A program made the translations under genes and the position numbers. Shown piece by piece: positions 1 through 64,000 of a DNA stretch of 64,000 bases. Within the stretch, counting starts at the first letter, position 1; each line of letters begins with the position of its first letter. The DNA lies in NCBI GenBank assembly GCA_029261855.1, contig JAJDAN010000089.1, forward strand, positions 372,001-436,000. The letters are read 5' to 3'. The notes beneath the pieces are model-generated. The model worked only from the letters and a program-made list of their open reading frames with translations. It was not told the origin of the DNA and made no database searches. This DNA is from Deltaproteobacteria bacterium. GTDB taxonomy: Bacteria; Myxococcota_A; UBA9160; UBA4427.

Positions 1-2
1 GG

Positions 3-680
3 GACGGACGACCCGCCGCCGAGGGGGCGCCCATGATGAACCCGTCGGACGCCGTTCCCGGCCTGCTGCGCGCCCTACCGGACCGCTGGCGTCAACGGAT
101 GTTCGAGCGGGTGGGCGAGCGCAGGTTCAAGAAGATGATGGGCGACCGCATGAAGCGCTTCGAGCAGCTCGGCCTACCACGCGCGCCGGCCAGCCCGTTC
201 TCGAAGCGCCCCTCCGTCTGCGACCCGCTGCTGCCTGCGTTGGAGAGCGGCGCCGTGGTCGCACGACCGGAGGTCGCGCGCCTCGACGGCAAGCACGTCG
301 TCTTTCGCGACGGGATCCGGGAGGCAGCGGACCTGGTTCTCTGCGCGACCGGGTATCACCTGCGATATCCGTACCTGCCCGAGTCGCTCGTCGACACGCG
401 CGACGACGACCTCCGGGTGTTCTGCGGGACGGTGCACCCGTCGCGGCACGATCTGTTCATCGTAGGGGTCAGCCGTCCGACGGGCGCGTTCTGGCCCATC
501 GCCGAGGTGCAGTCGCGACTGGTCGCCGCCCTGCTCTCCGGTCGTTATGCCCTGCCGCGCCAGCCGACGATCGATCGATCGAGTCGCCCGATCTTTGACC
601 GTCCGTCCTTCAATCCGGCACTCTATGCACTCTCGATAGACGAGGAGCTGCGGCGCGGCGCCCGACGGAGCCACCGCTGA
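3..680 (+). CDS. Flavin-containing monooxygenase, C-terminal part (5' end outside window)
   Basis: This is the C-terminal half of a class B flavoprotein monooxygenase (FMO/Baeyer-Villiger type), which uses FAD and NADPH to oxygenate small organic substrates. The visible support is the hydrophobic LVLCATGYH segment, matching the ATGY motif near the end of FMO proteins, followed by a typical closing region (DLFIVGVSRPTGAFWPIAEV). The frame stays open to the left edge, so the ATG at 33 is probably internal: about 225 residues are seen against about 450-500 for the family. The FAD- and NADP-binding Rossmann motifs are not in view. A TetR gene follows 160 bp downstream on the same strand. Family assignment is good; substrate is unknown. 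Confidence 0.75.
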   Translation, partial: DGRPAAEGAPMMNPSDAVPGLLRALPDRWRQRMFERVGERRFKKMMGDRMKRFEQLGLPRAPASPFSKRPSVCDPLLPALESGAVVARPEVARLDGKHVVFRDGIREAADLVLCATGYHLRYPYLPESLVDTRDDDLRVFCGTVHPSRHDLFIVGVSRPTGAFWPIAEVQSRLVAALLSGRYALPRQPTIDRSSRPIFDRPSFNPALYALSIDEELRRGARRSHR

Positions 681-795
681 GCGATGTCTGGGGACAAGAC
701 TTGCCGATGCGGATCTGCTGTTTCCGCTGCTGACTGTTGCGGCATCTTCCCTCGCCGCGTATCGCAGGAGGGGATCTCGCCGCCGCTAGCCCGTC

Positions 796-832
796 GTTAC
801 TTATCACTTGATCGTATCGATCGATAAGTTAC
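796..832. promoter_or_regulatory. Inverted repeat, probable TetR operator
   Basis: Two 10-bp arms, GTTACTTATC at 796-805 and GATAAGTTAC at 823-832, are inverted copies differing at one base pair, separated by 17 bp that include ATCGATCGAT. The element ends 10 bp before the GTG start of the TetR gene at 843. Its AT-rich composition stands out from the surroundings. Autoregulation of the TetR-TauD pair is the natural inference from position; no footprint or consensus is available. Confidence 0.5.
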
Positions 833-842
833 GATCCGGCTC

Positions 843-1514
843 GTGGCCCGTCCCTCCGCCCGAGAGAAGCTCCTCGATTCGGCCGAGATCCTGTTCGCCG
901 CCCACGGCGTCGGCGGTGTGTCCTTGCGGGCCATCAATGCGGACGCCGGGCTCTCGCCCGCAGCGCTGCACTATCACTTCGGGCACTTCGGGTCCGGCAC
1001 CCAGCGCGTACTGGTCGAAGCCCTGCTCGAACGCCGCATGCCCAGCCTGATGGCGCGCAGGAAGAACCTGCTCGACGCACTCGAATCCCGGGCGGGTGCG
1101 ATCCGTGCCCGGCAGGTGGTCGATGCGCTGCTGCGGCCCCTCGCCGAGCTGCTCGCCGAAGGCGGCGAGGCAGGCCTGCGTTATCTGCGCCTGCTGCACC
1201 GCCTGCGCGCGGACGGCGACCTCGATGCCCGGTTCGTGGTCGAGCGCTTCCCGGGCGGCGTCGAACGCCTGGTCCCCTTGCTGCGCCAGGCGTTGCCCGA
1301 CCTGCCCGTTGCGGTGGTCGAGCTGCGGCTCGGCCTCGCCATCGACGTCATGCTGCAGAGCCTCGCCCAGGGGCCGCGCCTTTCGGACACGGGCCGCGAC
1401 GCGTCGATCCAGGCCCACACCGACGCGCTGCTCGACTTCCTCACCGGCGCCTTCGAGGCCCCGGTCACCCCCATCACCCCGCCCCCGACCCCGACCCCAG
1501 GAGAACCTGTATGA
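843..1514 (+). CDS. TetR-family transcriptional regulator
   Basis: A 223-residue TetR-type repressor. The N-terminal helix-turn-helix is clear: REKLLDSAEILFAAHG, then LRAINADAGLSPAALHYHFG over residues about 5-50. The C-terminal ligand-binding domain is divergent, as usual, and ends in a proline-rich tail (PITPPPTPTPGEPV). Translation starts at GTG 843, just after an inverted repeat at 796-832. The stop overlaps the next start (ATGA at 1511-1514), so the regulator and the dioxygenase are probably translationally coupled and the TauD enzyme is the likely target of regulation. The inducer cannot be predicted. Confidence 0.87.
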   Translation: MARPSAREKLLDSAEILFAAHGVGGVSLRAINADAGLSPAALHYHFGHFGSGTQRVLVEALLERRMPSLMARRKNLLDALESRAGAIRARQVVDALLRPLAELLAEGGEAGLRYLRLLHRLRADGDLDARFVVERFPGGVERLVPLLRQALPDLPVAVVELRLGLAIDVMLQSLAQGPRLSDTGRDASIQAHTDALLDFLTGAFEAPVTPITPPPTPTPGEPV

Positions 1515-2380
1515 GCTCTTCCCCGACACCCGCTGCGATCACAGCGCTCGACGTCCTGCCCGTCGCCGGCACCATCGGCGCCGAGATCCGGGGCGTCGAT
1601 CTAGGCAAGACGCAGGACGATGCCACCATCGATGCGCTGCTCGCCGCGCTCTACGACCACAAGGTGATCTTCTTCCGCGACCAGGACCTGACGCCCAGGC
1701 AACAGATCGACTTCAGCGCGCGCCTGGGGCCGGTCTTCACCGACCACCCCGCCTACCTGCCGACCCTCGAAGGACATCCCGAGATCGTCGTGCTCGACGG
1801 CCAGAAGGGTGGACGGGCGAACCTGTGGCATTCGGACATCTCGATCTCTCCGAAGCCGCCCATGGGCTCGGTTCTCTACATGAAGCAGTCACCGGCCTAT
1901 GGAGGCGACACGATGTGGGCCGACATGACCGCGGCTTACGACGCGCTCTCGGACCGCATGAAGACCTACCTCGACGGCCTCCACGCCCGCCACGACCTCG
2001 CGGGCACCGTGCGCAACGTCGTCCGCGAGCGATCCGAAGCCACGAGGTCGCCTACCGGACAGATGCCCGATACCTCGTCTCTCCCCCACGCGACCCATCC
2101 CATCGTCCGCATCCACCCGGCGACCGGTCGCAAGATCCTGTACGTGAACCCGACCTTCACGGCGCACATCGAAGGCCTGCCCGCCTCCGAGGCGGACGCG
2201 GTGCTCGCTTTCCTCTACCAGCACCAGGACCAACCCGAGTTCCAGTGCCGCTGGCGCTGGCGCACCGGGGACGTCGCCATCTGGGACAACCGCGCGACCC
2301 ACCACTACGCCATCGCAGACTACGGCGACGAGCCGCGCATCATCCACCGGGTGACGATCGAGGGCGAGGCTCCGAGCTGA
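1511..2380 (+). CDS. TauD/TfdA-family alpha-ketoglutarate-dependent dioxygenase
   Basis: A 289-residue Fe(II)/2-oxoglutarate dioxygenase of the TauD/TfdA family, which hydroxylates substrates such as taurine, alkyl sulfates or phenoxyacetates, coupled to succinate release. The iron ligands are visible: H107 and D109 in WHSDIS, and the distal histidine (about H265) in WDNRATHHYA. Arg residues of DEPRIIHR are suitable for 2-oxoglutarate binding. It overlaps the TetR gene by 4 bp and ends 2 bp before a convergent second TetR gene. It is one of three TauD paralogues in the window (see also 21521 and 53916). The specific substrate is not predictable. Confidence 0.88.
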   Translation: MSSSPTPAAITALDVLPVAGTIGAEIRGVDLGKTQDDATIDALLAALYDHKVIFFRDQDLTPRQQIDFSARLGPVFTDHPAYLPTLEGHPEIVVLDGQKGGRANLWHSDISISPKPPMGSVLYMKQSPAYGGDTMWADMTAAYDALSDRMKTYLDGLHARHDLAGTVRNVVRERSEATRSPTGQMPDTSSLPHATHPIVRIHPATGRKILYVNPTFTAHIEGLPASEADAVLAFLYQHQDQPEFQCRWRWRTGDVAIWDNRATHHYAIADYGDEPRIIHRVTIEGEAPS

Positions 2381-2382
2381 AA

Positions 2383-3018
2383 CTAGGCTTCGCGTCCGAG
2401 GTTCGCATCGCCCAGGAAGAGCAGGACGATCGCGTCCGCGTGCGCGTCGACCACCTTCGGATCCATGGGGTCGACGCCGAACAGGCGACGGCATTCCGGC
2501 GCCTGGTGGAAGATCGCCGAGGTCGCGCCGACGAAGAGATACTGGAAGTGGGGCGTGCCGAGCCGGACGGCCCGCTCGTCGTCACCGGCGGCGGCTTCGT
2601 ACAGCGACGTCATGACGTCCATGACGGATCGCACGTGGGTGTCCACCAACCAGCGCATTCGCTCGCTGTCGCGCTTCCCCTCCTCGTTCATCAGCATGAC
2701 GAACTCGGGATGCGCCGCGACGAACCGCAGATAATGTCGGATCAGGACCGCGAGCCGCTCGCGACTGCCGGCCGCGCCGGCGTCCTGCACCGCGCCGCTC
2801 AGGGCGTCGTTCAGCCGCGTGAAGGCCCGGGTGACCGCCTCGCGCCAGAGCGCGTCCTTGGTCCCGAAGTAGTACGGAATCAGGCCCTGGTTGATCCCGG
2901 CGCGGGACGCGATCGAGCGGGTCGACGCACCGTCGAACCCGAGCTCGGCGAAAGCCCGTAGCGCGACCTCGAGGATGCGTTCCCGGGTCGTCGCCTCGTC
3001 TGTTATACGATCGAACAA
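2383..3018 (-). CDS. TetR-family transcriptional regulator
   Basis: A 211-residue TetR regulator. The DNA-binding domain is at the N-terminus (ATTRERILEVALRAFAELG, then STRSIASRAGINQGLIPYYFG over residues about 10-55), followed by an all-helical C-terminal domain that looks like the TetR_C type with a long hydrophobic dimer helix. The only start ahead of the HTH is TTG at 3018. A TGTT...AACA imperfect palindrome at 3001-3017 lies on that start and may be an operator. The gene is convergent with the TauD gene and precedes, on the same strand, nothing obvious, so its target is unclear. Confidence 0.82.
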   Translation of the reverse strand: MFDRITDEATTRERILEVALRAFAELGFDGASTRSIASRAGINQGLIPYYFGTKDALWREAVTRAFTRLNDALSGAVQDAGAAGSRERLAVLIRHYLRFVAAHPEFVMLMNEEGKRDSERMRWLVDTHVRSVMDVMTSLYEAAAGDDERAVRLGTPHFQYLFVGATSAIFHQAPECRRLFGVDPMDPKVVDAHADAIVLLFLGDANLGREA

Positions 3019-3078
3019 GGCGCGTTTGTACAGTCGAACCGCTGCGATCGCAAGCCGGAACCCCGCTGGGCGCGGGTC

Positions 3079-3423
3079 TCAGCTGCTGGCCGCGCCGGCG
3101 ATCTGCTGGATCTGACGACGGTGGTCGGGGTTGCCGATCTCACCTTCCGGCACGACGACGAGGCTGGTGAGCAGCTCGGGGCGCTTCTCCTCGAGCTCCG
3201 CGACCCGGCGGTGGAAGCTCGCCTGATAGGAGAACGAGGTCACCGGCATCACGATCGGCACACCCCGCCCGCCGAAGCCGTGGGCGAGGTGCATGGCGAC
3301 GCCGATGCCGTCCACGAAGTGACCGTGGGTGTCCCGGTGTTTGTTGTACGGCAGCAGCAGCAGGTCGATCCGGGCGTCGCTCGCCCAGGCGGCGGCGTCC
3401 GCGTCCGGCGTCTCGGGCGGCAC
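3079..3423 (-). CDS. Conserved-looking hypothetical protein downstream of ABC1 kinase
   Basis: A 114-residue protein from GTG 3423, 28 bp downstream of the ABC1-kinase stop and on the same strand, so probably the second gene of that operon. No family is recognised. It is soluble, with a hydrophobic start (IDLLLLPYNKH), a Gly/His-rich middle (HLAHGFGGRGVPIVMP) and a charged amphipathic end. The clustered His, Asp and Asn residues (NKHRDTHGHFVDG) could bind a metal or form an active site, but this is speculation. Composition and the tight spacing favour a real gene rather than a shadow frame. It could also be a truncated remnant. Confidence 0.5.
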   Translation of the reverse strand: MPPETPDADAAAWASDARIDLLLLPYNKHRDTHGHFVDGIGVAMHLAHGFGGRGVPIVMPVTSFSYQASFHRRVAELEEKRPELLTSLVVVPEGEIGNPDHRRQIQQIAGAASS

Positions 3424-3451
3424 GACCAGGCCTTCACCCGGGGCGGGGCGC

Positions 3452-4696
3452 TCAGGCCTGGCTGGCCCCTGCCGCGAGGTGCTGGATCAGCTGCCCCTGC
3501 AGCAGTCGGCGCTTGGGAGCGAGCCGGTGCGACAGCCCGTTCAGCAGGATCAGCGTGCGGACCACCAGGGCGAAGTCTTCGGGGATCTTGCGGATGCGGC
3601 TCTCGCTCAGGATCTCGAGCAGGCCGTCGTCGCCGTCGGAATCGCCGAGGATCATCAGCATCAACGAGCGCAGGTGCTCGGGCTTCAGCGCCGCCGTATC
3701 GAAGCCCAACGCACTGGCGGCGGCCATGGCGGCGGCGCTGTCCCCGACCATGGCCGAGATCATCATCTCGGCGACCCGGCGTGCAAAGCCCGGGGGCAGT
3801 TCCTTGCAGAGGCCGAAGTCGAGCAGCCCGATGCGACCGTCCGGTAGTACCAGCAGATTGCCCGGGTGGGGATCGCCGTGGAAGAAGCCGAGCTCGAAGA
3901 TCATCGCGCCGTAGAGAGCCCCGATCCTGCGTGCGACTTCGGGCAGCTTGTGGCCCGCGGCGACGAGCTCGGTGGTGCGCGTCACCTGGATGCCGTCCAG
4001 GTACTCGAGCACGATCACGTTGTCGCTGCAGAGCGCCTCGTGGACCCTCGGCACCCGTACAGACGGGTCGCCCGCGAGGATCTCGCCCAGGCGCAGCGTG
4101 GACTCGACCTCCCGGCGGAAGTCGACCTCCAGCTCGATGAAGCGGCTGACCTCGTAGATGATGCTGCGAAGGTCGATGCGGCGCTGGATGATCCGCGTCA
4201 ACCCCACGACGACGCGCAGCATCGACAGGTCGAGGGGGATGATCCGGCGCACCTCGGGATACTGGATCTTGATCACGACCTCGCTGCCGTCGCGCAGCTG
4301 CGCGCGGTGAACCTGGGCCAGGGAAGCCGCCGCCAGCGCCTCGGGATCGACCTTCGCAAAGACCTCGTCGAGGCTGCGCCCGAGCTCGTTCTCGACGATG
4401 GGCCGGAGCGTCGCGAACGGCCGCGGCGGTACCGCGTCGTGGAACTGGCTCAAGATGTCGATGAACGACCGGGGCAGGATGTCCGCGCGCGCTCCGCCGA
4501 TCTGCGCCGCCTTGGTCAATGCCCCGCCGAGGTCGAGGGCCAGGCGTCGGATCTGTCGGGCCGCAAACGTGTGGACGGCATCCCATTCGGCCTGGGACGC
4601 ATGGCTGCGCAGATTCAGCAGCGCGTAGCGCGGAAGCACCCGCACCACCGCGATGGCAACCCGCAGCAGACGGTAGAGCCGGACGTGTCGCAGCAT
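3452..4696 (-). CDS. ABC1/AarF/UbiB-family atypical kinase
   Basis: A 414-residue member of the ABC1 (UbiB/COQ8) atypical kinase family, whose members support quinone or isoprenoid lipid metabolism at membranes. Visible motifs are the Ala-rich loop AAASLAQVHRA, the ATP-anchoring lysine in VVIKIQYPEV, the catalytic-loop FHGDPHPGNLL and the metal-binding LLDFGLCKELP. The family KxGQ helix is present in variant form (LTKAAQIGG). A basic, hydrophobic N-terminus (LRVAIAVVRVLPRYALL) may contact the membrane. It is followed by a 114-residue unknown protein and preceded by a TetR gene on the same strand 33 bp upstream. A role in quinone biosynthesis versus lipid handling cannot be decided here. Confidence 0.85.
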   Translation of the reverse strand: MLRHVRLYRLLRVAIAVVRVLPRYALLNLRSHASQAEWDAVHTFAARQIRRLALDLGGALTKAAQIGGARADILPRSFIDILSQFHDAVPPRPFATLRPIVENELGRSLDEVFAKVDPEALAAASLAQVHRAQLRDGSEVVIKIQYPEVRRIIPLDLSMLRVVVGLTRIIQRRIDLRSIIYEVSRFIELEVDFRREVESTLRLGEILAGDPSVRVPRVHEALCSDNVIVLEYLDGIQVTRTTELVAAGHKLPEVARRIGALYGAMIFELGFFHGDPHPGNLLVLPDGRIGLLDFGLCKELPPGFARRVAEMMISAMVGDSAAAMAAASALGFDTAALKPEHLRSLMLMILGDSDGDDGLLEILSESRIRKIPEDFALVVRTLILLNGLSHRLAPKRRLLQGQLIQHLAAGASQA

Positions 4697-4729
4697 GTGC
4701 CTTTCTCCCGGACCTCTCTCTGACTCGTG

Positions 4730-5356
4730 CTAAGACGTCGGGCGCGTGACACCGTGCAGGAACAGCTCGGCGATGGTGAACGTGATCTCGTCTTCCGAAA
4801 CCGGCAGGAAGCGACCGGCCCCCAGGACCTCCTGCGTGAGAAAGACCGAAAGCAGCATGCCGAGCAGACCGCGGACCGAGATCACGAGAGAGATCTCTTC
4901 GGCGCGAGCGGGGTCGACCCGTTCCTTCAGGTAGTCGGCGAGCAGGGCGTTGGCCGGCACCATGACGCGCTCGAACATCCTCTGCGCCTCATCGAGATGG
5001 GTCGGCAGCTCGCGCAATGCGATCAGGACCAGGTCACGATGACTACACAGGTGACGCCAGGCGCCGCGCACGAAACCGTGGACCGCGTCTTCGAGGGACC
5101 GGTCTCGCAAGTCGTCGATGAGCTTCAGGATGTTCGGCAGCAGGGAGTTCCGCCGCAGCACGTCTTCGAGCAGCGCGTCCTTGGTCTCGAAGTACAGATA
5201 GAACGTGCCCTTGGCGACGCCCGCCTCCCGGGCGATGGCGGCCACCGACGTCTGATCGAAGCCCTGCTCGGCCCACAGCTTCAGGGCCACGTCCGCCAGC
5301 TGGGTTCGCCGGGCCTCGTAGAACGCGTCTCGCTCGCTTGCCGGGATCTTGGGCAC
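4730..5356 (-). CDS. TetR-family transcriptional regulator, divergent from P450
   Basis: A 208-residue TetR repressor with a textbook HTH (RRTQLADVALKLWAEQG, then SVAAIAREAGVAKGTFYLYF, residues about 16-55). It starts at GTG 5356, within a 59-bp divergent intergenic region shared with the cytochrome P450 gene at 5416. A TGACCAACCAGTCAGTCA element at 5366-5383 is the kind of near-palindrome bound by this subfamily. The arrangement predicts autoregulation and control of the P450, and possibly of the ABC1-kinase operon lying 33 bp downstream on the same strand. The effector is unknown. Confidence 0.88.
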   Translation of the reverse strand: MPKIPASERDAFYEARRTQLADVALKLWAEQGFDQTSVAAIAREAGVAKGTFYLYFETKDALLEDVLRRNSLLPNILKLIDDLRDRSLEDAVHGFVRGAWRHLCSHRDLVLIALRELPTHLDEAQRMFERVMVPANALLADYLKERVDPARAEEISLVISVRGLLGMLLSVFLTQEVLGAGRFLPVSEDEITFTIAELFLHGVTRPTS

Positions 5357-5365
5357 ACCGTATCA

Positions 5366-5383
5366 TGACCAACCAGTCAGTCA
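5366..5383. promoter_or_regulatory. TetR-type operator between divergent TetR and P450 genes
   Basis: The 18-bp sequence TGACCAACCAGTCAGTCA matches its own reverse complement at 12 of 18 positions, with perfect TGAC/GTCA ends. Repeated TGAC/GTCA blocks of this kind are known binding sites for TetR repressors of lipid metabolism. It lies 10 bp upstream of the TetR start and 33 bp upstream of the P450 start, so one bound dimer could repress both. Confidence 0.55.
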
Positions 5384-5415
5384 TTATCAAGCGCGCCCCG
5401 AAAACGAGGTCGTCC

Positions 5416-6684
5416 ATGGCAGCTCCCGCCGCGCCGTCGCTTGCCCCCGAGTCCGACGGTGATTTCGATCTGCTGATGCCCCTGCGAAGCGCGGGCTCTC
5501 TCGAGAACCCGTACCCCGTCTACCAACTGCTGCGCACAGTGCATCCCGTCCTGCGCGTGCCGGTACCCGACTTCGATGGCCCCGGCGTCTGGTTGCTGAC
5601 CCGCTACCGCGACGTGCACGCCGTGCTCAAGGACAACCGCTTCTCGGTGGACCGCATGCGGGCGCCGCTCATCCGCGAAAACCTCGACCGCCTGCCGGCC
5701 TTCATCCAGCAGAGCGCCCGGGGCATGCGCTCGATCCTGATCATGGACCCCCCGGACCACACCCGGGTGCGCAAGCTGGTCAACAAGGCGTTCACGCCGA
5801 AGCGGGTCGCCGCCCTGCGCCCGCGTATCGAGGCATTGGTCGCCGCCGAGCTCGATGCCGTGCAGGACGAGCCGGACTTCGACCTCATCCACGACCTGGC
5901 CGAGCCGCTGCCCGCCATCGTGATCGCCGAGCTGCTGGGCGTCCCGGCAGAAGATCACCGACAGTTTCGCGAATGGTCGAGCACCTTGATCGCCGCAATC
6001 GCGGCGCGCAGCGACGCGGAGCGCCAGCGGGCCATGGGAGCGGGCCAGAATCTCCTCGGCTACCTGGCGGACGTCATCGAAAAGCGCCGGCGCGAGCCCC
6101 GGGACGATCTCATCAGCGCCATGATCCACGCCCAGGAAGAGAGCGACGTCCTGACCGACCCCGAGCTTCTGGCCACCTGCAACCTGCTGCTGCTGGCCGG
6201 TCACGAGACCACCACGAACCTGATCGGCAACGGCACCCTGGCGCTGCTGCGCGAGCGCGACCAGCTGGAACGGCTGCGCGCCGACCCCGGGCTGGTCCCG
6301 ACCGCCGTCGAAGAGCTGCTTCGCTACGACGGTCCCGTCCAGGCGACGATTCGCGTGGCCACCGAAGACCTGCCCATCGGCGATCAGATCGTTCCCGAGG
6401 GTTCGCTGCTGCTCGTGAGCATCGGTGGCGCGAACCGCGACCCCGACGTCTTCGACGACCCGGACCGCCTCGATGTCGCGCGCGACCCGAACCCGCACCT
6501 TTCCTTCGGGTTCGCGACGCACTTCTGCCTCGGAGCACCGCTGGCACGACTCGAGGCCCAGGTGGCGATCGGCCAGCTGATCGCACGCTTCCCGACCCTC
6601 GAGCTGATCGACGATGCACCCGAGTATCGGCCGAATCCCGTACTGCGCGGCCTGAAGGAGTTGCGGATCGCGACGAAGGGCTGA
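5416..6684 (+). CDS. Cytochrome P450
   Basis: A 422-residue soluble bacterial P450, resembling CYP107-type enzymes. It shows the I-helix AGHETTTN, the K-helix EELLR, and the heme-thiolate loop FGFATHFCLG with ligand C371. The usual Gly at the fourth position of that loop is Ala, a tolerated variant. The ATG at 5416 is chosen because the 26 residues encoded upstream overlap the operator and the divergent promoter and do not look like protein. The redox partners are not adjacent; the small ferredoxin at 26841 is the only candidate in the window. Substrates of this group are hydrophobic (macrolides, terpenes, fatty acids), so none is assigned. Confidence 0.92.
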   Translation: MAAPAAPSLAPESDGDFDLLMPLRSAGSLENPYPVYQLLRTVHPVLRVPVPDFDGPGVWLLTRYRDVHAVLKDNRFSVDRMRAPLIRENLDRLPAFIQQSARGMRSILIMDPPDHTRVRKLVNKAFTPKRVAALRPRIEALVAAELDAVQDEPDFDLIHDLAEPLPAIVIAELLGVPAEDHRQFREWSSTLIAAIAARSDAERQRAMGAGQNLLGYLADVIEKRRREPRDDLISAMIHAQEESDVLTDPELLATCNLLLLAGHETTTNLIGNGTLALLRERDQLERLRADPGLVPTAVEELLRYDGPVQATIRVATEDLPIGDQIVPEGSLLLVSIGGANRDPDVFDDPDRLDVARDPNPHLSFGFATHFCLGAPLARLEAQVAIGQLIARFPTLELIDDAPEYRPNPVLRGLKELRIATKG

Positions 6685-6749
6685 GGCCCGGATCCGCGTG
6701 GGGCCGACCCTTGAGGATGCGCGCGGCTTTGCGGGTAGAGTCCTTCCGC

Positions 6750-8903
6750 ATGAGCCCCGAATCCGAGAACGTCCTGCCCGCCTTCGACGCTGACGCCATC
6801 CACGCCGGCAACTTCGCGCTGGGAATCGACCACGAGAAGGTCGCCCGGGAAGTGGACACGCTGATGGCGCGCATGTCCCTCGCCCAGAAGATCCACGAGA
6901 TCCGCGGCCATGGTCCCCTGCCGGCGGACTCCCTGTGGTGCGCCGGGGGCGACGAGGAGCTCGGGATCGCGGCCTGGCGGATGGTGGACGGGCCGCGTGG
7001 CGCGCGCGCAGGGGTGGCCACGGCCTTCCCCGTGGCCATCGCCCGGGCCGCCACCTTCGACGTCGACCTCGAGCGCCGGGTCGGCATGGCGATCGGCCTC
7101 GAAGTCGCCGCGAAGGGGGGCAATGTACTGCTCGCACCCACCATCAACCTGTTGCGACATCCGGGCTGGGGCCGGGCCCAGGAGACCTATTCCGAGGACA
7201 CGCACCACACGGGCGCCATGGGCGTGGCCTTCATCTCGGGCGCGCAGAACCACGTCCTGACGAGCCCCAAACACTTCGCGCTCAACAACCTCGAGAACAC
7301 GCGCTTCGAGATGAGCGGCGACATCGACGCGCGCAGCCTGCGCGAAGTCTATCTGCGTCACTTCGAGCGCTGCGTCGTCGAAGCGGGCGCCGCGTCGGTG
7401 ATGACCGCCTACAACAAGGTGAACGGCACCTACTGCTGCCAGAATCCCGAGCTACTGCAGGCGATCCTGCGCGACGACTGGGGCTTCCGGGGCTTCGTCG
7501 AGTCGGACTGGTACCTGGGCACGCGCTCGACGGCGCGGGCGCTGAATGCCGGCCTCGACATCGAGATGCCCGCCCCCTACCGCTTCACCGACGAGAAGCT
7601 CGAAGAAGCGCTGGCTTCCGGACGGCTCCACGAGGACACGATCCACCGGAACGCCCGCCACTCGGTCTACCAGAAGGTGGCGTGGCAGCTCGAAGACGAC
7701 GCCGTCGCCGGCAAGACGCGACCGGACGCCGCCCGGTTCGTCGAGTGCGACGAGCACGTGGCGCTGGCTCGCGAGGCCGCCGAGAAGTCGATGGTGCTGC
7801 TGAAGAACGCGGCGGAGCTGCTGCCTCTCGAACGGACGGGCGACACGCGAATCGCCCTGGTGGGAGATCTCGCCGACGAGATCAATCTGGGCGATCGCGG
7901 CAGCAGCATGGTGACGTCGACGCGCGTCTCGAAGCCGCTGGACGGGATCCGCGCTGCCGCGGGAGGCGCAACGGTCACGCACTTCGCGAGCGACGCCGAT
8001 CTCACGGGACTCGCCGACTTCGACGTGTGCGTGGTCGTCGCCGGTCTCAGCTACCGGGACGAGGGCGAGTTCATCCCCACCGCACAGCAGGAAGCCGAGG
8101 GAGGCGACCTCGCACGCGGCGGCGACCGGGAAAGCCTCGCGCTTCCCGCCGCCCAGCGCGATCTGATCGAACGCGCGGCGACCGTGGCCCGGCGGACGGT
8201 CGTCGTGCTGCAGGGGGGCTCGGCGATCGTCGTGCGCGACTGGATCGACGACGTCGAGGCGCTGCTGATGACCTGGTACGCGGGACGCGAAGGCGGCCTC
8301 GCGTTGGGGCGCGTCCTGTTCGGCGATGTCTGTCCGAGCGGACGGTTGCCCGTCTCGTTCCCCCGCCATGACGACGATCTGCTGCCCTGGGACGTCGCCG
8401 CCCTGTCCGTCGAGCACGACCTGCTGCACGGCTACCGCTGGCTCGATCATCACGCCGTGGCGCCGGAGTTCCCCTTCGGGTTCGGGCTCTCGTACACCCG
8501 CTTCGACCTCTCCGAGTTGCGGGTCACGCGGTCGGAAGACGAGGACGCGAGCGGCGGCGGCTTTCGCTGCCGGGTAGGGGTGCACAACGTGGGCGCCCGC
8601 GCGGGCGCAGCCGTGGTCCAGCTCTATGTCAGCTGTAGCGACTCCCGGGTCTTCCGCGTCCCCAAAGAGCTTCGCGGCTTCGGCCGGGTCGAGCTCGAGG
8701 CCGATGGCCGGGCCACTCTCGAGTTCGCGCTGCCGGATGCGGACCTGTGCTTCTGGGACGTCGAGACGGAAAGCTGGCAGCTCGAAGACTGCCGCTACCG
8801 CTTCCGGGTCGGTTCGTCGTCCGCCGACCTGCCCCTCGAGGCGACGTGCCGGCGAGCCGACGGGAGTTGGGAGTCGGTGGTCTATAGTCCGTCGCCCCAG
8901 TGA
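6750..8903 (+). CDS. Glycoside hydrolase family 3 (beta-glucosidase-like)
   Basis: A 717-residue GH3 enzyme of the three-domain beta-glucosidase/beta-xylosidase architecture. An N-terminal TIM barrel comprises residues about 20-330, with the catalytic nucleophile in GFVESDW, D253. An alpha/beta sandwich follows (MVLLKNAAELLPL to about 580), then a fibronectin-III-like C-terminal domain (HNVGARAGAAVVQLYVS). LTSPKHFALNNLENTR is the conserved KHF loop. No signal peptide is seen, suggesting a cytoplasmic enzyme acting on imported glycosides or glycosylated natural products. It follows the P450 by 65 bp on the same strand and could be co-transcribed. Exact glycosidic specificity is not readable. 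Confidence 0.92.
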   Translation: MSPESENVLPAFDADAIHAGNFALGIDHEKVAREVDTLMARMSLAQKIHEIRGHGPLPADSLWCAGGDEELGIAAWRMVDGPRGARAGVATAFPVAIARAATFDVDLERRVGMAIGLEVAAKGGNVLLAPTINLLRHPGWGRAQETYSEDTHHTGAMGVAFISGAQNHVLTSPKHFALNNLENTRFEMSGDIDARSLREVYLRHFERCVVEAGAASVMTAYNKVNGTYCCQNPELLQAILRDDWGFRGFVESDWYLGTRSTARALNAGLDIEMPAPYRFTDEKLEEALASGRLHEDTIHRNARHSVYQKVAWQLEDDAVAGKTRPDAARFVECDEHVALAREAAEKSMVLLKNAAELLPLERTGDTRIALVGDLADEINLGDRGSSMVTSTRVSKPLDGIRAAAGGATVTHFASDADLTGLADFDVCVVVAGLSYRDEGEFIPTAQQEAEGGDLARGGDRESLALPAAQRDLIERAATVARRTVVVLQGGSAIVVRDWIDDVEALLMTWYAGREGGLALGRVLFGDVCPSGRLPVSFPRHDDDLLPWDVAALSVEHDLLHGYRWLDHHAVAPEFPFGFGLSYTRFDLSELRVTRSEDEDASGGGFRCRVGVHNVGARAGAAVVQLYVSCSDSRVFRVPKELRGFGRVELEADGRATLEFALPDADLCFWDVETESWQLEDCRYRFRVGSSSADLPLEATCRRADGSWESVVYSPSPQ

Positions 8904-8949
8904 CGAGCGCGCGCAACGACGCCGCGCATCAGGAAAAGGAGCGTGCAAA

Positions 8950-9432
8950 ATGGCGATTCAGGTAGGCGATCGCATTCCCGACGTGACCCTCAAGACCATG
9001 AAGGACGGCAAGATCCAGGACGTCAAGACCGGCGACCTCTTCGGCGGACGCAAGGTCGTCCTGTTCTCCGTACCCGGCGCGTTCACCCCCACCTGCTCGG
9101 CCAAGCACCTGCCGGGCTTCGTCGGAAAGGCCGACGCCATCAAGGCCAAGGGCGTGGACGAGATCGCGTGCGTTTCGGTGAACGACGTCTTCGTGATGGG
9201 CGCCTGGGCCGAAGCCCAGAACGCTGGCGACAAGGTGACGCTGCTGGCGGACGGCAACGGCGAGCTCGCCAAGGCCATCGGCCTGGACTTCGACGGCTCG
9301 AACTTCGGAATGGGCACACGCTCACAGCGCTTCGCCGCCGTCGTCGACAACGGCGAGGTCACCCTCCTCAACGTGGAGGCTCCCGGGAAGTTCGAAGTGA
9401 GCGACGCCGACACGGTTCTCGCGGCGCTCTAG
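8950..9432 (+). CDS. Peroxiredoxin, Prx5 type
   Basis: A 160-residue type II (Prx5-like) peroxiredoxin that reduces hydrogen and organic peroxides with a thiol donor. The signature PGAFTPTCSAKHLPG carries the peroxidatic cysteine C49. The protein spans one thioredoxin fold with the expected length and the conserved GVDEIACVSVNDVFVM and GLGMRSQR-like (GMGTRSQRFA) regions. AGGA followed by AAGGAG about 10 bp upstream of ATG 8950 is a good ribosome-binding site. No second conserved cysteine is evident near the end, so it is probably a 1-Cys or glutaredoxin/glutathione-dependent form. It is convergent with the helicase gene. Confidence 0.93.
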   Translation: MAIQVGDRIPDVTLKTMKDGKIQDVKTGDLFGGRKVVLFSVPGAFTPTCSAKHLPGFVGKADAIKAKGVDEIACVSVNDVFVMGAWAEAQNAGDKVTLLADGNGELAKAIGLDFDGSNFGMGTRSQRFAAVVDNGEVTLLNVEAPGKFEVSDADTVLAAL

Positions 9433-9478
9433 GCCACTCTCGACGCTCTAGGCAGCTCGCGGCGCTAGACAGCTTCGT

Positions 9479-12052
9479 TCAAGTCGTCTCGCTTGCGGTC
9501 TCGCGCTTCGGCCGCCGAGAGCTTCGGCGCCGGCGCGGCCGCTTGCGAGCGGCCTTCGTCTTCTTCTTGCCACCCTTGCGGCGAGCCGCCTTCTTCTTCC
9601 GGATCGGATCGAAGAAGGTCGTCGGGCGTTGGGGCGCGCGACGGCAGACGTCGCAGATGCCGCACTCCTCGTCCACCGGCAGATCGAAGTACTCGCCCAA
9701 CAACTGGGCCCGACAACGCTCGGCAATGGCGTACTTGTCGATGGCGTCCATGCGGGCCCCGTCCTGCTTGCGGAGGGTTCGCAGCTGCTCGCGCAGGTGC
9801 TTGGCCTCCTGGACCAGCTCCTCGTGGGTGACCAGCGCTTCGACCTTCTTGCTGCGATCGAAGTGCACGAGGCCCGCCGTCTCGAACATGGCGACGACGG
9901 CGGCGGTCACCCGCTGCGACACGCGTGAGGCCGCAGACAGATCGATGAGGTCGGGCTCGCGGTGTTCCTCGACGTAGGCGGCCAGCGCCTTTGCCACCTG
10001 GAACAGCTGGACGGGGTTCACGCGGCTCTGGCTGAGCAGGAACTCGTGGATGTCGCGATCCATGTCGTGGTGCAGCAGGATGCAATGAGCGCGACGGCCG
10101 TCGCGACCCGCACGACCGGCCTCCTGAACGTACTGCTCGATGGACGCCGGTGTCTGGAAGTGCACCACATAGCGGAAGTCGCGCTTGTCGATTCCGAGCC
10201 CGAAGGCGCTGGTCGCGACCATGACCCGCCGCTGACCGTCGCGCATCATGATTTCCTGCTCGGCCTTGCGCTCGGTCCCGTTCATTCCGCCGTGATAGCG
10301 GTGAACGGGAATGCCCATCTCCTTGAGCGCACCGTGGACTGCGTCCACGTCCTTGGTGGTCGAGCAGTAGACGATGCCCGGCCTCCGCAGCCGCAAGACC
10401 AGCCGGCCGAGTGCGCGCAGGCGCGCCGTGCTGCCGCATTCGATCACCTCGAACGCGAGGTTGGCCCGGTGGGGAGACGCCGTGATCTCGAGCGGATCGC
10501 GCATGTCCAGGATGCGATCGAGGTCGTCGCGCACGGGCTCCGTGGCCGTTGCGGTCAACGCCAGCACGGGGGGCCGCCCGTAGCGCTCGAGCAGGGTCCC
10601 GAGTCGCAAGTAGGCCGGGCGGAAGTCGTGCCCCCATTCCGACGCACAGTGCGCCTCGTCCACGGCGAACAGGGAGATGCCCGTGCGCCCCAGCACCGGC
10701 AAGAGGTCGTAGCCCGCCAGGGTCTCCGGCGTCGTCATGACGAGCAGCGGGCCGCCTTCGGCCACCCGCTCGAGCGCCGCTGCCCGGGCCTTGCCGCGGA
10801 TCGTGCCGTCGAAGCGGACCACCGGGACGCCGCGCTTCTGCAGGTTGTTCACCTGGTCTTCGAGCAGCGCCAGCAGCGGCGACACCACCACGACCGGATT
10901 CGGGAGCAGCATCGCGGGGATCTGGTAGCAGGCCGATTTCCCATAGCCGGTCGGAAGCACGACGAGGGCATCCCCGCCATTCATCACCTGCTCGATGGTG
11001 TCTTCCTGTTCCGGGTGGAGTTTCCCGATGCCGAGCACCCGCGCCGCTTCCTCGACGGTCGTCGGCTGGACGTAGGGCAGAATCTCGGGCGGCGGGGGCG
11101 CAGCGTCGGCTTCCCCCGGGCGGCGGCGCCGCCGACGCCGCCGTCCGCGCTTGGCGTTCTTTTCGTCGTCGCGCGGCCCCTTTCGATTCCCGCCGCGTTT
11201 GCGGCCTCCGCCACTGCGGTCGGGGTTGGGCTTCTGCGCATCGGCCGCCGCGGTACCGGCCGCGGTATCGGCTTCGGCGTCGCCACTTCCAGCGCGCTTC
11301 TCGCGTTCGCGGTTGGCTTCGCCGGCCTCTCCACTTCCCTCATTGTCTCCCTCGCCGCCGCGCCTCCGCCGACCGCGCCGTCGGCGCCCTCGCCGTCCGC
11401 GACGACGGCGGCGTTCGCCGGGCTGTCCGTCCCCGTCGCCAGAAGCGGGCGCCGGTTGACGCGCGTCCGCGGCGGTGCGGTTGGCGTCCGAAGCCATCGC
11501 CGCCGACGACGTGGCGTCCGACGCACGAGACTCCGGCGGATCCGCCGGGGGCCTGGCCCTCGACCGAGCCCCAGCCGGCGCTCCAGTCGGTACGCGCGTC
11601 GCGGCCGGCTCCTGGCGGACCGCAGCAGCGGGGGCGTTCGCGGGAGCCGCGCTCGACTCGGTCGCGTCGCGCGCTGCGGGCTTCGTCGTCGTCTTCTTGG
11701 CTGCGGTCTTCTTCCTTGCGCTCTTCGGGGCGGCGGCCTTCTTGCTCGCCGTCTTCTTGGCGGGAGCCTTCGCAGACGCCACCTTTTTGGAGGCCACTTT
11801 CTTCGAAGCCGTCTTCTTGGCCGTCGTCTTCTTGGCGGAGGTCTTCTTCGCGGCCGTCTTCTTGGCCCCGGCCTTCTTGACTGCGGTCTTCTTGACGGCG
11901 GTCTTCTTCGCGGCGGCCTTCTTGCGTGCCGTCAACGCAACATCCCCGTAGTTCGCGCGCTCGACACCACGTTCTGAGCCATCCTCAACACCATCTTCAA
12001 AGCCACCCTTCCGCAGATCGCTAGATCGGCAGATCTCGAATCGACTGCTCAC
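9479..12052 (-). CDS. RecQ-family DNA helicase with long histone-H1-like basic N-terminal region
   Basis: An 857-residue protein whose residues about 330-810 form a RecQ superfamily 2 helicase: motif I LPTGYGKSACYQ, motif II VDEAHCASEWGHDFR, motif III LTATAT, motif VI EYVQEAGRAGRDGR-like (QYVQEAGRAGRDGR), and a RecQ zinc-binding cluster (CRAQLL, CGICDVC). There is no HRDC domain. The first 330 residues are disordered. Residues about 40-120 are KKTA/KKTV repeats like histone H1 tails, then Ala/Pro/Asp-rich linker, then Arg blocks (RRRRRGRRGRR-type). A second basic tail ends the protein. GTG 12052 is the longest start; TTG 11935 (giving LTARKKAAAKK) is an alternative. Role: DNA unwinding in repair or recombination, probably with tight nucleoid association. 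Confidence 0.88.
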   Translation of the reverse strand: MSSRFEICRSSDLRKGGFEDGVEDGSERGVERANYGDVALTARKKAAAKKTAVKKTAVKKAGAKKTAAKKTSAKKTTAKKTASKKVASKKVASAKAPAKKTASKKAAAPKSARKKTAAKKTTTKPAARDATESSAAPANAPAAAVRQEPAATRVPTGAPAGARSRARPPADPPESRASDATSSAAMASDANRTAADARQPAPASGDGDGQPGERRRRRGRRGRRRRGRRRRGGEGDNEGSGEAGEANREREKRAGSGDAEADTAAGTAAADAQKPNPDRSGGGRKRGGNRKGPRDDEKNAKRGRRRRRRRRPGEADAAPPPPEILPYVQPTTVEEAARVLGIGKLHPEQEDTIEQVMNGGDALVVLPTGYGKSACYQIPAMLLPNPVVVVSPLLALLEDQVNNLQKRGVPVVRFDGTIRGKARAAALERVAEGGPLLVMTTPETLAGYDLLPVLGRTGISLFAVDEAHCASEWGHDFRPAYLRLGTLLERYGRPPVLALTATATEPVRDDLDRILDMRDPLEITASPHRANLAFEVIECGSTARLRALGRLVLRLRRPGIVYCSTTKDVDAVHGALKEMGIPVHRYHGGMNGTERKAEQEIMMRDGQRRVMVATSAFGLGIDKRDFRYVVHFQTPASIEQYVQEAGRAGRDGRRAHCILLHHDMDRDIHEFLLSQSRVNPVQLFQVAKALAAYVEEHREPDLIDLSAASRVSQRVTAAVVAMFETAGLVHFDRSKKVEALVTHEELVQEAKHLREQLRTLRKQDGARMDAIDKYAIAERCRAQLLGEYFDLPVDEECGICDVCRRAPQRPTTFFDPIRKKKAARRKGGKKKTKAARKRPRRRRSSRRPKRETASETT
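11689..11930 (-). repeat. Degenerate tandem codon repeat encoding KKTA-type tail
   Basis: Inside the helicase gene, blocks read on the plus strand as variants of GCCGTCTTCTTGGC recur about every 12-15 bp. On the minus strand they encode Lys-Lys-Thr-Ala and Lys-Lys-Val-Ala units, about 15 copies. It is a coding repeat, comparable to histone H1 C-terminal tails, and a likely site of length variation between strains. Confidence 0.75.
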
Positions 12053-14633
<2,581 letters not shown>

Positions 14634-14645
14634 CGACCTTCGAGC

Positions 14646-15497
14646 ATGACCCAAGCCGAAGGACATCGCTTCGATCGCGATACCGATCTCCGCCTCGTCG
14701 ACGTACGCGAGGCAGACGGGATCTCGACCCACGTCTTCGACGCGCGAATCGACGCGGGCTGGTGGATCCACGCGGGGCCGAACGGGGGCTACCTCGCGGC
14801 AATCCTGCTGCGCAGCATGCTGGAGGCCGTCGACGACCCGTCACGCAGCCCGCGCACCCAGACCACCCACTTCACCGCGCGCCCCCAGAAGGGCGATGCC
14901 CGTGTCGTCGCCCGGATCGAGCGCAGCGGACGCTCACTCTCGACCTGCACCGCCCGCCTGGAACAGGACGGTCGCCTGATCGCGCTCTCTCTGGCGGCCC
15001 TCGGCTCGCCCCGCCCCGGCGATCCGCCCGTCTTCCAGGACGCGCGCATGCCCGAAGTTCCACCCCCGCGCGCCGTCGACCCGCGCGAGACGGACGAGGG
15101 CTCGCGCTTCGCCTTCCGGCAACGCTACGAGATGCGGCCGGTCTTCGACCGAACCGCGCCCGATCCGGACGGCAGCGCCGAGACCGGCGGCTGGATCCGG
15201 CTCGCCGGCGCGCGCCCGGGAGACGCCCTGCTGGTGACCGCACTGAGCGACGCCTGGCCGCCGGCTGTGTTCCAGAAGCTCGGCCGCGAAGCCAGCGGCC
15301 GCGGCGTTCCCACCGTCGAACTGACCTGCCACTTCCGCTCACCCGACGGCGTGACCCGACTGGCGCCGGACGCCTGGTATCTGGTTCGCTTCGCCACGCG
15401 CAGCGTCCGAGACGGCTTCATGGAAGAAGACGGCGAGATCTGGTCCGAGGACGGCACTCTGCTGGCGCAATCGCGCCAGCTCGCCCTGATGGCCTGA
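14646..15497 (+). CDS. Acyl-CoA thioesterase family protein (double hotdog)
   Basis: A 283-residue protein of the thioesterase-like superfamily (4HBT_3/TesB-like). It has two hotdog domains in tandem: residues about 20-120 (WWIHAGPNGGYLAAILLRSM, with a long central helix) and about 160-280. This class hydrolyses acyl-CoA to free acid and CoA in beta-oxidation overflow or lipid catabolism. It follows isocitrate dehydrogenase by 12 bp, so it may be co-transcribed, and ends 7 bp from the convergent DUF1330 gene. The exact acyl specificity is unknown; the distinct TesB-type enzyme at 36905 is a second thioesterase in the window. Confidence 0.85.
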   Translation: MTQAEGHRFDRDTDLRLVDVREADGISTHVFDARIDAGWWIHAGPNGGYLAAILLRSMLEAVDDPSRSPRTQTTHFTARPQKGDARVVARIERSGRSLSTCTARLEQDGRLIALSLAALGSPRPGDPPVFQDARMPEVPPPRAVDPRETDEGSRFAFRQRYEMRPVFDRTAPDPDGSAETGGWIRLAGARPGDALLVTALSDAWPPAVFQKLGREASGRGVPTVELTCHFRSPDGVTRLAPDAWYLVRFATRSVRDGFMEEDGEIWSEDGTLLAQSRQLALMA

Positions 15498-15504
15498 CGC
15501 CCCG

Positions 15505-15918
15505 CTACGACTGCTCGAGCAGCTCGTGGGCCTGGGTCGTCGCGATCAGCCACTGACCCTCGAGGCCCATCTTGCGGTCCTCACCGATCTTGGCGACATG
15601 GTCGCTCGTGGCGATCTCGACGAAGGCCTTGCGGCTCGGATATTCGACGAGGGCGACGATCTCGAAGTCGACGTCGCTCTCCCCGATCAGCATCGAATCG
15701 ACCCGTCCGGTCCAGATGAAGCGGCCGCCCTTCGATTCCACGAACTTCCTCATCTCCTCGCCGTACTTCATGTACGACGCAGCGCCACTCATGCCCTGGT
15801 TCGTACCGTCGGCGGCCGCCTTGAACTTCAGCAGGTTGACCATCACGACGGGGGTGTCCTGCGGCCCCTCCATCAGCTTCTGGAACTGCGCGGGCTCGGG
15901 CATCTGGGCGATCTTCAT
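15505..15918 (-). CDS. DUF1330 family protein
   Basis: A 137-residue protein with the DUF1330 ferredoxin-like (dimeric alpha-beta barrel) fold. The segments VVMVNLLKFK, SYMKYGEEMRKFVESKGGRF and IVALVEYPSRKAFVEI match this family closely. Function is unknown; relatives sit near hydrolases and oxygenases. The ATG at 15918 is preceded by a strong GGAGG, which fixes the start and rules out the much longer open frame running back through the CoA-transferase gene. It is divergent from that gene, with only 42 bp between the two starts, so they may share a regulator. Confidence 0.88.
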   Translation of the reverse strand: MKIAQMPEPAQFQKLMEGPQDTPVVMVNLLKFKAAADGTNQGMSGAASYMKYGEEMRKFVESKGGRFIWTGRVDSMLIGESDVDFEIVALVEYPSRKAFVEIATSDHVAKIGEDRKMGLEGQWLIATTQAHELLEQS

Positions 15919-15960
15919 CGTGGTCCTCCGTGACCTGGGTCGGCCGGTTATCGTGTGGTC

Positions 15961-18420
15961 ATGGCTTCGAGAGAGAGTGAGAGCGAGATCGAACAGGCCC
16001 GAGCACGCGGTGCCCTCCACGGACTGCGCGTGCTCGAACTCGGTGAGAGCGTAGCGGCTCCCTACTGCACCAAACTGCTGGGCGACCTCGGCGCGGAAGT
16101 CGTCAAGGTCGAGCACCCGGACGCTGGCGACCCGTCGCGGGCCCGGGGCCCCCAGCTCGACGGCGCCTTCGATCCCGAGCGCAGCGGCAGCTTCCTGTAC
16201 CTGAACACGAGCAAACGATCGGTCCGCCTCGACCTGCAGATGGGAGAGGACCGGGAGATCTTCTCCGCGCTCGCCGCCCGCTCGGACGTGCTCGTCGAGG
16301 ACCGCACACCGGGAAGCCTTGCCGCCCTCGAGCTCGACTACGGGGCGCTCGCCCGCATCAACCCGGCCCTGATCGTGACTTCGGTGACGCCCTACGGACA
16401 GACCGGGCCGAACGCCCTCCATCACAGCCGCCACCTGAACGGGTATCACGCCGGAGGGCACGCCTCGCCCTTCGCGCGCATCGGGGCCGAGCAGCGCGCA
16501 CCGTCTCGCGCCGGCGGCTACCTCGGCGAGTACGACGCCGGCCTGACCGCGGCCCTCGGCACCCTGGCCGCGGTCTACGCACGCGCCGGCACCGGGCGCG
16601 GCCAGCACGTGGACTGTTCGAAGCAGGAAGCCATGATGTGCCTCGAGCGGGTCACCATCGGACGCTTCGCCAACGAGTCGGACCCGTTCTCCGGCTCGGG
16701 CGGCCCGGGTGGCCTCAGCCAGGCGAAAGACGGCTGGGTGATGCTCACGACCCTCGAGCAACACCAGTGGGAAGGGCTGCTGCGGGCGATGGGCGACCCG
16801 GACTGGGCGAAGGCCGACTGGTGCCAGACCGCCGCCGGCCGCATGGAACACATGGACGAGATCGCCGCGCGCAAGGACGAGTGGGGCAAGACCCTGACGC
16901 GCGAGGAGATCTACCACCTGGCCCAGGCCGAAGGCACACCGGCCGCCCCGGTCCGCGACGTCGCCGAGGTACTGGCGTGGCGTCAACCGCGCGCTCGGGG
17001 GTTCTTCCGCGACCTCGACCACCCGCACGCGGGTCGACTCGCGACCCCGACGGCGCCCTATCTCTTCTCGAAGACTCCCTGGGTCGGTACGCGCGCGCCC
17101 CTCTTCGGAGAGCACGACCGCGAGATCCGCTCCGAACTCGGCAGCGAGACGCCCGCCGTCGCCGTTCGCCCCGCGAAGGTGAAGGCCGGCGCGCCGCCCG
17201 CGCGACCCCTCGAAGGCATCCGCGTTGCGGATTTCACCTGGGCCTGGGCGGGACCCCAAGGATCGCTGCTGCTCCGCATGCTCGGTGCGGAGGTCATCAA
17301 GATCGAAAGCCGTGCGCGACTCGACCATTCGCGCGTGCACTCGCTCACCGCGGGATCCCTACGAGGCGGCATCGACGAGTCGCCCGTCTTCAACGATCTG
17401 AACCTCGGCAAGCGCAGCGTCACCCTCAACCTGCGAAGCGACGGCGGACGCGAGCTCGTCCGGAAGCTCGTCGCCGAGTGCGACATCGTGCTGCAGAACA
17501 TGCGGCCCGGAGTGCTCGACCGCATGGGGCTCGGCTACGACGATCTGTGCAAGGTCCGTCCCGACCTGATCATGCTGTCGTCGTCGGCGGTGGGGGCCAG
17601 CGGCCCGGAAGGCAGCTATGCGGGCTACGCGCCCACCTTCGCCTGCCTGTCCGGCGTCGCCAGCATTTCCGGGCATCCCGACGAGCCCCCCATCGCGCTC
17701 AGCGGATCCGTCGACCTGCGGGTCGGCACCGCGTCGGCCTTCGCGGTGCTCGCGGCGCTCCACTACCGCCAGCGGACGGGCGAGGGCCAGAACATCGACC
17801 TTTCGTCGACCGAGGTCATGAGCGCCATGATGGGCCATGCCTTCCTCGACCAGCAGCTCTCTGGGCGCGTGCCGCAGCGCATGGGCAACCGCGACGACTG
17901 GATGGCGCCACACGGCTGCTACCCGTGCCAGAGCGACGCCAGCGCGCGAGCCGGCGTCGGCACCTGGCTGACCCTCGCCGTCGACGGTGACCCGGAGTGG
18001 GCGGCGCTGCGCGGCGTTCTTCAGGACCCGGAGCTCGACGGGGCGGACTTCGAGACCGCGGCGGCTCGCAAGCAGAACGAGGACCGCCTGGACGCACACA
18101 TCGAGCGCTGGACCCGCGCGCGCACCGCGGACGCCGCGGTCGACGAACTGCAGGCGGCAGGTCTTGCGGCGGCGCGCCTGCACAACGGCGCCAGCCTGTC
18201 CCGGGACGCGCATGTGACCGAGCGCCAGGCGTTCGTGCCCGTCGTCCATCCCCTCCTCGGCGACCTGCGCGTGGTGCGACCGCCCTGGCGCATGGAAGGC
18301 GCTGCGATCGATGAGCCCGCGCCACTGCTCGGCCAGCACAACGACTACGTGCTGGGCGAGATCCTCGGCCTCGACGCGGGCGAGATCGAGCGGCTCACCC
18401 GTGAGGAAATCGTCTATTGA
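15961..18420 (+). CDS. Tandem CaiB/BaiF (class III) CoA-transferase fusion
   Basis: An 819-residue protein made of two class III CoA-transferase domains. The first begins LHGLRVLELGESVAAPYCTK (residues about 20-400), the second LEGIRVADFTWAWAGPQGS (about 415-815). These enzymes move CoA between organic acids via an aspartyl-CoA mixed anhydride. Both domains keep a candidate catalytic Asp: D192 in GEYDAGLT and D585 in GSVDLRVG. Most relatives are about 400-residue homodimers with interlocked rings, so this is a covalent pseudo-dimer. ATG 15961 is preferred to GTG 15955. It probably activates an acid substrate for the surrounding catabolic enzymes; the substrate is not predictable. Confidence 0.92.
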   Translation: MASRESESEIEQARARGALHGLRVLELGESVAAPYCTKLLGDLGAEVVKVEHPDAGDPSRARGPQLDGAFDPERSGSFLYLNTSKRSVRLDLQMGEDREIFSALAARSDVLVEDRTPGSLAALELDYGALARINPALIVTSVTPYGQTGPNALHHSRHLNGYHAGGHASPFARIGAEQRAPSRAGGYLGEYDAGLTAALGTLAAVYARAGTGRGQHVDCSKQEAMMCLERVTIGRFANESDPFSGSGGPGGLSQAKDGWVMLTTLEQHQWEGLLRAMGDPDWAKADWCQTAAGRMEHMDEIAARKDEWGKTLTREEIYHLAQAEGTPAAPVRDVAEVLAWRQPRARGFFRDLDHPHAGRLATPTAPYLFSKTPWVGTRAPLFGEHDREIRSELGSETPAVAVRPAKVKAGAPPARPLEGIRVADFTWAWAGPQGSLLLRMLGAEVIKIESRARLDHSRVHSLTAGSLRGGIDESPVFNDLNLGKRSVTLNLRSDGGRELVRKLVAECDIVLQNMRPGVLDRMGLGYDDLCKVRPDLIMLSSSAVGASGPEGSYAGYAPTFACLSGVASISGHPDEPPIALSGSVDLRVGTASAFAVLAALHYRQRTGEGQNIDLSSTEVMSAMMGHAFLDQQLSGRVPQRMGNRDDWMAPHGCYPCQSDASARAGVGTWLTLAVDGDPEWAALRGVLQDPELDGADFETAAARKQNEDRLDAHIERWTRARTADAAVDELQAAGLAAARLHNGASLSRDAHVTERQAFVPVVHPLLGDLRVVRPPWRMEGAAIDEPAPLLGQHNDYVLGEILGLDAGEIERLTREEIVY

Positions 18421-18426
18421 GCAGTG

Positions 18427-18453
18427 TGACCCCAGGACGAAGCCCCGGGGTCA
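18427..18453. terminator. Bidirectional terminator-like hairpin
   Basis: TGACCCC at 18427-18433 and GGGGTCA at 18447-18453 form a perfect 7-bp stem with a 13-base loop. It lies between the convergent CoA-transferase and flavoenzyme genes and overlaps the stop codon of the latter. There is no strong T-run, so intrinsic termination would be weak. Confidence 0.45.
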
Positions 18454-20589
18454 GGACCGCTCGACCCGGAGCGCTGCGTGGAAGCCGTCGTGGATGGCTC
18501 CCTCGATGTAGCTGACACCGCTGCAGTCGCCGATCACCTCGACGCGTTCGGCCAGGCCTTCGAAGCGCGCGGCCTGGGCGTCGTTCGCGAGCAGGCCCGT
18601 GGCAATGATCACGGTTTCGGCCTGGACCTCGCGTTCGTCGCCGTCGGTGGTAAAGAACACGCTCTTCTTACCCACCTCGCTGATCTGCGCGTTCGTCACC
18701 AGGGTGACGCCCGCGCGACGCAGGTCTTCGAGCACCCGCCAGCGGCGCGGCAGCGCCATTTCCTTGGCGAGGGTCGCGCCCTCTTCGAGGACCGTGACCT
18801 GGCGACCCCGTTCGGCCAGGAATTCCGCCAGCTCGCAGCCGACGAGTCCACCACCGATCACACACACCTGCCGGCCGACGGGCATCCAGGCCTTCGAGGC
18901 CTGGCGCAGCTTCGACGGGTCGCTGGTCACGCGTGCTGCGCGACCCGCGCGCACCGCGACGCGTGCGGTGAGCGACAACTTGCCGCGCGCGACTTCGTCG
19001 CCCTCACCCGTGAGCAGCGAGCGAAGGTCGTCGCCATCGAAGACGTGGCCCTGATCGACACCGGGGATCTCCGGCGCGGCCCGCCGCGCACCCAGGGCGA
19101 GCAGCAGGACGTCGGGTGAGAGCGACCGCACGAGCTCGGGGGTCGCCTCGGTCTCGAGCCGGACGTCCACTCCCGCCTGCTCGACCTGCCGCGCGAGCCA
19201 GCGCAGCAGCCGCTCGTTGGGCTCGTAGACCAGAGACGCGAAACGCAGGGTGCCGCCCAGCTGGGACGCCTTCTCGAGCAGCGTCACCTCATGGCCACGC
19301 AGGGCCGCCACCCGTGCGGCCTCCTGCCCCGCCGGTCCGCCGCCGACGATCACCACGCGCTTGCGCGCGGCGGCCTGCGAGGTCTCGGCGTCCCGCAGCT
19401 CCCACTCGTTCGCGACGACGGGGTTGACCGCGCACTTCACCCGGCGGTCGAAGAAGGGCTGCTCGACGCAGGTGTAGCAATACACGCAGGGCCGCACGTC
19501 CTCGGAGCGGCCGTCCAGGATCTTCCGTGCGATGTGCGGGTCGGCGAGCAGCTTGCGCGCCATGGCGATGATGTCTGCGCCGCCGTCCCGGATGAGCGCG
19601 TCGCCGACCTCGGGCTCGATGCGCCCCACGGCGATGATCGGGATCTCGACGCACTGCTTGATGGCCCGAGCATTGTCCACATAGCCCGCGGGCTTGTGGA
19701 CGAGGGGCGCCTCGGTAAAGGCTCCGCCGCTGGTCGCGTCCGCGTACGCGCTGATGTTGAGGGCGTCGGCGCCGGCCTCCTGCGCGAGGCGCGCCGTCAC
19801 CCTGGCGTCTTCGAGGGTGGTGCCGCCGGGGGTGCGGAATTCTTCGGCGTCGATGCGGCACCAGACCGCGAAGTCGTCGCCCGTGCGTTCCTTGCAGGCG
19901 CGGATCACCTGCTGCAAGAGCCGCGCGCGATTCTCGCGGCTGCCGCCGTACTCGTCGTCGCGCCTGTTCCAGGCGGGCGACAGGAACTCGGAAAGGATGT
20001 AGCCGTGCGCGGCGTGCAGCTCGACTCCGTCGAAACCGGCGCGTTCGACTCGCACCGCGGCGGACGCGAACTGGTCGATCAGCCAGTCGATGTCCTGCTG
20101 GCTCGCGGGCCGGATCCTGGGTGCGGCGCCGCCGAAGGCCTTCATCAACAAGCCGATCTCGTCGGGCGTGAGGTCCTGCATCATGTCCATGGCGCCGTGG
20201 AATTCAGGCAGCGATGGCATCAGGACCTCGCGGCCCTGGATGGTGTCGAGGCGCGAGACCTTGCCGTGATGCACGAGCTGCGCCGCAACCTTCGCGCCGT
20301 GGCGATGCACGGCTTCGGCGAGCTTCGCGAGTCCCGGGATGTACTTGTCGTGGGACAGCCCGATCTGGTGAGCGGTCGTCGCGCCCTTGGGATACGCGAC
20401 GGCGCCCACCTCGGTGATGACGAGCCCGACGCCGCCCTTCGCGCGTTCTTCGTAGTAGGCGATCATGCGATCGCCCACGAAGCCGTCGTCCTCGCAGACC
20501 TCGACACCCATGCCCGCCATGGCGATGCGGTTCTCGAGCTCGAGGGGCCCGATGCGTACCTTGGATCGCAGGTGCTCGAAGGCGGCCAT
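18451..20589 (-). CDS. NADH:flavin oxidoreductase / 2,4-dienoyl-CoA reductase type flavoenzyme
   Basis: A 712-residue enzyme of the FadH/trimethylamine dehydrogenase type. An N-terminal old-yellow-enzyme TIM barrel binds FMN (KVRIGPLELENRIAMAG to about residue 370; VELHAAHGYILSEFLSP). A 4Fe-4S cluster follows with cysteines in CVYCYTCVEQPFFDRRVKC. The C-terminal FAD/NAD(P) module begins VVIVGGGPAGQEAARVAALRG, with a second dinucleotide motif VIGGGLVGCELAEFLAERG. Family members reduce 2,4-dienoyl-CoA, other enones, or demethylate amines and steroids. The enoyl-CoA hydratase gene lies 3 bp upstream on the same strand, supporting a role in breaking down an unsaturated acyl-CoA (inference). Confidence 0.92.
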   Translation of the reverse strand: MAAFEHLRSKVRIGPLELENRIAMAGMGVEVCEDDGFVGDRMIAYYEERAKGGVGLVITEVGAVAYPKGATTAHQIGLSHDKYIPGLAKLAEAVHRHGAKVAAQLVHHGKVSRLDTIQGREVLMPSLPEFHGAMDMMQDLTPDEIGLLMKAFGGAAPRIRPASQQDIDWLIDQFASAAVRVERAGFDGVELHAAHGYILSEFLSPAWNRRDDEYGGSRENRARLLQQVIRACKERTGDDFAVWCRIDAEEFRTPGGTTLEDARVTARLAQEAGADALNISAYADATSGGAFTEAPLVHKPAGYVDNARAIKQCVEIPIIAVGRIEPEVGDALIRDGGADIIAMARKLLADPHIARKILDGRSEDVRPCVYCYTCVEQPFFDRRVKCAVNPVVANEWELRDAETSQAAARKRVVIVGGGPAGQEAARVAALRGHEVTLLEKASQLGGTLRFASLVYEPNERLLRWLARQVEQAGVDVRLETEATPELVRSLSPDVLLLALGARRAAPEIPGVDQGHVFDGDDLRSLLTGEGDEVARGKLSLTARVAVRAGRAARVTSDPSKLRQASKAWMPVGRQVCVIGGGLVGCELAEFLAERGRQVTVLEEGATLAKEMALPRRWRVLEDLRRAGVTLVTNAQISEVGKKSVFFTTDGDEREVQAETVIIATGLLANDAQAARFEGLAERVEVIGDCSGVSYIEGAIHDGFHAALRVERS

Positions 20590-20592
20590 GGA

Positions 20593-21399
20593 CTATTCGC
20601 TGGTCGGGCCGGAGAAGCGCGGGTCGCGCTTCTCGCGAAGGGATGCCAGGCCTTCCCGGGCATCGGGCCCGCCAAACCCGTAGAACTCGTAGGCGAGCGA
20701 CGCGTCGAACACCGGGCCGAGCTGTCGGTACCAGTGGTTCAGGGTGTGCTTGGTCCAGCGGATCGCACTCTGGGCACCGCCCGCGAGTTGGGTCGCCACG
20801 GCGAGGGCCTTGTCGTGTACCTCGTCCTCCTCGACGCACAGGGAAACGAGCCCGGCGCGCTCGGCTTCTTCGCCCGTCAGGGTTTCGCAGGTGAGCAGGT
20901 AGTACTTGGCCTTCGCCATGCCGCACAGCAGCGGCCAGCAGATGGCGGCGTGGTCTCCGGCCGCCACGCCGAGCCGGGTGTGACCGTCGATGATGCGAGC
21001 GTTGCGGGCAGCGATCGAGATGTCCGCCAGCAGCGCGACGGCGAGCCCCGCGCCCACGGCCGGCCCGTGGATGGCGGACACGATCGGCTTCGAACAGTTG
21101 ATGACGTTGAGCACGATGTCGCGTGCTTCGCGCAGGATGCGCGTACGCGCCGCGTAGTCGTCCATCAGGGACTCGATCATCTCGAAGTTTCCGCCGGCGG
21201 AGAAGCCCTTCCCGACGCCTTGTATCAGGGCGACGTGTACCTCCGGGTCGCGGTCGATGGCGGGCCAGACCTCGGCCAGATCGCGGTGCATCTCGCTCCC
21301 CACGGAATTCAGCCCCGGGGCGTCGAGCAGGATCCGGAGCACCCCGTCCTCGGGCCGCTCGAAGCGCAAGCTGGGAAAGGCGTCGTAGCGGTCGCTCAT
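20593..21399 (-). CDS. Enoyl-CoA hydratase/isomerase family protein
   Basis: A 268-residue crotonase-fold enzyme. Visible elements are [15 protein letters not shown] (the first oxyanion-hole loop), [26 protein letters not shown] (the second oxyanion loop and core helix) and the C-terminal trimerisation helices. The region expected to carry the two catalytic glutamates of classic hydratases (GxVxxVxxxxE) is [14 protein letters not shown] with D/H instead. The reaction could therefore be hydration, isomerisation or hydrolysis. ATG 21399 has an AAGGAG Shine-Dalgarno 7 bp upstream, which fixes the start. It forms a two-gene operon with the dienoyl-CoA-reductase-type gene. Confidence 0.9.
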
Positions 21400-21520
21400 T
21401 GAGTCTCCTTCGTCGCCGCGGTTCCCGGTCCCGGGGTGCCGTGGTCGGAGAGCCAAGGTACAGAAGAGCTTCCCGGACGGGGCGTCGAGTTCGATGGGCT
21501 CCTGTGGTTCAATTCCCCAC

Positions 21521-22390
21521 ATGTCCGAACCTTCCGTCCAGTCCCTGGAGGCGACCCTCGGTGCGGTGGTCACCGGCGTCGATCTGTCTTCGCTGGGCGA
21601 AGGGGCCTGGCGCGTGATCGAGCGAGCCTTTCACGAACACGCGCTCCTCATCTTCCCCGGCCAGCATCTCGCCTCCGCCGACCAGGTGGAATTCGCCAGG
21701 CGTTTCGGCGAGATCGAGCACGTCGTCGGCGACACCGGTTTCGTCCCGATCAGCAACCAGCGCGAGGACGGCAGCCTGCTCGAGGACGCGCATCCGACGA
21801 TGCAGATCATGATCGGGAACGAGGGCTGGCACACGGACAGCTCCTACATGCCACTCGCCGCAAAGGCGTCAATGCTGTCGGCGCACGTCGTGCCGACCCG
21901 GGGAGGCGAGACCGAGTGGGCCGACATGCGCGCCGCCTACGAGGTACTCGACGACGAGACCCGCCGACGCATCGCCGGCCTCGCCGCACGACACTCGCTC
22001 AAGCATTCCCAGGCGAAGATCGGACACACCGAGCCCGGGGACTTCAGTTACGGCTTCGCGGACGGCGACCCGCCCCTGCGGCCACTGGTCAAGGTGCACC
22101 CCGTCACCAAACGACCGTCGCTATTCATCGGACGCCACGCGTACGGCATCCCCGGTCTCGACACGGCGGAATCGGAGAAGCTGCTCGCCGAGCTGCTCGA
22201 GCAGGCCTGCCAGCCACCGCGCACGCACTGCCACGCATGGCAGCCGGGTGACCTCGCCGTCTGGGACAATCGCTGCGTGCTCCACCGGGCCCGCCCCTAC
22301 GACCACGGTGAGGTGCGGGTGATGGTGCACACGCGCGTTGCTGGAGACCCGGCCAGTGAATGGGCCGAGGGGCTCGCGGAATCCGCGTGA
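21521..22390 (+). CDS. TauD/TfdA-family alpha-ketoglutarate-dependent dioxygenase
   Basis: A 289-residue Fe(II)/2-oxoglutarate dioxygenase. The metal ligands are H104 and D106 (GWHTDSSYM) and H255 in [10 protein letters not shown], with 2-oxoglutarate-binding Arg in [12 protein letters not shown] 21521 is used; the nine codons upstream fall in the leader. Its stop overlaps the GTG of the Rieske oxygenase (GTGA at 22387-22390), so the two oxygenases are translationally coupled and likely attack the same substrate or successive intermediates. The enzyme is divergent from the enoyl-CoA hydratase gene across a 121-bp gap. Substrate unknown. Confidence 0.9.
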
Positions 22391-23631
22391 CGATCTGCCA
22401 GGAGTGGAGCCAGGAGCGCTGGGCGCAGCACATCCGCGCCCAGATGGACTTCGAATGGAAGCGCGAAGGATTGCCCGAGGGCTTCCCCGCGCTGCCGTCG
22501 ATCCCGACGGGCCGCTACACGGACCCGGCCTTCTTCGCGCTGGAGCAGCAGCACCTGTGGAAGAAGGCTTGGCTGCTGGTCGCTCGCGAAGAGGACTTCG
22601 ACGGGCCGGGCAGCTTCCGGACCCTCGACCGCACGGGCTCTCCACTGCTGCTCGTTCGTGGCCAGGACGGGGTGCTGCGCGCCTTCTTCAATACCTGTCA
22701 GCACCGCGGCGCCCCCGTGGTGCGAGAGCGCTGCGGCAGCGCGAAGCGCCTGCGCTGCCAGTACCACAGCTGGACCTACGGTCTCGACGGCCGCCTGCTA
22801 CAGGTGCCGGACCGGCGCGACTTCGGCGAGCTCGACGAGTCGAAGCGGGCCCTCAAACCCGTTCGCTGCGAGAGCTATGACGGCTGGGTGTTCGTCAACG
22901 AAGACCCGGGGGCGCCGCCGTTGCGCGAGTGGCTCGGGCCTGTCGCCGACGAATGGTCACCGCTGCGGGGCACGACCCTGCGCGCCCACGGGACGCGCTG
23001 CGAGCGCATCCCGGCAAACTGGAAGATCGTCGCCGACGCGTTCCTCGAGACCTACCACGTCCGCACCATCCACCCCCAGACCGTCGCGAAACTGCTCGAC
23101 CCCCGCGGCGCCGCCATGGGCCTGTTCGCGAACGGGCACTCGCGCATGGTCACTCCGAAGTGGGAAGCGGCCCTCGAGCGACAACAGGGAAGCCCCATGC
23201 CCCTGCCCGAGATCCCGGGACTCGACCCCCTGTTCGCCGAGACCAACCCCGCCTACAGCTTGTTCCCCAACCTGATCACGCCCCTCGACACCATCGGCTT
23301 CCCGTTCATCCTGTTCTGGCCCGTCGACGCTGAGACAACGGATGTGGAGTGGACCTTCTACGGCCCCCCGTCCCAGGAGCCGGAACACGATCGTGCCTGG
23401 GAGCTCTTCCTCCAGCTATTCGATGGCGTCATGAACGAGGATTTCATGAACCTCGGCCCCATGCAGCGCTCGGTGGCCTCGGGCGCCCTCGAGTCGATTC
23501 CCCTGTCGTACCAGGAGCGCCGCATCTACCACCTCCACGAGGAGATCGACCGGGCGATCGGGGTCGAGCGCGTGCCGGAACCCCTGCGGGTGGCGCCACG
23601 TCTGGCGCCGTTCCTGGAGCCTTGGCTTTAA
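22387..23631 (+). CDS. Rieske non-heme iron oxygenase, alpha subunit
   Basis: A 414-residue ring-hydroxylating-type oxygenase. The N-terminal Rieske [2Fe-2S] site is C104-x-H106 and C124-x2-H127 (CQHRG ... CQYHSW). The C-terminal catalytic domain carries the mononuclear iron motif FLETYHVRTIHPQ, plus NEDFMNLGPMQRS containing the bridging and ligand acids. These enzymes use O2 and electrons from a ferredoxin or reductase to hydroxylate, demethylate or cleave. It starts at GTG 22387, overlapping TauD, and is followed by a TetR gene after 27 bp. No beta subunit is present, indicating a homotrimeric (alpha-3) type such as those acting on quaternary amines or aryl ethers. Confidence 0.92.
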   Translation: MTICQEWSQERWAQHIRAQMDFEWKREGLPEGFPALPSIPTGRYTDPAFFALEQQHLWKKAWLLVAREEDFDGPGSFRTLDRTGSPLLLVRGQDGVLRAFFNTCQHRGAPVVRERCGSAKRLRCQYHSWTYGLDGRLLQVPDRRDFGELDESKRALKPVRCESYDGWVFVNEDPGAPPLREWLGPVADEWSPLRGTTLRAHGTRCERIPANWKIVADAFLETYHVRTIHPQTVAKLLDPRGAAMGLFANGHSRMVTPKWEAALERQQGSPMPLPEIPGLDPLFAETNPAYSLFPNLITPLDTIGFPFILFWPVDAETTDVEWTFYGPPSQEPEHDRAWELFLQLFDGVMNEDFMNLGPMQRSVASGALESIPLSYQERRIYHLHEEIDRAIGVERVPEPLRVAPRLAPFLEPWL

Positions 23632-23641
23632 CGCGTTTTAA
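23627..23641. promoter_or_regulatory. Palindromic AT-rich element before TetR gene
   Basis: TTTAACGCGTTTTAA contains the perfect 8-bp palindrome AACGCGTT (23630-23637), flanked by TTT and TTAA. It covers the stop codon of the Rieske gene and sits 18 bp upstream of the TetR start. It is the only AT-rich patch here and a plausible operator for the TetR protein that follows. Confidence 0.4.
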
Positions 23642-23658
23642 TGCTTGAATGAGGGGCC

Positions 23659-24336
23659 ATGTCCCTCGTCGACCAGCAGATGGCAGAGCGCCGGGAGCGA
23701 ATCCTCGAAGCCGCGCGCGAGCTCATCGAAGAGCACGGCTACGAAGGCTTCACCATGCGGCAGCTGGCCGCGGCCAGTCGTGTCACGGCCCCCACCCTGT
23801 ACAACCTGGTCGGCAACAAGGAGCAGGTGCTGTTCGCGGCCGTCGAAGAGCAGACCCTGGGTTTCGTGGCCGCCCTCGAGCGCAGCGGCCCCGACCTGGT
23901 CGCCCTCGTCGACGCCACCGTTCGTCAGCTGTTGCGGCGCCCGCGCTACTACCAGGCGCTGCTGCTCGTGCTGGTCGGGTCCGAATCCGCAGACCCCGCG
24001 CGGCGCCACGTCGAGAAGGCGCTTGCCCGCCAGATCGACGTCTCCATCGGCGAGCTATACGACGGCGGCCAACTGGTCGACTGGGCAGACCGCAGGGTCC
24101 TCTCGCGGCAGCTGCATGCGCACCTCGACATGACCTCCCTCGAATGGGCTCGCGGTCTGCACACGTCCGCGTCGTTCCGCGCGACCGCGCGCTACGGCGT
24201 GGCCACGGCACTGCTGGGTCTCTGCACCGGGGTCACGCGCGACCGCTTCGAACACCTCGCACGAGAGAGTCAGCCCCGGGCACACCGGCGCGCGCGCGCT
24301 CCGCGCGGCGAAAGCGCCAGAGGAAACGCGGCATGA
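23659..24336 (+). CDS. TetR-family transcriptional regulator
   Basis: A 225-residue TetR regulator with HTH residues about 8-55 (RRERILEAARELIEEHGYEG, then LAAASRVTAPTLYNLVGNK). The C-terminal domain is leucine-rich, ending in a basic, probably disordered tail (RAHRRARAPRGESARG). It sits between two Rieske oxygenases on the same strand: 27 bp after the first, and overlapping the next gene by ATGA at 24333-24336. It is therefore inside the oxygenase operon and probably controls it. A palindromic patch at 23627-23641 may be its operator. Confidence 0.88.
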   Translation: MSLVDQQMAERRERILEAARELIEEHGYEGFTMRQLAAASRVTAPTLYNLVGNKEQVLFAAVEEQTLGFVAALERSGPDLVALVDATVRQLLRRPRYYQALLLVLVGSESADPARRHVEKALARQIDVSIGELYDGGQLVDWADRRVLSRQLHAHLDMTSLEWARGLHTSASFRATARYGVATALLGLCTGVTRDRFEHLARESQPRAHRRARAPRGESARGNAA

Positions 24337-25418
24337 AGCTCCGCCACCCCCTGACACGTCACATCTACACCAGTCGCGACGACGGCACCGTCGAAGTCAG
24401 CAGCGAAGACGGCCGCAAGGGCATCTTCCGAACCGACGGCAGCTGTATCCGCGGCGATCTGCGCGAGGCCGACCCGCACCTGCTCGGCTTCGTCTCGGGG
24501 CCCTCGATCACGGGCGGCGGCCGCGCGGGACGCTCGCTTCCCGAAGCCGCCCCGACGAGCACCGGCGTGCCGGTCCCGTCCTTCGGCACCCCGGCTCGTC
24601 CTTCGGGCGCCAACACCGGCACCAGCCTTTCAAGCACCAGCACAAGGAGCACCCCAGAAATGGATCTCGGACTCAACGGACGCAAGGCACTCGTCACCGC
24701 CGCGACGCGCGGCATCGGTCTCGCCATCGCCCAGACCCTGGCGGACCAGGGCTGCGACGTTGCGGTCTGCGCCCGCGGTGAAGCGGGCCTCGAAACGACG
24801 CGCAAGGACCTCGAAGGTCGCGGCGCCAAGGTCTTCACCAAGGTCGTGGACGTCGCGGACGGGGACGCCCTCAAGGCGTTCGTTGCCGAAGCCGGGGAGG
24901 CCCTCGGCGGCCTCGACATCTTCGTCAGCAACGCCAGCGCGGGCGGAGGCCCGGGCGAGCAGGCGTGGCAGCCCACCTTCGACATCGACGTCATGGGCGC
25001 AGTGAAGGGAGTCGGCGCCGCGACGCCGTTCCTCGCCGAGTCCGACGCGGGCGCCGTCGTGATCATCAGCTCGACGGCGGCCCTCGAGTACCTGGGCATT
25101 CCCCAGGCCTACAGCGCGATGAAGGCCGCATTGATCGCCTACACGTCGGACATGTCCCAGGCGCTCGCGCCCAAGGGCATCCGCGTCAACGCGGTGTCGC
25201 CCGGCCCGATCTACTTCGAGGGCGGCAACTGGGAGATGATCAAGCAGGCCATGCCGGCCATGTACGAGGCGGCCCTCGGCCAGTGCGCGATCGGACGCAT
25301 GGGCACCCCGGAAGAGGTCGCGCGCGCGGTCGTGTTCCTGGCCAGCCCCGCCGCCAGCCTGATCACGGGGTCGAACCTCGTCGTCGACGGTGGCTTCACG
25401 AAGCGGGCCGCGTTCTAG
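24333..25418 (+). CDS. Short-chain dehydrogenase/reductase, with possible 109-residue N-terminal extension domain
   Basis: The last 252 residues (from ATG 24660) are a complete classical SDR: cofactor motif TAATRGIG, SSTAALEYLG with the catalytic Ser, Tyr/Lys in YSAMKAALIAY, and a C-terminal ITGSNLVVDGGF. It would oxidise or reduce an alcohol/ketone with NAD(P). AAGGAG at 24644-24649 supports that start. The frame, however, is open back to ATG 24333, which overlaps the TetR stop. The first 55 residues there (MKLRHPLTRHIYTSRDDGTV...) look like a small folded beta-rich domain followed by a Ser/Thr/Pro linker. Both a 361-residue fusion and a separate 252-residue SDR are possible; the SDR itself is certain. 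Confidence 0.85.
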   Translation: MKLRHPLTRHIYTSRDDGTVEVSSEDGRKGIFRTDGSCIRGDLREADPHLLGFVSGPSITGGGRAGRSLPEAAPTSTGVPVPSFGTPARPSGANTGTSLSSTSTRSTPEMDLGLNGRKALVTAATRGIGLAIAQTLADQGCDVAVCARGEAGLETTRKDLEGRGAKVFTKVVDVADGDALKAFVAEAGEALGGLDIFVSNASAGGGPGEQAWQPTFDIDVMGAVKGVGAATPFLAESDAGAVVIISSTAALEYLGIPQAYSAMKAALIAYTSDMSQALAPKGIRVNAVSPGPIYFEGGNWEMIKQAMPAMYEAALGQCAIGRMGTPEEVARAVVFLASPAASLITGSNLVVDGGFTKRAAF

Positions 25419-25446
25419 CAAGCGAGACCCGGAAGGAGGCCACCGC

Positions 25447-26826
25447 ATGGCCAGTCACCTGCAGATCGACCCCCTGCCCGAAGCGCCGGCGGGCGAGGGT
25501 CCGCGTTCGACGGGCGTCAGCTACCAGCAGCTGCTGGACGCGGACACGCGCCCGGTGCCCGAGGTGTTGCGCCTGGAATCCGCCCGGGAGCTGCCCGTCG
25601 TCCGCGTTCCCCTCGAGCGTTACACGTCCCAGGAGTTCCACGACCTCGAGGTCGAGAAGATCTGGAAGCGCTGCTGGCAGTTCGCGTGTCGCGAAGAAGA
25701 GATCCCCGAGCCCGGCGATCACACCCTCTACGAGATCGCCGAGATGCGGGTCCTCATCGTGCGCGGAGAGGACCGCAAGGTCCGCGCCTTCCCGAACACC
25801 TGCCTGCACCGCGGCCGCGCCCTCAAGGACCACGCCGGACGAAGCGACAGCATCCGGTGCCCGTTCCACGCGTGGACGTGGAATCTCGACGGCAGCCTCA
25901 AGGAAGTCCCTTGTCGCTGGGACTTCCCCCACGTCGACCGCGACGACTACCACCTGCCCGAGTACAGGACCGGGACCTGGGGCGGCTTCGTATTCATCAA
26001 CATGGACCCGAACACGGAGTCCTTCGAGTCGTACATCGGCGACCTTCCGAACCACTTCGAGCGCTGGCCGCTCGAGAAGCGGTACACGGAGGCGCACGTC
26101 GCGCACCTCATGCGCTGCAACTGGAAGGTCGCGCAGGAAGCCTTCATGGAGGCCTACCACGTCGTCGCGACCCATCCGCAGATCCTGGCGGGCATCGGCG
26201 ACGCGAACTCGCAGTACGACGCGTGGGACAACTTCTCCCGCGCCATCACCGCGAACATGACCCCCAGCCCCCACATCGACTTCGAGCCCGACGAGCAGGA
26301 GATGCTGCAGTCGATCCTGACGACGAGTCTCGACTCGGCGCCCATGATCCGGGTGCCCGAGGGCATGACGGCCCGGCAGCTGATGGCACAGATGGCGCGC
26401 ATGCAGCTCCAGGCCACCGTGCCGTCCGCTACCGATCTCACCGACGCCGAGATGAACGACTCGTTCTACTACACGCTCTTCCCGAACTTCCATCCCTGGG
26501 GCGCCTACAACCGCATCGTCTATCGCTTCCGCCCCTACCAGAACGACCCGCATCGTTCGATCATGGAAGTCATCTACCTCTCGCCCTACCGCGGTTCGAA
26601 GCGACCCGCGCCCGCGCCGGTGCATTGGCTGGATTGGGACGAGCCCTGGACCAACGCACCGGAGCTGGGTCCCCTGTGCAAGATCTTCGCCCAGGACACC
26701 TTCAACCTGCCGAAGGTGCAGCTCGGCTTGAAGAGCGCGAGGCACACCCACGCGACCTTCGCGAACTACCAGGAAACGAAGCTCCGGCACTTCCACGCGC
26801 TGCTGGACAAGTACATCGCGGCTTGA
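25447..26826 (+). CDS. Rieske non-heme iron oxygenase, alpha subunit
   Basis: A 459-residue ring-hydroxylating-type oxygenase. The Rieske ligands are C119-x-H121 and C138-x2-H141 (CLHRG ... CPFHAW). The catalytic iron motif is FMEAYHVVATHPQ, and the late NLPKVQLGLKS region matches the family's C-terminal substrate-pocket segment. ATG 25447 follows a strong GGAGG, and the 19 codons upstream are not needed. It is distinct from the oxygenase at 22387 (low similarity outside motifs, longer insert around residues 265-345). A 67-residue ferredoxin begins 14 bp after its stop and is the likely electron donor. No reductase is adjacent. Confidence 0.93.
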   Translation: MASHLQIDPLPEAPAGEGPRSTGVSYQQLLDADTRPVPEVLRLESARELPVVRVPLERYTSQEFHDLEVEKIWKRCWQFACREEEIPEPGDHTLYEIAEMRVLIVRGEDRKVRAFPNTCLHRGRALKDHAGRSDSIRCPFHAWTWNLDGSLKEVPCRWDFPHVDRDDYHLPEYRTGTWGGFVFINMDPNTESFESYIGDLPNHFERWPLEKRYTEAHVAHLMRCNWKVAQEAFMEAYHVVATHPQILAGIGDANSQYDAWDNFSRAITANMTPSPHIDFEPDEQEMLQSILTTSLDSAPMIRVPEGMTARQLMAQMARMQLQATVPSATDLTDAEMNDSFYYTLFPNFHPWGAYNRIVYRFRPYQNDPHRSIMEVIYLSPYRGSKRPAPAPVHWLDWDEPWTNAPELGPLCKIFAQDTFNLPKVQLGLKSARHTHATFANYQETKLRHFHALLDKYIAA

Positions 26827-26840
26827 CCGGGAGCCGGACG

Positions 26841-27044
26841 GTGACCCTCGAGATCCAGGTCGATCGGGACAGCTGCCGCGGTGCACGCGCCTGCGTGCGA
26901 CGGGCGCCCGGAACCTTCTCACTCGACGGACACGGAAAGTCGACAGCGGCCGCCGAACCGCTCGAGGACGAGGGGACGATCCGCGCGGCGGCGACAGCCT
27001 GTCCCTTCTTTGCGATCTCGGTCCGGGAGACCGCAGCGCGCTAG
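26841..27044 (+). CDS. Small [3Fe-4S]-type ferredoxin
   Basis: A 67-residue ferredoxin starting at GTG 26841. The cysteine pattern is CRGARAC (C-x5-C) and a late ACPFFAI (C-P), three ligands in all. This is the arrangement of single-cluster [3Fe-4S] ferredoxins that serve actinobacterial-type P450s and some Rieske enzymes. It follows the Rieske oxygenase by 14 bp, so it probably delivers electrons to it. The two P450s in the window are also possible clients. It overlaps the convergent outer-membrane gene by 4 bp. Confidence 0.85.
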   Translation: MTLEIQVDRDSCRGARACVRRAPGTFSLDGHGKSTAAAEPLEDEGTIRAAATACPFFAISVRETAAR

Positions 27045-28303
27045 AAGCGGATGCGCGCGCCCGCGCGAAAGCCGTCGTAGCGCCCGAAGTCACCCAGATA
27101 CGCGATGTTGAAATCGAGGAACGCGTAGGGGACGCCGTCGAGCGCACGCATGCGAAGCAGCGCGACACCGATCTCGGCGGACGACTCGAGATACAGCTGA
27201 TCGCCGAACCACTCGCTGTGTCCGCCGAAGACCTTCCACGCCCAGGGCATGTCGGGCGCGAGAGAACCCGACAGGTAGGCGCCGTTGCGCAGCACGTAGT
27301 TCGTCAGGTCGTAGTCGATCTCGTAGTCCCCGATCTGGATCCCGTCGGCCGTCTCCGCGATGCCGAACTGGTTCGTGACGCCCATCCGGATGCCGGCGAA
27401 AGCGTCCACCCAGTCGGCGATCGGCAGCTCGACGTGACTGGTGAGGGTGCCGCTGTAGAGGAACGCACCGGCGCCGACGTCGATCGAACCGGCCAAACCG
27501 AACCGGACCATCGGCGTGAGCGACCAGCGGTCGGTCACGCGGTACTGCACCCCGGCACCGACGGATCCCATCAGTGCCCACTGCCGGTTGGTCCAGGTGA
27601 CGGTCAGAGGAACGCTGACGAGGATGGAGAGCCTGGGGTATCCGCGCAGGTTGAAGCGGTGGTCGAAATGCAGATCGTCCGACTGGACGTCGAGCCCGTC
27701 GGCGCGGGCGTAACCCAGGTCGTAGGCGATCCCGGTCTGATCGGGCGCGCGCTCGATCCGCTCGCTGCCTGCCAGGAAGGGCCCTTCGCCGCCGAGAACC
27801 CAGTCGGCCCGGGTCATCTTGGACATCAGGCTGTTCGGATTGCCGGCGACGGGGTCTACCGGCGACTCCTGGACGAGCTTCTGCAGGAAGCGGGTGAGCA
27901 GCTTCTGGCTGGCGGCGGGATCCTCGAAGTCCCCTTCGAACCACTTCTTGAACTCCCTCACCGTCGAGTCGAGATCGTTCGCGTCGAAACGGATCGGCGG
28001 AATGCCCGGGACCGCGAAGGTCAGCTGCTGGGCGCCGCCGTCCCAGTCGAGAGTCGCCGGCAGGCCGCGCAGATCGAGGACCGCCGAGAAGTCCTGGTCT
28101 TCGGTGTAGCCTGGAAAGAGCGCCGTTATCGACTCGACGTCGAAGAGCACCGGCAGCCGCAGCAGGGAGTTGGTGCCGGTTGCCCCGGAGTTCGCGCCGA
28201 ACTGGACGTCCGACTCGAACAGGTCACGCGCGGACACCGGCCCCGTGGGCACGACGACGCACACGACGATCCACGAAGCCCAGAGTGCGATGCGACGCCT
28301 CAA
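27041..28303 (-). CDS. Predicted outer-membrane beta-barrel protein
   Basis: A 420-residue exported protein. Residues 1-25 form a signal peptide (basic MRRR, hydrophobic ALWASWIVVCVVV, cleavage after VSA). The C-terminal half alternates short hydrophobic/aromatic strands (LSILVSVPLTVTW, WSLTPMVRFGL, YAFLDFNIAYLGDF) and ends in phenylalanine (ARIRF), as expected for a BamA-inserted barrel. The first 150 residues lack the strand pattern and may form a plug or periplasmic domain. No family name is recognised. It might be a channel or a lipid/hydrocarbon uptake porin next to the catabolic genes; this is inference from position only. Confidence 0.78.
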   Translation of the reverse strand: MRRRIALWASWIVVCVVVPTGPVSARDLFESDVQFGANSGATGTNSLLRLPVLFDVESITALFPGYTEDQDFSAVLDLRGLPATLDWDGGAQQLTFAVPGIPPIRFDANDLDSTVREFKKWFEGDFEDPAASQKLLTRFLQKLVQESPVDPVAGNPNSLMSKMTRADWVLGGEGPFLAGSERIERAPDQTGIAYDLGYARADGLDVQSDDLHFDHRFNLRGYPRLSILVSVPLTVTWTNRQWALMGSVGAGVQYRVTDRWSLTPMVRFGLAGSIDVGAGAFLYSGTLTSHVELPIADWVDAFAGIRMGVTNQFGIAETADGIQIGDYEIDYDLTNYVLRNGAYLSGSLAPDMPWAWKVFGGHSEWFGDQLYLESSAEIGVALLRMRALDGVPYAFLDFNIAYLGDFGRYDGFRAGARIRF

Positions 28304-28491
28304 GGCGGCTCTCCATTGTGCGGGGGATCGCCCAGACTGGCCGGGCAGTGGGTTTCAGATCCACGGCTCGCCGGAGTCTGGCGCTTTTCGGGTCCCGGAG
28401 CACGCCCTGTGGTAGAGCTTCCGGCGCCGGGTTTGCACGGGAGACCTCCTTTCCGATCCGCCCGGCCGGAAATAGAGGAGGTCCACTTCAG

Positions 28492-29433
28492 ATGGGTGCG
28501 CGTATTCGGGGTTGGGGAACCGCCCTGCCCACCGAGATCGTGACCAACGCCGATCTCGAGAAGACCCTCGATACGAGCGACGCCTGGATCCTGGCGCGCA
28601 CCGGGATTCGAGAACGTCGCATCGGATCGAGCACCGCCGAGCTGGCGATCGCCGCCGGCCGCAGCGCGCTCGCCCACGCCGGCGTCGAAGCCGATTCGGT
28701 CGATCTCACCATCCTCTGCACCACCACTCCCGACGACAGCGTGCCCGCGACCTCGGCCCACGTCCACGACGCGCTGGGGCTGGGCGGCGGCGCCTTCGAT
28801 CTGAACGCCGCTTGCGCGGGGTTCGTCTACGGCCTCGTCACGGCCGACGCGTTGCTGTCGAGTGGCACGGCGTCTCGCATGCTGTTGATCGGCGCCGAAA
28901 CGCTCAGCCGCATCACCGACTGGACCGACCGCAACACGGCCGTCCTGTTCGGCGACGGAGCCGGCGCCCTGGTGCTCGACCGCACGGCGGACGAAGGCCA
29001 GCTGCTGGCGTCGGATCTCGGGCTCGACGGCTCGGCGCGCCACGTGCTCCGGGCGCCGATCGGTGGCGCCATCCAGATGGACGGCCGCGAGGTGTTCCGC
29101 CGCGCCGTTCGCGCAATGGTCGACTCGGCGACGCGCACCCTGCAGCGCGCGAAGGTCCGCCCCGATCAGGTCGCCCTCGTCGTTCCCCACCAGGCCAACA
29201 TCCGTATCATCCAGGCGGCCTGTGATCGCCTGGGCATCGACCGATCTCGCGCCGCTACGGTTCTCGACCGGACGGGCAACACGTCATCGGCGTCGATTCC
29301 GCTGGCCCTCGTCGACGCCATCCACAAGGACCGACTCGAAACGGGCGATCTCGTCCTGCTCACGGGCTTCGGCGCGGGCATGACCTGGGGTAGCGCGCTG
29401 ATCCGCTGGCACGCAGAGGGAACGGACCAGTGA
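28492..29433 (+). CDS. fabH: Beta-ketoacyl-ACP synthase III (FabH-type)
   Basis: A 313-residue KAS III. The catalytic triad is intact: C108 in NAACAGFVYG, H233 in VPHQANIRI and N263 in GNTSSASI, with the spacing of E. coli FabH. It condenses an acyl-CoA starter with malonyl-ACP. ATG 28492 has AGGAGG at 28476-28481. The stop overlaps the following KAS II gene (GTGA at 29430-29433), so the two condensing enzymes are coupled. No other fab, acp or plsX genes are adjacent. This is unlike the housekeeping locus and suggests a dedicated starter/elongation pair for a special lipid (inference). Confidence 0.93.
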   Translation: MGARIRGWGTALPTEIVTNADLEKTLDTSDAWILARTGIRERRIGSSTAELAIAAGRSALAHAGVEADSVDLTILCTTTPDDSVPATSAHVHDALGLGGGAFDLNAACAGFVYGLVTADALLSSGTASRMLLIGAETLSRITDWTDRNTAVLFGDGAGALVLDRTADEGQLLASDLGLDGSARHVLRAPIGGAIQMDGREVFRRAVRAMVDSATRTLQRAKVRPDQVALVVPHQANIRIIQAACDRLGIDRSRAATVLDRTGNTSSASIPLALVDAIHKDRLETGDLVLLTGFGAGMTWGSALIRWHAEGTDQ

Positions 29434-30605
29434 CCGCGAAACGACGCGTAGCGATCACCGGAATGGGCGTGGTATCTCCCGCCGGTATTGGAAGGGAAGC
29501 CTTCTGGCGGGGCTTGCTGGCGCCCCAGCGCGCCGGCGAGCGCCGGATCGACGACTTCGACCCCGCAGATTTCTATGACGACGCGAAGGCCATCCGCCGA
29601 GCGGACCGCTTCGAGCACTTCGCTGTCGCTGCCACCCGGCAAGCGCTGGCGCAGAGCGGGCCCCTCGACGCAGATGCCGATCGCATCGGTGTGCAGATGG
29701 GCACGGGTATCGGCGGCATGCAGACCCACGAGGACCAGACCCTGGTGCTCGACAGCAAGGGCGGCCGCCGTGTATCCGCCTTCACGGTTCCTATGATGAT
29801 GGCCAACGCCGCGGCGGCGGCCATCTCCATCGGCCACGGCTTTCAGGGGCCTTGCGAAGCGCTCGCGACGGCATGCGCCACGGGTACCCACGCCATTGGG
29901 CTCGCCGCGCGCTGGATCCAGTGGGGGATCTGCGACGCGAGCATCGCCGGCAGCTCCGAGGCCGCCATGACGCCCGTCGGCATGAACGCCTTCGCGAACA
30001 TGAAGGCCCTCAGCCAGAGCGGACGCTCGCGTCCCTTCGACGCCGCCCGCGACGGTTTCGTGATCTCCGAAGGCGCCGCCAGTCTGGTCCTGGAAGAATG
30101 GGACCGGGCACGCGCCCGCGGCGCCACCATCCTGGGCGAGGTGCTCGGGTCGTCGAGCCTGGCAGACGCGCACCACATCACGGCCCCGGCACCGGGTGGC
30201 GTCGGGGCGGCCCGCTGCATGCGCCGCGCGCTCGAGGACGCGGGCATCGCACCAGCAGACGTCGCCCACATCAACGCCCACGGCACCAGCACACCCCTCA
30301 ACGATGCCGCCGAAGCGCTCGGCATCGCCGACGTCTTCGGGCTTCCCGGCCCCATCGTCACGTCGACCAAGGGCGTCCTCGGGCACGCTCTCGGCGCAGC
30401 GGGCTCACTCGAGGCCGTGGCCGTCCTGTTGGCCATGCAGCATGGCCTGGTGCCGCCGACGGATGGGCTCGAGCAGCCCGACCCGGAGCTACCGGCGCTC
30501 GACTTCGTGCTCGGGGAAGCACGCGCCTGGACGCCGGGACCGTCTCTCTCGAATTCCTTCGGCTTCGGCGGCCACAACGGCACCCTGGTCCTCGGCCCCG
30601 CCTGA
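29430..30605 (+). CDS. fabF: Beta-ketoacyl-ACP synthase II (FabF-type)
   Basis: A 391-residue KAS I/II. The active-site residues are C149 (ATACATGTHAIG), H284 (NAHGTSTPLND) and H319 (KGVLGHALGAAGS), with the lysine of STKG. The closing SNSFGFGGHNGTLV is diagnostic. It is slightly shorter than E. coli FabF (412). It elongates acyl-ACP with malonyl-ACP. It begins at GTG 29430 inside the FabH stop. The two probably act together on one acyl chain. The convergent OmpA-like gene ends 17 bp away. Confidence 0.93.
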   Translation: MTAKRRVAITGMGVVSPAGIGREAFWRGLLAPQRAGERRIDDFDPADFYDDAKAIRRADRFEHFAVAATRQALAQSGPLDADADRIGVQMGTGIGGMQTHEDQTLVLDSKGGRRVSAFTVPMMMANAAAAAISIGHGFQGPCEALATACATGTHAIGLAARWIQWGICDASIAGSSEAAMTPVGMNAFANMKALSQSGRSRPFDAARDGFVISEGAASLVLEEWDRARARGATILGEVLGSSSLADAHHITAPAPGGVGAARCMRRALEDAGIAPADVAHINAHGTSTPLNDAAEALGIADVFGLPGPIVTSTKGVLGHALGAAGSLEAVAVLLAMQHGLVPPTDGLEQPDPELPALDFVLGEARAWTPGPSLSNSFGFGGHNGTLVLGPA

Positions 30606-30622
30606 GCGCGGTTCGGTCCGGC

Positions 30623-32503
30623 TCACTCGAGTCGCAGGACCTCGAGTCTACGGTTGGGCTCCTGGGCGGCGTGACTCCCGTCCGGGGGGACCAGCGGCTC
30701 GCTTCCACCCTTGCCCCGGACTTCCAGCTGGTCGTCGACGAGGTGACCCCGGTCCGTGAGCCATTCATGGATCGCCGCGGCGCGCCGCTCGCTCAGCTCC
30801 TGCTGATGGCTCGGCGTGCCGTTCGAGTCGGTGTGGACTTCGAGACGGACTCGTCGTTCCGGATGCAGAGCGAGGAGGTTCGCCAGGCGCGACAACTCGA
30901 GCCCTCCCCGGTCTCGCAGCTGCGCGCTGCCATTCTGGAAGATCCCGTCCGTCGGCATGTACACCCGGGGCGCGGCCGTGTCGCCGCCGAAGAAGACATT
31001 GGGGTTGCGATTGGCGTGCTCGACCGAGATCCGCGACAGCCGCGGCCGCGCGCGCTCGTCCTGGGCGGAAACCCAACCGCCCGGCCGCGGCGAACGTCCG
31101 GAGAACGAACGGAATTCCGAAGCCGCGCGCGCCTCGGAGCCCGGGTAGAACCCGCCGTACGCTGCCCCGCCGTCGCTCTCCGGTGAATCGGCGGGCGCCC
31201 CACCGGCAGGCGGCGCGCTCGCGGGCTGATCGGTAGACGGCTGACCCGCAGAAGGCCGACCCGTGGAAGGCCAGGACCCGAAAGAACGCGCGGGCGTGGA
31301 CGGCGACGAGGAAGGCTGTGTCGAAGGCGAAGGCTGCGCGGAGGACCCGCCAGACTCTTCAAAGGCCTGTGGCCGCCCGCCGGATGCCGGCGCGGCCGGC
31401 CAGCGCCCGCCGGGTGTCGTGCGCGGCGGCGCAACGTGACGAATGCCGGCCTGCGCTTCGGCGACGGCCGACCCGGCACGCGACCCCGGCGCGGCGCAGC
31501 CTCCGTCGAGTTGCCAGCAACTGGCGCACACGAGCAGCGTCCACGCGGTCGCGGCGAGACAGAAGGGCCAACGCAGCTGCACCATGCCACTGACGACGAC
31601 GGGCGCGCCCAACCAGGGAAGGGTCGCCACCGCCGCGACGCCACAACCGAGCTGCCACCAGCCGAGCAGGGGGTCCGCGTAGCCAACGGCCTGACCCAGC
31701 ACCAGCGCGAGGCCGAGCCAGCCGTGTAGAGCGGACGTCCCGACCGTCACGCCCCGAGTCGCAAGGCGCAGCAACAACGCCAGGACGAGCGGCGTTGCCC
31801 AGGTGATCGCTGCGTGTGCGCCACAGCCGAGCGCGAAGGCCACGGTCCCGACGCACAGCACCAGCGTCGCCAGCCCCCAACGCAGGCGCGCATAGACGAC
31901 GTCGCCCTCGGTGCCCAAGACCTCGGATGCCCCGCCGGCGGGCGCGGTCGAAGTCCGGATCGCGGGCTTCTCTAGCCGCAACTCCGGGACGTTGACGGGC
32001 TCGGCTCTGTCGGGCTCGGCTCTCTCGGGCTCGGCTCTTTCGGGCTCGGTTCTCTCCGCTTCGACGTCGAGCTCGTGCGGTGGCGGTCGGGGGGCGACGA
32101 AGTCATCGTCCGCGCGTTGCGGCGGCGCGAGTCGCGCCTGCAGGGTGCCGACGATGGTGCCGTACGCCCTGCCCTTCGACTCAGCGGGGTGCATGAGCTT
32201 CCAGTCGCGGATGCGAACGTCGAAGAGCGGTCGCTGGCGAGGCCCATGGCCCGCCTCGCCTTCGCAGAGCAGGAGCTCGACCCGCTTCACGCGGTCCTGG
32301 CGGATGACCTCTTCTCGTGGCGCGGTCGCGGGTGGTTCGGGCACGCGTGCGAAGTCCCGCAACGTGCCGGACTCGATCTCGAACTGGAAGCGCCGAGCAC
32401 CCGGCGGGTCGCCGGTCTCGCCGCTCTCGCCCCGGACGCGATCTCCCGCGCAGACGCCCACGAAGCGCCCCTCGATCCACTCGTCTCGTCGGGCCTCGGA
32501 CAT
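30623..32503 (-). CDS. Multi-spanning inner-membrane protein with C-terminal OmpA/MotB domain
   Basis: A 626-residue protein. Residues 1-130 form a soluble domain of unknown type. About 130-185 is an acidic linker built from ERAEP repeats. About 200-335 holds several hydrophobic membrane segments (LATLVLCVGTVAFALGCG; ALLLRLATRG; LALVLGQAVGY; WPFCLAATAWTLLVCASC). About 340-470 is a Ser/Pro/Gly-rich disordered stretch. The last 125 residues are an OmpA-like peptidoglycan-binding domain (RVRLEVHTDSNG, LSERRAAAIHEWL, NRRLEVLRL). The linker length would let the OmpA domain reach the cell wall. It is 18 bp downstream of the DUF4407 gene, so the two probably form one envelope complex. Function unknown. 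Confidence 0.82.
   Translation of the reverse strand: MSEARRDEWIEGRFVGVCAGDRVRGESGETGDPPGARRFQFEIESGTLRDFARVPEPPATAPREEVIRQDRVKRVELLLCEGEAGHGPRQRPLFDVRIRDWKLMHPAESKGRAYGTIVGTLQARLAPPQRADDDFVAPRPPPHELDVEAERTEPERAEPERAEPDRAEPVNVPELRLEKPAIRTSTAPAGGASEVLGTEGDVVYARLRWGLATLVLCVGTVAFALGCGAHAAITWATPLVLALLLRLATRGVTVGTSALHGWLGLALVLGQAVGYADPLLGWWQLGCGVAAVATLPWLGAPVVVSGMVQLRWPFCLAATAWTLLVCASCWQLDGGCAAPGSRAGSAVAEAQAGIRHVAPPRTTPGGRWPAAPASGGRPQAFEESGGSSAQPSPSTQPSSSPSTPARSFGSWPSTGRPSAGQPSTDQPASAPPAGGAPADSPESDGGAAYGGFYPGSEARAASEFRSFSGRSPRPGGWVSAQDERARPRLSRISVEHANRNPNVFFGGDTAAPRVYMPTDGIFQNGSAQLRDRGGLELSRLANLLALHPERRVRLEVHTDSNGTPSHQQELSERRAAAIHEWLTDRGHLVDDQLEVRGKGGSEPLVPPDGSHAAQEPNRRLEVLRLE
31997..32056 (-). 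repeat. Four 15-bp tandem repeats encoding an acidic ERAEP linker
   Basis: Four near-identical copies of GGGCTCGGCTCTCTC (plus-strand sense) lie head to tail inside the OmpA-like gene and encode ERAEP/DRAEP units. Differences are confined to one or two bases per unit, suggesting recent expansion by slippage. Confidence 0.85.
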
Positions 32504-32521
32504 GATCTCAGGCAGCGCGGG

Positions 32522-33805
32522 TCACTTGCGGGAGCCGACGGGCCGGAGATGCGCGTCCGGCGCCGGGCGCGGCGCCTGGGATTCCGTCGCACGCGCTGCT
32601 CCCGCCTGCAGGCGACGACGGGCTTCGGCGAACGCGGCGTCGGCCTCGTGGTAGACATCCACCCGGATCTCTTCGTTCGTGTCCGCCAGGTAGATCTGCG
32701 CGTCGGCTTCGATGCCGGCGCGTGCAGTCGTCACGCGGATCTCGTTCTCGAGCAGATAGTCGTAGGCGCCCTTGCGCAACATCATCTTGAAGAAGATCGG
32801 CCCGGTCTCGATGGCGATCAGCAGCAACAAGATGAAGATGGGCACCCAACCGCCGATCTCGTGGGAGATGTGGATGCGCTTCATCAGGCCGTCGAGGTTG
32901 CGCGCCTGACGCAGGTTGCTTGCCCGAGCGGCCTCGAGCTGCCCGTCCACCGCGGCCAGCTCGGTCTTCCAGCGTGCGATCTCGGCGAGTGCCGGCTGGT
33001 TCTTCTCCGCGTCCCGAGAGCGGTCGCGGTCGAGCTCGAGCAGCATCTGGTCCAGATTCTCGCGCTTGTCCCGCCAGGCGGGACCGCGACCCGCCACACC
33101 GCTCCCCGTCTTGCCTTCGGCCTCGAGCTCGAGCAGGCGGCGCTGCTGGTTGATCTCGATCCGGCGCCTTTCGAAGTAGCCCTCACGCTCGTCCAGGCGA
33201 TCCATGGACGCGGCGATTCGCGCTCTCAGCTCGTCCGTCGTGCTCTCGAAGATGCGATCCGTGTGGTTGTTCAGCTGGGTCAGGTAGTCGTTCTGCTCGA
33301 GCTCGAGCTGAGCGTCGATCTCGGGCTTGAGCACGCGGATCTCGAGCGGCGCCGAGATGCAGACGCCGATCAGAATCGCCATCAACAAGCGAGGCAGCGA
33401 CTGCAACAGTTCCTGCAGCGTGATCCGCTCGGTGCCATCGCCCTTGCCGGTACTCGACACGATGAAGCGGTCGATGTTGAAGATCACGAGGCCCCACACG
33501 AGGCCCGCGAGACTCGCGAGACAGAAGGTCGGCCAGTCGAGCTGCCGATCGAGTGCGGTGCCCGTCTTGGGCTCGAAGACGGTGTAGAAGGCATACGACC
33601 CGGACGCGAAGGCGAGAACCGCCGTCGCCAACACCACGCCGCCGATGCCCTGGAACTTCACCCAGTCCGTCTTGGGGCAACGGGACAGGACGGGGGCGTC
33701 TGCGCCGGCGCATGACCACAGGAAACGCGTTGCGAGACCGGGTCCGCGCGGGGAGACCGGCGGCCTGGAGCTCGCTCGGGATGTGGGTCGTTGGGGCTGG
33801 GCCAT
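32522..33805 (-). CDS. DUF4407 membrane protein with central coiled coil
   Basis: A 427-residue DUF4407 protein. Membrane segments lie at about 55-77 (VVLATAVLAFASGSYAFYTV), 90-112 (SLAGLVWGLVIFNIDRFIV, containing the family FNxDRFIV signature), 135-155 (LLMAILIGVCISAPLEI) and 325-345 (PIFILLLLIAIETGPIFF). Between the third and fourth is a 160-residue charged coiled coil (LDEREGYFERRRIEINQQ onward) that must project to one side of the membrane. ATG 33805. Members of this family are of unknown function. The linked OmpA-domain gene downstream suggests a cell-wall-anchored membrane assembly, in outline like a stator pair, but no MotA similarity is seen. Confidence 0.85.
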   Translation of the reverse strand: MAQPQRPTSRASSRPPVSPRGPGLATRFLWSCAGADAPVLSRCPKTDWVKFQGIGGVVLATAVLAFASGSYAFYTVFEPKTGTALDRQLDWPTFCLASLAGLVWGLVIFNIDRFIVSSTGKGDGTERITLQELLQSLPRLLMAILIGVCISAPLEIRVLKPEIDAQLELEQNDYLTQLNNHTDRIFESTTDELRARIAASMDRLDEREGYFERRRIEINQQRRLLELEAEGKTGSGVAGRGPAWRDKRENLDQMLLELDRDRSRDAEKNQPALAEIARWKTELAAVDGQLEAARASNLRQARNLDGLMKRIHISHEIGGWVPIFILLLLIAIETGPIFFKMMLRKGAYDYLLENEIRVTTARAGIEADAQIYLADTNEEIRVDVYHEADAAFAEARRRLQAGAARATESQAPRPAPDAHLRPVGSRK

Positions 33806-33908
33806 TCGGCGTCCTTCCGTGCGCGGCGCTTCTCGGCTTCATCGGCCGACGGCGGCAGCGGGTGAACGATGGCGTCCGACCCGGCTGGACGATTCTCGCC
33901 AGGGTGTA

Positions 33909-33922
33909 GAGGGTGTACCCTC
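33909..33922. promoter_or_regulatory. Perfect palindrome directly upstream of ribA start
   Basis: GAGGGT-GT-ACCCTC is a perfect 6-bp inverted repeat ending 7 bp before the ATG of the cyclohydrolase gene. The octamer AGGGTGTA is also directly repeated at 33901-33908 and 33910-33917. It covers the position where a Shine-Dalgarno should be, so protein binding or RNA folding here could control expression. No known regulator is identified. Confidence 0.35.
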
Positions 33923-33929
33923 TCGCGCG

Positions 33930-34748
33930 ATGTTCACGTACCTGAATCCCCAGATCCGAGAGCGACTGATCGAAGACGGCAAGCTGCTGCGCATCGACGC
34001 CACCGGGAATCGCCTCGACCCGCGGGCGGCCCCGCCCGCCGACGCGCTCAGCGTGAACCTGCTGGGACCGATCCCACTACCGGTCCACATCGGGGGCGTC
34101 CGTCACGTCGTCGACTGGTACGCCACGGTCCGCAGCTCCGAGCTGCGTGAGGTGGAAGAGCTGGCCACGACCCTACGCGAGAGCGGGGGGCAGCATCTGT
34201 TCTCGATGCTCGCCTCGTCGATGGCCGTGAACAGCGTGCTCGTGGTCGGGAACCCCGAGGAGAGCGAGTCGCCTCTGGTTCGCGTCCACTCGAGCTGCCT
34301 CACAGGCGATGTCTTCGGGTCCGAACGCTGCGAGTGCGGCCCCCAATTGGCCGACGCCGTCGGGCGGATCTGCGAAGAAGACACCGGCGGTCTGCTCATC
34401 TACATGGCGGGACACGAGGGTCGCGGTATCGGGCTGTGGGCCAAGGCCGCGACCTACCTGCTCCAGGACGGGGGCGAGGACACCTACCAGGCCAACCAGT
34501 CCCTGGGCCTGCCCGAAGACTCACGGGACTTCAGCGACGCGGCAGCCCTGTTGCACTTCTTCGTGGGCAACCGCCCCATACGCCTGCTCACCAACAACCC
34601 GAAGAAGATCGCGGACCTCACGGAGTACGGCCTCTCGGAGATCACCCCGATCAAGCACGTGACCGGAGTCAGCGAGTGGAACCGTCGCTACCTGGCGGCG
34701 AAGCTGAACTGGGGGCACCGGATCGAGTCCTCGGACCTCGACGAATAG
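33930..34748 (+). CDS. ribA: GTP cyclohydrolase II, stand-alone
   Basis: A 272-residue GTP cyclohydrolase II, the first committed step of riboflavin synthesis (GTP to diaminohydroxyribosylaminopyrimidine phosphate, formate and pyrophosphate). The zinc ligands are intact in SCLTGDVFGSERCECG, the catalytic region MAGHEGRGIGL is present, and DTYQANQSLGLPEDSRDFSDAA plus LLTNNPKKI match the family. The N-terminal 80 residues are an extension beyond the roughly 200-residue E. coli RibA. ATG 33930 is used. It is convergent with a RibBA gene whose own cyclohydrolase half looks inactive, so this enzyme probably supplies the missing activity. Confidence 0.92.
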   Translation: MFTYLNPQIRERLIEDGKLLRIDATGNRLDPRAAPPADALSVNLLGPIPLPVHIGGVRHVVDWYATVRSSELREVEELATTLRESGGQHLFSMLASSMAVNSVLVVGNPEESESPLVRVHSSCLTGDVFGSERCECGPQLADAVGRICEEDTGGLLIYMAGHEGRGIGLWAKAATYLLQDGGEDTYQANQSLGLPEDSRDFSDAAALLHFFVGNRPIRLLTNNPKKIADLTEYGLSEITPIKHVTGVSEWNRRYLAAKLNWGHRIESSDLDE

Positions 34749-34767
34749 AGCCGACCGCCGGCGGCTA

Positions 34768-35940
34768 CTACTTGCGCGGCCGAAGAGGCAGGACCGGAGC
34801 GTTCGGCGGGTTCAGCGGGACGATCTCTTCGACCGAGAGGTCGAAGCCTTCGAGACCCACGATGTGCCTCGGCCGATTGGTCATCAGACGCATGCGGTGC
34901 ACCCCGAGATCCGACAGGATCTGCGCACCGACACCGATGTCCCGCAACCGATCCGAGTCGTTGCGCGACTCCTCGGACGAAGCCGCATCCGGCCCCGTGG
35001 ACGGCCTGTTTTCGGCCGCGACGACGCGCTTCAGGGCGTCGCCGATACGCATGCCACCCCCGGGCTGGCCGATCTGCACGAGCACCCCGCGACCCTCCTT
35101 CTCGATCCGGGTCAGAGGCACCTCCAGGACGCTCGGACGACCGAGGTCCGCGTTGAAGGCGAGCACCGGCGCCGAGGTCTGCATCCTCACCAGGACGGGC
35201 TCGCCGTCGGACAGGTCTCCCTTCATGAACGCCACGTGCTCGGCGTCCCCCACCTCGCTGCGATACACGATGGTGTGGAAGGTGCCGTACACGAAATCGA
35301 TGTCGAGCTCGACGTAGCGACTGACGAGCTTTTCCTTGGCACGTCGGAACGCGATGAGATCGTCGATCGAGACGATCTTCAGGTCGAACTTCTTCGCGAA
35401 GGCCTCGAGCTCGGGCCGCCGCGCCATCGTGCCGTCGTCCTTCAGGATCTCACAGATGACACCGGCGGGGCTCAGACCCGCGAGTCGCGCGAGATCCACC
35501 GAGCCTTCGGTATGACCGGTCCGCACGAGCACACCACCGTCCCGGGCGATCAGAGGGAAGACATGGCCGGGCCTGGCGAGGTCGCGTCCGGTACAGCGCG
35601 GGTCGACGGCAGTCTTGATCGTGTGGGCGCGGTCGGCAGCGCTGATGCCCGTCGTGACCCCGCTGCGGGCCTCGATGGAAACCGTGAACGCGGTCCCGAA
35701 CGCTTCGGAATTGTCCCGGACCATGAGCGGGAGATCGAGCTGTCTGGCGCGGTCTTCCGTCAGGGTGAGGCAGATGAGGCCCCGCCCGTTCATGGCCATG
35801 AAGTTCACCCATTCCGGCGTGACCTTCTCTGCGGCAACGACGATGTCGCCTTCGTTCTCCCGATCCTCGTCGTCGACCAGGATGACGGCCTTGCCGTTGC
35901 GGATGTCTTCGATCGCTTCACGTACGCGCGATAGGGCCAC
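34768..35940 (-). CDS. ribB: RibBA: DHBP synthase with degenerate GTP cyclohydrolase II domain
   Basis: A 390-residue bifunctional-type protein. Residues 1-205 are a complete 3,4-dihydroxy-2-butanone-4-phosphate synthase ([13 protein letters not shown] acidic loop; [14 protein letters not shown]), which makes the four-carbon riboflavin precursor from ribulose 5-phosphate. Residues about 210-390 align with GTP cyclohydrolase II. The zinc cysteines, however, are gone: the position of CLTGDxxxSxxCxCG reads [14 protein letters not shown], and GHEGRGIGL has become GQPGGGMRI. The late binding segment ([20 protein letters not shown]) survives. Start is GTG 35940 with GGAGGA upstream. The second domain is probably non-catalytic, perhaps structural. 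Confidence 0.92.
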
Positions 35941-35972
35941 CAAGACGATCCTCCCGGATGGGTGCGATAGCG

Positions 35973-36050
35973 GCGAGCGACTGCAGCGAGCGACTGCAGC
36001 GAGCGACAACAGCGAGCGACAACAGCGAGCGACAACGGCGAACGATAACA
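35973..36050. repeat. Six 13-bp tandem repeats upstream of ribBA
   Basis: The unit GCGAGCGACTGCA (or GCGAGCGACAACA) is repeated six times head to tail, with the core GCGAGCGAC identical in five copies and the last copy diverged (GCGAACGAT). It occupies most of the 128-bp gap between the RibBA start and the stop of the PEP-CTERM-like gene, both on the minus strand. A 13-bp period is not a multiple of three. Options are protein-binding iterons controlling ribB, or a slippage-born minisatellite. No FMN riboswitch is seen in this gap. Confidence 0.85.
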
Positions 36051-36068
36051 CGGCCCGAGCGGGGGGCC

Positions 36069-36770
36069 TCAGCCGCTCCGGTGTCTCGCCCCGCGCCCTG
36101 CCCGCCGGCGGCGCCCTCTGCAGTAACCGAGCAACGCGACACCCACCGCGGCCAGGACTCCGCTTCCGGGCTCCGGGTTCGAGATGAAGGGATCGAGGCT
36201 CGTATTGCCGATCGGCTGGAAGGGAGAGCCGTCCACCGAGAACCGGATCGTTGCGGGTCCTCCGCAGCATCCCTCGAAGCCCACCCAACCGATCGTATAC
36301 GAAGAGCCGGCGGCGAGCGCGGCGGTCGTCGTGAAGACGTCCGGATTGTTCCAGTCGTTCGCCCACCAGATGTCGTCGGTGGTGACGAACTCGTCGATCA
36401 CCGTACCGGAGCCGTTGTCGATCACGACGGCTGCGCCCCCGCGTCCCCAGTCGGTTCCGACCTGGAACGACCAGGTGCCGCCAACCTCGACGTCGATCAC
36501 CGTCGTCATCAGCACGCTGTAGTCCGTGGTGACTCCCGCGTAGATCGGTGCGGCTACGCCATCGAGCAGATCGAGGGAGTTCTGGGACAGTGGCGTCTCG
36601 GACTGGTGCTGGGCCAGCAGCAACGCCCAGGTGTCCCCGGCTTGCACCTGGTAGGTGGACGCGGCGAAGTCCACCTGGAAGGTGAGCGCCGAGGCAGAGC
36701 CTGGAAGCAGAAGGCCAATGGCCAGCCAGAGACCCGCCCATGTCGATCGAGGACTCATCCTCTGGCTCAT
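36069..36770 (-). CDS. Secreted protein with PEP-CTERM-like sorting signal
   Basis: A 233-residue exported protein. Signal peptide: [18 protein letters not shown], cleaved after about residue 29. The mature part is beta-rich with Asp/Gly/Asn-rich loops ([32 protein letters not shown]). The C-terminus has the tripartite signal of exosortase substrates: PEPG, a hydrophobic helix ([13 protein letters not shown]), then a basic patch ([10 protein letters not shown]). Such proteins are processed by an exosortase and exported to the surface or matrix. No exosortase gene lies in this window. Ligand or matrix function is unknown. Confidence 0.8.
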
Positions 36771-36904
36771 CGGTCGAATCGGAATCGACTCTTAGTCCGC
36801 TTTCCCGTGGACCCTCCGGAGCCGGGGGCCGGCAGCCGGCAGGCGTCCGGCAAGTGTTCGGGACAAGACCCCCGAGTCGCGTCCGCTGCTAGAGTGCGCG
36901 CCCC

Positions 36905-37831
36905 ATGCACGAAGCCCTCACCGCCCTGCTCGCCGCGCTACGACCGCGCCGCCTCGACCCGCAAGATGGCCGGGAAGACCAGGCCGAGTTCGAGTGCATC
37001 CACGCGACGCCTCTCGGCACCCAACGACTCTTCGGCGGCCAGGTCCTCGGGCAGTCGCTCGCCGCAGCACAGGGCCTGGCATCGGACCGGCCGGCGCACA
37101 GCTTCCACGCCCACTTCCTGCGACGCGGCGACGCGCACACCCCGATCCGCCTCTCCGCGACGAGCATCCGCAGGTCGCGTCACTTCGAGACCATCGAGGT
37201 CGTGGCGCGCCAGGGGGACGAAGCGCCGATCCTGCAGATGACGGCCTCCTTCCACGACGAGGAGGACGGACCGGTCCACCAGATCCCCATGGATTCGGTC
37301 GGGCCGCCTCAGGGCGAGTCGTTCGAAGAATCACTGCTTCGCGCAATGACACCCCATGGCTTCGACGACACGACCGACGTTCCCTTCCAGCTGCCGGTGG
37401 AGATCCGGAGCGTCGGCGGGATCGGGATCTTCAGCAAAGACGTCAGGCCGCCCCAGGCGCGCTGCTGGCTGCGCGTGCGGGAGCCGCTGCCCGACGACCC
37501 GGCCCTGCATCAGTGTCTGTTCGCCTACGCGTCCGACTACGCGATCATGGCCCCCGCTCTCAACCCGCACCCGATCTCGGCCATGGAAATGATGTCCGCG
37601 AGCCTGGACCACGCCGTCTGGTTCCATCGCCCGTTCCGGATGGACGAGTGGCTGCTCTTCGAGCTCGATAGCCCGGTGGGATCCGGCGCACGAGCCATCG
37701 GCCGCGGGTTGCTCTACACGATCGACGGAGAGCTCGTCGCTTCGTGCGTGCAGGAAGGACTGCTGCGCAGCCGACCCCGTCCCGAACTGCCACGCAACAT
37801 GCTCGGCGGCGACGATCAGTCGCGTTCGTAG
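36905..37831 (+). CDS. tesB: Acyl-CoA thioesterase II (TesB-type)
   Basis: A 308-residue TesB family thioesterase with two hotdog domains. FGGQVLGQSLAAA (residues about 39-52) opens the first and SLDHAVWFHRPFR (about 234-246), with the catalytic Asp, closes the second. It hydrolyses medium- and long-chain acyl-CoA. The length (E. coli TesB 286) and domain order are normal. It stands alone, with a 134-bp leader that also serves the divergent PEP-CTERM-like gene, and its 3' end overlaps the convergent Nudix gene by 16 bp. Confidence 0.93.
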   Translation: MHEALTALLAALRPRRLDPQDGREDQAEFECIHATPLGTQRLFGGQVLGQSLAAAQGLASDRPAHSFHAHFLRRGDAHTPIRLSATSIRRSRHFETIEVVARQGDEAPILQMTASFHDEEDGPVHQIPMDSVGPPQGESFEESLLRAMTPHGFDDTTDVPFQLPVEIRSVGGIGIFSKDVRPPQARCWLRVREPLPDDPALHQCLFAYASDYAIMAPALNPHPISAMEMMSASLDHAVWFHRPFRMDEWLLFELDSPVGSGARAIGRGLLYTIDGELVASCVQEGLLRSRPRPELPRNMLGGDDQSRS

Positions 37832-38529
37832 CGCCAGCCGGCCCCGGCCATCGAGAGCCGGTGTCGCGGGCCAGGCAAGGACGCATCCCCCGCGTCGTAG
37901 CCCGCATCCCCGTGCCACAACGCGACCGGACCATCGTCCTGCACGGAGATGCGCGTCGCGAAACGTTCGGGTGCTCGCAACGCGACGCCCCCCATCGCCT
38001 CATCCACGCTCGACCAGCGCGCCAGCTCGAACAGGCTCACGAAGGTAGGCGGTGCCACCTCGATCTCGTTGGCCGCGCGGCGTTCGAGCGCCTCCGCCGG
38101 CGACATCCAGGCGTGATCGAGGATCTCTCCCTGGTCCACCACGACCGGGCCCGAAGGCGCTGCGGCGAGGAAGAACCAGGTGAGGAAGCGGCGGGGCGTG
38201 ATCGGTGGCGGCGTCCAGTGCGAGAAGGGCAGCATGGCGTCGTGCGGAATCGCGAGGGTCGCTTCCTCCGCTGCTTCACGCACGGCGGCCCGACGCGCGG
38301 CGCCCAGATCGTCGTCGGGCGCGAGCCCCGCCCGGTCCTCCTCGTCGACCCGTCCTCCTGGGAAGACCCACATCCCTCCAAAGGCGATCTTCGAGTTCTT
38401 GCGCAGCATCAAGGTCTCCATGCCAGCGCCCACATCCCGGATCAGGATGACCGTCGAGGCGTCCACGGGCGGGCTCCCCGTGCGCCCTTCGTTCGCCCAC
38501 TTCGCGAGTCGCTCTTCATGTCTGGCCAT
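37816..38529 (-). CDS. Nudix hydrolase (NUDT19-like)
   Basis: A 237-residue Nudix-fold pyrophosphohydrolase. The Nudix box is split by an insertion: GGRVDEEDRAGL at its start, then AAVREAAEEATL supplying the REUxEE metal-binding half. Such an elongated box is typical of the NUDT19/RP2 group, whose members cleave CoA and acyl-CoA diphosphate linkages. The N-terminus enters the fold directly (STVILIRD...METLMLRKNSK). A role in CoA turnover next to TesB is attractive but inferential. It overlaps tesB convergently and is followed by the TPR regulator gene 24 bp upstream on the same strand, so it may be co-transcribed with it. Confidence 0.82.
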   Translation of the reverse strand: MARHEERLAKWANEGRTGSPPVDASTVILIRDVGAGMETLMLRKNSKIAFGGMWVFPGGRVDEEDRAGLAPDDDLGAARRAAVREAAEEATLAIPHDAMLPFSHWTPPPITPRRFLTWFFLAAAPSGPVVVDQGEILDHAWMSPAEALERRAANEIEVAPPTFVSLFELARWSSVDEAMGGVALRAPERFATRISVQDDGPVALWHGDAGYDAGDASLPGPRHRLSMAGAGWRYERD

Positions 38530-38553
38530 GGACCCTCCAGGATACCACTGGAG

Positions 38554-39990
38554 TCAGATGTGGACGTCGGCCAGCTGGAGAGCTTCTCGGACGTGGTCGA
38601 TGACCTCGTCGGCGGCGAAGATGCGCGACGGATCGAGGGACGCTTCGGGGTGGCGCTCGAGCAGACGGCGTCCCGCCTCCTTCGCCTCGTCGAGGCGACC
38701 GGACCGGACCAGGGCCGCGACGATCATCGGCTCGTAGCTGATGCCCGCCTCCCGCAGACTCACCATGCTCTGACGCGCCATGGCCAGGGCTCCCACGTAG
38801 TCGCCGGTCAGGTAGCAGGCGACGGCGATCGCCCCTTCGAAGTCGTGCGCCAACGGGTCACGCGGCGACAGACGCAGTGCGCGACGGAAATATCCGAGGG
38901 CCTCGTCGGCAGTCTCGAGACCGAGAATGTTCAGCCCGTAGGAGAAGCACGCGAGCGCCGAGCTGGGGTCGATCGCGAGCGCGCGGGAGAGCGCGAGGAG
39001 CGCTTCTTCGTGCTGCCGAAACAGACCCAGCGCACCACCCAGCGCGGTCTGCGCCGCAGAATCGTCGGGGTCGAGGGCGACGGCCCGCCGGGCCGCATCC
39101 AACCCCTTGCCGACCTGAACCACCGGGTCGTCGCCATAGCCGAGCATGGCATCCGCGATCTGGCTCCAGGCGATCGCCGTCCACGCCGGCGCGAAGTCGG
39201 GATCGATGGAGAGCGCCCGTTCGAACAACTGCCGGCCGTCTTCGATGTCGCCGGGGCGGAAGCGATAGTAGTAGTGGAGGCCCCGCTGCACGCACTCCCA
39301 CGCGTCCAGGTCCGGAGCCGCAAGCCGAGCCGCCCGTAGACGCTCGACCCGAGCCAGAGCCGGTGCCAGGGCGCTGACGATCGCCTCGACGATCTCGTCC
39401 TGGATGACGAAGACGTCCTGGGCCTCGCGGTCGTAGCGCTCCGCCCAGACGTGCTGGCCGCTCTCGGCGTCGATCAGCTGCGCGGTGACGCGCACCCGGT
39501 CTCCCGCTCGTCGCGAGCTTCCTTCCAGGACGTAGCGCGCGCCGAGCTCGCGTCCGACCTGGCCCACGTCGACTGCCGCACCCCGCTCCCGATACGCGAA
39601 GCTCGAGTTGCGGGCGATGACGGGAAACCAACGCCAGGTGGCGAGCCGGGTGATCAGATCTTCGACGAGGCCATCGGCGAAGTGACGCTGGTCCTCGCCA
39701 CCACCGAAGTCGTCGAAGGGCAGCACCGCGATCGCGGGACGCCGGCCGAAGCCAGGCACGGAATCCTCCTCCGAAGCCTCCCGGCCCTGGAGGCCCTCCA
39801 GCATGCCGACCGCTTCCGTGCGGTTGCTGACGTCGAGCGCCTGCAACACCGCTGACACGTGGTTCTTTGCCGTAGCGGGTGCGATCCCGAGCACCCCGGC
39901 GATTTCCGCGTTCGTCAGTCCCTTCGAGATCAGCTCGAGGACCTCGAGCTGCCGCTCGGTCAGACGCTCCTGCTCTGCTGCGGCCGCCAT
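38554..39990 (-). CDS. LuxR-type HTH regulator fused to TolB-like and TPR domains
   Basis: A 478-residue cytoplasmic protein. Residues about 8-66 are a LuxR/GerE HTH (LTERQLEVLELISKGLTNAE, then IAPATAKNHVSAVLQAL). About 85-210 is a FlgO/TolB-N-like domain (IAVLPFDDFGGGEDQRHFAD, LGARYVLEGSSRRAGDRVRV), as found in many adenylate cyclases and CadC-like regulators. About 215-478 are TPR repeats (FERALSIDPDFAPAWTAIAW; LSRALAIDPSSALACFSYG; FRRALRLSPRDPLAHDFEG). The usual partner of the TolB-N/TPR module is an OmpR winged helix or a cyclase, so LuxR here is a variant. No transmembrane helix is present. Target genes are unknown. Confidence 0.85.
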   Translation of the reverse strand: MAAAAEQERLTERQLEVLELISKGLTNAEIAGVLGIAPATAKNHVSAVLQALDVSNRTEAVGMLEGLQGREASEEDSVPGFGRRPAIAVLPFDDFGGGEDQRHFADGLVEDLITRLATWRWFPVIARNSSFAYRERGAAVDVGQVGRELGARYVLEGSSRRAGDRVRVTAQLIDAESGQHVWAERYDREAQDVFVIQDEIVEAIVSALAPALARVERLRAARLAAPDLDAWECVQRGLHYYYRFRPGDIEDGRQLFERALSIDPDFAPAWTAIAWSQIADAMLGYGDDPVVQVGKGLDAARRAVALDPDDSAAQTALGGALGLFRQHEEALLALSRALAIDPSSALACFSYGLNILGLETADEALGYFRRALRLSPRDPLAHDFEGAIAVACYLTGDYVGALAMARQSMVSLREAGISYEPMIVAALVRSGRLDEAKEAGRRLLERHPEASLDPSRIFAADEVIDHVREALQLADVHI

Positions 39991-40132
39991 CGGCGCATTC
40001 TAGCCGCCCCGACTCTGGACACCGTACGCCGTCGGCCGTGCAAGGGGAATGAGCCGTTCGGCCCATTCGGGGGACGCGACACCGCGAGCCTCCGGTTACG
40101 CTCGCAGACACTTCGAGTCCGTGGAGGCACCC

Positions 40133-40957
40133 ATGCCGCTCGATCTATCGAGGATCCGCTCGACGCGCAGCGAGAAACGATTCGGGACCCTCACCCGACG
40201 CTTCCAATCGAGACAGACCGTGATCGCTGAAGGCGATTCCTGGTTCGCCTATCCGCCCCGCGCGCTGATCGCCGGCCCTCCGAGCAACGTGATCGATCAC
40301 CTCAAGAACATGCGACGCTACAACCTGCTGCAGCTCGCGATCAGCGGAGACGAGAGCGTCGACATGCTCACCGGGTCGAGCAAGTTCCGGCTGATCCGGC
40401 TGCTCGAGAAGTACGAAGTCGACACGCTGCTGTTTTCGGGTGGCGGCAACGACGTCGTGGGTGCCAAGGACTTCGAGTTCTTCCTGCGAAGCGGCGTCTC
40501 GTCGAACGACTGGCGCAGCTATCTCTACATGGACCGCCTCGAGCGCCGGCTGCGCATGGTGGGCGACTCCTACCGCGACCTGATCGACTACTGCCGAAGC
40601 TATTCGAGGAACCCGGACCTCCGGATCGTGACCCACACCTACGACTACGCCCGCCCGGACCCCCAGGGCGCCCGCTTTCTCGGGGGCATCATCGACGGCA
40701 AGTCCTGGGTCTACCCCTACCTGCGCGACGTCGGCGTCCCCCGGGCCTTCGATCAGACCATCGTGAACCACCTGATCGATGCCCTCGCGGGGCAGCTGCT
40801 CGATCTCGAGGCTCGCTTTCCCGACACCCTGCGCGTCGCGGACACCCGCGGCACACTGACCCCGGGAAGCGACAAGCTGTGGGTCAACGAGATCCACCCG
40901 TCCGAGAAGGGCTTTCGCAAGATCGCCCGGAAGGTCTTCGACCGCATGAACGCCTGA
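40133..40957 (+). CDS. SGNH/GDSL-type hydrolase
   Basis: A 274-residue SGNH-fold esterase. Block I is AEGDSWFAYPP (Ser in GDSW), block III is SGGGNDVVG (Gly/Asn oxyanion residues), and block V is NEIHPSEKGF (catalytic Asp/Glu-x-x-His equivalent). No signal peptide is seen, so it is probably cytoplasmic. ATG 40133, with GGAGG about 8 bp upstream, is preferred to earlier in-frame starts. The fatty-acid hydroxylase gene follows after 22 bp, making a likely two-gene unit acting on acylated compounds. Substrate unknown. Confidence 0.88.
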   Translation: MPLDLSRIRSTRSEKRFGTLTRRFQSRQTVIAEGDSWFAYPPRALIAGPPSNVIDHLKNMRRYNLLQLAISGDESVDMLTGSSKFRLIRLLEKYEVDTLLFSGGGNDVVGAKDFEFFLRSGVSSNDWRSYLYMDRLERRLRMVGDSYRDLIDYCRSYSRNPDLRIVTHTYDYARPDPQGARFLGGIIDGKSWVYPYLRDVGVPRAFDQTIVNHLIDALAGQLLDLEARFPDTLRVADTRGTLTPGSDKLWVNEIHPSEKGFRKIARKVFDRMNA

Positions 40958-40979
40958 AGGGCGTGCCGAGAGGAGTGCC

Positions 40980-41606
40980 ATGCAGACAGGGATCGAGGTA
41001 CTTGCGGCCGGCGCCCTCGGCTCCGCAGGCTGGACGCTCCTCGAGTACGTCCTGCATCGCTTCGTCTTCCACGGCGCGTCCGCGACCCGGATCGGCGCCC
41101 GGGAACACCGCCGCCACCACGCGCAGGTCGACTACTTCGCGCCCGCGTGGCAGAAGGGCCTCGCCGCCCTCGGGGTCACGGCTGTGGTCCTGCCGCTGCT
41201 CGTCGCGGTGACCGGCGCGCTTCTCGGAATCTCATTCACCGCCGGCTTCCTCACCATGTACGCGCTCTACGAGATCCTGCACCGCCGAGCCCACACCCAC
41301 CCGCCGCGCGGGCCCTATGGCCGCTGGCGACGACGCAACCACTTCGCCCACCACTTCGTCGACCCCCGACGCGGCCAGGGCGTCACGACACCCGTCTGGG
41401 ACGTCGTGTTCAGAACCCGGCTGCCTGTCGAGATCGTCCGCGTGCCTCGCCGGCTCGCGATGCCCTGGCTGCTCGGAGAGGACGGCGCAGTCCTGGGCGC
41501 GTATGCGAAGGACTACGTCCTCGTGGGGACCGACCGTGCCGACGACGACACACGTCGGGCCGACACGCGCGCCGCCATGGAGAATCGCAGTCCGGCCACG
41601 TACTAG
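40980..41606 (+). CDS. Fatty acid hydroxylase / sterol desaturase family membrane protein
   Basis: A 208-residue di-iron membrane hydroxylase. The histidine clusters are present in order: HRFVFH (about 22-27), REHRRHH (about 41-47), HRRAHTH (about 104-110) and NHFAHHF (about 120-126). The hydrophobic segments LAALGVTAVVLPLLVAVTGA and ISFTAGFLTMYALYEI anchor it. Members hydroxylate or desaturate fatty acids, sterols or carotenoids (the short length recalls beta-carotene hydroxylase CrtZ and ceramide hydroxylases). The preceding SGNH hydrolase gene is 22 bp away. The substrate cannot be fixed. Confidence 0.88.
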   Translation: MQTGIEVLAAGALGSAGWTLLEYVLHRFVFHGASATRIGAREHRRHHAQVDYFAPAWQKGLAALGVTAVVLPLLVAVTGALLGISFTAGFLTMYALYEILHRRAHTHPPRGPYGRWRRRNHFAHHFVDPRRGQGVTTPVWDVVFRTRLPVEIVRVPRRLAMPWLLGEDGAVLGAYAKDYVLVGTDRADDDTRRADTRAAMENRSPATY

Positions 41607-41743
41607 CGCGCGCCGAGAAGCCCAGGCACCTACAGCACACCGTGCAGTTCCCGAAACCCGTCGCCGCCGTGTGGCCTACAGTCCCAATTGCGCGACACCG
41701 ATGATCCCTCTAGCACCCCGGATCGAGGACCCGCAACGACGAG

Positions 41744-44422
41744 ATGAGCCGCTTCATCGAAAAGGCCCTCGTCCTGATCGACTGGCTCTCGCCCGCGATC
41801 GAGATCGAGTCACGAGAGAATCGCCGGCGGGTCCGTTCGATCGTTGCTGCAACTCTGATCGGCTGCGTGATCCTGACGACGACATCGATCAGCACGCTCG
41901 TCCTCGGGCTCGACCGGGACGTCGCCTACGTCAACTTCGCCTGGGCTGCTGCCATCCTCGTCCTGCTGGGCGCCGCGCGCTGGTTCCGGTCACCCGGCCT
42001 GCTCGCCAACTCGCTCGTCGCCATTGCGTTCTCCCACACGCTCCTGCTCAGCGCCCTCGCCGGTGGGCGAAACGTCGGTGCGCTGTTCGCCTTCTCGGTC
42101 TTTCCCCTGGTGGCCGTACTCCTCGCCGGCTGGCGTTCGGGGCTGATCTTTACCGTGCTTGCGGCCGGCGCGGTGGTACTGACCCCCTGGATTCCCATCG
42201 ACACCCTCGCACCCGCGTACGCGGGACAACCGCCGGTCCCCGCCGAGCTGGTGCGGGACGCTCTCAACGTCGTCTTCGCAGTCGGCGTGCTCACTGCCCT
42301 CTACGACGCCGTGCGCGGCGCGACCCTGCGCGATGCCGAGACGAGCGGCGCCCAGGCGCAGCTCGTCGCCGAACGTCAGCGGAACCTGGTCGAGCTGTCC
42401 CGTCGGCTGCAGGGGACGACGAGCGCAGACTTCGACGCCGAGCTCGAGCGCGCCATGGAGCTGGCCGCGCGTCTGGCCGGCGCCAATCGCACGGTGCTTC
42501 GCCTCATCGACGGCGGCCGCTACGCCGGCCGGTACAGCTTCGGCGAAGATGCGGCCGTTCCGTCCGAGGCCTTCGAGGAGGTCCGATCCGCCTCGCGCGC
42601 CTTCACCTGGACGGCCGAGCAGATCCGCGCTGGACGGATCTCGCAGGTGCGCCGTCTGCAGGAGCTCCCCGCGGAAGCGGAGGCGGAACGCGCGTACCTC
42701 GCGCGTCGGGGCGTGGTTTCCTGGCTTTGTGTTCCCATCCGCGCGGGCTCGACACCGGTGGGGTATCAGAGCTTCGAATGCACCGATCACGAGAAGACCT
42801 GGGACGAAGAGGAGACCGCGGCACTGCGGCTCATGACCGAGCTGCTGGCGGCGGCGGTACAGCGGCACCGCACCGAGCAGGCGCTGCGTGAAAGCGAAAC
42901 CAAGTTCGCGATCGCGTTCCGAGACCACCCCGACGCCATGGTGATCAGCGATCTCGAAACCGACGAGATCGTCGAGTGCAACGACGGCTGGCTGAAGCAC
43001 ATGGAACGCTCGACCCGGGAAGAAGTCATCGGGAAGCGCATCTGGGAGTTCGAGTTCCAGTTCCCCGAAGAGCATCGCGAGGCGATCCGGCAGTCCCTCC
43101 ACGAACATGGGCGGACGTCGGCGATCGAGGTCCCAGTCGTCGGGAGCGAAGGAGAACTGCGCACGCTCCTCATCTCCTCGACGCGCATCGACATAGGGCG
43201 ACGCCATTGTGTCCTTTCGAACGTGCACGACCTGACCGAGCGCAAGCACCTCGAGCAACAGCTCCTGCACGCCCAGAAGATGGAGGCGGTAGGCCGCCTC
43301 GCTGGAGGCGTGGCCCACGACTACAACAACATGCTCACCGTGATCTCGGGCTACAGCGCCAGTCTGGTCGAAGAACTGGACGGAGAGCAGCGCGAGGATG
43401 CCCGGGAGATCCACCAGGCCGCGCGACGCTCGGCAGATCTCACCCGTCAGCTGCTCGCCTTCAGCCGTCGACAGGTCCTCCAGACCGAAGTCCTCGACCC
43501 CAACGGGCTGATCTCGGGGCTCGAAACGATGCTCCGTCCGTTGATCGGTGAGTCCGTGCAGCTGCGAATCGAGCTGGACCCCGCACCCGGACTCGTCTCC
43601 ACCGATCGTGGACAGCTCGAGCAGGCAATCGTCAATCTCGTAGTGAACGCACGGGATGCCATGCGCGAGGGCGGAATCGTCACCGTTCAGACTGCGAAGA
43701 CCCTGCACGCTGGGAACGGGGCCTCGGGACTACCGCCCGAGTTGTCGGCGGGCGCGTACGTGGTGATCAGCGTGTCCGACGAAGGCGACGGAATGGACCC
43801 GGAGGTGGCCGAGCACGTCATGGAGCCGTTCTTCACCACGAAGCCCGAAGGACAGGGCACCGGACTCGGACTTCCGATGGTGCACGGCCTCGCCCAGCAG
43901 TGCGGCGGAACCCTGGTGCTCGAGAGCGAGACCGGGCGAGGCACGCGCGCCAGCATCTACCTGCCGGGGGCCGACGCGAAGTCGACCGGCGCCGTCGAGG
44001 CGAGAGAGCCTCGTATGACGACACGAAGCGCCGCCACCTACCGCGTCCTGCTCGCGGAAGACGAAGGGACGGTGCGCCGATTGGCTGCACGCACCCTCCG
44101 CGCCGCGGGCTACGACGTCGTCGAGGTCGAGAACGGCGAGCAGGCCTGGCGACGCGCCCTCGCAGAAGGGGACGCCATCGATGTGGTACTCAGCGACGTC
44201 GTGATGCCGGAACTGTCGGGGACCGAGCTGGCCCTGCGGCTCCGGGGCGAGCGGCCCGACCTGCCGATCGTGCTGATGTCCGGCTACCTCGACGCGGAAG
44301 CCGGGCAGCCGATCCCAGATGACGTCGTCCTCCTGCTCAAACCCTTCGAGCCGGCGAGCCTCTGCGAAACCGTGTCCCGGGCCATCAAGGACAAGGAAGA
44401 GGCGATGCCCGCGGTCTCCTAG
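41744..44422 (+). CDS. Hybrid sensor histidine kinase/response regulator (MASE-like, GAF, PAS)
   Basis: An 892-residue signalling protein. An N-terminal membrane module with about six helices (residues 30-195) is followed by a GAF domain (about 220-375), a PAS domain (about 390-500), a HisKA domain with phospho-acceptor H525 (GGVAHDYNN), a HATPase domain (NLVVNARDAM, DEGDGM, GTGLGLPMV) and a C-terminal receiver with D818 (LSDVVMPE). The YNN variant of the H-box is common in this HPK4-like group. Signal: something sensed at or within the membrane, plus a cytosolic ligand. No separate output regulator is adjacent, so the phosphorelay partner is elsewhere. Confidence 0.95.
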   Translation: MSRFIEKALVLIDWLSPAIEIESRENRRRVRSIVAATLIGCVILTTTSISTLVLGLDRDVAYVNFAWAAAILVLLGAARWFRSPGLLANSLVAIAFSHTLLLSALAGGRNVGALFAFSVFPLVAVLLAGWRSGLIFTVLAAGAVVLTPWIPIDTLAPAYAGQPPVPAELVRDALNVVFAVGVLTALYDAVRGATLRDAETSGAQAQLVAERQRNLVELSRRLQGTTSADFDAELERAMELAARLAGANRTVLRLIDGGRYAGRYSFGEDAAVPSEAFEEVRSASRAFTWTAEQIRAGRISQVRRLQELPAEAEAERAYLARRGVVSWLCVPIRAGSTPVGYQSFECTDHEKTWDEEETAALRLMTELLAAAVQRHRTEQALRESETKFAIAFRDHPDAMVISDLETDEIVECNDGWLKHMERSTREEVIGKRIWEFEFQFPEEHREAIRQSLHEHGRTSAIEVPVVGSEGELRTLLISSTRIDIGRRHCVLSNVHDLTERKHLEQQLLHAQKMEAVGRLAGGVAHDYNNMLTVISGYSASLVEELDGEQREDAREIHQAARRSADLTRQLLAFSRRQVLQTEVLDPNGLISGLETMLRPLIGESVQLRIELDPAPGLVSTDRGQLEQAIVNLVVNARDAMREGGIVTVQTAKTLHAGNGASGLPPELSAGAYVVISVSDEGDGMDPEVAEHVMEPFFTTKPEGQGTGLGLPMVHGLAQQCGGTLVLESETGRGTRASIYLPGADAKSTGAVEAREPRMTTRSAATYRVLLAEDEGTVRRLAARTLRAAGYDVVEVENGEQAWRRALAEGDAIDVVLSDVVMPELSGTELALRLRGERPDLPIVLMSGYLDAEAGQPIPDDVVLLLKPFEPASLCETVSRAIKDKEEAMPAVS

Positions 44423-44441
44423 GGCTGGCACACCGCAGGCT

Positions 44442-44942
44442 CTAGACCTCGAGCTCGGCGTCTTCCATTTCCGGATCGAAGGGCTCGGCGCGAGCGAGCC
44501 AGTCGGGTCGCATCCAGAATGCGGCGAACCATTCGTCCTGGGCTTCCGCCACCCAGGAGCACATGACGTCCTGGTCGATCATCCGGTAGCCCCGGCGAAA
44601 GCCACCGTCCGGGGCCAGCGCCGGGCGAGACGTCATCCGCCCGGCAAGCGCGGCGAGCGCAGGGCCGACCTCCTCAGCCTCGACGACCTGACACAGCGCG
44701 TGCGTCGCCATGGCCTCGAACAGGTCGCTGCGACCTTCGTTGGCGAGAAGAGCCTGCAGCGCGTGGGCCCAGAAGTGGAACGGTGTCGCGAAGGGGGCCA
44801 GGTGGACTCGTCGAGTCCGCCGCAGCTCGAAAGTCTGCTGAGGCTCGTCGACGCGGTCGACGCCGACCAGCTCCGGTTGCGGAGAGGACTGCTGGACTTC
44901 GGCCAGAATCCGACTGACGACGCTGTAGTTGGCGATGCTCAC
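44442..44942 (-). CDS. Hypothetical protein
   Basis: A 166-residue soluble protein from GTG 44942. No family is recognised. It has a conserved-looking core rich in Trp and Phe (FHFWAHALQALLANEGRSD; MCSWVAEAQDEWFAAFWMRP) and an acidic C-terminus (EPFDPEMEDAELEV). It is convergent with the histidine kinase (19 bp between stops) and divergent from the P450 gene across 107 bp. Codon-position pattern and amino-acid balance support a real gene. Confidence 0.6.
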   Translation of the reverse strand: MSIANYSVVSRILAEVQQSSPQPELVGVDRVDEPQQTFELRRTRRVHLAPFATPFHFWAHALQALLANEGRSDLFEAMATHALCQVVEAEEVGPALAALAGRMTSRPALAPDGGFRRGYRMIDQDVMCSWVAEAQDEWFAAFWMRPDWLARAEPFDPEMEDAELEV

Positions 44943-45049
44943 GGCGGCCCCGAGCCTGGGAGAGAAGGTCCTGAGCTTGTGGGAGAAGGTCGCGAGACGC
45001 CACCCGAGGCCCGCGGTAACCTCATGATTCCCCGCCCAGGAGACAGGTC

Positions 45050-46291
45050 ATGGCCAGCAGTCAACCGATCCCCGAGTCGACCGATCCCGCGACCCTCGAC
45101 TTCATCAGCCCCGAGAAGTACGAGCGGGAAGGGTACCCGCATCCCGAGTGGACCTGGCTCCGACACAACGATCCGGTCCACTGGACCGACACCGACTATA
45201 GCGACCCGTTCTGGGCGATCACGAAGCACGCGGACATCGTGGCCATCGGAAAGAACCCCACCGACTGGATCATCGAGCCGCGGCTTGCCGTCTTCACCCG
45301 CGAGGCGCCCGAAGAACCGACGAGCCGACACCTGCTCACCATGGACCCGCCCGACCATGGTCGCTATCGCAACCTGACCGCCAAGTCCTTCACCCCGCGC
45401 ACCGTCAAGGTGTGGGAGCCCAAGGTCCAGACCGTCACGAAGGACATCCTCGACAAGGCTGGGGAGAAGGGCGACATCGACTTCGTCGCCGACGTCTCGG
45501 CCCCGATCACGATCGCGGTCATCGCGCTCATGCTCGGCGTCCCGGAAGAGGACTGGCACCTGCTCTTCCGCTGGACGAACGAGATCATCGCACCCGAAGA
45601 CCCGGACTTCGCCCGCGGTCGCAGCGCGACCGAGACCTCGGAATCGGCGCGCATCGAACTCTTCACCTACTTCAAGGAACTGTCGGACCGGCGCCGCAAG
45701 AACCCCACCGACGACATCCTGTCCATCATCGTGAAGAGCCAGATCGGGGAAAAGCCGCTCGATGACTTCGAGCTGCTTTCCTACTACTTCCTGCTCGTGG
45801 TCGCGGGGAACGAGACCACACGCAACGGAATGACCGGTGGCATCCAGTGCTTCCTCGACAACCCGGGCGAATGGAAGAAGATGGTGGAGAACCCGGACCT
45901 GGTCGAAGGCGCCATCGAAGAAACCGTTCGCTGGACCACGCCGGTGATCCAGTTCTGCCGCACCGCCACCCGGGACATGGAGCTGCGCGGAAGAACCATC
46001 CGCGAGGGCGAATCCGTGTGCCTCTTCTACGCATCGGGGAATCGGGACGAGGAGATCTTCGACGACCCCTTCGTCTTCCGCATCGATCGCAAGCCGAACG
46101 ATCACATCGGCTTCGGGCGCGGCGAGCACGTCTGCCTCGGCGCGCACCTCGCCCGGCTCGAGATCCGGACCATGTACCAACAGCTGGGCGAGCGCCTCGT
46201 TTCCATGGAGCGGACCGCTCCGGTGGTCCGCGTCCGGTCCAGCTTCGTCGGCGGCATCAAGCGCGCACCCATGTCGTGGAAGCTGTCCTGA
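45050..46291 (+). CDS. Cytochrome P450, CYP125/CYP142-like group
   Basis: A 413-residue P450. The I-helix has AGNETTRN (Asn in place of the usual His/Asp), the K-helix EETVRW, and the heme loop FGRGEHVCLGAHLAR with ligand C362. The long N-terminal section (FISPEKYEREGYPHPEWTWLR) and the GNET and WTTPVIQFCRTATRD motifs recall actinobacterial CYP124/125/142 enzymes that oxidise sterol side chains and branched lipids. It is not adjacent to redox partners. The steroid-type assignment rests on remembered family motifs and should be regarded as moderate. Confidence 0.93.
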   Translation: MASSQPIPESTDPATLDFISPEKYEREGYPHPEWTWLRHNDPVHWTDTDYSDPFWAITKHADIVAIGKNPTDWIIEPRLAVFTREAPEEPTSRHLLTMDPPDHGRYRNLTAKSFTPRTVKVWEPKVQTVTKDILDKAGEKGDIDFVADVSAPITIAVIALMLGVPEEDWHLLFRWTNEIIAPEDPDFARGRSATETSESARIELFTYFKELSDRRRKNPTDDILSIIVKSQIGEKPLDDFELLSYYFLLVVAGNETTRNGMTGGIQCFLDNPGEWKKMVENPDLVEGAIEETVRWTTPVIQFCRTATRDMELRGRTIREGESVCLFYASGNRDEEIFDDPFVFRIDRKPNDHIGFGRGEHVCLGAHLARLEIRTMYQQLGERLVSMERTAPVVRVRSSFVGGIKRAPMSWKLS

Positions 46292-46343
46292 CCGCGGGGT
46301 CGACACCGCCGTTTCTCCGCTGAGATCGCGTCGAGGCTGGCCA

Positions 46344-47591
46344 ATGGCGCCCGCAATGGGGCAGAGTGACGCAATGCCCAAACTCGCAGAATGGCTCGAG
46401 CGCCTTCGCGGCAGAGCCGTCCCGCCCTCGGCGCAGCGAAGCGGCCTCCCCACCCTCGCGCGTATCGCCGAGAGCCAGCTGGCCATCCCCGAGCCGATCC
46501 GGAAGGCACTGCGAGAGTTGCCCGAGGGTGACGGCGCGTCCCGGCTCGCGGGCCGCGAGAAGCTGGTCGCTGGCCTCGATGAAGCGACGGCCGGCTGGCT
46601 GGCGGGAAAGCCGAGTAACGTGGCCGTGATCGGGCCCCGGGGCAGCGGAATGAGCGCTCTGCTCGTCGCCCTCCGGGAGCGTACCTTCGCCCGACCGCCC
46701 CAACGCGGCGACCTCGACGAGGAAGTCGTGGTCTCCGAGGTGCTGTCGTATCAGGGTCGGGTTCGCAGCGAAGCCGGGATCGTCGAATTTCTGGCCGACC
46801 GTCTCGGGATCGACCTCGCGCGGCCGGACGTCGAGCATCTGGTGGCGAAGCTCGCGGACGGACCGCGCCGGGTCGTCTTCCTCGAAGACGCCCAGGACAT
46901 GCTGCTGCGCGTCGTCGACGGAACCCATGCCATGGAGGCGTTGCTCGCCATCACGGGACGCACAGCGATCCGGGTGTTGTGGGTCGTGAGCTGTCGCCGG
47001 CAGACCTGGCGGATCCTCGATCACCAATTCGGCGTGCGGCGAGGCTTCCCCCACTGTCTCTCGGCGGAACTTCCCGATCCGGCGCCCATCGCCGCTGCAA
47101 TTCGGGCTTGGAATGCCGCCGCCCCCGCGCCCGTGTCGTACCGCGCCGCGAAGCCGACCCGGCGGTCGGAACGGAAGCCCGGCCAGGACCTGCTCGAAGA
47201 GGAATTCCTCGAGATCCTGTGGAAGGTGGCGGGCGGAAACCTCATCGCCGCGCGCCTCTACTGGCTCGACAGCCTCGCGTGGGACGTCGAGCGGGAACGC
47301 TTTCGGCTGGCTGCGCTCTACCTCCCGGACATGAGCGTGACGCGATCCCTGCCGCGCGCACAGCTGTACTGCCTGTTGTCGATCCTCCAGCACGGCGGGC
47401 TCAGCGCGGACGAGCACGCAGAGATCTACCTGACGGATCCGACGTTCAGCCGACGGACCCTCGAGGCCCTGGTTCAGACCGGACTGGTCGATCCCCTCGG
47501 CGACGGCACCCGCGAAGCCCGGTACGACATCAACCCGGCGGCCGATACCCGGCTCGTCTCGACTCTCGAAGACCTGAACCTCATCTACTGA
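46344..47591 (+). CDS. P-loop (AAA/STAND-like) protein with altered Walker A, linked to MscS
   Basis: A 415-residue protein. Residues about 70-270 resemble an Orc1/Cdc6- or STAND-type AAA module: VAVIGPRGSGMSALLVAL (Walker A position, 97-104) and RRVVFLEDAQDM (Walker B position). The Walker A lysine is replaced by methionine (GPRGSGMS), so ATP hydrolysis may be lost. A C-terminal winged-helix-like segment (RAQLYCLLSILQHGGLSAD) follows. Start may be ATG 46344 or 46374. The MscS channel begins 31 bp downstream, with a 13-bp tandem duplication between them. A role as cytosolic partner or regulator of the channel is suggested by linkage only. Confidence 0.75.
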   Translation: MAPAMGQSDAMPKLAEWLERLRGRAVPPSAQRSGLPTLARIAESQLAIPEPIRKALRELPEGDGASRLAGREKLVAGLDEATAGWLAGKPSNVAVIGPRGSGMSALLVALRERTFARPPQRGDLDEEVVVSEVLSYQGRVRSEAGIVEFLADRLGIDLARPDVEHLVAKLADGPRRVVFLEDAQDMLLRVVDGTHAMEALLAITGRTAIRVLWVVSCRRQTWRILDHQFGVRRGFPHCLSAELPDPAPIAAAIRAWNAAAPAPVSYRAAKPTRRSERKPGQDLLEEEFLEILWKVAGGNLIAARLYWLDSLAWDVERERFRLAALYLPDMSVTRSLPRAQLYCLLSILQHGGLSADEHAEIYLTDPTFSRRTLEALVQTGLVDPLGDGTREARYDINPAADTRLVSTLEDLNLIY

Positions 47592-47615
47592 GCCCGACTA
47601 CAGAGCCCGACTACA
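47590..47615. repeat. Tandem 13-bp duplication between ATPase-like and mscS genes
   Basis: GAGCCCGACTACA occurs twice head to tail, immediately after the ATPase-like stop and 7 bp before the mscS ATG. The GAGAG following it may be the ribosome-binding site. It is probably a recent slippage or duplication event that sets the spacing between the two genes. Confidence 0.85.
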
Positions 47616-47622
47616 GAGAGCA

Positions 47623-48468
47623 ATGGAAGAAGCAACCAGCGACATCGTCTCCCAGGTCTTCTCGGCAGGTCGTCTCGCCACGTCGCTGACGCTGGTCGCC
47701 CTCACGTGGATCGCGCTGCGAGCCGCCGAGGCCGTGGTCGGTCGCGTGGCCGCCTACTTGCCCCGGCGACGTCAAGCCCTGAATCGCGTGCTTCCCGTGA
47801 TGCGCATCATGGCTTGGAGCGTGCTCGCGTACGTGATCGTCGCGCGGGTCCTGGCACCGCCGCGCGAGATGTTGCTCGCCGTCGCGGCGTCGGCTGGGCT
47901 CGCGGTGGGCCTGGCCGCCCAGGACCTGGTCAGGAATCTGATTTCGGGATTGCTGATGCTCTTCGAACAAAGCTTCCAGGTCGGTGATGGCATCGTCCAC
48001 GAAGGCGTCCGCGGCGAAGTGGTCGCGATCGGCCTTCGCTCGACCCGGGTGCACACCGCCGACGACCTGGTGATGACGATTCCCAACGGCAAGCTGATGG
48101 AGAGCGCCATCGGGAATGCGACGCGCGGCGCGCTCCGGCGACAGGTTTCCGTCACCTTCGCCCTGCCCGGCCACGTCGATGTCATCGCCGTGAAGCGCCT
48201 CGCGATCGCGGCCGCGCAGAACTCGCCGTACACCTGGCTCTCGGGAAACATCGATGTCTTCGTCGAGGACGAGTTCGATCGTTCCTTCCTGACCCGCTAC
48301 ACGCTGCGGGTGTCCGTGATCGACCTCCGACTCCAGGCCGTTTTCGAGAGCGACCTGGTCGAGCGGATCAAGCGCGAGGTCGTGCGCCGCGGCTGGGTGG
48401 ACGAAGCCCTGGTGCTCTCGTCCCTGGGCGCCGGAGCCGCAGCCCCGCCCCTCCCGGAACCGCACTGA
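47623..48468 (+). CDS. mscS: MscS-family mechanosensitive ion channel
   Basis: A 281-residue small-conductance mechanosensitive channel, which opens under membrane tension to release solutes in hypo-osmotic shock. TM1 is LATSLTLVALTWIALRAAE, TM2 is RIMAWSVLAYVIVARVL, and the pore-lining TM3 is AASAGLAVGLAAQDLVRN, running into LISGLLMLFEQSFQVGDGI, the family signature. The cytoplasmic beta domain follows (VHEGVRGEVVAIGLRSTRV; MTIPNGKLMES). The length matches E. coli MscS (286). It is preceded by an ATPase-like gene, 31 bp away, in an apparent two-gene operon. Confidence 0.94.
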   Translation: MEEATSDIVSQVFSAGRLATSLTLVALTWIALRAAEAVVGRVAAYLPRRRQALNRVLPVMRIMAWSVLAYVIVARVLAPPREMLLAVAASAGLAVGLAAQDLVRNLISGLLMLFEQSFQVGDGIVHEGVRGEVVAIGLRSTRVHTADDLVMTIPNGKLMESAIGNATRGALRRQVSVTFALPGHVDVIAVKRLAIAAAQNSPYTWLSGNIDVFVEDEFDRSFLTRYTLRVSVIDLRLQAVFESDLVERIKREVVRRGWVDEALVLSSLGAGAAAPPLPEPH

Positions 48469-48491
48469 CGTCTACTCGTGTTCCGAAAGCT

Positions 48492-48512
48492 CTTCCGGAG
48501 CCTCTCCGGAAG
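48492..48512. terminator. Hairpin downstream of mscS
   Basis: CTTCCGGAG and CTCCGGAAG form a perfect 9-bp stem around a CCT loop, 23 bp after the mscS stop, between mscS and the convergent frameshifted gene. No T-run follows, so it may act as an attenuating or bidirectional terminator. Confidence 0.55.
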
Positions 48513-48573
48513 CTTCCCCGGACGAGTCGTAGAGGCGCATTCGCAGCGAGATTCCGGGGCTCTTCCTGCTCAC

Positions 48574-48890
48574 TCACGCCCCGATGAGGCGTCCGTGGTT
48601 GTCGTCGGCCGGGAAGGCCCGGATCGTGCCGTCCCAACGCAGCCTGAAGCCTTGCGCGCGCCCCTCCCGCAGCACGAGTTCTGGCATGGCGACGACGCCC
48701 CGCCCCAGCTGCGCGGGGGCACCGCACCCTCGAAGTTGAATGCCAGCAGCACGACGCGCTGGACGTCCACCGACGCCGGCGCGTTGGGCCCCACTCGCGG
48801 CTCGGTCAAGCACCCGAACGATGACCCGACCCCGAGACATGCGAGAGTGAGGGCGGTGAGCCGGAGCGGAAATCCAGATCGCTCGCGCAT
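48574..48890 (-). pseudogene. Frameshifted small lipoprotein or exported-protein gene
   Basis: The first part, from ATG 48890, encodes a plausible lipoprotein: basic MRERSG, hydrophobic LRLTALTLACLGVG, then SSFGC, continuing to VVLLAFNFEG. Beyond about 48720 this frame turns into Cys/Ser/Arg-rich nonsense. The next frame then becomes protein-like (MPELVLREGRAQGFRLRWDG to the stop at 48574). Joining them needs a single-base insertion near 48715-48725, in a GGTGCGGTGCCCCC stretch prone to error. It is either a one-base deletion inactivating the gene or an assembly error. Repaired, it would encode a protein of about 105 residues of unknown function. Confidence 0.5.
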
Positions 48891-48959
48891 CCCGGGATCT
48901 TGCCGCACGGGCGACTTCGGCGCGCCCCACGTTTGAGGCACGGGGAAAGCCCGACTGGA

Positions 48960-50357
48960 CTAGAAGACGCGGAAGCGGCGCTGGACGTGCCGCTGGCGGA
49001 TCGCGATCTGCTCACGGCGCTGTTCCGCCGAGACCGCGCGGGTGCCTTCGGGCAGGTGTTTGCGGATCTCGTCGAAGGGGACCCGGGTCGCCGAGATACT
49101 CGGCCAGTCCTCGCTCGGCGGGGTTTCACTGTAGGCCCAGCGCGGCGTCAGGAAACCTTCTGCGTGACCCGATGTGTCGAGCCAGTTGGGCACGCCCGGG
49201 TCGCGGTGCGAGACCACCAGGCGGATGACGCCGTCGGGGTCGACCTCGCTCTGGGCGCCGTTGAGACTCCCGACCCGGTGCGCGTACTCCATGGATTCGC
49301 CCCACAGATTGCCGAGCTGGAAGCCCACGTACTGGGGCCTCGTGGGAATGTGGTTCTCGACGATGAGCGCCTCATCGGGCGCCAGCTCGAAGACGCCGCC
49401 CGCGTAGAGGTTCGTCGACATACCGCCGCCGGTCGCGCCGGACGCCGCATTGATCGTGTTGAAGGCGTTGCGCGGGAACTCGACGCCCGGGATCCCCCCC
49501 TCGCGATGCCCGTAGGTCCCCATGAGGATGGTCCAGAATGCATTCCAGAAGTGCATCTGTCCGCGCACCAGCTCACCGCAGCGTCGCAGCTCGGCGGCGG
49601 CCTGCTCGGGGCCGTAGGGCGGGGCCGCCCGACCCTCGGCCCCCAGCTGCTCGATCTCGAGATGGATCGCTTCCTCGCGTTCCCAGTCGTTGAATAGCTG
49701 CCGACCACTCACGTAGTTGGCGTGACGCTCGGGGCCCATGTCCGGATCGGTCGGGTGGGGCTTGCCGACGACCTTCCGGGTCGAGATGAAGTTCCCGGTG
49801 TGGCCGGCGGGCCGTTCGGGTGCGAGCAGGATCTCGAAGCGTCCGTCTTCGTCGACCTGGATGCTGCTCGAATCGAGGCGCCCGGTCTGGGTCTTGAGCC
49901 CCGGCGTCAGCTCGCGCAGGTCGCCCGAATCGCCGGCCAGCACACCCGCGCTGGTCTCGAAGATGAGATAGTGGGGCGCCAGGCGACCCGATGCGGCCGG
50001 TTCTTCGCCGCGCCACACCCGGTGATCCCCCACCTCGCCCCGGACGCGGTAGCAGGCGCTGCCGTCGATTGGGGCGAAGAAGTAGATGGCGTCGGCGTTG
50101 TCGATGGTCGCGCGGTTCACCACCGAGAGGGCGTTGCGGAACGACGGGCGATCGGGGTCCTCGTGGAAGGCGCGTTCCACCGCGCTGTGCACGAAGCCCA
50201 TCAGGTAGCGATAGCCCTCGGCCAGGTTCCGGTCCGAGGAGGGCGGCGGCATCAAGCCGGGCTGATCGATGGCGTCCCGTGCCTGTTGCAGGCTCTCGAT
50301 GAGATCGTCCCATGCGGCGCGCAGGTCCTTCTGCGAGTCCGTACCCTCTCCTGCCAT
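48960..50357 (-). CDS. DUF1214 domain-containing protein
   Basis: A 465-residue protein of the DUF1254/DUF1214 type. The C-terminal third carries the DUF1214 hallmark (VGFQLGNLWG; VPNWLDTSGHAEGFLTPRW). The N-terminal part (residues 1-110) includes LAEGYRYLMGFVHSAVERAF. There is no signal peptide. Homologues are widespread near steroid and sulfotransferase genes but have no agreed activity. ATG 50357 overlaps the stop of the sulfotransferase gene by one base (TGATG), and an SDR precedes that, so three genes are read as one unit. The true start is not the longer frame running into the sulfotransferase gene. Confidence 0.88.
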   Translation of the reverse strand: MAGEGTDSQKDLRAAWDDLIESLQQARDAIDQPGLMPPPSSDRNLAEGYRYLMGFVHSAVERAFHEDPDRPSFRNALSVVNRATIDNADAIYFFAPIDGSACYRVRGEVGDHRVWRGEEPAASGRLAPHYLIFETSAGVLAGDSGDLRELTPGLKTQTGRLDSSSIQVDEDGRFEILLAPERPAGHTGNFISTRKVVGKPHPTDPDMGPERHANYVSGRQLFNDWEREEAIHLEIEQLGAEGRAAPPYGPEQAAAELRRCGELVRGQMHFWNAFWTILMGTYGHREGGIPGVEFPRNAFNTINAASGATGGGMSTNLYAGGVFELAPDEALIVENHIPTRPQYVGFQLGNLWGESMEYAHRVGSLNGAQSEVDPDGVIRLVVSHRDPGVPNWLDTSGHAEGFLTPRWAYSETPPSEDWPSISATRVPFDEIRKHLPEGTRAVSAEQRREQIAIRQRHVQRRFRVF

Positions 50358-51553
50358 CAGGCTTCTCCGTTCCCATCTCGCGGCCCATCCCGCGGCCCAT
50401 CTCGCGGTGGAGGCGAATCGCCGGCGTCCCATTGGAAGCGATCGAACAGGTCTCCCAGTCGCTCGCGGATGACATCTCCCTCGAGTCCGAATTCCTCGAG
50501 GCTGTAGCTGTGACCGGTCTTGTGCTTCTGCTCCCTCTTGCCCTCGCCGGCCAGCTTCTCGCGAAAGGCGTCCGACATGGGCAGCGCGAGGTCCTGGTAG
50601 ACGCGCTCGATGGCGGCGGCGGGGTCCGAGGTGAGGTCCCGGTAATCGACCACCGAGCCGCGCACCTGCGGGTTCGACTCGAGGGTTTCGAGCGGGTGCC
50701 GGTACGAGTGCCAGCTCTGATCGACCAGGACGTCGAGACTGCGCTGCTGACGCGCCTCCTCCCAACCCAGCTGCTTCCATCCGGCGCGCACCAGCTTGAG
50801 CAGGCTGGGGATGGTCTCTCGTGGGTCGCGGACATTGACGATGAACCTGGCATCCGGGAAGGCCTCGACGAGGGAAGCCACGCGGCCCGCCCACAGCGGG
50901 TTCTTCGCCAGGTGGATCTTTTCCGGCCCGTTCAGGTAGAGCTGGCGTCTGACACATTCGCGGTAGAAGTCGTTGTACGCCTTGCGCTTGCGCGGCGGCC
51001 AGTCGTTCATGTGATAGAAGTCGAGGTCGCCCATGTAGGGCATTTTGGTGATCCAGAAACCCGAGGCCATGGCGTAGTAGAGGACGATGTCGTCTTCTTC
51101 CGGCATCGAGAGACCCATCTCGTGCATGTGCCGGTGGGCGCCGTAGCGGCGCTCTTCCCATGCGGCGATGCGCCGAGCCAGGAAGCCACCGAGCACGTCA
51201 CGGTCGAATGCGATTCCGAAGCGGATCAGCTTCTTCTGCAACAACGACGGGAAGTAGCACTCGTAGAGCAGGAACGAGCTGAAGCGGCCCTCGTCCTGGC
51301 TCATGAGCCGGTGAGTCAGCGTGGTGCCGCTGCGCGCATGACCCACCATGAAGACGGGCTCCCGGACATCGACCCTCCAGATGCCCGGAAACAGCACACC
51401 GTCCAGGAAGAAGCAGACCGCGTGGAAGCTCGACACCACGGGTACCCACAGCAGCAGCACCCCGAGATAGTAGAAGCGCGCGGCCGTCGACTTCTCGTTC
51501 CACGCCAACCGGATCATCCGGAAGTAGTTCGCGAAGTCGAAGTAGAAGAACAT
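50357..51553 (-). CDS. PAPS-dependent sulfotransferase family protein
   Basis: A 398-residue sulfotransferase. FMVGHARSGTTLTHRLM (residues about 68-84) is the 5'-phosphosulfate-binding loop, and FIVNVRDPRETIPSLLKL (about 235-252) is the 3'-phosphate-binding segment. The first 55 residues contain a hydrophobic stretch (YYLGVLLLWVPVVSSFHAV) that may anchor it to the membrane. The C-terminus is a short PRDG repeat tail. It would transfer sulfate from PAPS to an alcohol, perhaps a lipid or sterol. It lies between an SDR (3 bp upstream) and the DUF1214 gene (1-base overlap). Confidence 0.88.
   Translation of the reverse strand: MFFYFDFANYFRMIRLAWNEKSTAARFYYLGVLLLWVPVVSSFHAVCFFLDGVLFPGIWRVDVREPVFMVGHARSGTTLTHRLMSQDEGRFSSFLLYECYFPSLLQKKLIRFGIAFDRDVLGGFLARRIAAWEERRYGAHRHMHEMGLSMPEEDDIVLYYAMASGFWITKMPYMGDLDFYHMNDWPPRKRKAYNDFYRECVRRQLYLNGPEKIHLAKNPLWAGRVASLVEAFPDARFIVNVRDPRETIPSLLKLVRAGWKQLGWEEARQQRSLDVLVDQSWHSYRHPLETLESNPQVRGSVVDYRDLTSDPAAAIERVYQDLALPMSDAFREKLAGEGKREQKHKTGHSYSLEEFGLEGDVIRERLGDLFDRFQWDAGDSPPPRDGPRDGPRDGNGEA
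50372..50407 (-). repeat. Three 12-bp repeats encoding a PRDG tail
   Basis: Three tandem copies of CCCATCTCGCGG (one base different in the middle copy) encode the repeated Pro-Arg-Asp-Gly at the end of the sulfotransferase. A 12-bp unit keeps frame, so copy number could vary without disrupting the protein. Confidence 0.8.
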
Positions 51554-51556
51554 GAG

Positions 51557-52408
51557 TCAGGCCGTGGCTTCGGGGTCGGCTTCCAGGAAGGCGTCACCCA
51601 GCACGGTCGTACCGTCCAGACTTCGCACCTGGCGCCCCACCTCGTGCACGATGTTCCGACTGAACACGACGCGACCCACGTGACGGCCACTGCACAGCTC
51701 GACCGCGGCCTCGGCCATCATCTCGACGGGCTCGGCCATGTCCGGGTTCTCGCGGGCGATGTCGCGCACGTAGTCGGCACCCTGGGTCAGCACGATCGAA
51801 ACCGGCGCCATGGCGTTCACGAAGATCCCGTGCTCGGCGACTTCGTGAGCCAGCGCCTCGGTGTAGCGGTCGAGAGCCGCCTTGGTCGCGCCGTAGGGCC
51901 CGATCACCCAGGCGGCGAGCTTCGAATCCCGATACGGCAAGGCAGGCTGGATCGCGCTCGCGCTCGTGATGTTGAGGATCCAACCCGCGCCGCGGGCCTT
52001 CATTGCGGGGATCGCCTGCTGGGCCAGGTCGATGGGGGCATTCAGATTGAGGTCGTACATCCTGCTGCGCTCTTCCGTGCTGCACTGGCTCGGAAGCTTC
52101 ATCGTCGCGGCGGCGGCGTTGTTCACGAGGATGTCGACGGGGCCGAAGCACTCCCCTGCGCGTTGGATGAGGTCCGCTCGGGCGGCCGGGTCCGACAGGT
52201 CGGCGGCAACCGCCGCGGCCTTTCCCCCTGCCGCCTGGATGACCGACACGGCTTGCTCGAGGGTCCCTTGCAGCTTGCCGTGGGCGCCCATTCGCGACGC
52301 GCTGAGTACCACCGACGCGCCCTCGGCCGAGAGACGGCGCGCAATCGCCTTGCCGATACCGCGACTCGCGCCCGTGATGAATGCGACCCGCCCGTCACAG
52401 CTGCCCAC
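51557..52408 (-). CDS. Short-chain dehydrogenase/reductase
   Basis: A 283-residue SDR. The cofactor motif is TGASRGIGKAIA, the NNAAA structural motif is present (VDILVNNAAAATMK), and the catalytic Tyr-x3-Lys is in PYGATKAALDRY with Ser in NITSASAI. GTG 52408 is preceded by GGGAGG and is preferred to longer in-frame starts in the intergenic region. It would oxidise a hydroxyl group or reduce a ketone. The downstream sulfotransferase (3 bp) suggests the two act on a shared alcohol-bearing substrate. Substrate unknown. Confidence 0.9.
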   Translation of the reverse strand: MGSCDGRVAFITGASRGIGKAIARRLSAEGASVVLSASRMGAHGKLQGTLEQAVSVIQAAGGKAAAVAADLSDPAARADLIQRAGECFGPVDILVNNAAAATMKLPSQCSTEERSRMYDLNLNAPIDLAQQAIPAMKARGAGWILNITSASAIQPALPYRDSKLAAWVIGPYGATKAALDRYTEALAHEVAEHGIFVNAMAPVSIVLTQGADYVRDIARENPDMAEPVEMMAEAAVELCSGRHVGRVVFSRNIVHEVGRQVRSLDGTTVLGDAFLEADPEATA

Positions 52409-52560
52409 GCCTGTCCTCCCGTCTTGCCGCGTACCCAGCGAGGCTACCCGAAATCCGTGCGCGGGGATCGCCCGGCCTGAACGCCGTCCAGCGTCGGCGA
52501 AAGCGCAGGAGCCGCCCGCAGCAAGTCGGAAGCGGCGATTCCGGCCGCTAGACTTCGGGA

Positions 52561-53919
52561 ATGCGGTTGTCCGCGGAGCGCCTGGCACGCCCGTTCGTGA
52601 TCTTCGTCGAGCGCTTCTATCCGGACCCCTTCGTCTTCGCGATCCTGCTGACGGGTGTCACCTTCGCACTCGCAATCGGCTTGACCGAGACCCGCGCGAG
52701 CCAGGCGCTCACGATCTGGGGCGAGGGTCTGACCGGCCTGCTCGCCTTCATCACGCAGATTGCGCTCACCCTGCTGTGCGCCCACGCCCTGGCCCACACC
52801 GACGCGATCCGCGCCGGGATCGAATTCGTCGCTCGTTGGCCTCGCAGCGAGCGCCAGGCCTACGCACTGGTGGCCGTCGTCGCGGGCCTGGGGAGCCTGC
52901 TCGCCTGGTCGCTCGGACTCGTCGTCGGGGCACTGATCGCCCTGGGTGTGGCGCGCGCGGGTCGCGACCGGGGACTGCGACTCCACTTCCCACTGCTGGT
53001 CGCCAGCGCCTACGGTGGCTTCGTCGTCTGGCACATGGGCTACTCGAGCTCGGCGGCCCTCTTCGTCGCCACGCCGGGGCATGCCCTCGAGTCGAGCATC
53101 GGCATCATCCCCGTGAGCGAGACCATCTTCGCGCCCTGGAACCTGTTGCTCGCGCTCCTCACGGTGGCCGTCGTAGCGGCGGTGTGTGCGAGCCTCGCAC
53201 CCCGGGACCAGGAGCCGGTCGAGCTCGTCGAAGCGCCTTCGACCGACGGAGGCGCTGCAGCGAACGCCGGGCAGGACGGCTCGAGCTTTGGACGCTGGCT
53301 CGAGAGCCGTCGCTGGATCTCTCTCGCCATGGGCGGCCTGTTGCTCGTCTATCTCGCGACCTGGTTCGCCGCGCGCGGGCTCGAGCTGACGCTCGACGTC
53401 GTCAACTGGTCCTTCCTGGGCGCGGGGCTGGTGCTTGCCCGCTCACCGGTCCACTACGTCGCGCTCGTCCGCGACGCGTCGAAGACCCTCGGCGCCATCG
53501 TGCTGCAGTACCCGTTCTACGCCGGCATCATGGCGTTGATGACGCAGACGGACCTGGTCCACGTGCTGTCGGATGGCTTCGTCGCCATCGCCTCGCCCGC
53601 CACCCTGGGGTTCTGGGCCTTCGTCTCGGGGGGAGTGCTCAACTTCTTCGTTCCCTCCGGCGGCGGACAATGGGCCGTCCAGGGACCCATCTTCATCGAA
53701 GCCGCCCGGGAGCTGGGCGTCGAGGCGCCGGTCGTCGTGATGGGCGTCGCCTACGGAGACCAGTGGACGAATCTCATCCAGCCCTTCTGGACCCTGCCCA
53801 TGTTGGCGATCGTCGGCCTCAACGCGCGCGCGATCATGGGCTACTGCTTCGTGATCCTGCTCGCGACCTTCGTGGTATTCGGCAGCGGGATGCTGTGGGT
53901 CGGTGCCGGTACGGGCTAG
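52561..53919 (+). CDS. Short-chain fatty acid transporter family protein (AtoE-like)
   Basis: A 452-residue integral membrane protein with about ten or more hydrophobic segments (IFVERFYPDPFVFAILLTGV; LLAFITQIALTLLCAHALA; AVVAGLGSLLAWSLGLVVGA). The pattern FVPSGGGQWAVQGP late in the chain is diagnostic of the AtoE/TIGR00366 family, which carries short-chain acids. It is divergent from the SDR operon across 152 bp and overlaps the convergent TauD gene by 4 bp. Import of a short acid for the catabolic genes is a reasonable inference. Confidence 0.9.
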   Translation: MRLSAERLARPFVIFVERFYPDPFVFAILLTGVTFALAIGLTETRASQALTIWGEGLTGLLAFITQIALTLLCAHALAHTDAIRAGIEFVARWPRSERQAYALVAVVAGLGSLLAWSLGLVVGALIALGVARAGRDRGLRLHFPLLVASAYGGFVVWHMGYSSSAALFVATPGHALESSIGIIPVSETIFAPWNLLLALLTVAVVAAVCASLAPRDQEPVELVEAPSTDGGAAANAGQDGSSFGRWLESRRWISLAMGGLLLVYLATWFAARGLELTLDVVNWSFLGAGLVLARSPVHYVALVRDASKTLGAIVLQYPFYAGIMALMTQTDLVHVLSDGFVAIASPATLGFWAFVSGGVLNFFVPSGGGQWAVQGPIFIEAARELGVEAPVVVMGVAYGDQWTNLIQPFWTLPMLAIVGLNARAIMGYCFVILLATFVVFGSGMLWVGAGTG

Positions 53920-54782
53920 AACGGGACGTCGCCCTTCACCGTCACGCGGTTCATCTCTCGTCGCTGGCCCGCGTAGTCGTTGAGCGCATAGTGCTGCACG
54001 CAACGGTTGTCCCACACCGCGAGCGAACCGGGACGCCAGCTGAAGCGGGTCGTGAAGTGATGCTGGGTCGCGTGCTCCGCCAGGAAGCTCATCAGCGGCT
54101 CGCTTTCGCTGATGCGCATGTTCTCGAAGCGTTCGACGTGGGGCGCGTCGAGGAACAGCGCCTTGCGACCGGTCTCCGGGTGGGTCCGCACGACGGGATG
54201 TAGATGCCGGGCCTGTTCCCGGTCCGAATCCTTCTGCTTGGCCATGGGATGGTCGGCGTTCTGATAGAGACCCTCGGCACCATGCACCTTGGCCGCCGTG
54301 AAGACCCCGCGCAGGCCGTCGAGCATCTGCTTCATACCGTCCGACAGCGCCTCGTAGGCGGCGATCATGTTCGCGAACAGCGTGTCCCCACCCCGCGCAG
54401 GAACCTGGATGCCGTAGAGCAAGGTCGCCTTCACAGGGCGCGCCTGGTACGACATGTCGGAATGCCACCCGCCGCCGAAGTTCATGCGGGTGTCCTTCTC
54501 CTTGATGATGGGGATGACGTGGGGGAAGTCCGGTAGCGGCTGGATGAACGGGTAGACGTCGAGCTCGCCGAAGCGCGACGCGAAGGCCGTCTGATCGGCG
54601 GGGCTCAGCGACTGGTCGCGAAAGAACAGCACCTGGTTCGCCAACCACGCGTCGTAGATTTCTTCGAAGGTCGCGTCGTCGAGCCGCGCGAGATCGACGC
54701 CCTGGATTTCCGCCCCGAGCGCGCCGCTCGCAGGCTCGACCTGGATCCGCGAATAAGCCACCGAGGGGTTCGCCTGCGCCAT
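53916..54782 (-). CDS. TauD/TfdA-family alpha-ketoglutarate-dependent dioxygenase
   Basis: A 288-residue Fe(II)/2-oxoglutarate dioxygenase, the third paralogue in the window. The ligands are H107 and D109 in GGWHSDMSY and H264 in WDNRCVQHYA, with Arg in QRREMNRVTV. ATG 54782 is chosen because the 71 codons upstream in the same frame fall in the promoter region of the divergent YfhO-like gene. A closing KGDVPF is typical. It lies convergent to the fatty acid transporter. Its sequence is closer to taurine/alkylsulfatase-type members than the other two by its loop lengths, but substrate is not assigned. Confidence 0.9.
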   Translation of the reverse strand: MAQANPSVAYSRIQVEPASGALGAEIQGVDLARLDDATFEEIYDAWLANQVLFFRDQSLSPADQTAFASRFGELDVYPFIQPLPDFPHVIPIIKEKDTRMNFGGGWHSDMSYQARPVKATLLYGIQVPARGGDTLFANMIAAYEALSDGMKQMLDGLRGVFTAAKVHGAEGLYQNADHPMAKQKDSDREQARHLHPVVRTHPETGRKALFLDAPHVERFENMRISESEPLMSFLAEHATQHHFTTRFSWRPGSLAVWDNRCVQHYALNDYAGQRREMNRVTVKGDVPF

Positions 54783-54855
54783 CCGGCGAGTGTAGCGCTG
54801 GGGCGGACGTGCGATCCATCGGTCGCCCTGTCTGCAACCCCTTGGAAATGCAAAG

Positions 54856-56898
54856 ATGTCGCCGATGACGCCCCACGCCCGGACCCCGCCGCTCCCGCCC
54901 TGGGCCGTGGTCGCTATCGCCGGCGCCGGCACCGTCGTGGCCACGCTCTTCTTCTTCGGCTTCGATGAGCCCTTCACCCTGCGCGGCGACAACAAGCTCG
55001 TCCACTTCCCGATGAAGCTCGCCGCCTGGCAACAATGGGCAGACGGACAGCTCCCCGCCTGGTCGAACGGCTTGTGGTCGGGCTTCTCGCTCCTCGGCGA
55101 CCCGACTACGGGGGTCTGGTACCTGCCCCACTTCCTGGCCTTCGGACTGACGCCGGCACCGCATCTGCGCGCCTTCGACCTGGCGGCCGCCCTGCACGTG
55201 GGATGGCTCGCTGCGGGCAGCGCCGTCCTGCTTCGTCGCTTGGATGCGGGTGCGGTCGCCTGCGGACTCGCGGCGGTGCTCGTTCCCCTGGCGTCCCACG
55301 TGCTCGGCTGGACCGCCTACCTGCCGGGTTTCTCGGCGCTGGCCTGGTGGCCGTGGGTGCTGGTCGGTGCCGACCGACTCGTCGAGACAGCCGATCCCCG
55401 GGTTCCTCCTCGCGCGCTGGTTCTGGCTTCGATCCCCATCGGCGCCCAGGTGCTCGCCGGCTATCCAGAGCTCGGTCTCTACAGCGGCTGCATGGCGGCG
55501 GCGTGGATCCTCGCCGCCGGCGGCGAAGCGAGTATCTCGACGCGCTGTCTCCGTGTCGTCGCCCTTGGCGGCGCCGCCGCACTGCTCGCCGGACCGCAGC
55601 TGGTGCCGGGCGCCCTCTCGGCGCTCGACTCGGTGCGCGACGACGTCCTCGACGTCCCGGCCGTTCTCTCGGTGCAGGGAACATTCGCCGATGTCGTGGA
55701 CCCACGGGCCGGCGACTCGGCAGTCGCAGTCCTGTCGCCCTTCCTCGGCGCAGCGACCCTGGCGCTTGGGTCGGTCGCCGTCCTGCGCCGAACCCGAGGC
55801 AGCGGCGTACTGGCGGGAACGGCCCTGCTGACCGGGCTTCTCGCGCTGGGAGACCGCACGCCCGCATACGGCCTGCTGATGGCGCTTCCCGGCTTCGATC
55901 TGTTCCGCGGCCCACACAAGTTCTTTCTCTTCACCCAGCTCACGAGCCTGTGGCTGGCTGCGCTTGGCTTCGACGCCCTGCTTCGCAGCCCCCTGCGAAA
56001 GCGGTCGGCGACGTTGCTGGCCGGGACTCTCGCGTTCGCCGCCCTGGCTGAGCACGTTGTGTCGTTCGCGTGGCATCTCCCGCGCGTGGCCAGCAATCAC
56101 GTTCGCGCGGAAATCGAGATATCCGAGGCGATGGCGATCCTCGAGCCCGTCGCTGCGGCAGTCGCACGGGACGAGGGCCTTCCGCCGCCGCGGATCTACA
56201 CCGCGGCCTGGCTCCCGGGAATGGGCAGCCTACCCATGGTGGTGGGGCTCGAGATGACGCGTGGGGGCGACGTCGCAGTGCTCTCGCCGCGTCATCACCC
56301 GTGGATGCGGGCCAGCTTGCGTCCGGAGCAACGCGACGCGCTGGGTGTCGACTACCTCTTGCTTCGCGGCCCTTGCTCGAAGCGCCCGGGACGGGACCCC
56401 GTCGTTCTCGATGGCGAGGACTATTGCCTGCGAAGGAATCGCGACGGGCGCCCGCGCTACGAGCTGCTGGCCCACGTGCGGCGCGCGCGGGACTTCGACG
56501 AGATGGAGGCGGAGATGCGCCGTCCGCGGCCGCCCGCTCGGGTCTCGGTCCTGGCTCCGGAAGCCATGACGCTTCCAGCAGACGGCGGAGCCCCCGGCGA
56601 TGGCGGAGCGATCGAAGTGGTGTCGTACCACCCGGGGCACGTGGTGCTCCAGACGCGCGCCGGCGGGGATCGCATCCTGCTGATTCGCGAGTCCTGGAGC
56701 CCCGGCTGGACGGCCCGGATCGACGGCGAGAACACCGAGATCATGCCCGCGGCAGGGGTCTTCTTTGGCGTACGCGTTTCGCCCGGTTCCCACCGCATCG
56801 ATCTGGACTTCGAGGCGCCGGGCACCCGCAGCGGCATCGCGCTGGGCGTCGGGTGGCTCGCCCTGGCCGGCGTCGCGCTTCGGCGCGGCCGATCCTGA
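54856..56898 (+). CDS. YfhO-like multi-spanning membrane protein (GT-C fold)
   Basis: A 680-residue polytopic membrane protein. After TM1 (VVAIAGAGTVVATLFFFGF) comes a loop with FTLRGDNKLVHFPMK, then about 11 further helices to residue about 400, and finally a soluble periplasmic-type C-terminal domain (residues about 420-660) and a last helix (LGVGWLALAGVALRRG). The pattern matches YfhO and related GT-C glycosyltransferases that use polyprenyl-phosphate sugars to modify surface polymers. The DN in the first loop fits a catalytic acid position. The following amidohydrolase gene is 53 bp away and probably separate. Confidence 0.8.
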   Translation: MSPMTPHARTPPLPPWAVVAIAGAGTVVATLFFFGFDEPFTLRGDNKLVHFPMKLAAWQQWADGQLPAWSNGLWSGFSLLGDPTTGVWYLPHFLAFGLTPAPHLRAFDLAAALHVGWLAAGSAVLLRRLDAGAVACGLAAVLVPLASHVLGWTAYLPGFSALAWWPWVLVGADRLVETADPRVPPRALVLASIPIGAQVLAGYPELGLYSGCMAAAWILAAGGEASISTRCLRVVALGGAAALLAGPQLVPGALSALDSVRDDVLDVPAVLSVQGTFADVVDPRAGDSAVAVLSPFLGAATLALGSVAVLRRTRGSGVLAGTALLTGLLALGDRTPAYGLLMALPGFDLFRGPHKFFLFTQLTSLWLAALGFDALLRSPLRKRSATLLAGTLAFAALAEHVVSFAWHLPRVASNHVRAEIEISEAMAILEPVAAAVARDEGLPPPRIYTAAWLPGMGSLPMVVGLEMTRGGDVAVLSPRHHPWMRASLRPEQRDALGVDYLLLRGPCSKRPGRDPVVLDGEDYCLRRNRDGRPRYELLAHVRRARDFDEMEAEMRRPRPPARVSVLAPEAMTLPADGGAPGDGGAIEVVSYHPGHVVLQTRAGGDRILLIRESWSPGWTARIDGENTEIMPAAGVFFGVRVSPGSHRIDLDFEAPGTRSGIALGVGWLALAGVALRRGRS

Positions 56899-56951
56899 GC
56901 GACGGGTCAATTCCCCCTCAGGGCGCTCCTGCTTCGCTACGTTCGGACCCC

Positions 56952-58151
56952 ATGGCCTACATCGAAGATCGCCTCGTCCACGACGCCGACGCCCACATCA
57001 TGGAAACCCCGTCCTGGCTGCGGGACTACGCCGACCCCGGCATCCGAGACCGCGTGGCGATCCCGGGCTACGCGAACGAGCTGCGTCAAACCGGCGACAA
57101 CGACCAGCAGCTCGCCGATCTCGACGACGCATTCACGCGCATCGCGACGAAGCACGCGTCGGACGCCTACCGCGCAGAAGAAGCCGACGAGATCATGAAC
57201 CGCAAGAACTTCGCCGCCACGGGCTCGTTCATCGCAGACGACCGACCGCGCGCCCTCGACCTCATCGGAGTCGCCAGCCAGCTCGTCTTCAACACCTTCC
57301 ACAACCGACGCCTGCACGACTGGGAGCATTCGGGCGATCTCGATCTCGCCTACGGCACGGCACGTGCGCACAACCGGGGCATGCTCGACTTCTGCTCCGT
57401 CGACCGTCGCCTGCTCGCGACCTGCTACGTGCCGCTCGCGGACTTCGAACGCGCGCGTGCCATCGCCGAAGAGTCGATCGAAGCGGGAGCCGCCGCGTTG
57501 CTCGTCGCGTCGGGTTGCCCGAAGGGTCACTCCCCGAGCCACGTGGCCCTCGACCCGGTGTGGGCGGTTGCTCAGGAAGCCGGCGTCCCCGTCGTCTTTC
57601 ACGTGGGCGGTACCGGCGACCTGCTCGATGCGTCGTACTTCCAGAACGGACTGCCCATCCCGAAGGACTTCCACGGCGGCGAGGAGAACTTCCGCTCGGT
57701 GGACTACATGGGCATCCCGTTCCCGCCCATGCAGACCCTCGCCACCATGATCTTCGACGGCGTGCTGGAGCGTTTCCCGTCGCTCCGCATCGGGGTCATC
57801 GAGCAAGGTGCCATCTGGCTCCCGAGCTGGATCCGTCAGATGGAGTCTGCGGTCGAGGCCTTCGGCCGACACGAAGAGCGGCTCCAGAAGCTGTCCCTGC
57901 GACCCACCGAATACGTGCAGCGGCAGATCCGGGTGACCCCCTACCCCACCGAAGACGTCGGCTGGATCACGGATCAGGTGGGGCCGGACGTCTGCCTCTT
58001 TTCGACCGACTTTCCCCATGTCGAGGGCGGTAGACGCCCCTACGAGCGCTTCGAGCGCAGTCTGGGCGACGTAAGCGAACGTGTTCGCAATCGGTTCTAC
58101 GCCGAGAATTTCGTGGATCTGATGGGTCGCGGGCTGCCCGACGGGCTCTGA
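56952..58151 (+). CDS. Amidohydrolase family protein (ACMSD/LigY-like group)
   Basis: A 399-residue metal-dependent hydrolase of the amidohydrolase 2 family. DADAHIMETPSWLRDYA near the N-terminus carries the first metal-site residues (D-x-H), GVPVVFHVGG the metal-binding His, and FSTDFPHVEGG the catalytic Asp. The TIM-barrel length is usual. Such enzymes decarboxylate or hydrolyse ring-cleavage products and lactones. ATG 56952. It follows the YfhO-like gene on the same strand and is convergent with the nucleotidyltransferase gene (9 bp). A part in aromatic or cyclic-compound breakdown is likely. Confidence 0.9.
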   Translation: MAYIEDRLVHDADAHIMETPSWLRDYADPGIRDRVAIPGYANELRQTGDNDQQLADLDDAFTRIATKHASDAYRAEEADEIMNRKNFAATGSFIADDRPRALDLIGVASQLVFNTFHNRRLHDWEHSGDLDLAYGTARAHNRGMLDFCSVDRRLLATCYVPLADFERARAIAEESIEAGAAALLVASGCPKGHSPSHVALDPVWAVAQEAGVPVVFHVGGTGDLLDASYFQNGLPIPKDFHGGEENFRSVDYMGIPFPPMQTLATMIFDGVLERFPSLRIGVIEQGAIWLPSWIRQMESAVEAFGRHEERLQKLSLRPTEYVQRQIRVTPYPTEDVGWITDQVGPDVCLFSTDFPHVEGGRRPYERFERSLGDVSERVRNRFYAENFVDLMGRGLPDGL

Positions 58152-58160
58152 GCCCCCCGC

Positions 58161-58724
58161 TCACGGGGTTCGCGCGATCGCTTCCGCGAGGCGTGTGAGA
58201 CGTTCGTCTTCGGGACCGACGATCCGGGTGAGCCAGTCGCGCGCATAGTCGCCGTCGAACTCCTCGCCCAGGGCGAACAGCACCTCATCGATGTCGCGCC
58301 AGTCCTTCGCGCGATCGAAGATCGCCTTGAAGACCACCAGGTCTTCGGCGGACAGCACGTGGATCGTGTCCCCGTCACCGAACGGAACCCGGCGTCGACG
58401 CTCGTAGCAGCTGTCGTGGAAAGCGTCGTAGGAAAAGAACAGGTCGACGGGTGTAGCCTGCCAACGCACGCGCAGCTGTCCGTCGCGGGCGAGCCTCGCG
58501 CGCTCGTGCGTCCCGACCTCCTCGGCCCCGAGATCTTCGAGGGTGCCGAGCACGTCGCCCGCGTGATCGACGGAAGTAAAGACGTTGAGATCGAGGTCGA
58601 TGGTCGCCCGAGGCGCGGCATAGTAGGCGAGTGCAATGGCGCCGCCGAACGCGTGGGGGATGCGCCGCCGGTGCAGCTCGTCCTCGAGGGTCAAGAGCTT
58701 CTCGGAGAGAGACAGATCCGGCAT
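58161..58724 (-). CDS. Nucleotidyltransferase, AbiEii/MNT-like
   Basis: A 187-residue protein of the nucleotidyltransferase (pol-beta fold) superfamily. The core is HAFGGAIALAYYAAPRATIDLDLNVF, with the GG motif and the DLDL metal-binding acids. LSAEDLVVFKAIFDRAKDWRDIDEVL is the helical segment shared with AbiEii/MNT-type proteins. ATG 58724 is the sensible start; the frame upstream belongs to the partner gene region. It is 5 bp after the partner's stop, so the two are an operon. By analogy it could be the toxin of a type IV-like or MNT/HEPN-like module, but the partner is not a HEPN protein. Confidence 0.85.
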   Translation of the reverse strand: MPDLSLSEKLLTLEDELHRRRIPHAFGGAIALAYYAAPRATIDLDLNVFTSVDHAGDVLGTLEDLGAEEVGTHERARLARDGQLRVRWQATPVDLFFSYDAFHDSCYERRRRVPFGDGDTIHVLSAEDLVVFKAIFDRAKDWRDIDEVLFALGEEFDGDYARDWLTRIVGPEDERLTRLAEAIARTP

Positions 58725-58729
58725 CGCGG

Positions 58730-59230
58730 TCAGCTCGCGAGACGCGACGCAATCCGCGGGAAGCGCGGCTTCTCGGGTTGAGGCGGCGGCGGTCGGCTCG
58801 CAGCGATGCGTCCGTACAGATCGAGCAGGTCGCGAAGCGCGCGGCCCCGGTCCGCGGCGGTGGCGCCCACCCATTCGGACACGTCCTCGAGTTCATCCGG
58901 CAGCGGCTCTTCCGGGACCCGGAAGAGAGCGGCGCGGAGGACCGCGGCCAGGCGAGGGTCGAGGGGATCGGATCGGTGCAGCCGCGACAACAAGGCGCGG
59001 GCCTCGGGCTCGCGCGAGCGTTCGACGAAATCGACTCCCGCCGCTCGGGCCCTGCGGACCAGGGCCCGGGAATCGAAGGGCCGCTGTGCCCGCGCCGCGG
59101 CCCGGGACAGGACGTCCCGGGTCAGAGGCCCGCGGAAGCCGACCAGGCGTCTGGACCGAGGGCCCCGTGCCGTGGCGAGGCTCTCCCGGATCTCGAACCG
59201 GTCGGAGCCGCGGTGAACCAGATAGGCCAT
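58730..59230 (-). CDS. Small basic partner protein of the nucleotidyltransferase (possible antitoxin)
   Basis: A 166-residue Arg-rich protein with conserved-looking start (MAYLVHRGSDRFEIRESLAT) followed by helical segments. No HTH family is certain. It is the first gene of the pair and overlaps an inverted repeat at its start codon (59221-59243), an arrangement common for autoregulated antitoxins. Its stop is 5 bp before the nucleotidyltransferase start. The role as antitoxin is inference from gene order, size and the operator-like repeat. Confidence 0.65.
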   Translation of the reverse strand: MAYLVHRGSDRFEIRESLATARGPRSRRLVGFRGPLTRDVLSRAAARAQRPFDSRALVRRARAAGVDFVERSREPEARALLSRLHRSDPLDPRLAAVLRAALFRVPEEPLPDELEDVSEWVGATAADRGRALRDLLDLYGRIAASRPPPPQPEKPRFPRIASRLAS

Positions 59231-59243
59231 CGTAGTGCCTATC
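59221..59243. promoter_or_regulatory. Inverted repeat over the start codon of the possible antitoxin
   Basis: GATAGGC at 59221-59227 and GCCTATC at 59237-59243 are perfect 7-bp inverted copies, 9 bp apart, with the start codon (59228-59230) between them. Next to it is an unusually AT-rich stretch (about 59241-59290, including ACTATTTATGTAC) suited to a promoter read leftward. Together they look like an autoregulatory operator and promoter. Confidence 0.55.
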
Positions 59244-59405
59244 GTAACTATTTATGTACTTCTTGACATCCAGTCACGATTTCACCTGATTTGGCAGTCA
59301 CTTAGGAGATTCGATCTACTTCGTCCCCATCGGGAACAGGCCCGCGACCGGGCAGGCGGCGCCGGCGATGTACTCGATCATGACGTTGTCCGCGGGCGCA
59401 CGTCG

Positions 59406-59924
59406 TCAGTCGTCGCCGATCTTCCGCCGCAGAGTGGGCTTGCCGTTCTGCCCGCCGTTGGCGGCGTTCCAGCGCTGCCACTCGGGTCGCAGGATGCGTC
59501 GGCAACGACCCTTGGCGTTGTAGTCGCTGCAGTCCTTGTCGTACTTCCGCGGCTCGGCAGCTTTCGCCGGCGCCGGGCGCGGCGCTCCCGCGTTCGCCTG
59601 CCTCTGATTCCGCGCGCGCTGCTGGGCGGCCTGACGAAGTCGCGCCTTCCGCCTCTCCATCTCGCGAACCCGATCGTCGGGACGAAGCGACCCTCCCGCC
59701 GCGCGGCCCGCTGTTTCGCCGGTGATGCTGATCTCCTTCTTCAACACCTTCCGCTCGACCTGGTTCCGATATTCGGGCGGAACCTGACCGATGTCCTGGG
59801 TGAAGTGGAGCCGCCCCTTGGAGTCGACGTACTGGAACATCTCTGCGCTGGCCGCGGGCGCGAGCCACAGCATCGCCACCGACAGCACGAGCGGCACGGA
59901 CACGGCGACACGGGGAAGCGACAT
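59406..59924 (-). CDS. DUF4124 domain-containing exported protein
   Basis: A 172-residue protein. A signal peptide (LPRVAVSVPLVLSVAMLWLAPAASA, cleaved about residue 26) is followed directly by a DUF4124 domain (EMFQYVDSKGRLHFTQDIGQ), a short beta module usual in periplasmic proteins. The remainder is a Lys/Arg/Ala-rich, probably coiled or disordered stretch ending in a small cluster with two cysteines (KDCSDYNAKGRCRR). ATG 59924 is chosen at the signal peptide. It is divergent from the selenoprotein gene across 160 bp. Function unknown. Confidence 0.85.
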   Translation of the reverse strand: MSLPRVAVSVPLVLSVAMLWLAPAASAEMFQYVDSKGRLHFTQDIGQVPPEYRNQVERKVLKKEISITGETAGRAAGGSLRPDDRVREMERRKARLRQAAQQRARNQRQANAGAPRPAPAKAAEPRKYDKDCSDYNAKGRCRRILRPEWQRWNAANGGQNGKPTLRRKIGDD

Positions 59925-60084
59925 ACCTGGCGCTTCGTCCCCACCGGATCGTCGCTTGAGCGGCCACGCTCCCGCCGGCAACGCACCCGCAATGCGTGAG
60001 CAACCCACCCGCGCGTCCGGCGAACGCAGCGGCAACTCGAGCTTCGTCCGCTAGCGTTCGACACCCAAGAGGGGGCAGCGCGCC

Positions 60085-61329
60085 ATGACCATCGAACGAG
60101 ATGCACTCGGCTTCGACGCACCCGCACCGATTGGCCACCCCGGCCGATCCGGGTTGCCGGCTGGCCGTACGACGGGACCGGAGATCGGGGAGCCGCTTCC
60201 CGGTCTCAGACTGCCGGACCGGGACGGAAGGATCGTCGACCTGCATGCGGACCGCGGCGGAGCACCGGCCGTGGTGGTCTTCTTTCGCTCGGCCGTCTGG
60301 TGACCCCCTTGCTGGACGCAGCTCGGTGAGCTGCGCGACGCCCATCCCGCCTTCGAAGCCGCGGGTGTCAAGCTCTATGCAATCTCCTACGACGATCCGA
60401 AGGCGCTGCGCGCCTTCGGCGAACAGCAGCAGATCCCCTACCCGCTGCTCTCCGATATCGATTCGGAAGTCATCCGTCGCTACGGGATCCTGAACGATCA
60501 GGTCGAGCCCGGCGATGCGCTCTTGTACGGCATCCCGTACCCCGGCGTCTTCGTCAGTGACGGCGACGGGCGCGTCGTCTCGAAGTTCTTCCACGACAGC
60601 TACAAGAAGCGGGACAGCCCGGAGATCCTGCTCGACGCAGCACTCGGGCGGGTCCAGATCGACGAGAGCGCGCCGTGCGCGAACGCAGGGGATGACGCCG
60701 TGCGGGTCACCGCCCAGGTGCGCGGCGGCCGCGGGACGATCCGACAGGGAATCCTGCGACACCTCGTCGTGCGCTTCGCCGTGCGGGAAGGACTGCACAT
60801 CTACGGCGAACCGGTTCTCGAAGGCATGGTCCCCACTCGGGTCCGGCTTTCGGGGCCTCCCGGTCTCGTGGTGGAAGAACCCATCCTGCCGCCGACCGCG
60901 CGCGTCCATCTGCAGAGCATGGGCACCGAGCTTTCCGTCTGGAGCGGGATCGTCGACATCGTCGTGCCCTTCTACGCCGTGGGAGAACTCGCCAGTGAGG
61001 TGCGGCCCCTCGACCGCGATTCGGTGCAGCTCGAGATCGACATCGCGTATCAGGCCTGCAGCGACGACACCTGCCTGCTTCCCCGAACCGAGAAGCTCAC
61101 CCTCGACGTTCCGCTCGAGGTGGTCGACGTGCCATCCCTCGCCCTGCACCGGGGGCACGGTCAACGCGAAGGCGGCTACGACGCGACGCCGCACATGCTG
61201 CGGCTGCTCCTGCGCAAGGTCCGCGCGCATCCGCTCGGGCTCGTGCGCTACGTCTGGAAGAACGGGAAGCTCGAGCTCGCCGCGCGGAGACGCGCGCGAG
61301 CGGCCCGGAAGCCCGCTTCGGGGAGCTAG
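60085..61329 (+). CDS. Probable selenoprotein: UxxC redoxin fused to a DsbD-alpha-like domain
   Basis: A 414-residue protein if the in-frame TGA at 60301-60303 is read as selenocysteine (Sec73). Residues about 30-185 are an AhpC/TSA-type redoxin: GEPLPGLRLPDRDGRIVDL, VVVFFRSAVW, then U-PPC-WTQLGEL, where U occupies the first position of the CxxC active site and C76 the second. It continues with KLYAISYDDPKALRAF and YGIPYPGVFVSDGDGRVV. Residues about 205-355 resemble the N-terminal domain of DsbD (YQACSDDTCLLP, C-x4-C). No signal peptide. ATG 60085. Without Sec decoding, the 72-codon product would be a useless fragment. An 8-bp hairpin follows the TGA. A nonsense mutation is the alternative. 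Confidence 0.82.
60301..60335 (+). other. TGA codon and SECIS-like hairpin
   Basis: The TGA is followed, 13 bases later, by CGCAGCTC (60317-60324), loop GGT (60325-60327), and GAGCTGCG (60328-60335): a perfect 8-bp stem. The loop starts 22 bases after the TGA and contains G and U, as in the E. coli fdhF SECIS, whose apical loop presents a GGU to SelB. The distance lies inside the range usual for bacterial SECIS elements. The stem is also coding sequence, so chance cannot be excluded without alignment. Confidence 0.6.
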
Positions 61330-61420
61330 CCCCGATCCGTCATGCGGATCAGGGCGCGACTCCAATGCGCGCCCGGGAGCCCGCTACAGGGCGGCCCGCG
61401 CGGCATCCCGAGACCGCCGA

Positions 61421-61449
61421 CAGGATCTCACACCCGTGAGGTTCTCCTG
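61421..61449. terminator. Possible terminator hairpin between convergent genes
   Basis: CAGGATCTCAC and GTGAGGTTCTCCTG form an interrupted stem (CTCAC/GTGAG plus CAGGA/TCCTG) around ACCC, in the 208-bp gap between the selenoprotein gene and the convergent SGNH-like gene. GGTTCCG/GGAACT pairing nearby at about 61473-61501 may add a second hairpin. No T-run follows. Nothing else is seen in this gap. Confidence 0.4.
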
Positions 61450-61537
61450 TTCCTGCCGCATCCGCTCGCGAAGCCGGTTCCGAAGGGTTCTACCCGGAAC
61501 TCCGCGCGCTCGAAGCCAAGGCAATGACGCATTGGGG

Positions 61538-62500
61538 CTAGCGCGCTTCGCCGAAGCAGGACCGGATCACTGCTTCCGCGAAGAAGTCGCCACCCGTCGC
61601 GGTCAGGTGGTCCGGGTCGATGAAGAGCTCGTCCTGGAAGTCGATGCCGAGGTCCCGGTAGTCGACGTAGCGGGTACCGAGTTCGGCGGCGAGGTCGCGG
61701 AGTGCCCGGTGGGCGTCGACGAAGCGCTCGTCCTCTGCAGTCAGCGCGCGAACCCTTGGAGACACCGCCGTCCGAACGAGGCAGACATCTGCACCGCGAT
61801 CGATGAGGAACGCGAGCATCCGACGATAGGCCGCAAAGGACTCGCTGGCGCGGATGTCTTCGAGCGGACGGTTCTTGCGGACGATCTTCCCCGCCAGCTC
61901 GTCCCGCGCGTCGGGCTCGAGCTGCAGCATCTCGTACTGCAGCACTGCGTCGAAGGCATTGGCCGGCTGCTTGCGCACGTGAGCCTCTCGCACCCGCGCA
62001 ACGAGACCGAGTGGATCGCGAAGCTCGCCGATCTGACGCGCGACGCCGGGCTCGAAGATGTAGAGACGGAAAGGAAGGCCGAAGTTCTGCGTGAAGTACT
62101 CGTCGTGTTGCTGCGTGCCGGACCTCTCGCGCGCCCTGTTGAAGAGCTGCGGACTCGCGCCGACGATCACACGTCCGGGTTCCCGGTGTCGAAAGTACTC
62201 CCTGGCGACGATCTCGTTCGCCATCGTCGAAGACCCTCCGCCGGAAAGATTGACGAAGTCGTCGCGGGTGACGAACCCGCGGAAGGTGTGCGAGTCGCCC
62301 AGCACGACGTCAGTCCCGACGGCCCGATACACCAGGTCCACGCGATGGGCCCAGCCCTGCTCGAGAGGCACGACGAACAGACGCAGCAGGATCTCGGCGA
62401 TGAGCAGCGTGAGCGCGACGCCGATCCCGACGTCGACGGCGAACCGCTTCGCGTCCGCGCCCGTCTCGGCGCTAGAAGAATCGGTAGAGGAATTCAACAT
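61538..62500 (-). CDS. SGNH-like membrane-anchored protein, MBOAT partner
   Basis: A 320-residue protein with one N-terminal transmembrane helix (FAVDVGIGVALTLLIAEILLRLF). Its catalytic-type sequence lies outside: VVLGDSHTFRG (Ser/Thr position of block I) and DPDHLTATGGDFF (the Asp-x2-His of block V). This matches the AlgX/AlgJ/DltD-type SGNH partners of MBOAT acyltransferases. It overlaps the MBOAT gene by 29 bp, so the two are translationally coupled and likely form one acyl-transfer machine working across the membrane. Confidence 0.8.
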   Translation of the reverse strand: MLNSSTDSSSAETGADAKRFAVDVGIGVALTLLIAEILLRLFVVPLEQGWAHRVDLVYRAVGTDVVLGDSHTFRGFVTRDDFVNLSGGGSSTMANEIVAREYFRHREPGRVIVGASPQLFNRARERSGTQQHDEYFTQNFGLPFRLYIFEPGVARQIGELRDPLGLVARVREAHVRKQPANAFDAVLQYEMLQLEPDARDELAGKIVRKNRPLEDIRASESFAAYRRMLAFLIDRGADVCLVRTAVSPRVRALTAEDERFVDAHRALRDLAAELGTRYVDYRDLGIDFQDELFIDPDHLTATGGDFFAEAVIRSCFGEAR

Positions 62501-63932
62501 GACCCTCGGCCATCATCGCGATGAGTGACACCGTCAGCAGCGCCCAGACGAACACGGACCACGCCGGGCTGGGTTGCCAGGCGATGTCCCAACGCGGCTC
62601 CTTCTCGAGGTGACCGTAGGCATCGATGCCCGGATCGTGCCGGCGCAGCAGCTGCTGCGAATTTGGCAGCAGCCAGGCGACAGCCAGCAGCGCGACGATC
62701 CAGACGCCCGCCTCGAGCTCGACGGGCCGGCCGCCGAAGCCCCGGAAGCCCAGCATGCCCAGCAGGACATGCAGCCCCACCAGCAGGTTCTCTGCCCGGA
62801 AGATGACGAACGCGACGACCACCGCGAGGAAGGTGCCGGCAATCGCGAGCGGCCTGCCGAGGGCAGCCGGTAGCAATCGATCGACGCCCAGCGCGCGCTT
62901 GCCGGCGCGGTAGGCGTGGTTCACGCCCAGGAACAGGCCATGCAGCCCGCCCCATACGACGAACGCCCAGCCGGCACCGTGCCACAGTCCTCCGAGCAGC
63001 ATCGTGATCGCGAGGTTCACCCAACGCCGCAGCCCGCCCCGGCGATTCCCACCGAGCGGGAAGTAGAGGTAGTCGCGCAGGAAGCGCGACAGGGTCATGT
63101 GCCAACGCCGCCAGAACTCGATGATGCTCTCGCTCTTCAGGGGCGAGTGGAAGTTGAACGGGAGCTTGACCCCGAACATGCGCCCGAGCCCCACGGCCAT
63201 GTCCGAGTAGCCCGAAAAGTCGAAGTAGAGCTGCAGCGTGTAGCCGAGCGCAGCCGTCCAGCCGGCCTGCAGCCCGATGTTCACCCCGCGGCCGGCCGCG
63301 TCATAGATGGGGCTGACGTGCGCCCCCATGCCATCGCCGAGGACCGTCTTCTTGAAGAGCCCGATGGCGAAGAACGAGAGCCCCACGGCGAAGTCGGTCC
63401 ACCGGAATCGCAGCGAAGTCTCGAACTGCGGGATCATCTCCCGGTGGTGGACGATCGGCCCGGAGATGAGCTGCGGGAAGAAGGTCACGAAGAGCACGTA
63501 GTGGAGAAAGCGACCCTCCATCGCCCGACCGCGACCGCAGTCCACCAGGAACGCGATCTGCTGGAAGGTGAAGAACGAAATCGCCAGGGGCAGCGCCACC
63601 GGTGGCAGCGCGACGGGCCAACCGGACACCCCCTCGAGCTGGGCGCTCAGGAAGCCCGCGTACTTGAACCAGCCGATCATCCCGAGGTGGAAGGCGACCC
63701 CGACGTACACCCAGACCCGCGACCGCTGCGCGGCGTGCGCGAGCCCGAAGCCGACGACGATGGAGGTCCCGAGCAGGACGAGGTAGCTCGGGTTCCACCA
63801 GCCGTAGAAGAAGAGCGACGCAACCACGAGCCAGCCGAGGGCGAGCGAGGTTCGCCGTCGCGCCAGCGGAAAGAAGACCAGCAGGACGACCGGTAGGAAG
63901 ACGAACAGGAAGATGTTCGAGTTGAACAGCAT
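62472..63932 (-). CDS. MBOAT-family acyltransferase (AlgI-like)
   Basis: A 486-residue polytopic O-acyltransferase of the AlgI/DltB type. It starts MLFNSNIFLFVFLPVVLLVFF and carries the family motifs LQLYFDFSGYSDMAVGLGRM, FWRRWHMTLSRFLRDYLYFP and LLGGLWHGAGWAFVVWG, the last with the catalytic His. It transfers acyl groups across the inner membrane to surface polysaccharides or teichoic-acid-type polymers. The downstream SGNH-like gene overlaps it by 29 bp. No polymer-biosynthesis genes are in view; the substrate is therefore open. A start at ATG 63932 is clear. Confidence 0.93.
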   Translation of the reverse strand: MLFNSNIFLFVFLPVVLLVFFPLARRRTSLALGWLVVASLFFYGWWNPSYLVLLGTSIVVGFGLAHAAQRSRVWVYVGVAFHLGMIGWFKYAGFLSAQLEGVSGWPVALPPVALPLAISFFTFQQIAFLVDCGRGRAMEGRFLHYVLFVTFFPQLISGPIVHHREMIPQFETSLRFRWTDFAVGLSFFAIGLFKKTVLGDGMGAHVSPIYDAAGRGVNIGLQAGWTAALGYTLQLYFDFSGYSDMAVGLGRMFGVKLPFNFHSPLKSESIIEFWRRWHMTLSRFLRDYLYFPLGGNRRGGLRRWVNLAITMLLGGLWHGAGWAFVVWGGLHGLFLGVNHAYRAGKRALGVDRLLPAALGRPLAIAGTFLAVVVAFVIFRAENLLVGLHVLLGMLGFRGFGGRPVELEAGVWIVALLAVAWLLPNSQQLLRRHDPGIDAYGHLEKEPRWDIAWQPSPAWSVFVWALLTVSLIAMMAEGHVEFLYRFF

Positions 63933-63959
63933 GAGGGCCGCCGGGGTCCGGGGACCGCG

Positions 63960-64000
63960 CTAGTCGTCCTTGCCGCGCTTGCCCGGCTTGCTGCCCGGTC
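63960..64000 (-). CDS. C-terminal end of an upstream gene (partial)
   Basis: Reading leftward from the right edge, one frame is open to a TAG at 63960-63962 and encodes PGSKPGKRGKDD, a basic tail such as ends many proteins. It stops 27 bp before the MBOAT ATG. The rest of the gene lies beyond the window, so its identity cannot be given. It may be the first gene of the MBOAT operon. Confidence 0.35.
   Translation of the reverse strand, partial: PGSKPGKRGKDD

Follow-up and report, generated by a model that had tools for sequence, protein, structure and literature searches.

A DUF4407 membrane protein and an OmpA-domain partner as the apparent reduced form of a recurrent gene set

Results

The A-C gene pair

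The window, the whole stretch of 64,000 nucleotides that was analysed, holds two neighbouring genes on the minus strand, here called A and C, with C downstream of A (Table 1). The ATG of C is found at 32503 and the stop codon of A ends at 32522, so that both open reading frames and the 18 bp between them are as the sequence-only reading had described. The gene upstream of A, read by eye, is divergent. Order and strand of A and C are identical in the same-genus genome G039 and in G030. Protein A is 83% identical in G039, while the relative of C in that genome, which is split over two contigs, shows 59% identity over the first 157 residues and 54% over residues 201-622. The window version occurs without B, a further gene of its relatives, and without peptidases, and probably also without X, another such gene: a B profile searched against the own genome matched solely A itself, and the corresponding search for X was empty, X being fast-evolving and its profile weak.

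Table 1. Features of the A-C locus, in window positions.
Feature	Position	Strand	Basis
A, DUF4407 inner-membrane protein, 427 aa	32522..33805	-	ORF; PF14362; AlphaFold2
A residues 45-158, helices 1-3, invariant N110, D112, R113, R139, P153, E155	33332..33673	-	AlphaFold2; 64/64 homologues
A residues 160-302, helical hairpin, predicted periplasmic, Gly-rich tip	32900..33328	-	AlphaFold2; loop charges
A residues 321-342, membrane helix 4, invariant E333, P336, K340	32780..32845	-	AlphaFold2; 64/64 homologues
A/C intergenic gap, 18 bp	32504..32521	.	sequence; position held by B in relatives, B absent here
C, CN domain, ~five membrane helices, tether and OmpA domain, 626 aa	30623..32503	-	ORF; PF00691; relatives in G039, G030
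C residues 8-129, CN domain, all-beta, predicted cytoplasmic	32117..32482	-	CN profile E 1.7e-20; AlphaFold2
C residues 205-332, membrane region, probably five helices	31508..31891	-	hydropathy
C residues 346-480, Ser/Ala/Pro/Gly-rich tether	31064..31468	-	composition
C residues 516-622, OmpA-like domain	30638..30958	-	PF00691; alignment with solved domains

Protein A belongs to DUF4407 (PF14362). It scores 218 bits, the cut-off being 31.3 (E 2e-64, residues 39-354), and the match spans positions 2-295 of the 297 in the Pfam model. The AlphaFold2 model, calculated from a 64-row alignment with a mean pLDDT of 86.5, places helices at residues 45-77, 91-118, 137-158 and 321-342 and a helical hairpin at 160-230/242-302. 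A four-helix protein with a 160-residue coiled coil had been proposed before; the four helices and the hairpin appear in the model, but the hairpin is shorter, with about 143 residues. Its tip carries GxG[PT] in 50 of the 64 homologues. E333 is located mid-way in membrane helix 4 and is, like D112 and E155, kept in all 64 A proteins, while the three are mostly replaced in B. The charges of the loops favour a periplasmic coil, with a positive N-terminus and negative charge in loop 1-2 and in the segment after TM3. Against this, the segment after TM4, which is expected to be cytoplasmic, has a net charge of -0.7 and loop 2-3 only +0.25, so that the bias is modest and the C-terminal flank runs contrary to it. 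A fold search of the PDB with A returned no match at E<=0.001, which does not prove a new fold, and the VIA-align rows were mostly placed on the helical hairpin. Weak matches to ATG14, JetC and ABC exporters were judged to be coil or helix resemblance. In the portions of the literature searched, DUF4407 is uncharacterised and named only in table rows.

The sole Pfam match in C was OmpA (PF00691), with 53.1 bits against a cut-off of 27.2 (E 4e-14, residues 522-610). The HTD and LSxxRA stretches bind the wall in OmpA. Both are retained in C, where HTD and LSERRA align with solved OmpA-like domains such as that of OprF, and C was assigned to the OmpA-like domains on the score and these two stretches. 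Wall-binding residues of the related ZorB/Pal proteins have been described (PMC11890865). The peptidoglycan-binding end proposed for C agrees with match and alignment, the binding itself being predicted. After an N-terminal stretch of some 200 residues, C shows several hydropathy peaks over positions 211-332, which likewise bear out a multi-spanning protein, with probably about five membrane helices as read from hydropathy. The spacer of roughly 130 residues corresponds to residues 346-480, of which 66% (89/135) are Ser, Ala, Pro or Gly. The N-terminal CN domain was modelled by AlphaFold2 with a pLDDT of 88 and five strands. A fold search with it gave nothing at E<=0.001 (best Z 2.9), which does not prove a new fold. 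This all-beta domain and the wider operon of the relatives were absent from the sequence-only reading.

Linkage and the wider gene set

The CN domain was detected in 6 of the 377 genomes of the phylum, with one copy each, and all six genes adjoin A or are separated from it only by B. The chance of all six genomes falling among the 28 genomes with DUF4407 is about 1e-7.

The relatives were the best 80 of at least 555 and are therefore biased to close relatives. These 80 loci belong to Bacteroidota, Myxococcota and Proteobacteria. A callable A gene was present in 78, L064 and L069 being lost to the simple gene caller; 71 loci were left after 90% redundancy filtering, 54 of them with at least 4.5 kb downstream. 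Most A genes occur in a recurrent operon with the order X, A, B, followed by CN, OmpA and/or transglutaminase-like proteins. Cultured carriers of the module include Flavobacterium sp. LC2016-01 and Niabella drilacis. X is a small soluble protein without homology to A or to CN found by hhalign, and B is a DUF4407 paralogue of A (hhalign probability 99.6%). A CN, OmpA or transglutaminase-like neighbour accompanied all 42 testable loci with B, and X was found in 37 of these 42, both the 42 with B and the 37 with X being partly circular because the two profiles were seeded by position. Independent of this circularity are the hhalign comparison and a split-half test, in which the B profile recovered 60 of 62, with L062_1, a C protein that was removed for the later counts, still among its seeds, and the half profiles also matched 91-92 other proteins, those listed being A/DUF4407 genes. 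The X profile recovered 38 of 59 with no other matches; its matches at L123 and L136 are seeds and do not count as evidence.

The neighbour survey proposed earlier found an OmpA protein in 17 of the 42 modules. Since this is the case, and since the C protein of Kofleriaceae (G325/L066) ends before any OmpA domain, the wall anchor is not obligatory. Single loci depart from the common order: in G112 the OmpA protein is located upstream of A and CN is absent, L092 has no called B yet OmpA and transglutaminase-like neighbours, and G329 and G253 of the same phylum carry DUF4407 without any module partner nearby, while the locus of G198 is cut by its contig. Outside the module clade, an OmpA partner occurred in none of the 8 loci examined from 16 family-f16 genomes with divergent DUF4407 and in none of the 11 solo loci without B that had enough sequence. 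A and a CN/OmpA partner, whose pairing a lack of conserved linkage would have undermined, are linked across genomes, in one DUF4407 clade only.

Of the gene set, the window lineage has kept A and C, and in the tree the window A nests among relatives that carry B. The window pair has a module-clade A with an adjacent CN partner, but it has no B. It looks like a cut-down version of the recurring gene set, which is apparently undescribed.

Peptidase payloads are present in the fuller versions. Caspase was flagged in 6 loci, but in L102 it is encoded by separate genes nearby, and the weak match in L074 has no support from Pfam. In 4 non-redundant loci the caspase domain is positioned inside B, Pfam-confirmed in all four and with His and Cys motifs present. 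The L110 caspase is Pfam-confirmed. Of 34 transglutaminase-like proteins, 32 contain GDCD, and a strict pattern detected the His motif in 19; Pfam Transglut_core was below its cut-off in the one scanned protein that showed it.

Comparison with known systems

The layout had been said to recall MotAB, TolQR or Zorya ZorAB. MotAB, TolQR and ExbBD indeed combine a multi-TM partner with a wall-binding partner and conserved membrane charges, as A/C does. As kinship, however, the likeness was supported neither by hhalign nor by scanning A with Pfam, NCBIfam and PADLOC. Unlike those proteins, A had no PF01618 match at E<=1, and its comparison with a MotA/ExbB profile by hhalign gave a probability of 0.8%, compared with 99.6% in the A-B control. 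Stator kinship of A was rejected on the missing homology to MotA/TolQ/ExbB. In stators, the wall partner crosses the membrane with one TM and carries an essential Asp. C, by contrast, has a multi-helix membrane region instead of one helix.

Zorya consists of an inner-membrane partner with a long helical extension and an OmpA/Pal-type peptidoglycan-binding partner (PMC11890865), an arrangement shared by A and C as predicted. The tail of ZorA is described there as cytoplasmic, whereas the coil of A is predicted to be periplasmic, and C differs further by its multi-helix membrane region and CN domain. PADLOC yielded no ZorA for the window A (E<=1) or the A of L088 (E<=0.1), and its ZorB models matched the window C only at residues 551-620, inside the OmpA domain. 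ZorC, ZorD and ZorE were not among the 25 commonest of 75 families in a flank scan of other loci, for which 125 proteins were scanned out of a random draw of 140 from 229. The 15 left out of the draw were 13 small last-position module genes, one protein scanned separately and one further protein, and at least one last-position gene was retained.

DUF350 and a beta-rich cytoplasmic protein are reported from PSP envelope-stress operons (PMC11237479), and some Bacteroidota modules similarly end in a DUF350 gene. The module proteins scanned had no Pfam match to PspA, and the terms "DUF4407" and "transglutaminase" do not occur in the main text of PMC11237479. VMAP/iSTAND conflict systems are reported with caspase and transglutaminase-like payloads, and iSTAND also with OmpA domains that follow a TM segment (PMC7159879), both of which resemble the module. 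These systems are described as NTP-dependent in the same source, whereas an NTPase domain was not found in the module proteins scanned. The gene set could be placed in none of the known systems by the tests made, and what appears new is the module, its mechanism being putative.

Discussion

The best explanation, which is tentative, is that A and C form a wall-tethered envelope complex reporting the state of the cell wall, and that fuller versions control periplasmic cysteine peptidases. It builds on the conserved linkage, the domain content, the paralogy of A and B and the invariant residues. C would sit in the inner membrane, its OmpA domain gripping peptidoglycan on the flexible tether and its CN beta domain facing the cytoplasm. 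A would be its physical partner in the membrane, with the helical hairpin of about 10 nm extending through the periplasm toward the wall. Displacement or damage of the wall may shift OmpA binding or the tether position and thereby switch A/C, with D112, E155 and E333 of A possibly coupling the periplasmic change to a change in conformation or ion permeability, and the signal would pass to the CN side. Where the module is fuller, a membrane core of A and B would carry the peptidases, transglutaminase-like on CN-type proteins and caspase inside the B loop. As these cysteine peptidases are on the same membrane core, the output of fuller versions is probably proteolysis in the periplasm.

A role in anti-phage immunity appears possible, with a lower probability. 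Adsorption or wall puncture would be sensed at the peptidoglycan, the caspase or transglutaminase-like peptidases of full versions would kill or arrest the cell, and the window pair would be a reduced or regulatory form. For Zorya it is reported that phages are stopped only if the OmpA/Pal-type domain binds peptidoglycan (PMC11890865). A constant core with exchangeable peptidase payloads resembles conflict systems, and in L091 the caspase payload matches PADLOC PDLC02987. The distribution is patchy, with scores above the cut-off in 3 of the order's 79 genomes, and all 15 phage records matched are Lak megaphages with their own DUF4407. However, while DndC, AbiEii and HindVP-type restriction genes each occur near one locus, defence genes are few in the flanks and each at single loci (25 commonest of 75 and 84 families), the listed defence families matching one or two of 125 flank proteins each, without a background set. 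PADLOC on the window A, the A of L088 and the B of L075 and L088 returned only the JetC coil match (E 0.085), and no plasmid match was found.

It is rather unlikely that A and C are an ion-driven, motor-like machine of separate origin from MotAB/TolQR/ExbBD/ZorAB, in which A would conduct ions via E333/D112 and the wall-anchored C would act as stator or force transmitter. The invariant E333 with P336 and K340 in helix 4, together with D112/R113 and E155 (64/64 A proteins), the wall-anchored partner and the fact that these acids are mostly replaced in B speak for such a machine. Opposed to it are the missing profile similarity of A to MotA/ExbB, the lack of a PDB match at E<=0.001 and the multi-helix membrane region of C, in which Pfam finds only OmpA. 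Equally doubtful is a scaffold without sensing, structural or for quality control, which would keep the inner membrane at a distance from the wall and whose peptidases would trim envelope proteins. The long hairpin, the OmpA tether and the peptidase payloads would suit it, but a spacer needs neither invariant ionisable residues nor a conserved CN domain. Chance adjacency in the window, to which the missing OmpA partners of family f16 and the solo loci lend some colour, is highly improbable, as order and strand recur in G039 and G030 and as CN occurs only in A's gene run across 377 genomes, which contradicts it.

A broader and speculative proposal, given as little weight as the motor and the scaffold, would make DUF4407 modules unrecognised wall-tethered, ion-coupled machines. 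Their A/B core with periplasmic helical arms would sense a breach of peptidoglycan or inner membrane (e.g., phage entry) and fire periplasmic caspase/transglutaminase-like peptidases as an "envelope inflammasome", with the Lak megaphage DUF4407 as a decoy and the window pair as a minimal, sensor-only form. Independently of this proposal, the survey gives DUF4407 the central position in a defined operon that also brings a predicted peptidoglycan anchor, a paralogue as partner and exchangeable peptidase payloads, by which an anonymous domain becomes a testable envelope system. Such a system would provide a membrane core that pairs with a wall anchor and is distinct from MotA/ExbB, and perhaps caspase domains located outside the cytoplasm.

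For the wall-tethered sensor, the OmpA domain of C and the neighbours of a separate DUF4407 clade speak for a link to the wall, as predicted from their gene families. In that clade, BlaI and then BlaR1/M56 genes are located upstream in 9 of 19 loci, a linkage confined to one lineage and largely to one genus. Some Bacteroidota operons close with a small gene identified as DUF350 (4 of 13 tested over the cut-off and 3 below), which gives the module a faint flavour of envelope stress.

Conserved linkage of the DUF4407 and OmpA-domain genes

The gene for the DUF4407 protein A and the gene for the OmpA-domain protein C were found where the sequence-only reading had placed them, as minus-strand open reading frames 18 bp apart. 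Their linkage is real and conserved. In the order, DUF4407 scored over the cut-off in 3 of 79 genomes, namely the window's own, G039 of the same genus, and G030 of another family. C adjoins A on the same strand in all three, with C split over two contigs in G039 and A cut by a contig end in G030. Across the phylum, DUF4407 occurred in 28 of 377 genomes (E<=1e-6), while CN, the beta domain at the N-terminus of C, occurred in 6 of 377, in a single copy each. All six belong to the 28, an overlap with a chance of about 1e-7 before adjacency is counted. The conserved linkage on which the sequence-only reading depended was thus present, as CN lay either directly beside A (own genome G000, G039, and G030) or with B, a DUF4407 paralogue of A, alone between them (G157, G266, and G325). 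A gene nearer to B than to A occurred in five of the 377 genomes (G112, G157, G198, G266, and G325), with A adjoining in each, and the remaining matches of this B search were DUF4407 genes known from the DUF4407 search.

The suggested survey of DUF4407 neighbours for OmpA partners found them in one clade but not in family f16, whose divergent DUF4407 genes had an OmpA neighbour in 0 of the 8 loci examined (of 16 genomes). No module partner of DUF4407 was found in G329 or G253 either, so the linkage characterises a single DUF4407 clade and does not extend to the family at large. By eye, the two genes near A, one of them convergent, are riboflavin genes lying end to end.

Coordinates of the genes discussed, in the window or in the loci of relatives (L-numbers)
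Feature	Location	Coordinates	Strand	Description
A	window	32522-33805	-	427 aa; DUF4407 (PF14362), 218 bits; upstream gene of the pair
C	window	30623-32503	-	626 aa; OmpA domain (PF00691) at its end; downstream gene
Riboflavin genes	window	33645-36741	+ / -	GTP-cyclohydrolase-II-like (+) beside A; convergent RibBA-like (-)
B with caspase domain	L091	8275-10098		domain between membrane helices 3 and 4
B with caspase domain	L089	8242-10185		as above
B with caspase domain	L096	8303-10273		as above
B with caspase domain	L110	8254-10158		as above
C, Kofleriaceae	L048 / L066	9660-10715 / 9056-10111		stops just past the membrane region
DUF4407-like	L145 (Lak phage)	5962-7239	+	425 aa; table 15

A wider gene module

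Scanning a genome collection with an A profile built from seven sequences yielded 80 named loci (the best 80 of at least 555), whose labels are Bacteroidota, Myxococcota/delta, Bdellovibrio, and further Proteobacteria. Within these best 80, gene order was strikingly regular outside one solo clade: X (a small soluble protein), A, B, CN and/or OmpA protein, transglutaminase-like protein, and small membrane protein. A caspase-bearing group differs, with the CN/OmpA gene preceding X. All 37 CN proteins found in these loci sit no more than three genes from A. X measures 140-226 aa and its family evolves fast, split-half tests recovering 38 of 59 members and no other matches. B is a second DUF4407-type protein, with Pfam matches in several cases and an hhalign probability against A of 99.6% (E 1e-23). 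The small last gene scored over the DUF350 cut-off in 4 of 13 tested and below it in 3.

The best 80 of at least 555 reduced to 71 non-redundant loci, 54 of them with at least 4.5 kb downstream. B was present in 42 of the 54, every one with a CN, OmpA, or transglutaminase-like neighbour (30, 17, and 28 loci, respectively), and 37 also carried X; 11 of the 12 loci without B had no CN, OmpA, or transglutaminase-like neighbour.

At four loci (two of Methylococcaceae, one of Comamonadaceae, and one from a pond), a caspase domain with His and Cys motifs occupies the loop of B, and this loop is predicted to be periplasmic. C of this group begins with a stretch that looks zinc-ribbon-like by eye (Pfam DZR below cut-off). 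L089 and L090 have equal gene sizes and match scores in MAGs of one pond study labelled Sphingomonadales and Oxalobacteraceae, reflecting either recent transfer or a binning error.

A tree of A, built by a quick method, joined the window with G039 and G030 (SH-aLRT 99) and nested this group with two B-carrying Kofleriaceae (support 94). Against the window's own genome, the B profile matched A only and the weak X profile gave no match. The reading that suits the window pair best is a module cut down to A and wall-anchored C.

Predicted anatomy of A and C

AlphaFold2 modelled A (64-row alignment, pLDDT 86.5) as three helices of membrane-crossing length, a helical hairpin, a fourth membrane-length helix, and a small beta/alpha part at the C-terminus. 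The four membrane helices described from sequence were recovered, and the 160-residue coil gave way to a hairpin of approximately 143 residues. As its longer arm has about 71 residues, the hairpin would reach roughly 10 nm, a length that would bring it near the wall. Of the mean net charges (N-terminus +1.3, loop 1-2 -1.25, loop 2-3 +0.25, post-TM3 -1.8, before TM4 -0.4, after TM4 -0.7), the first four point to an N-terminus in the cytoplasm and a hairpin in the periplasm, and the last is against.

Invariant in 64 A proteins were N110, D112, R113, R139, P153, E155, E162, E333, P336, K340, and Y348, with E333 mid-way in the fourth membrane helix of the model and D112/R113 near the end of the second. 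In 52 B proteins the invariant acids were mostly replaced (Y, L, and F being the commonest letters at 112, F the commonest at 333; position 155 kept E in 10), so that A looks like the active subunit.

CN, absent from the sequence-only reading, was modelled as an all-beta domain of five strands (pLDDT 88). Hydropathy suggests about five helices in the membrane region that follows, after which come a tether rich in Ser, Ala, Pro, and Gly and the OmpA domain; in the latter, the HTD and LSERRA stretches could be aligned to solved domains. Since OmpA must be periplasmic to meet peptidoglycan, an odd number of helices would place CN in the cytoplasm. The OmpA profile found no match in six frames of the Kofleriaceae locus L048.

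Proposed function and comparison with known systems

The window pair belongs to a recurrent envelope module, apparently undescribed so far. In this anatomy, the OmpA domain of C would hold peptidoglycan in the periplasm, the hairpin of A would stretch toward the wall, and the CN end would lie in the cytoplasm, from which we propose a wall-tethered envelope sensor. Further support comes from another DUF4407 clade, where 9 of 19 loci, largely of one genus, have BlaI and BlaR1/M56 genes upstream (L126, L127, L130-L134, L139, and L143; three by Pfam, nine by similarity). These genes are of a kind known from cell-wall-antibiotic sensing. The solo DUF4407 gene lies just downstream of BlaI (PF03965) and a BlaR1-type M56 peptidase gene in marine Bacteroidota. 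DUF350 also counts in favour, occurring in PSP envelope-stress operons (PMC11237479).

Ion-driven work and immunity are live rival functions. The resemblance pointed out from sequence, to MotAB, TolQR, and Zorya ZorAB, concerns layout; A showed no profile similarity to MotA/ExbB and no ZorA match, and motor kinship is unsupported. ZorB matches of the window's C were restricted to the OmpA domain. The Zorya tail is cytoplasmic and activity requires peptidoglycan binding (PMC11890865); Zorya's sensing idea may be transferable to the module, its parts not. VMAP/iSTAND conflict systems also carry caspase, transglutaminase-like, and OmpA payloads (PMC7159879), but with NTPases, none of which matched in the module proteins scanned. 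No PDB match was found for A or CN at E<=0.001. In a literature search without subscription journals or preprints, three papers named DUF4407, in table rows, and one named PF14362; nothing retrieved on such an operon named DUF4407.

All 15 phage records matched were Prevotella Lak megaphages, and in L145 the DUF4407-like gene directly follows an ORF that is TonB-receptor-like by eye. The phage protein may act as a decoy or a modulator. Matches also occurred in two IMG/VR contigs.

Follow-up and report, generated by a model that had tools for sequence, protein, structure and literature searches.

The gene described here, carried on the forward strand of the window (the whole stretch of 64,000 nucleotides analysed), is very probably a genuine selenoprotein gene in which an apparent premature stop at codon 73 encodes selenocysteine (Sec). 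Its frame opens with an ATG at 60085, contains a single in-frame TGA (FFRSAVW-TGA-PPC) and closes with a TAG at 61327-61329, yielding 414 residues on readthrough. The coordinates and frame given in a preliminary description of this DNA were exact, as were its 341 codons beyond the TGA, and its proposal that the TGA encodes Sec73 is now supported by Sec machinery in the genome, conservation of the TGA, relatives with Cys or Sec at the site and a hairpin of the bacterial SECIS (bSECIS) model. Sec insertion itself we infer from the machinery, the codon conservation and the hairpin. Pfam detects AhpC-TSA, Redoxin and DsbD_N matches in the 414-residue protein, the last of which (PF11412, residues 226-340) constitutes a second half that the preliminary description had missed (Table 1).

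Table 1. Features of the predicted selenoprotein gene, in window coordinates
Feature	Position	Strand	Remarks
Predicted selenoprotein gene, whole	60085..61329	+	414 codons plus stop TAG; codon 73 TGA very probably read as Sec
AhpC-TSA (redoxin) domain, residues 34-165	60184..60579	+	Pfam PF00578, E=2.4e-29, 102.2 bits against a cut-off of 26; Foldseek Bcp, AhpE, ResA
TGA codon 73, proposed selenocysteine	60301..60303	+	TGA in 58/58 homologous loci and 62/62 distinct contexts
Cys76 codon, putative Sec73 partner in UPPC	60310..60312	+	Invariant in 49 nonredundant sequences
Predicted bSECIS hairpin	60317..60335	+	8 bp stem, GGU loop 21 nt after UGA, -12.5 kcal/mol; synonymous variation reduced
DsbD_N-like domain, residues 226-340	60760..61104	+	PF11412 in 15/15 members and 11/11 isolated domains
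Cys325 codon, first Cys of CX4C	61057..61059	+	Invariant in 49 nonredundant sequences
Cys330 codon, second Cys of CX4C	61072..61074	+	Invariant in 49 nonredundant sequences; lost in diverged paralogue L101

Across related genomes and GTDB contigs, codon 73 is TGA, in the context WUPPC, at every one of the 58 two-domain loci covering the site, a set in which some genomes are represented twice. A motif scan allowing any residue at this position recovered 62 distinct 120-nt contexts, all with TGA; TGC and TGT never occur among two-domain members, and no Cys form of the two-domain protein was found in either the 58 loci or the 62 contexts. Alignments of the homologues extend over the whole length of the protein, across the TGA, with identities mostly of 48-69%, and the parts on either side of it therefore belong to one family. 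In 49 nonredundant sequences, position 73, Cys76, Cys325 and Cys330 are the only invariant Cys/Sec columns, and the residues that directly follow the TGA (P74, P75, C76, T78 and Q79) are likewise invariant. Within the host's class the gene is present in 33 of 91 genomes, with the TGA inside every copy among those listed, and in the family of HTCC2080 (Halieaceae) it is present in 18 of 140 genomes, each of the 17 copies that span the codon reading TGA there. Single-domain relatives have, at the same site, either WCPYC encoded by TGC or TGT (L087-L090, L092) or WUPYC encoded by TGA (L091 and L093, the latter from the host's own genome).

The host genome (G000), a draft of 6.96 Mb in 91 contigs that is 98.6% complete, contains matches to selA (447 bits), selD (338 bits; G000:C24:63971-64897) and tRNA-Sec (66 bits, called by ARAGORN as tRNA-SeC(tca)). 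The selB wing domain is matched (E=7.9e-16), and a second selB match, above its curated cut-off, lies near the first on the same strand; both fall in frames of 655 aa. An in-frame TGA also occurs once within the selD gene (L011), in keeping with a selenophosphate synthetase that itself contains Sec. The genome has at least three other redoxin genes in which TGA takes the place of the first Cys codon of CxxC (L093, G000:C3:153207; L094, G000:C21:17310; L095, G000:C32:94354), with the motifs WUPYC, HWUPYC and HWUPFC, and because of them the host genome is rich in UxxC selenoproteins.

The preliminary description had suggested looking for selA, selB, selC and selD, all of which are present, the tRNA-Sec with anticodon tca, and aligning homologues in the expectation of Cys or Sec through TGT, TGC or TGA as the only variation, which is the pattern observed: TGA throughout the two-domain members, and TGC, TGT or TGA in the single-domain ones. 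Its argument that a chance nonsense change would be unlikely to strike this codon can be put more firmly, since the same codon is TGA in all two-domain homologues covering the site, and a chance nonsense mutation is thereby excluded. It had also named outcomes that would speak against Sec, such as missing selB or selC and unrelated residues at this position in homologues, and none of those that could be tested was observed.

In the HTCC2080 family, selB occurs in 16 of 18 carriers vs 25 of 122 non-carriers (p=2e-8), whereas in the host's class, where selB is common, co-occurrence is not significant (p=0.10). Each of 17 additional carrier genomes examined has a selB match, which lies above the curated cut-off in 15; the model used (TIGR00475) also matches weakly in genomes without Sec, and the two matches below the cut-off therefore count as partial. 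The gene follows selB at a distance of about 2 kb in HTCC2080. More broadly, several genomes of this family have selB within some 2-6 kb of the homologue, at L061 (HTCC2080, selB upstream), G156:C15, G512:C1 and G625:C70. At ten marine gammaproteobacterial loci (L052, L053, L055, L059, L061, L062, L064, L065, L066 and L070) a second TGA-containing redoxin, apparently membrane-anchored and reading FFRAHW-TGA-PYC or -SYC, adjoins the homologue downstream on the opposite strand, placing two selenoprotein genes together. Several genomes of genus g10 have a further redoxin match with a TGA no more than a few hundred bases from selB, on the opposite strand (G016:C161, G022:C88, G024:C1, G026:C79 and G028:C60).

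The predicted hairpin starts 13 nt after the TGA, reads CGCAGCUC-GGU-GAGCUGCG and agrees with the published bSECIS model (PMC13188914) in its loop, stem, spacing and folding energy (Table 1). An equally good hairpin follows 22 of the 1128 other TGAs of this GC-rich 64-kb window, and since such a structure is found at about 2% of them the hairpin by itself is weak evidence for Sec. Its conservation is stronger evidence than its presence: mean synonymous heterozygosity over the hairpin codons is 0.37, where the codons used for these amino acids in the rest of the gene lead one to expect 0.57, and none of 20,000 draws gave so low a value; the codons ACG78 and GAG82 are invariant in the 49 sequences. 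Pairing is kept in 95.7% of cells, one pair changes on both sides, and covariation is slight. Strict hairpin criteria hold at 49 of the 58 loci, the other nine having an imperfect stem or, in one case, an N in the sequence. No Rfam family was found at the hairpin, and its folding z-score was uninformative.

These observations bear on the other ways in which the TGA might be explained. A pseudogene, or a sequencing or assembly error, could be suspected in a draft genome of 91 contigs, but the same TGA recurs in genomes obtained independently from two distant groups, the cultured strains HTCC2143 and HTCC2080 among them, and the remainder of the frame is open and conserved there; the comparative data refute this explanation, to which we attach next to no probability. 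It is also highly improbable that the TGA works as a stop and yields a short product, with translation restarting downstream, for instance at the TTG at 60523. Although a 268-aa open reading frame with a TTG start does exist there, protein conservation runs unbroken over the TGA into the invariant residues beyond it, and a product begun at 60523 would lack a large part of the redoxin domain and with it the active site, so that a restart is rejected on comparative grounds. Bacteria do at times read through UGA by near-cognate decoding, and the codon might accordingly be read as another amino acid, such as Trp or Cys by suppression, rather than as Sec. The site is, however, the Cys position of CxxC and not a Trp position, two-domain members use TGA to the exclusion of TGC and TGT, and the genome has the complete Sec machinery and the gene a conserved hairpin; decoding as Trp or Cys is rejected on the same comparative grounds and retains, in our judgement, very little likelihood.

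Granting Sec at position 73, the chemistry of the enzyme can be approached through its active site. In profile alignments to solved peroxiredoxins, the column of the peroxidatic Cys is occupied by Cys76, and that of the Thr/Ser in TxxC by position 73. The signature of true peroxiredoxins, a PxxxT/SxxC motif with a catalytic Arg, is absent: SAVWUPPC has Ser69 at the Pro column and Sec at the Thr column, and the Arg column holds Pro or Gly. The active site is thioredoxin/ResA-like, set within a Prx-like fold, and it is only under a thioredoxin-like reading that Cys76 would merit the term "resolving" used in the preliminary description. Because the peroxiredoxin Pro, Thr and Arg are missing, we consider a thiol/selenol-disulfide oxidoreductase likelier than a peroxidase. 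The competing proposal accepts UGA as Sec but holds that Cys76 or Sec73 reduces hydroperoxides, with electrons supplied by the DsbD_N-like domain. It draws on the Prx-like fold shared with Bcp and AhpE, on the alignment of Cys76 with the peroxidatic Cys and on other Prx selenoproteins known to carry Sec in place of the peroxidatic Cys (TxxU; PMC13188914). Set against these are the substitutions just listed, which replace the Thr of TxxC, the Pro four residues earlier and the Arg, and the finding that no curated peroxidase model scores above its cut-off; we regard a peroxidase as unlikely, though still to be reckoned with.

The DsbD_N-like domain of the host protein scores 25.9 bits, just above the cut-off of 25, and 29.0 bits as an isolated domain; PF11412 is matched in all 15 members examined and in 11 of 11 isolated C-terminal domains (best E=1.1e-10). 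Neither a transmembrane domain nor a C-terminal thioredoxin domain like that of DsbD was detected by Pfam in the 414 residues, and since no signal peptide is apparent by eye the protein is probably cytosolic. An AlphaFold2 model, built from a 23-sequence alignment with Cys in place of Sec, reaches a mean pLDDT of 90.6 and a pTM of 0.89, and is all-beta and confident over the DsbD_N-like part; folded from its single sequence, this domain reaches a pLDDT of only 40.5, too low to build on. In Foldseek searches the redoxin domain retrieves Bcp, AhpE and ResA, and the matches listed covered that domain only. The sequence profile of the DsbD_N-like domain matched no PDB chain, a single-sequence search gave chance-level matches only, and a fold search of viral proteins returned only generic redoxin-type matches. 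Its CX4C pair (C325/C330) is almost always conserved, being present in 49 of 49 sequences and not in L101 (G075:C108:7455-8612), a diverged paralogue that keeps the TGA and in which a five-residue deletion has removed the second Cys.

From these features a working mechanism for the oxidoreductase can be sketched. With the hairpin as guide, SelB and Sec-tRNA-Sec would insert selenocysteine at the UGA of codon 73, producing an AhpC/TSA-fold domain with Sec73-Pro-Pro-Cys76 joined to a DsbD_N-like domain with Cys325/Cys330. Most likely, Sec73 would attack a substrate disulfide or another oxidised sulphur species, Cys76 would close a selenenylsulfide with Sec73, and Cys325-Cys330 would exchange electrons with that selenenylsulfide, much as E. 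coli nDsbD does through C103/C109 with its thioredoxin-fold partners (PMC7347389). Whether the two pairs form such a self-contained relay within one chain we judge to be evenly balanced on the sequence features at hand, and the relay would not be universal, because L101 retains the TGA without the second Cys of CX4C.

A maximum-likelihood tree of 48 rows groups the sequences from gammaproteobacteria with two host-family sequences (98/96), and together they sit inside the diversity of the host's class under a midpoint root and uneven sampling; this placement suggests transfer. No relatives were found on viral contigs, and no full-length relatives on plasmids. We tentatively propose, with somewhat less than even confidence, an obligate-Sec redoxin/DsbD_N family that spans a class and marine gammaproteobacteria and would provide a one-chain, membrane-free DsbD-to-thioredoxin-fold relay strictly needing selenium. 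To our knowledge, nearly all selenoproteins have Cys counterparts, and a widespread family that yielded no Cys form marks a chemistry where Cys may fall short. Annotation easily cuts such genes at the TGA or misses them. The fusion to DsbD_N suggests an electron partner on the same chain, and so opens the function of one UxxC Prx-like selenoprotein to direct testing.

Several known systems resemble parts of this protein. The nDsbD domain of E. coli is alike in that the Pfam DsbD_N match covers the Cys pair of the window protein, but nDsbD is periplasmic, belongs to a membrane protein and carries its cysteines as CX5C (PMC7347389), whereas the window protein has CX4C, no membrane domain and no obvious signal peptide. 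The SelL-related redox protein (NF040769) and the ResA-like WAxxUGC protein (NF041054) are likewise Sec-containing or related thioredoxin-fold redoxins, of which the window protein is not a member (34.9 bits against a cut-off of 120, and 13.5 against 300); no curated NCBIfam model reaches its cut-off, the best being PRK09437 (55.7 bits, cut-off 140). Closer are the single-domain WCPYC/WUPYC redoxins of Pseudomonadales and of the host's own genome (L087-L093), which share 40-45% identity over the redoxin domain and have Cys or Sec at the same codon, but lack the DsbD_N-like domain, read PYC in place of PPC and commonly occur in Cys forms.

Prx-like UxxC selenoproteins (PF00578) have been known since 2005 and are described as frequent in marine bacteria and as having many Cys homologues (PMC1088965, PMC2398784, PMC13188914). 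The window protein belongs with these thiol:disulfide oxidoreductases by its PF00578 score above cut-off and its U73-P-P-C76, and shares with them the AhpC-TSA fold, the UxxC and the distance from true Prx; it differs from them in its C-terminal DsbD_N-like domain with CX4C and in the lack of any Cys form found. The GOS paper describes a Prx-like 3 fused to another Cys domain, with a CxxC and three Cys. Compared by description only, its Unknown_3 also joins a UxxC Prx-like domain to a second Cys-containing domain; Unknown_3 has three conserved Cys including a CxxC, where the second domain of the window protein has CX4C and matches DsbD_N. A GOS family might include partial sequences of the window protein under another name. 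A literature search on the motif returned nothing relevant, and the portion of the open-access literature covered by our search contained no mention of a redoxin/DsbD_N selenoprotein. UxxC Prx-like selenoproteins are themselves already known, and what is new is the redoxin/DsbD_N fusion, for which no Cys form was found.

Follow-up and report, generated by a model that had tools for sequence, protein, structure and literature searches.

A reading frame interrupted by a single TGA

In a 64,000 nt stretch of DNA (called the window below) a long reading frame is interrupted by an in-frame TGA, and a short hairpin lies just behind this codon. The locus raises the question whether the TGA ends a small peptide or whether it is read as selenocysteine (Sec), directed by the hairpin. 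The frame, its conservation, the constraint on the RNA, the machinery genes and the domains, all read from sequence, make it almost certain that this hairpin serves as a SECIS element of the bacterial type and that UGA 60301 is translated as Sec.

The gene has the following features:

60067..60075, + strand: possible ribosome binding site AAGAGGGGG upstream of ATG 60085, proposed from reading the sequence
60085..61329, + strand: predicted selenoprotein gene, from ATG 60085 to the stop TAG 61327-61329; 414 residues with TGA as Sec
60301..60303, + strand: predicted Sec codon TGA, residue 73, opening the UxxC motif
60310..60312, + strand: TGC, Cys76, which closes the UxxC motif; Cys in all 66 orthologue windows

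Apart from the TGA at 60301-60303 and the TAG at 61327 the frame 60085-61329 contains no in-frame stop. Past the TGA it runs for 341 further codons, and the protein match is strong both before and after this codon; the gene product matched its own genome with 100%. Residues 72-76 form the active-site motif W-U-P-P-C (UxxC), in which Cys76 is invariant (alignments A1 and A3). Under the standard code this gene falls apart into a stub of 72 residues plus a fragment, an annotation that is corrected here.

Two domains were assigned to the product:

60184..60579, + strand: AhpC/TSA (peroxiredoxin-like) domain, residues 34-165 (PF00578, 2.4e-29, 102.2 bits, cut-off 26)
60760..61104, + strand: DsbD_N domain, residues 226-340 (PF11412; the whole protein scores 25.9 bits against a cut-off of 25)
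61057..61074, + strand: Cys325 and Cys330 pair (QACxxxxC) of the DsbD_N domain, invariant in alignments A1, A3, and A4

The Pfam scan yielded only AhpC-TSA, Redoxin, DsbD_N, and AhpC-TSA_2, and DsbD_N (PF11412) matched all 19 aligned members. In the full structure model (mean pLDDT 83.6) the first domain adopts a peroxiredoxin fold, with 3hjp_A as best VIA match (Z 17.6, rmsd 2.4, 155 residues). When the C-terminal domain was modelled alone (mean pLDDT 84.3), the top 12 Foldseek matches were N-terminal domains of DsbD/ScsB (best E 8e-6). The likeness to DsbD is taken from Pfam and fold comparison; a sequence comparison of the C-terminal part with PDB chains gave nothing better than E 0.022. 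Two other assignments were rejected. The model for SelL-related redox proteins (NF040769) scored 34.9 bits against a curated cut-off of 120, and DsbD itself has a membrane domain between two periplasmic domains, which is absent from the Pfam scan.

The hairpin downstream of the TGA

The hairpin and its loop are located as follows:

60317..60335, + strand: putative SECIS hairpin CGCAGCTC-GGT-GAGCTGCG with an 8-bp stem, 60317-60324 paired with 60328-60335
60325..60327, + strand: apical loop GGT; GGN in 63 of 66 orthologue windows, while the other three begin with GT

A preliminary description of this DNA had reported a perfect stem of 8 bp that starts 13 bases past the TGA and bears a GGT loop beginning at base 22. 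All of these numbers proved exact (60317-60335, with 21 bases between TGA and loop), and the sequence CGCAGCTC-GGT-GAGCTGCG occurs only once in the window. The proposed resemblance to a bacterial SECIS was borne out as well. The bSECIS model as published (PMC13188914) allows loops of 3-9 bases and stems of 4-16 bp, with a G at loop position 1 or 2, 16-37 nt from UGA to loop, and a minimum free energy of at most -7.5 kcal/mol. The hairpin lies within all of these limits, having a loop of 3 bases, a stem of 8 bp, the loop GGT (with G in first place in all 66 orthologue windows), a spacing of 21 nt and an energy of -12.5 kcal/mol. The context agrees too, in that the UGA is in frame at a Sec/Cys column and the genome contains Sec machinery. 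A scan of the window with Rfam at gathering scores gave zero matches, which says little because a match is not expected for so variable an element.

Conservation of the TGA and of the hairpin

Near full-length orthologues with 52-68% identity to this protein were found in 19 of the 60 genomes searched, these being the nearest relatives with the own genome counted. At the level of the order 30 of 79 genomes gave a match at 1e-60, and the TGA lies inside each of the 33 matches listed. A search of named records with two short peptide patterns returned 63 loci, namely 62 orthologues, all with TGA, and the Cys relative L114. No Cys orthologue of the fusion occurred among these 62 orthologues or the 33 order-level matches listed. 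Since one of the patterns, PPCWTQLG, omits the Sec column, close Cys forms should have surfaced, distant ones not. According to their record titles the orthologues belong to Deltaproteobacteria/Myxococcota, Gammaproteobacteria (Halieaceae, Luminiphilus, HTCC2080, HTCC2143), and Rhodospirillaceae; some of these labels may be wrong because most of the records are metagenome bins.

For counting, identical windows were taken once, and windows with N (L075, L098, L101), the C-terminal partial match L038 and L017, which is unaligned at the Sec column, were left out. The TGA is present at the Sec codon in all 66 distinct N-free orthologue windows. The preliminary description would have given up the SECIS reading if homologues with TGA showed no conserved pairing. 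Instead, at least 7 of the 8 pairs are kept in 66 of 66 windows (8 pairs in 42, 7 pairs in 24). Across the 62 distinct 45-base sequences 95.8% of the cells are paired, versus 20.4-49.0% when the partner is slid along. The covariance check that had been proposed at the same time revealed a compensatory change from G-C to A-U at one pair in 5 of the 62 sequences. This pair shows 5 compensatory cells (as high in 4 of 500 shuffles), 10 G-U pairs, and 2 A-C mismatches, so that covariation supports one pair only, with two mismatched sequences at that very pair. RNAalifold kept 6 of the 8 pairs with only -3.87 kcal/mol and a covariation term of -0.18.

We considered whether the conserved nucleotides could merely reflect the peptide TQLGELR and codon bias, with no RNA element at this place; the TGA would then still encode Sec and the signal would lie elsewhere. 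It is true that synonymous resamples already reach on average 5.67 of the 8 pairs. The observed mean is 7.64, and 25 of the 66 genes taken singly are at or below 5%. Over the 127 conserved columns synonymous variation is lowest in the seven-codon windows starting at residues 77-81, that is, on the hairpin. E82 is encoded by GAG in 66 of 66 sequences and L80 by CTC or CTA only, whereas 5 different codons occur at the conserved Leu97 and 6 at the conserved Leu121. Because the values were normalised by pooling each amino acid across the gene, little can be read from a residue that is rarely conserved, such as Thr78. Moreover, a group of TGA paralogues (L012 group) carries another peptide (VAELRRW) and, at roughly this position, a hairpin of wholly different sequence (stem GTCGCC/GGCGAT), which indicates that position and shape are kept and not the peptide. 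An explanation by peptide and codon bias is thus very improbable.

CTA replaces CTC in L062, L068, L076, L084, L088, L090, L093, L096, L104, L105, and L107, many of them labelled Halieaceae. This exchange turns the 3-base loop into the 5-base loop AGGTG with the G in second place, and it is almost always accompanied by a G-U pair further down the stem. Folded as isolated 19-mers, the variant hairpins have energies of -10.1 kcal/mol (A-U form), -7.9 kcal/mol (CTA form with 5-base loop), and -5.8 kcal/mol (one mismatch).

A run through a SECIS predictor had also been suggested. We implemented the published bSECIS rules in-house, and they passed this hairpin and 59 of 71 TGA orthologues; the remaining 12 miss the limit of -7.5 kcal/mol. 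In the same scan, the only one in which windows L203-L211 were used, 37 of 38 other TGA homologues (paralogues) passed versus 2 of 12 CxxC homologues, which have Cys (TGC/TGT) at the Sec73 column. These 12 Cys controls, 11 plasmid loci and L202, are distant homologues and not orthologues. The plasmid loci stem from 12 of the 25 plasmid records bearing homologues, of which L215 was kept out of the CxxC count because its motif is TxxC. The closest Cys relative seen, L114 from an alphaproteobacterial bin, has VWCPFC with TGC and was matched over residues 26-186 (the Prx-like part) only; its minimum-energy fold contains no such hairpin.

The own genome holds three more peroxiredoxin-like genes with an in-frame TGA and UPYC/UPFC motifs (L011:1642, L012:1615, and L013 on the minus strand). 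L013 fails the bSECIS scan with a weak hairpin of -4.4 kcal/mol.

Weight of the single hairpin

Considered by itself, the hairpin provides weak evidence, as its fold energy is ordinary for the composition and for coding sequence (z -0.94; 40 of 200 dinucleotide shuffles fold equally well). In the window, with 68% GC, perfect 8-bp stems closed by a loop of 3 bases number 8, versus 0-3 per mononucleotide shuffle (n=10); when loops of 3-9 bases are allowed the count is 35. Both strands together have 1,130 TGA triplets, and 7 of these are followed at 16-37 bases by a perfect 8-bp stem with a G at loop position 1 or 2. Those other than 60301, at 22388, 48466, and 54058 on the + strand and three on the - strand, are probably due to chance. 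For this gene 4.7% of the synonymous resamples also reach 8 pairs, and only 4 of the 66 orthologues fall within the lowest 5% of energy among their synonymous resamples because the peptide QLGELR itself favours pairing. It is the conservation, and not the single hairpin, that carries the weight.

These numbers would suit a second alternative, namely that the TGA is a true stop behind a 72-residue peptide, the hairpin an accident of GC-rich coding sequence and the downstream frame a separate gene or a relic: a single-sequence fold that is unexceptional and 35 such stems in one window are what it expects. The PF00578 domain, however, spans the TGA, and the only common in-frame start within the first 396 bases 3' of it is TTG 60523, inside this domain. 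TGA and frame are kept in all 66 orthologue windows, and synonymous variation is depressed exactly at the hairpin. We regard a true stop as even less probable than an effect of the peptide.

Selenocysteine machinery

The own genome encodes a tRNA-Sec (66 bits, anticodon TCA), selA (517 bits), selB (273 bits, above cut-off), and selD (338 bits; L168, G000:C24:63971-64897). Since one TGA lies in frame within selD, its product SelD is probably a selenoprotein too. Among the 19 genomes bearing an orthologue, the own one included, selB is above cut-off in 18; the exception, G026, is 76% complete. Similarly, selA is above cut-off in 8 of the 9 genomes behind the named-record loci, which are mostly gamma- or alphaproteobacterial. 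The ninth, G385 (the genome of L093), has a TGA orthologue while selA was not found in it; the bin may be incomplete or the contig misplaced.

That the UGA is read as another amino acid, in a recoded genome or by a suppressor tRNA, can be dismissed as scarcely credible, since nothing except the in-frame TGA itself speaks for it, whereas the genome has tRNA-Sec (TCA), selA, selB, and selD, homologues have Cys at the Sec73 column, and about a hundred candidate TGA-interrupted frames with a redox-like motif in the window included none convincing by eye besides 60301.

Proposed mechanism and function

In bacteria SelB carries Sec-tRNA to the UGA and binds the hairpin (PMC13188914). Translation of UGA 60301 as Sec would accordingly begin with SelB-GTP and Sec-tRNA(Sec) meeting the ribosome at this codon. 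SelB is predicted to bind the GGU loop of the hairpin, and Sec would be inserted in place of termination. The hairpin would then unfold and be translated as T-Q-L-G-E-L-R. If the codon were not recoded, translation would yield a stub of 72 residues that lacks the catalytic residue.

The product would be a thiol oxidoreductase of the peroxiredoxin-like type, with Sec73 and Cys76 as its UxxC centre and with a DsbD_N-like domain fused to it. Sec73 presumably attacks a peroxide or a disulfide and Cys76 may resolve the intermediate. The Cys325-Cys330 pair probably exchanges electrons with the UxxC centre, in either direction; we give a redox relay between these two sites an even chance.

More speculatively, the fusion might be effectively Sec-only, a soluble relay within one protein (UxxC and DsbD_N Cys pair) that works poorly with Cys at this position and has spread, along with the genes for Sec insertion, among Myxococcota/Deltaproteobacteria, marine Gammaproteobacteria, and Alphaproteobacteria. 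The TGA in every orthologue found and the invariant Cys pair suggest this idea, which we nevertheless hold to be rather unlikely. Strictly Sec-only use is disfavoured by a published description of such a fusion with a motif worded as U/CxxC (PMC9402790).

At this locus an RNA signal shows cleanly through the constraint on the coding sequence and can be contrasted between Sec and Cys relatives; the example comes from lineages known mostly via metagenomes.

Comparison with known systems

The preliminary description had further likened the loop to that of the E. coli fdhF SECIS, and this likeness is a loose one. The fdhF loop sits a few bases closer to the UGA than the loop found here. Both are in-frame hairpins just 3' of a UGA with G and U in the loop, and this part of the comparison stands. 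In fdhF, U17, G23, and U24 are named as important (PMC8659212); a bulged U in the 5' arm is missing here, the stem being continuous. Measured against the bSECIS consensus as given in PMC13188914, the position, the spacing of 21, the 3-base loop beginning with GG, the 8-bp stem, and the energy are alike. No rule of the model is broken by this hairpin, whereas some orthologues lose one pair and miss -7.5 kcal/mol.

With respect to the protein, the second domain resembles DsbD in part. In the N-terminal domain of E. coli DsbD the Cys spacing is longer than CX4C. The fusion has CX4C and shows no membrane domain in the Pfam scan, but fold and Cys pair are like those of the DsbD N-terminal (alpha) domain (PDB 1vrs, 3pfu). 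In DsbD, judging from the title of 1vrs, this domain partners the C-terminal domain.

Prx-like thiol:disulfide oxidoreductase selenoproteins with PF00578 and UxxC appear in Table 1 of PMC13188914, with WP_010940744.1 as listed representative, and a Prx-like selenoprotein family was reported in the Sargasso Sea set (PMC1088965). PF00578 and UxxC are common to these proteins and to the one described here; the known entries are listed by PF00578 alone, while here DsbD_N follows. A Prx-like protein (U/CxxC) fused with Pfam11412 has been described from GOS metagenomes (PMC9402790). By its published description it has the same two domains, the U/CxxC motif, and extra conserved Cys. From the U/CxxC wording Cys forms seem to exist there, whereas every orthologue found here has TGA. 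The Prx-like UxxC family and this fusion are thus both already published. New are this well-supported locus, the analysis of its RNA conservation, and the all-TGA pattern among the orthologues seen.
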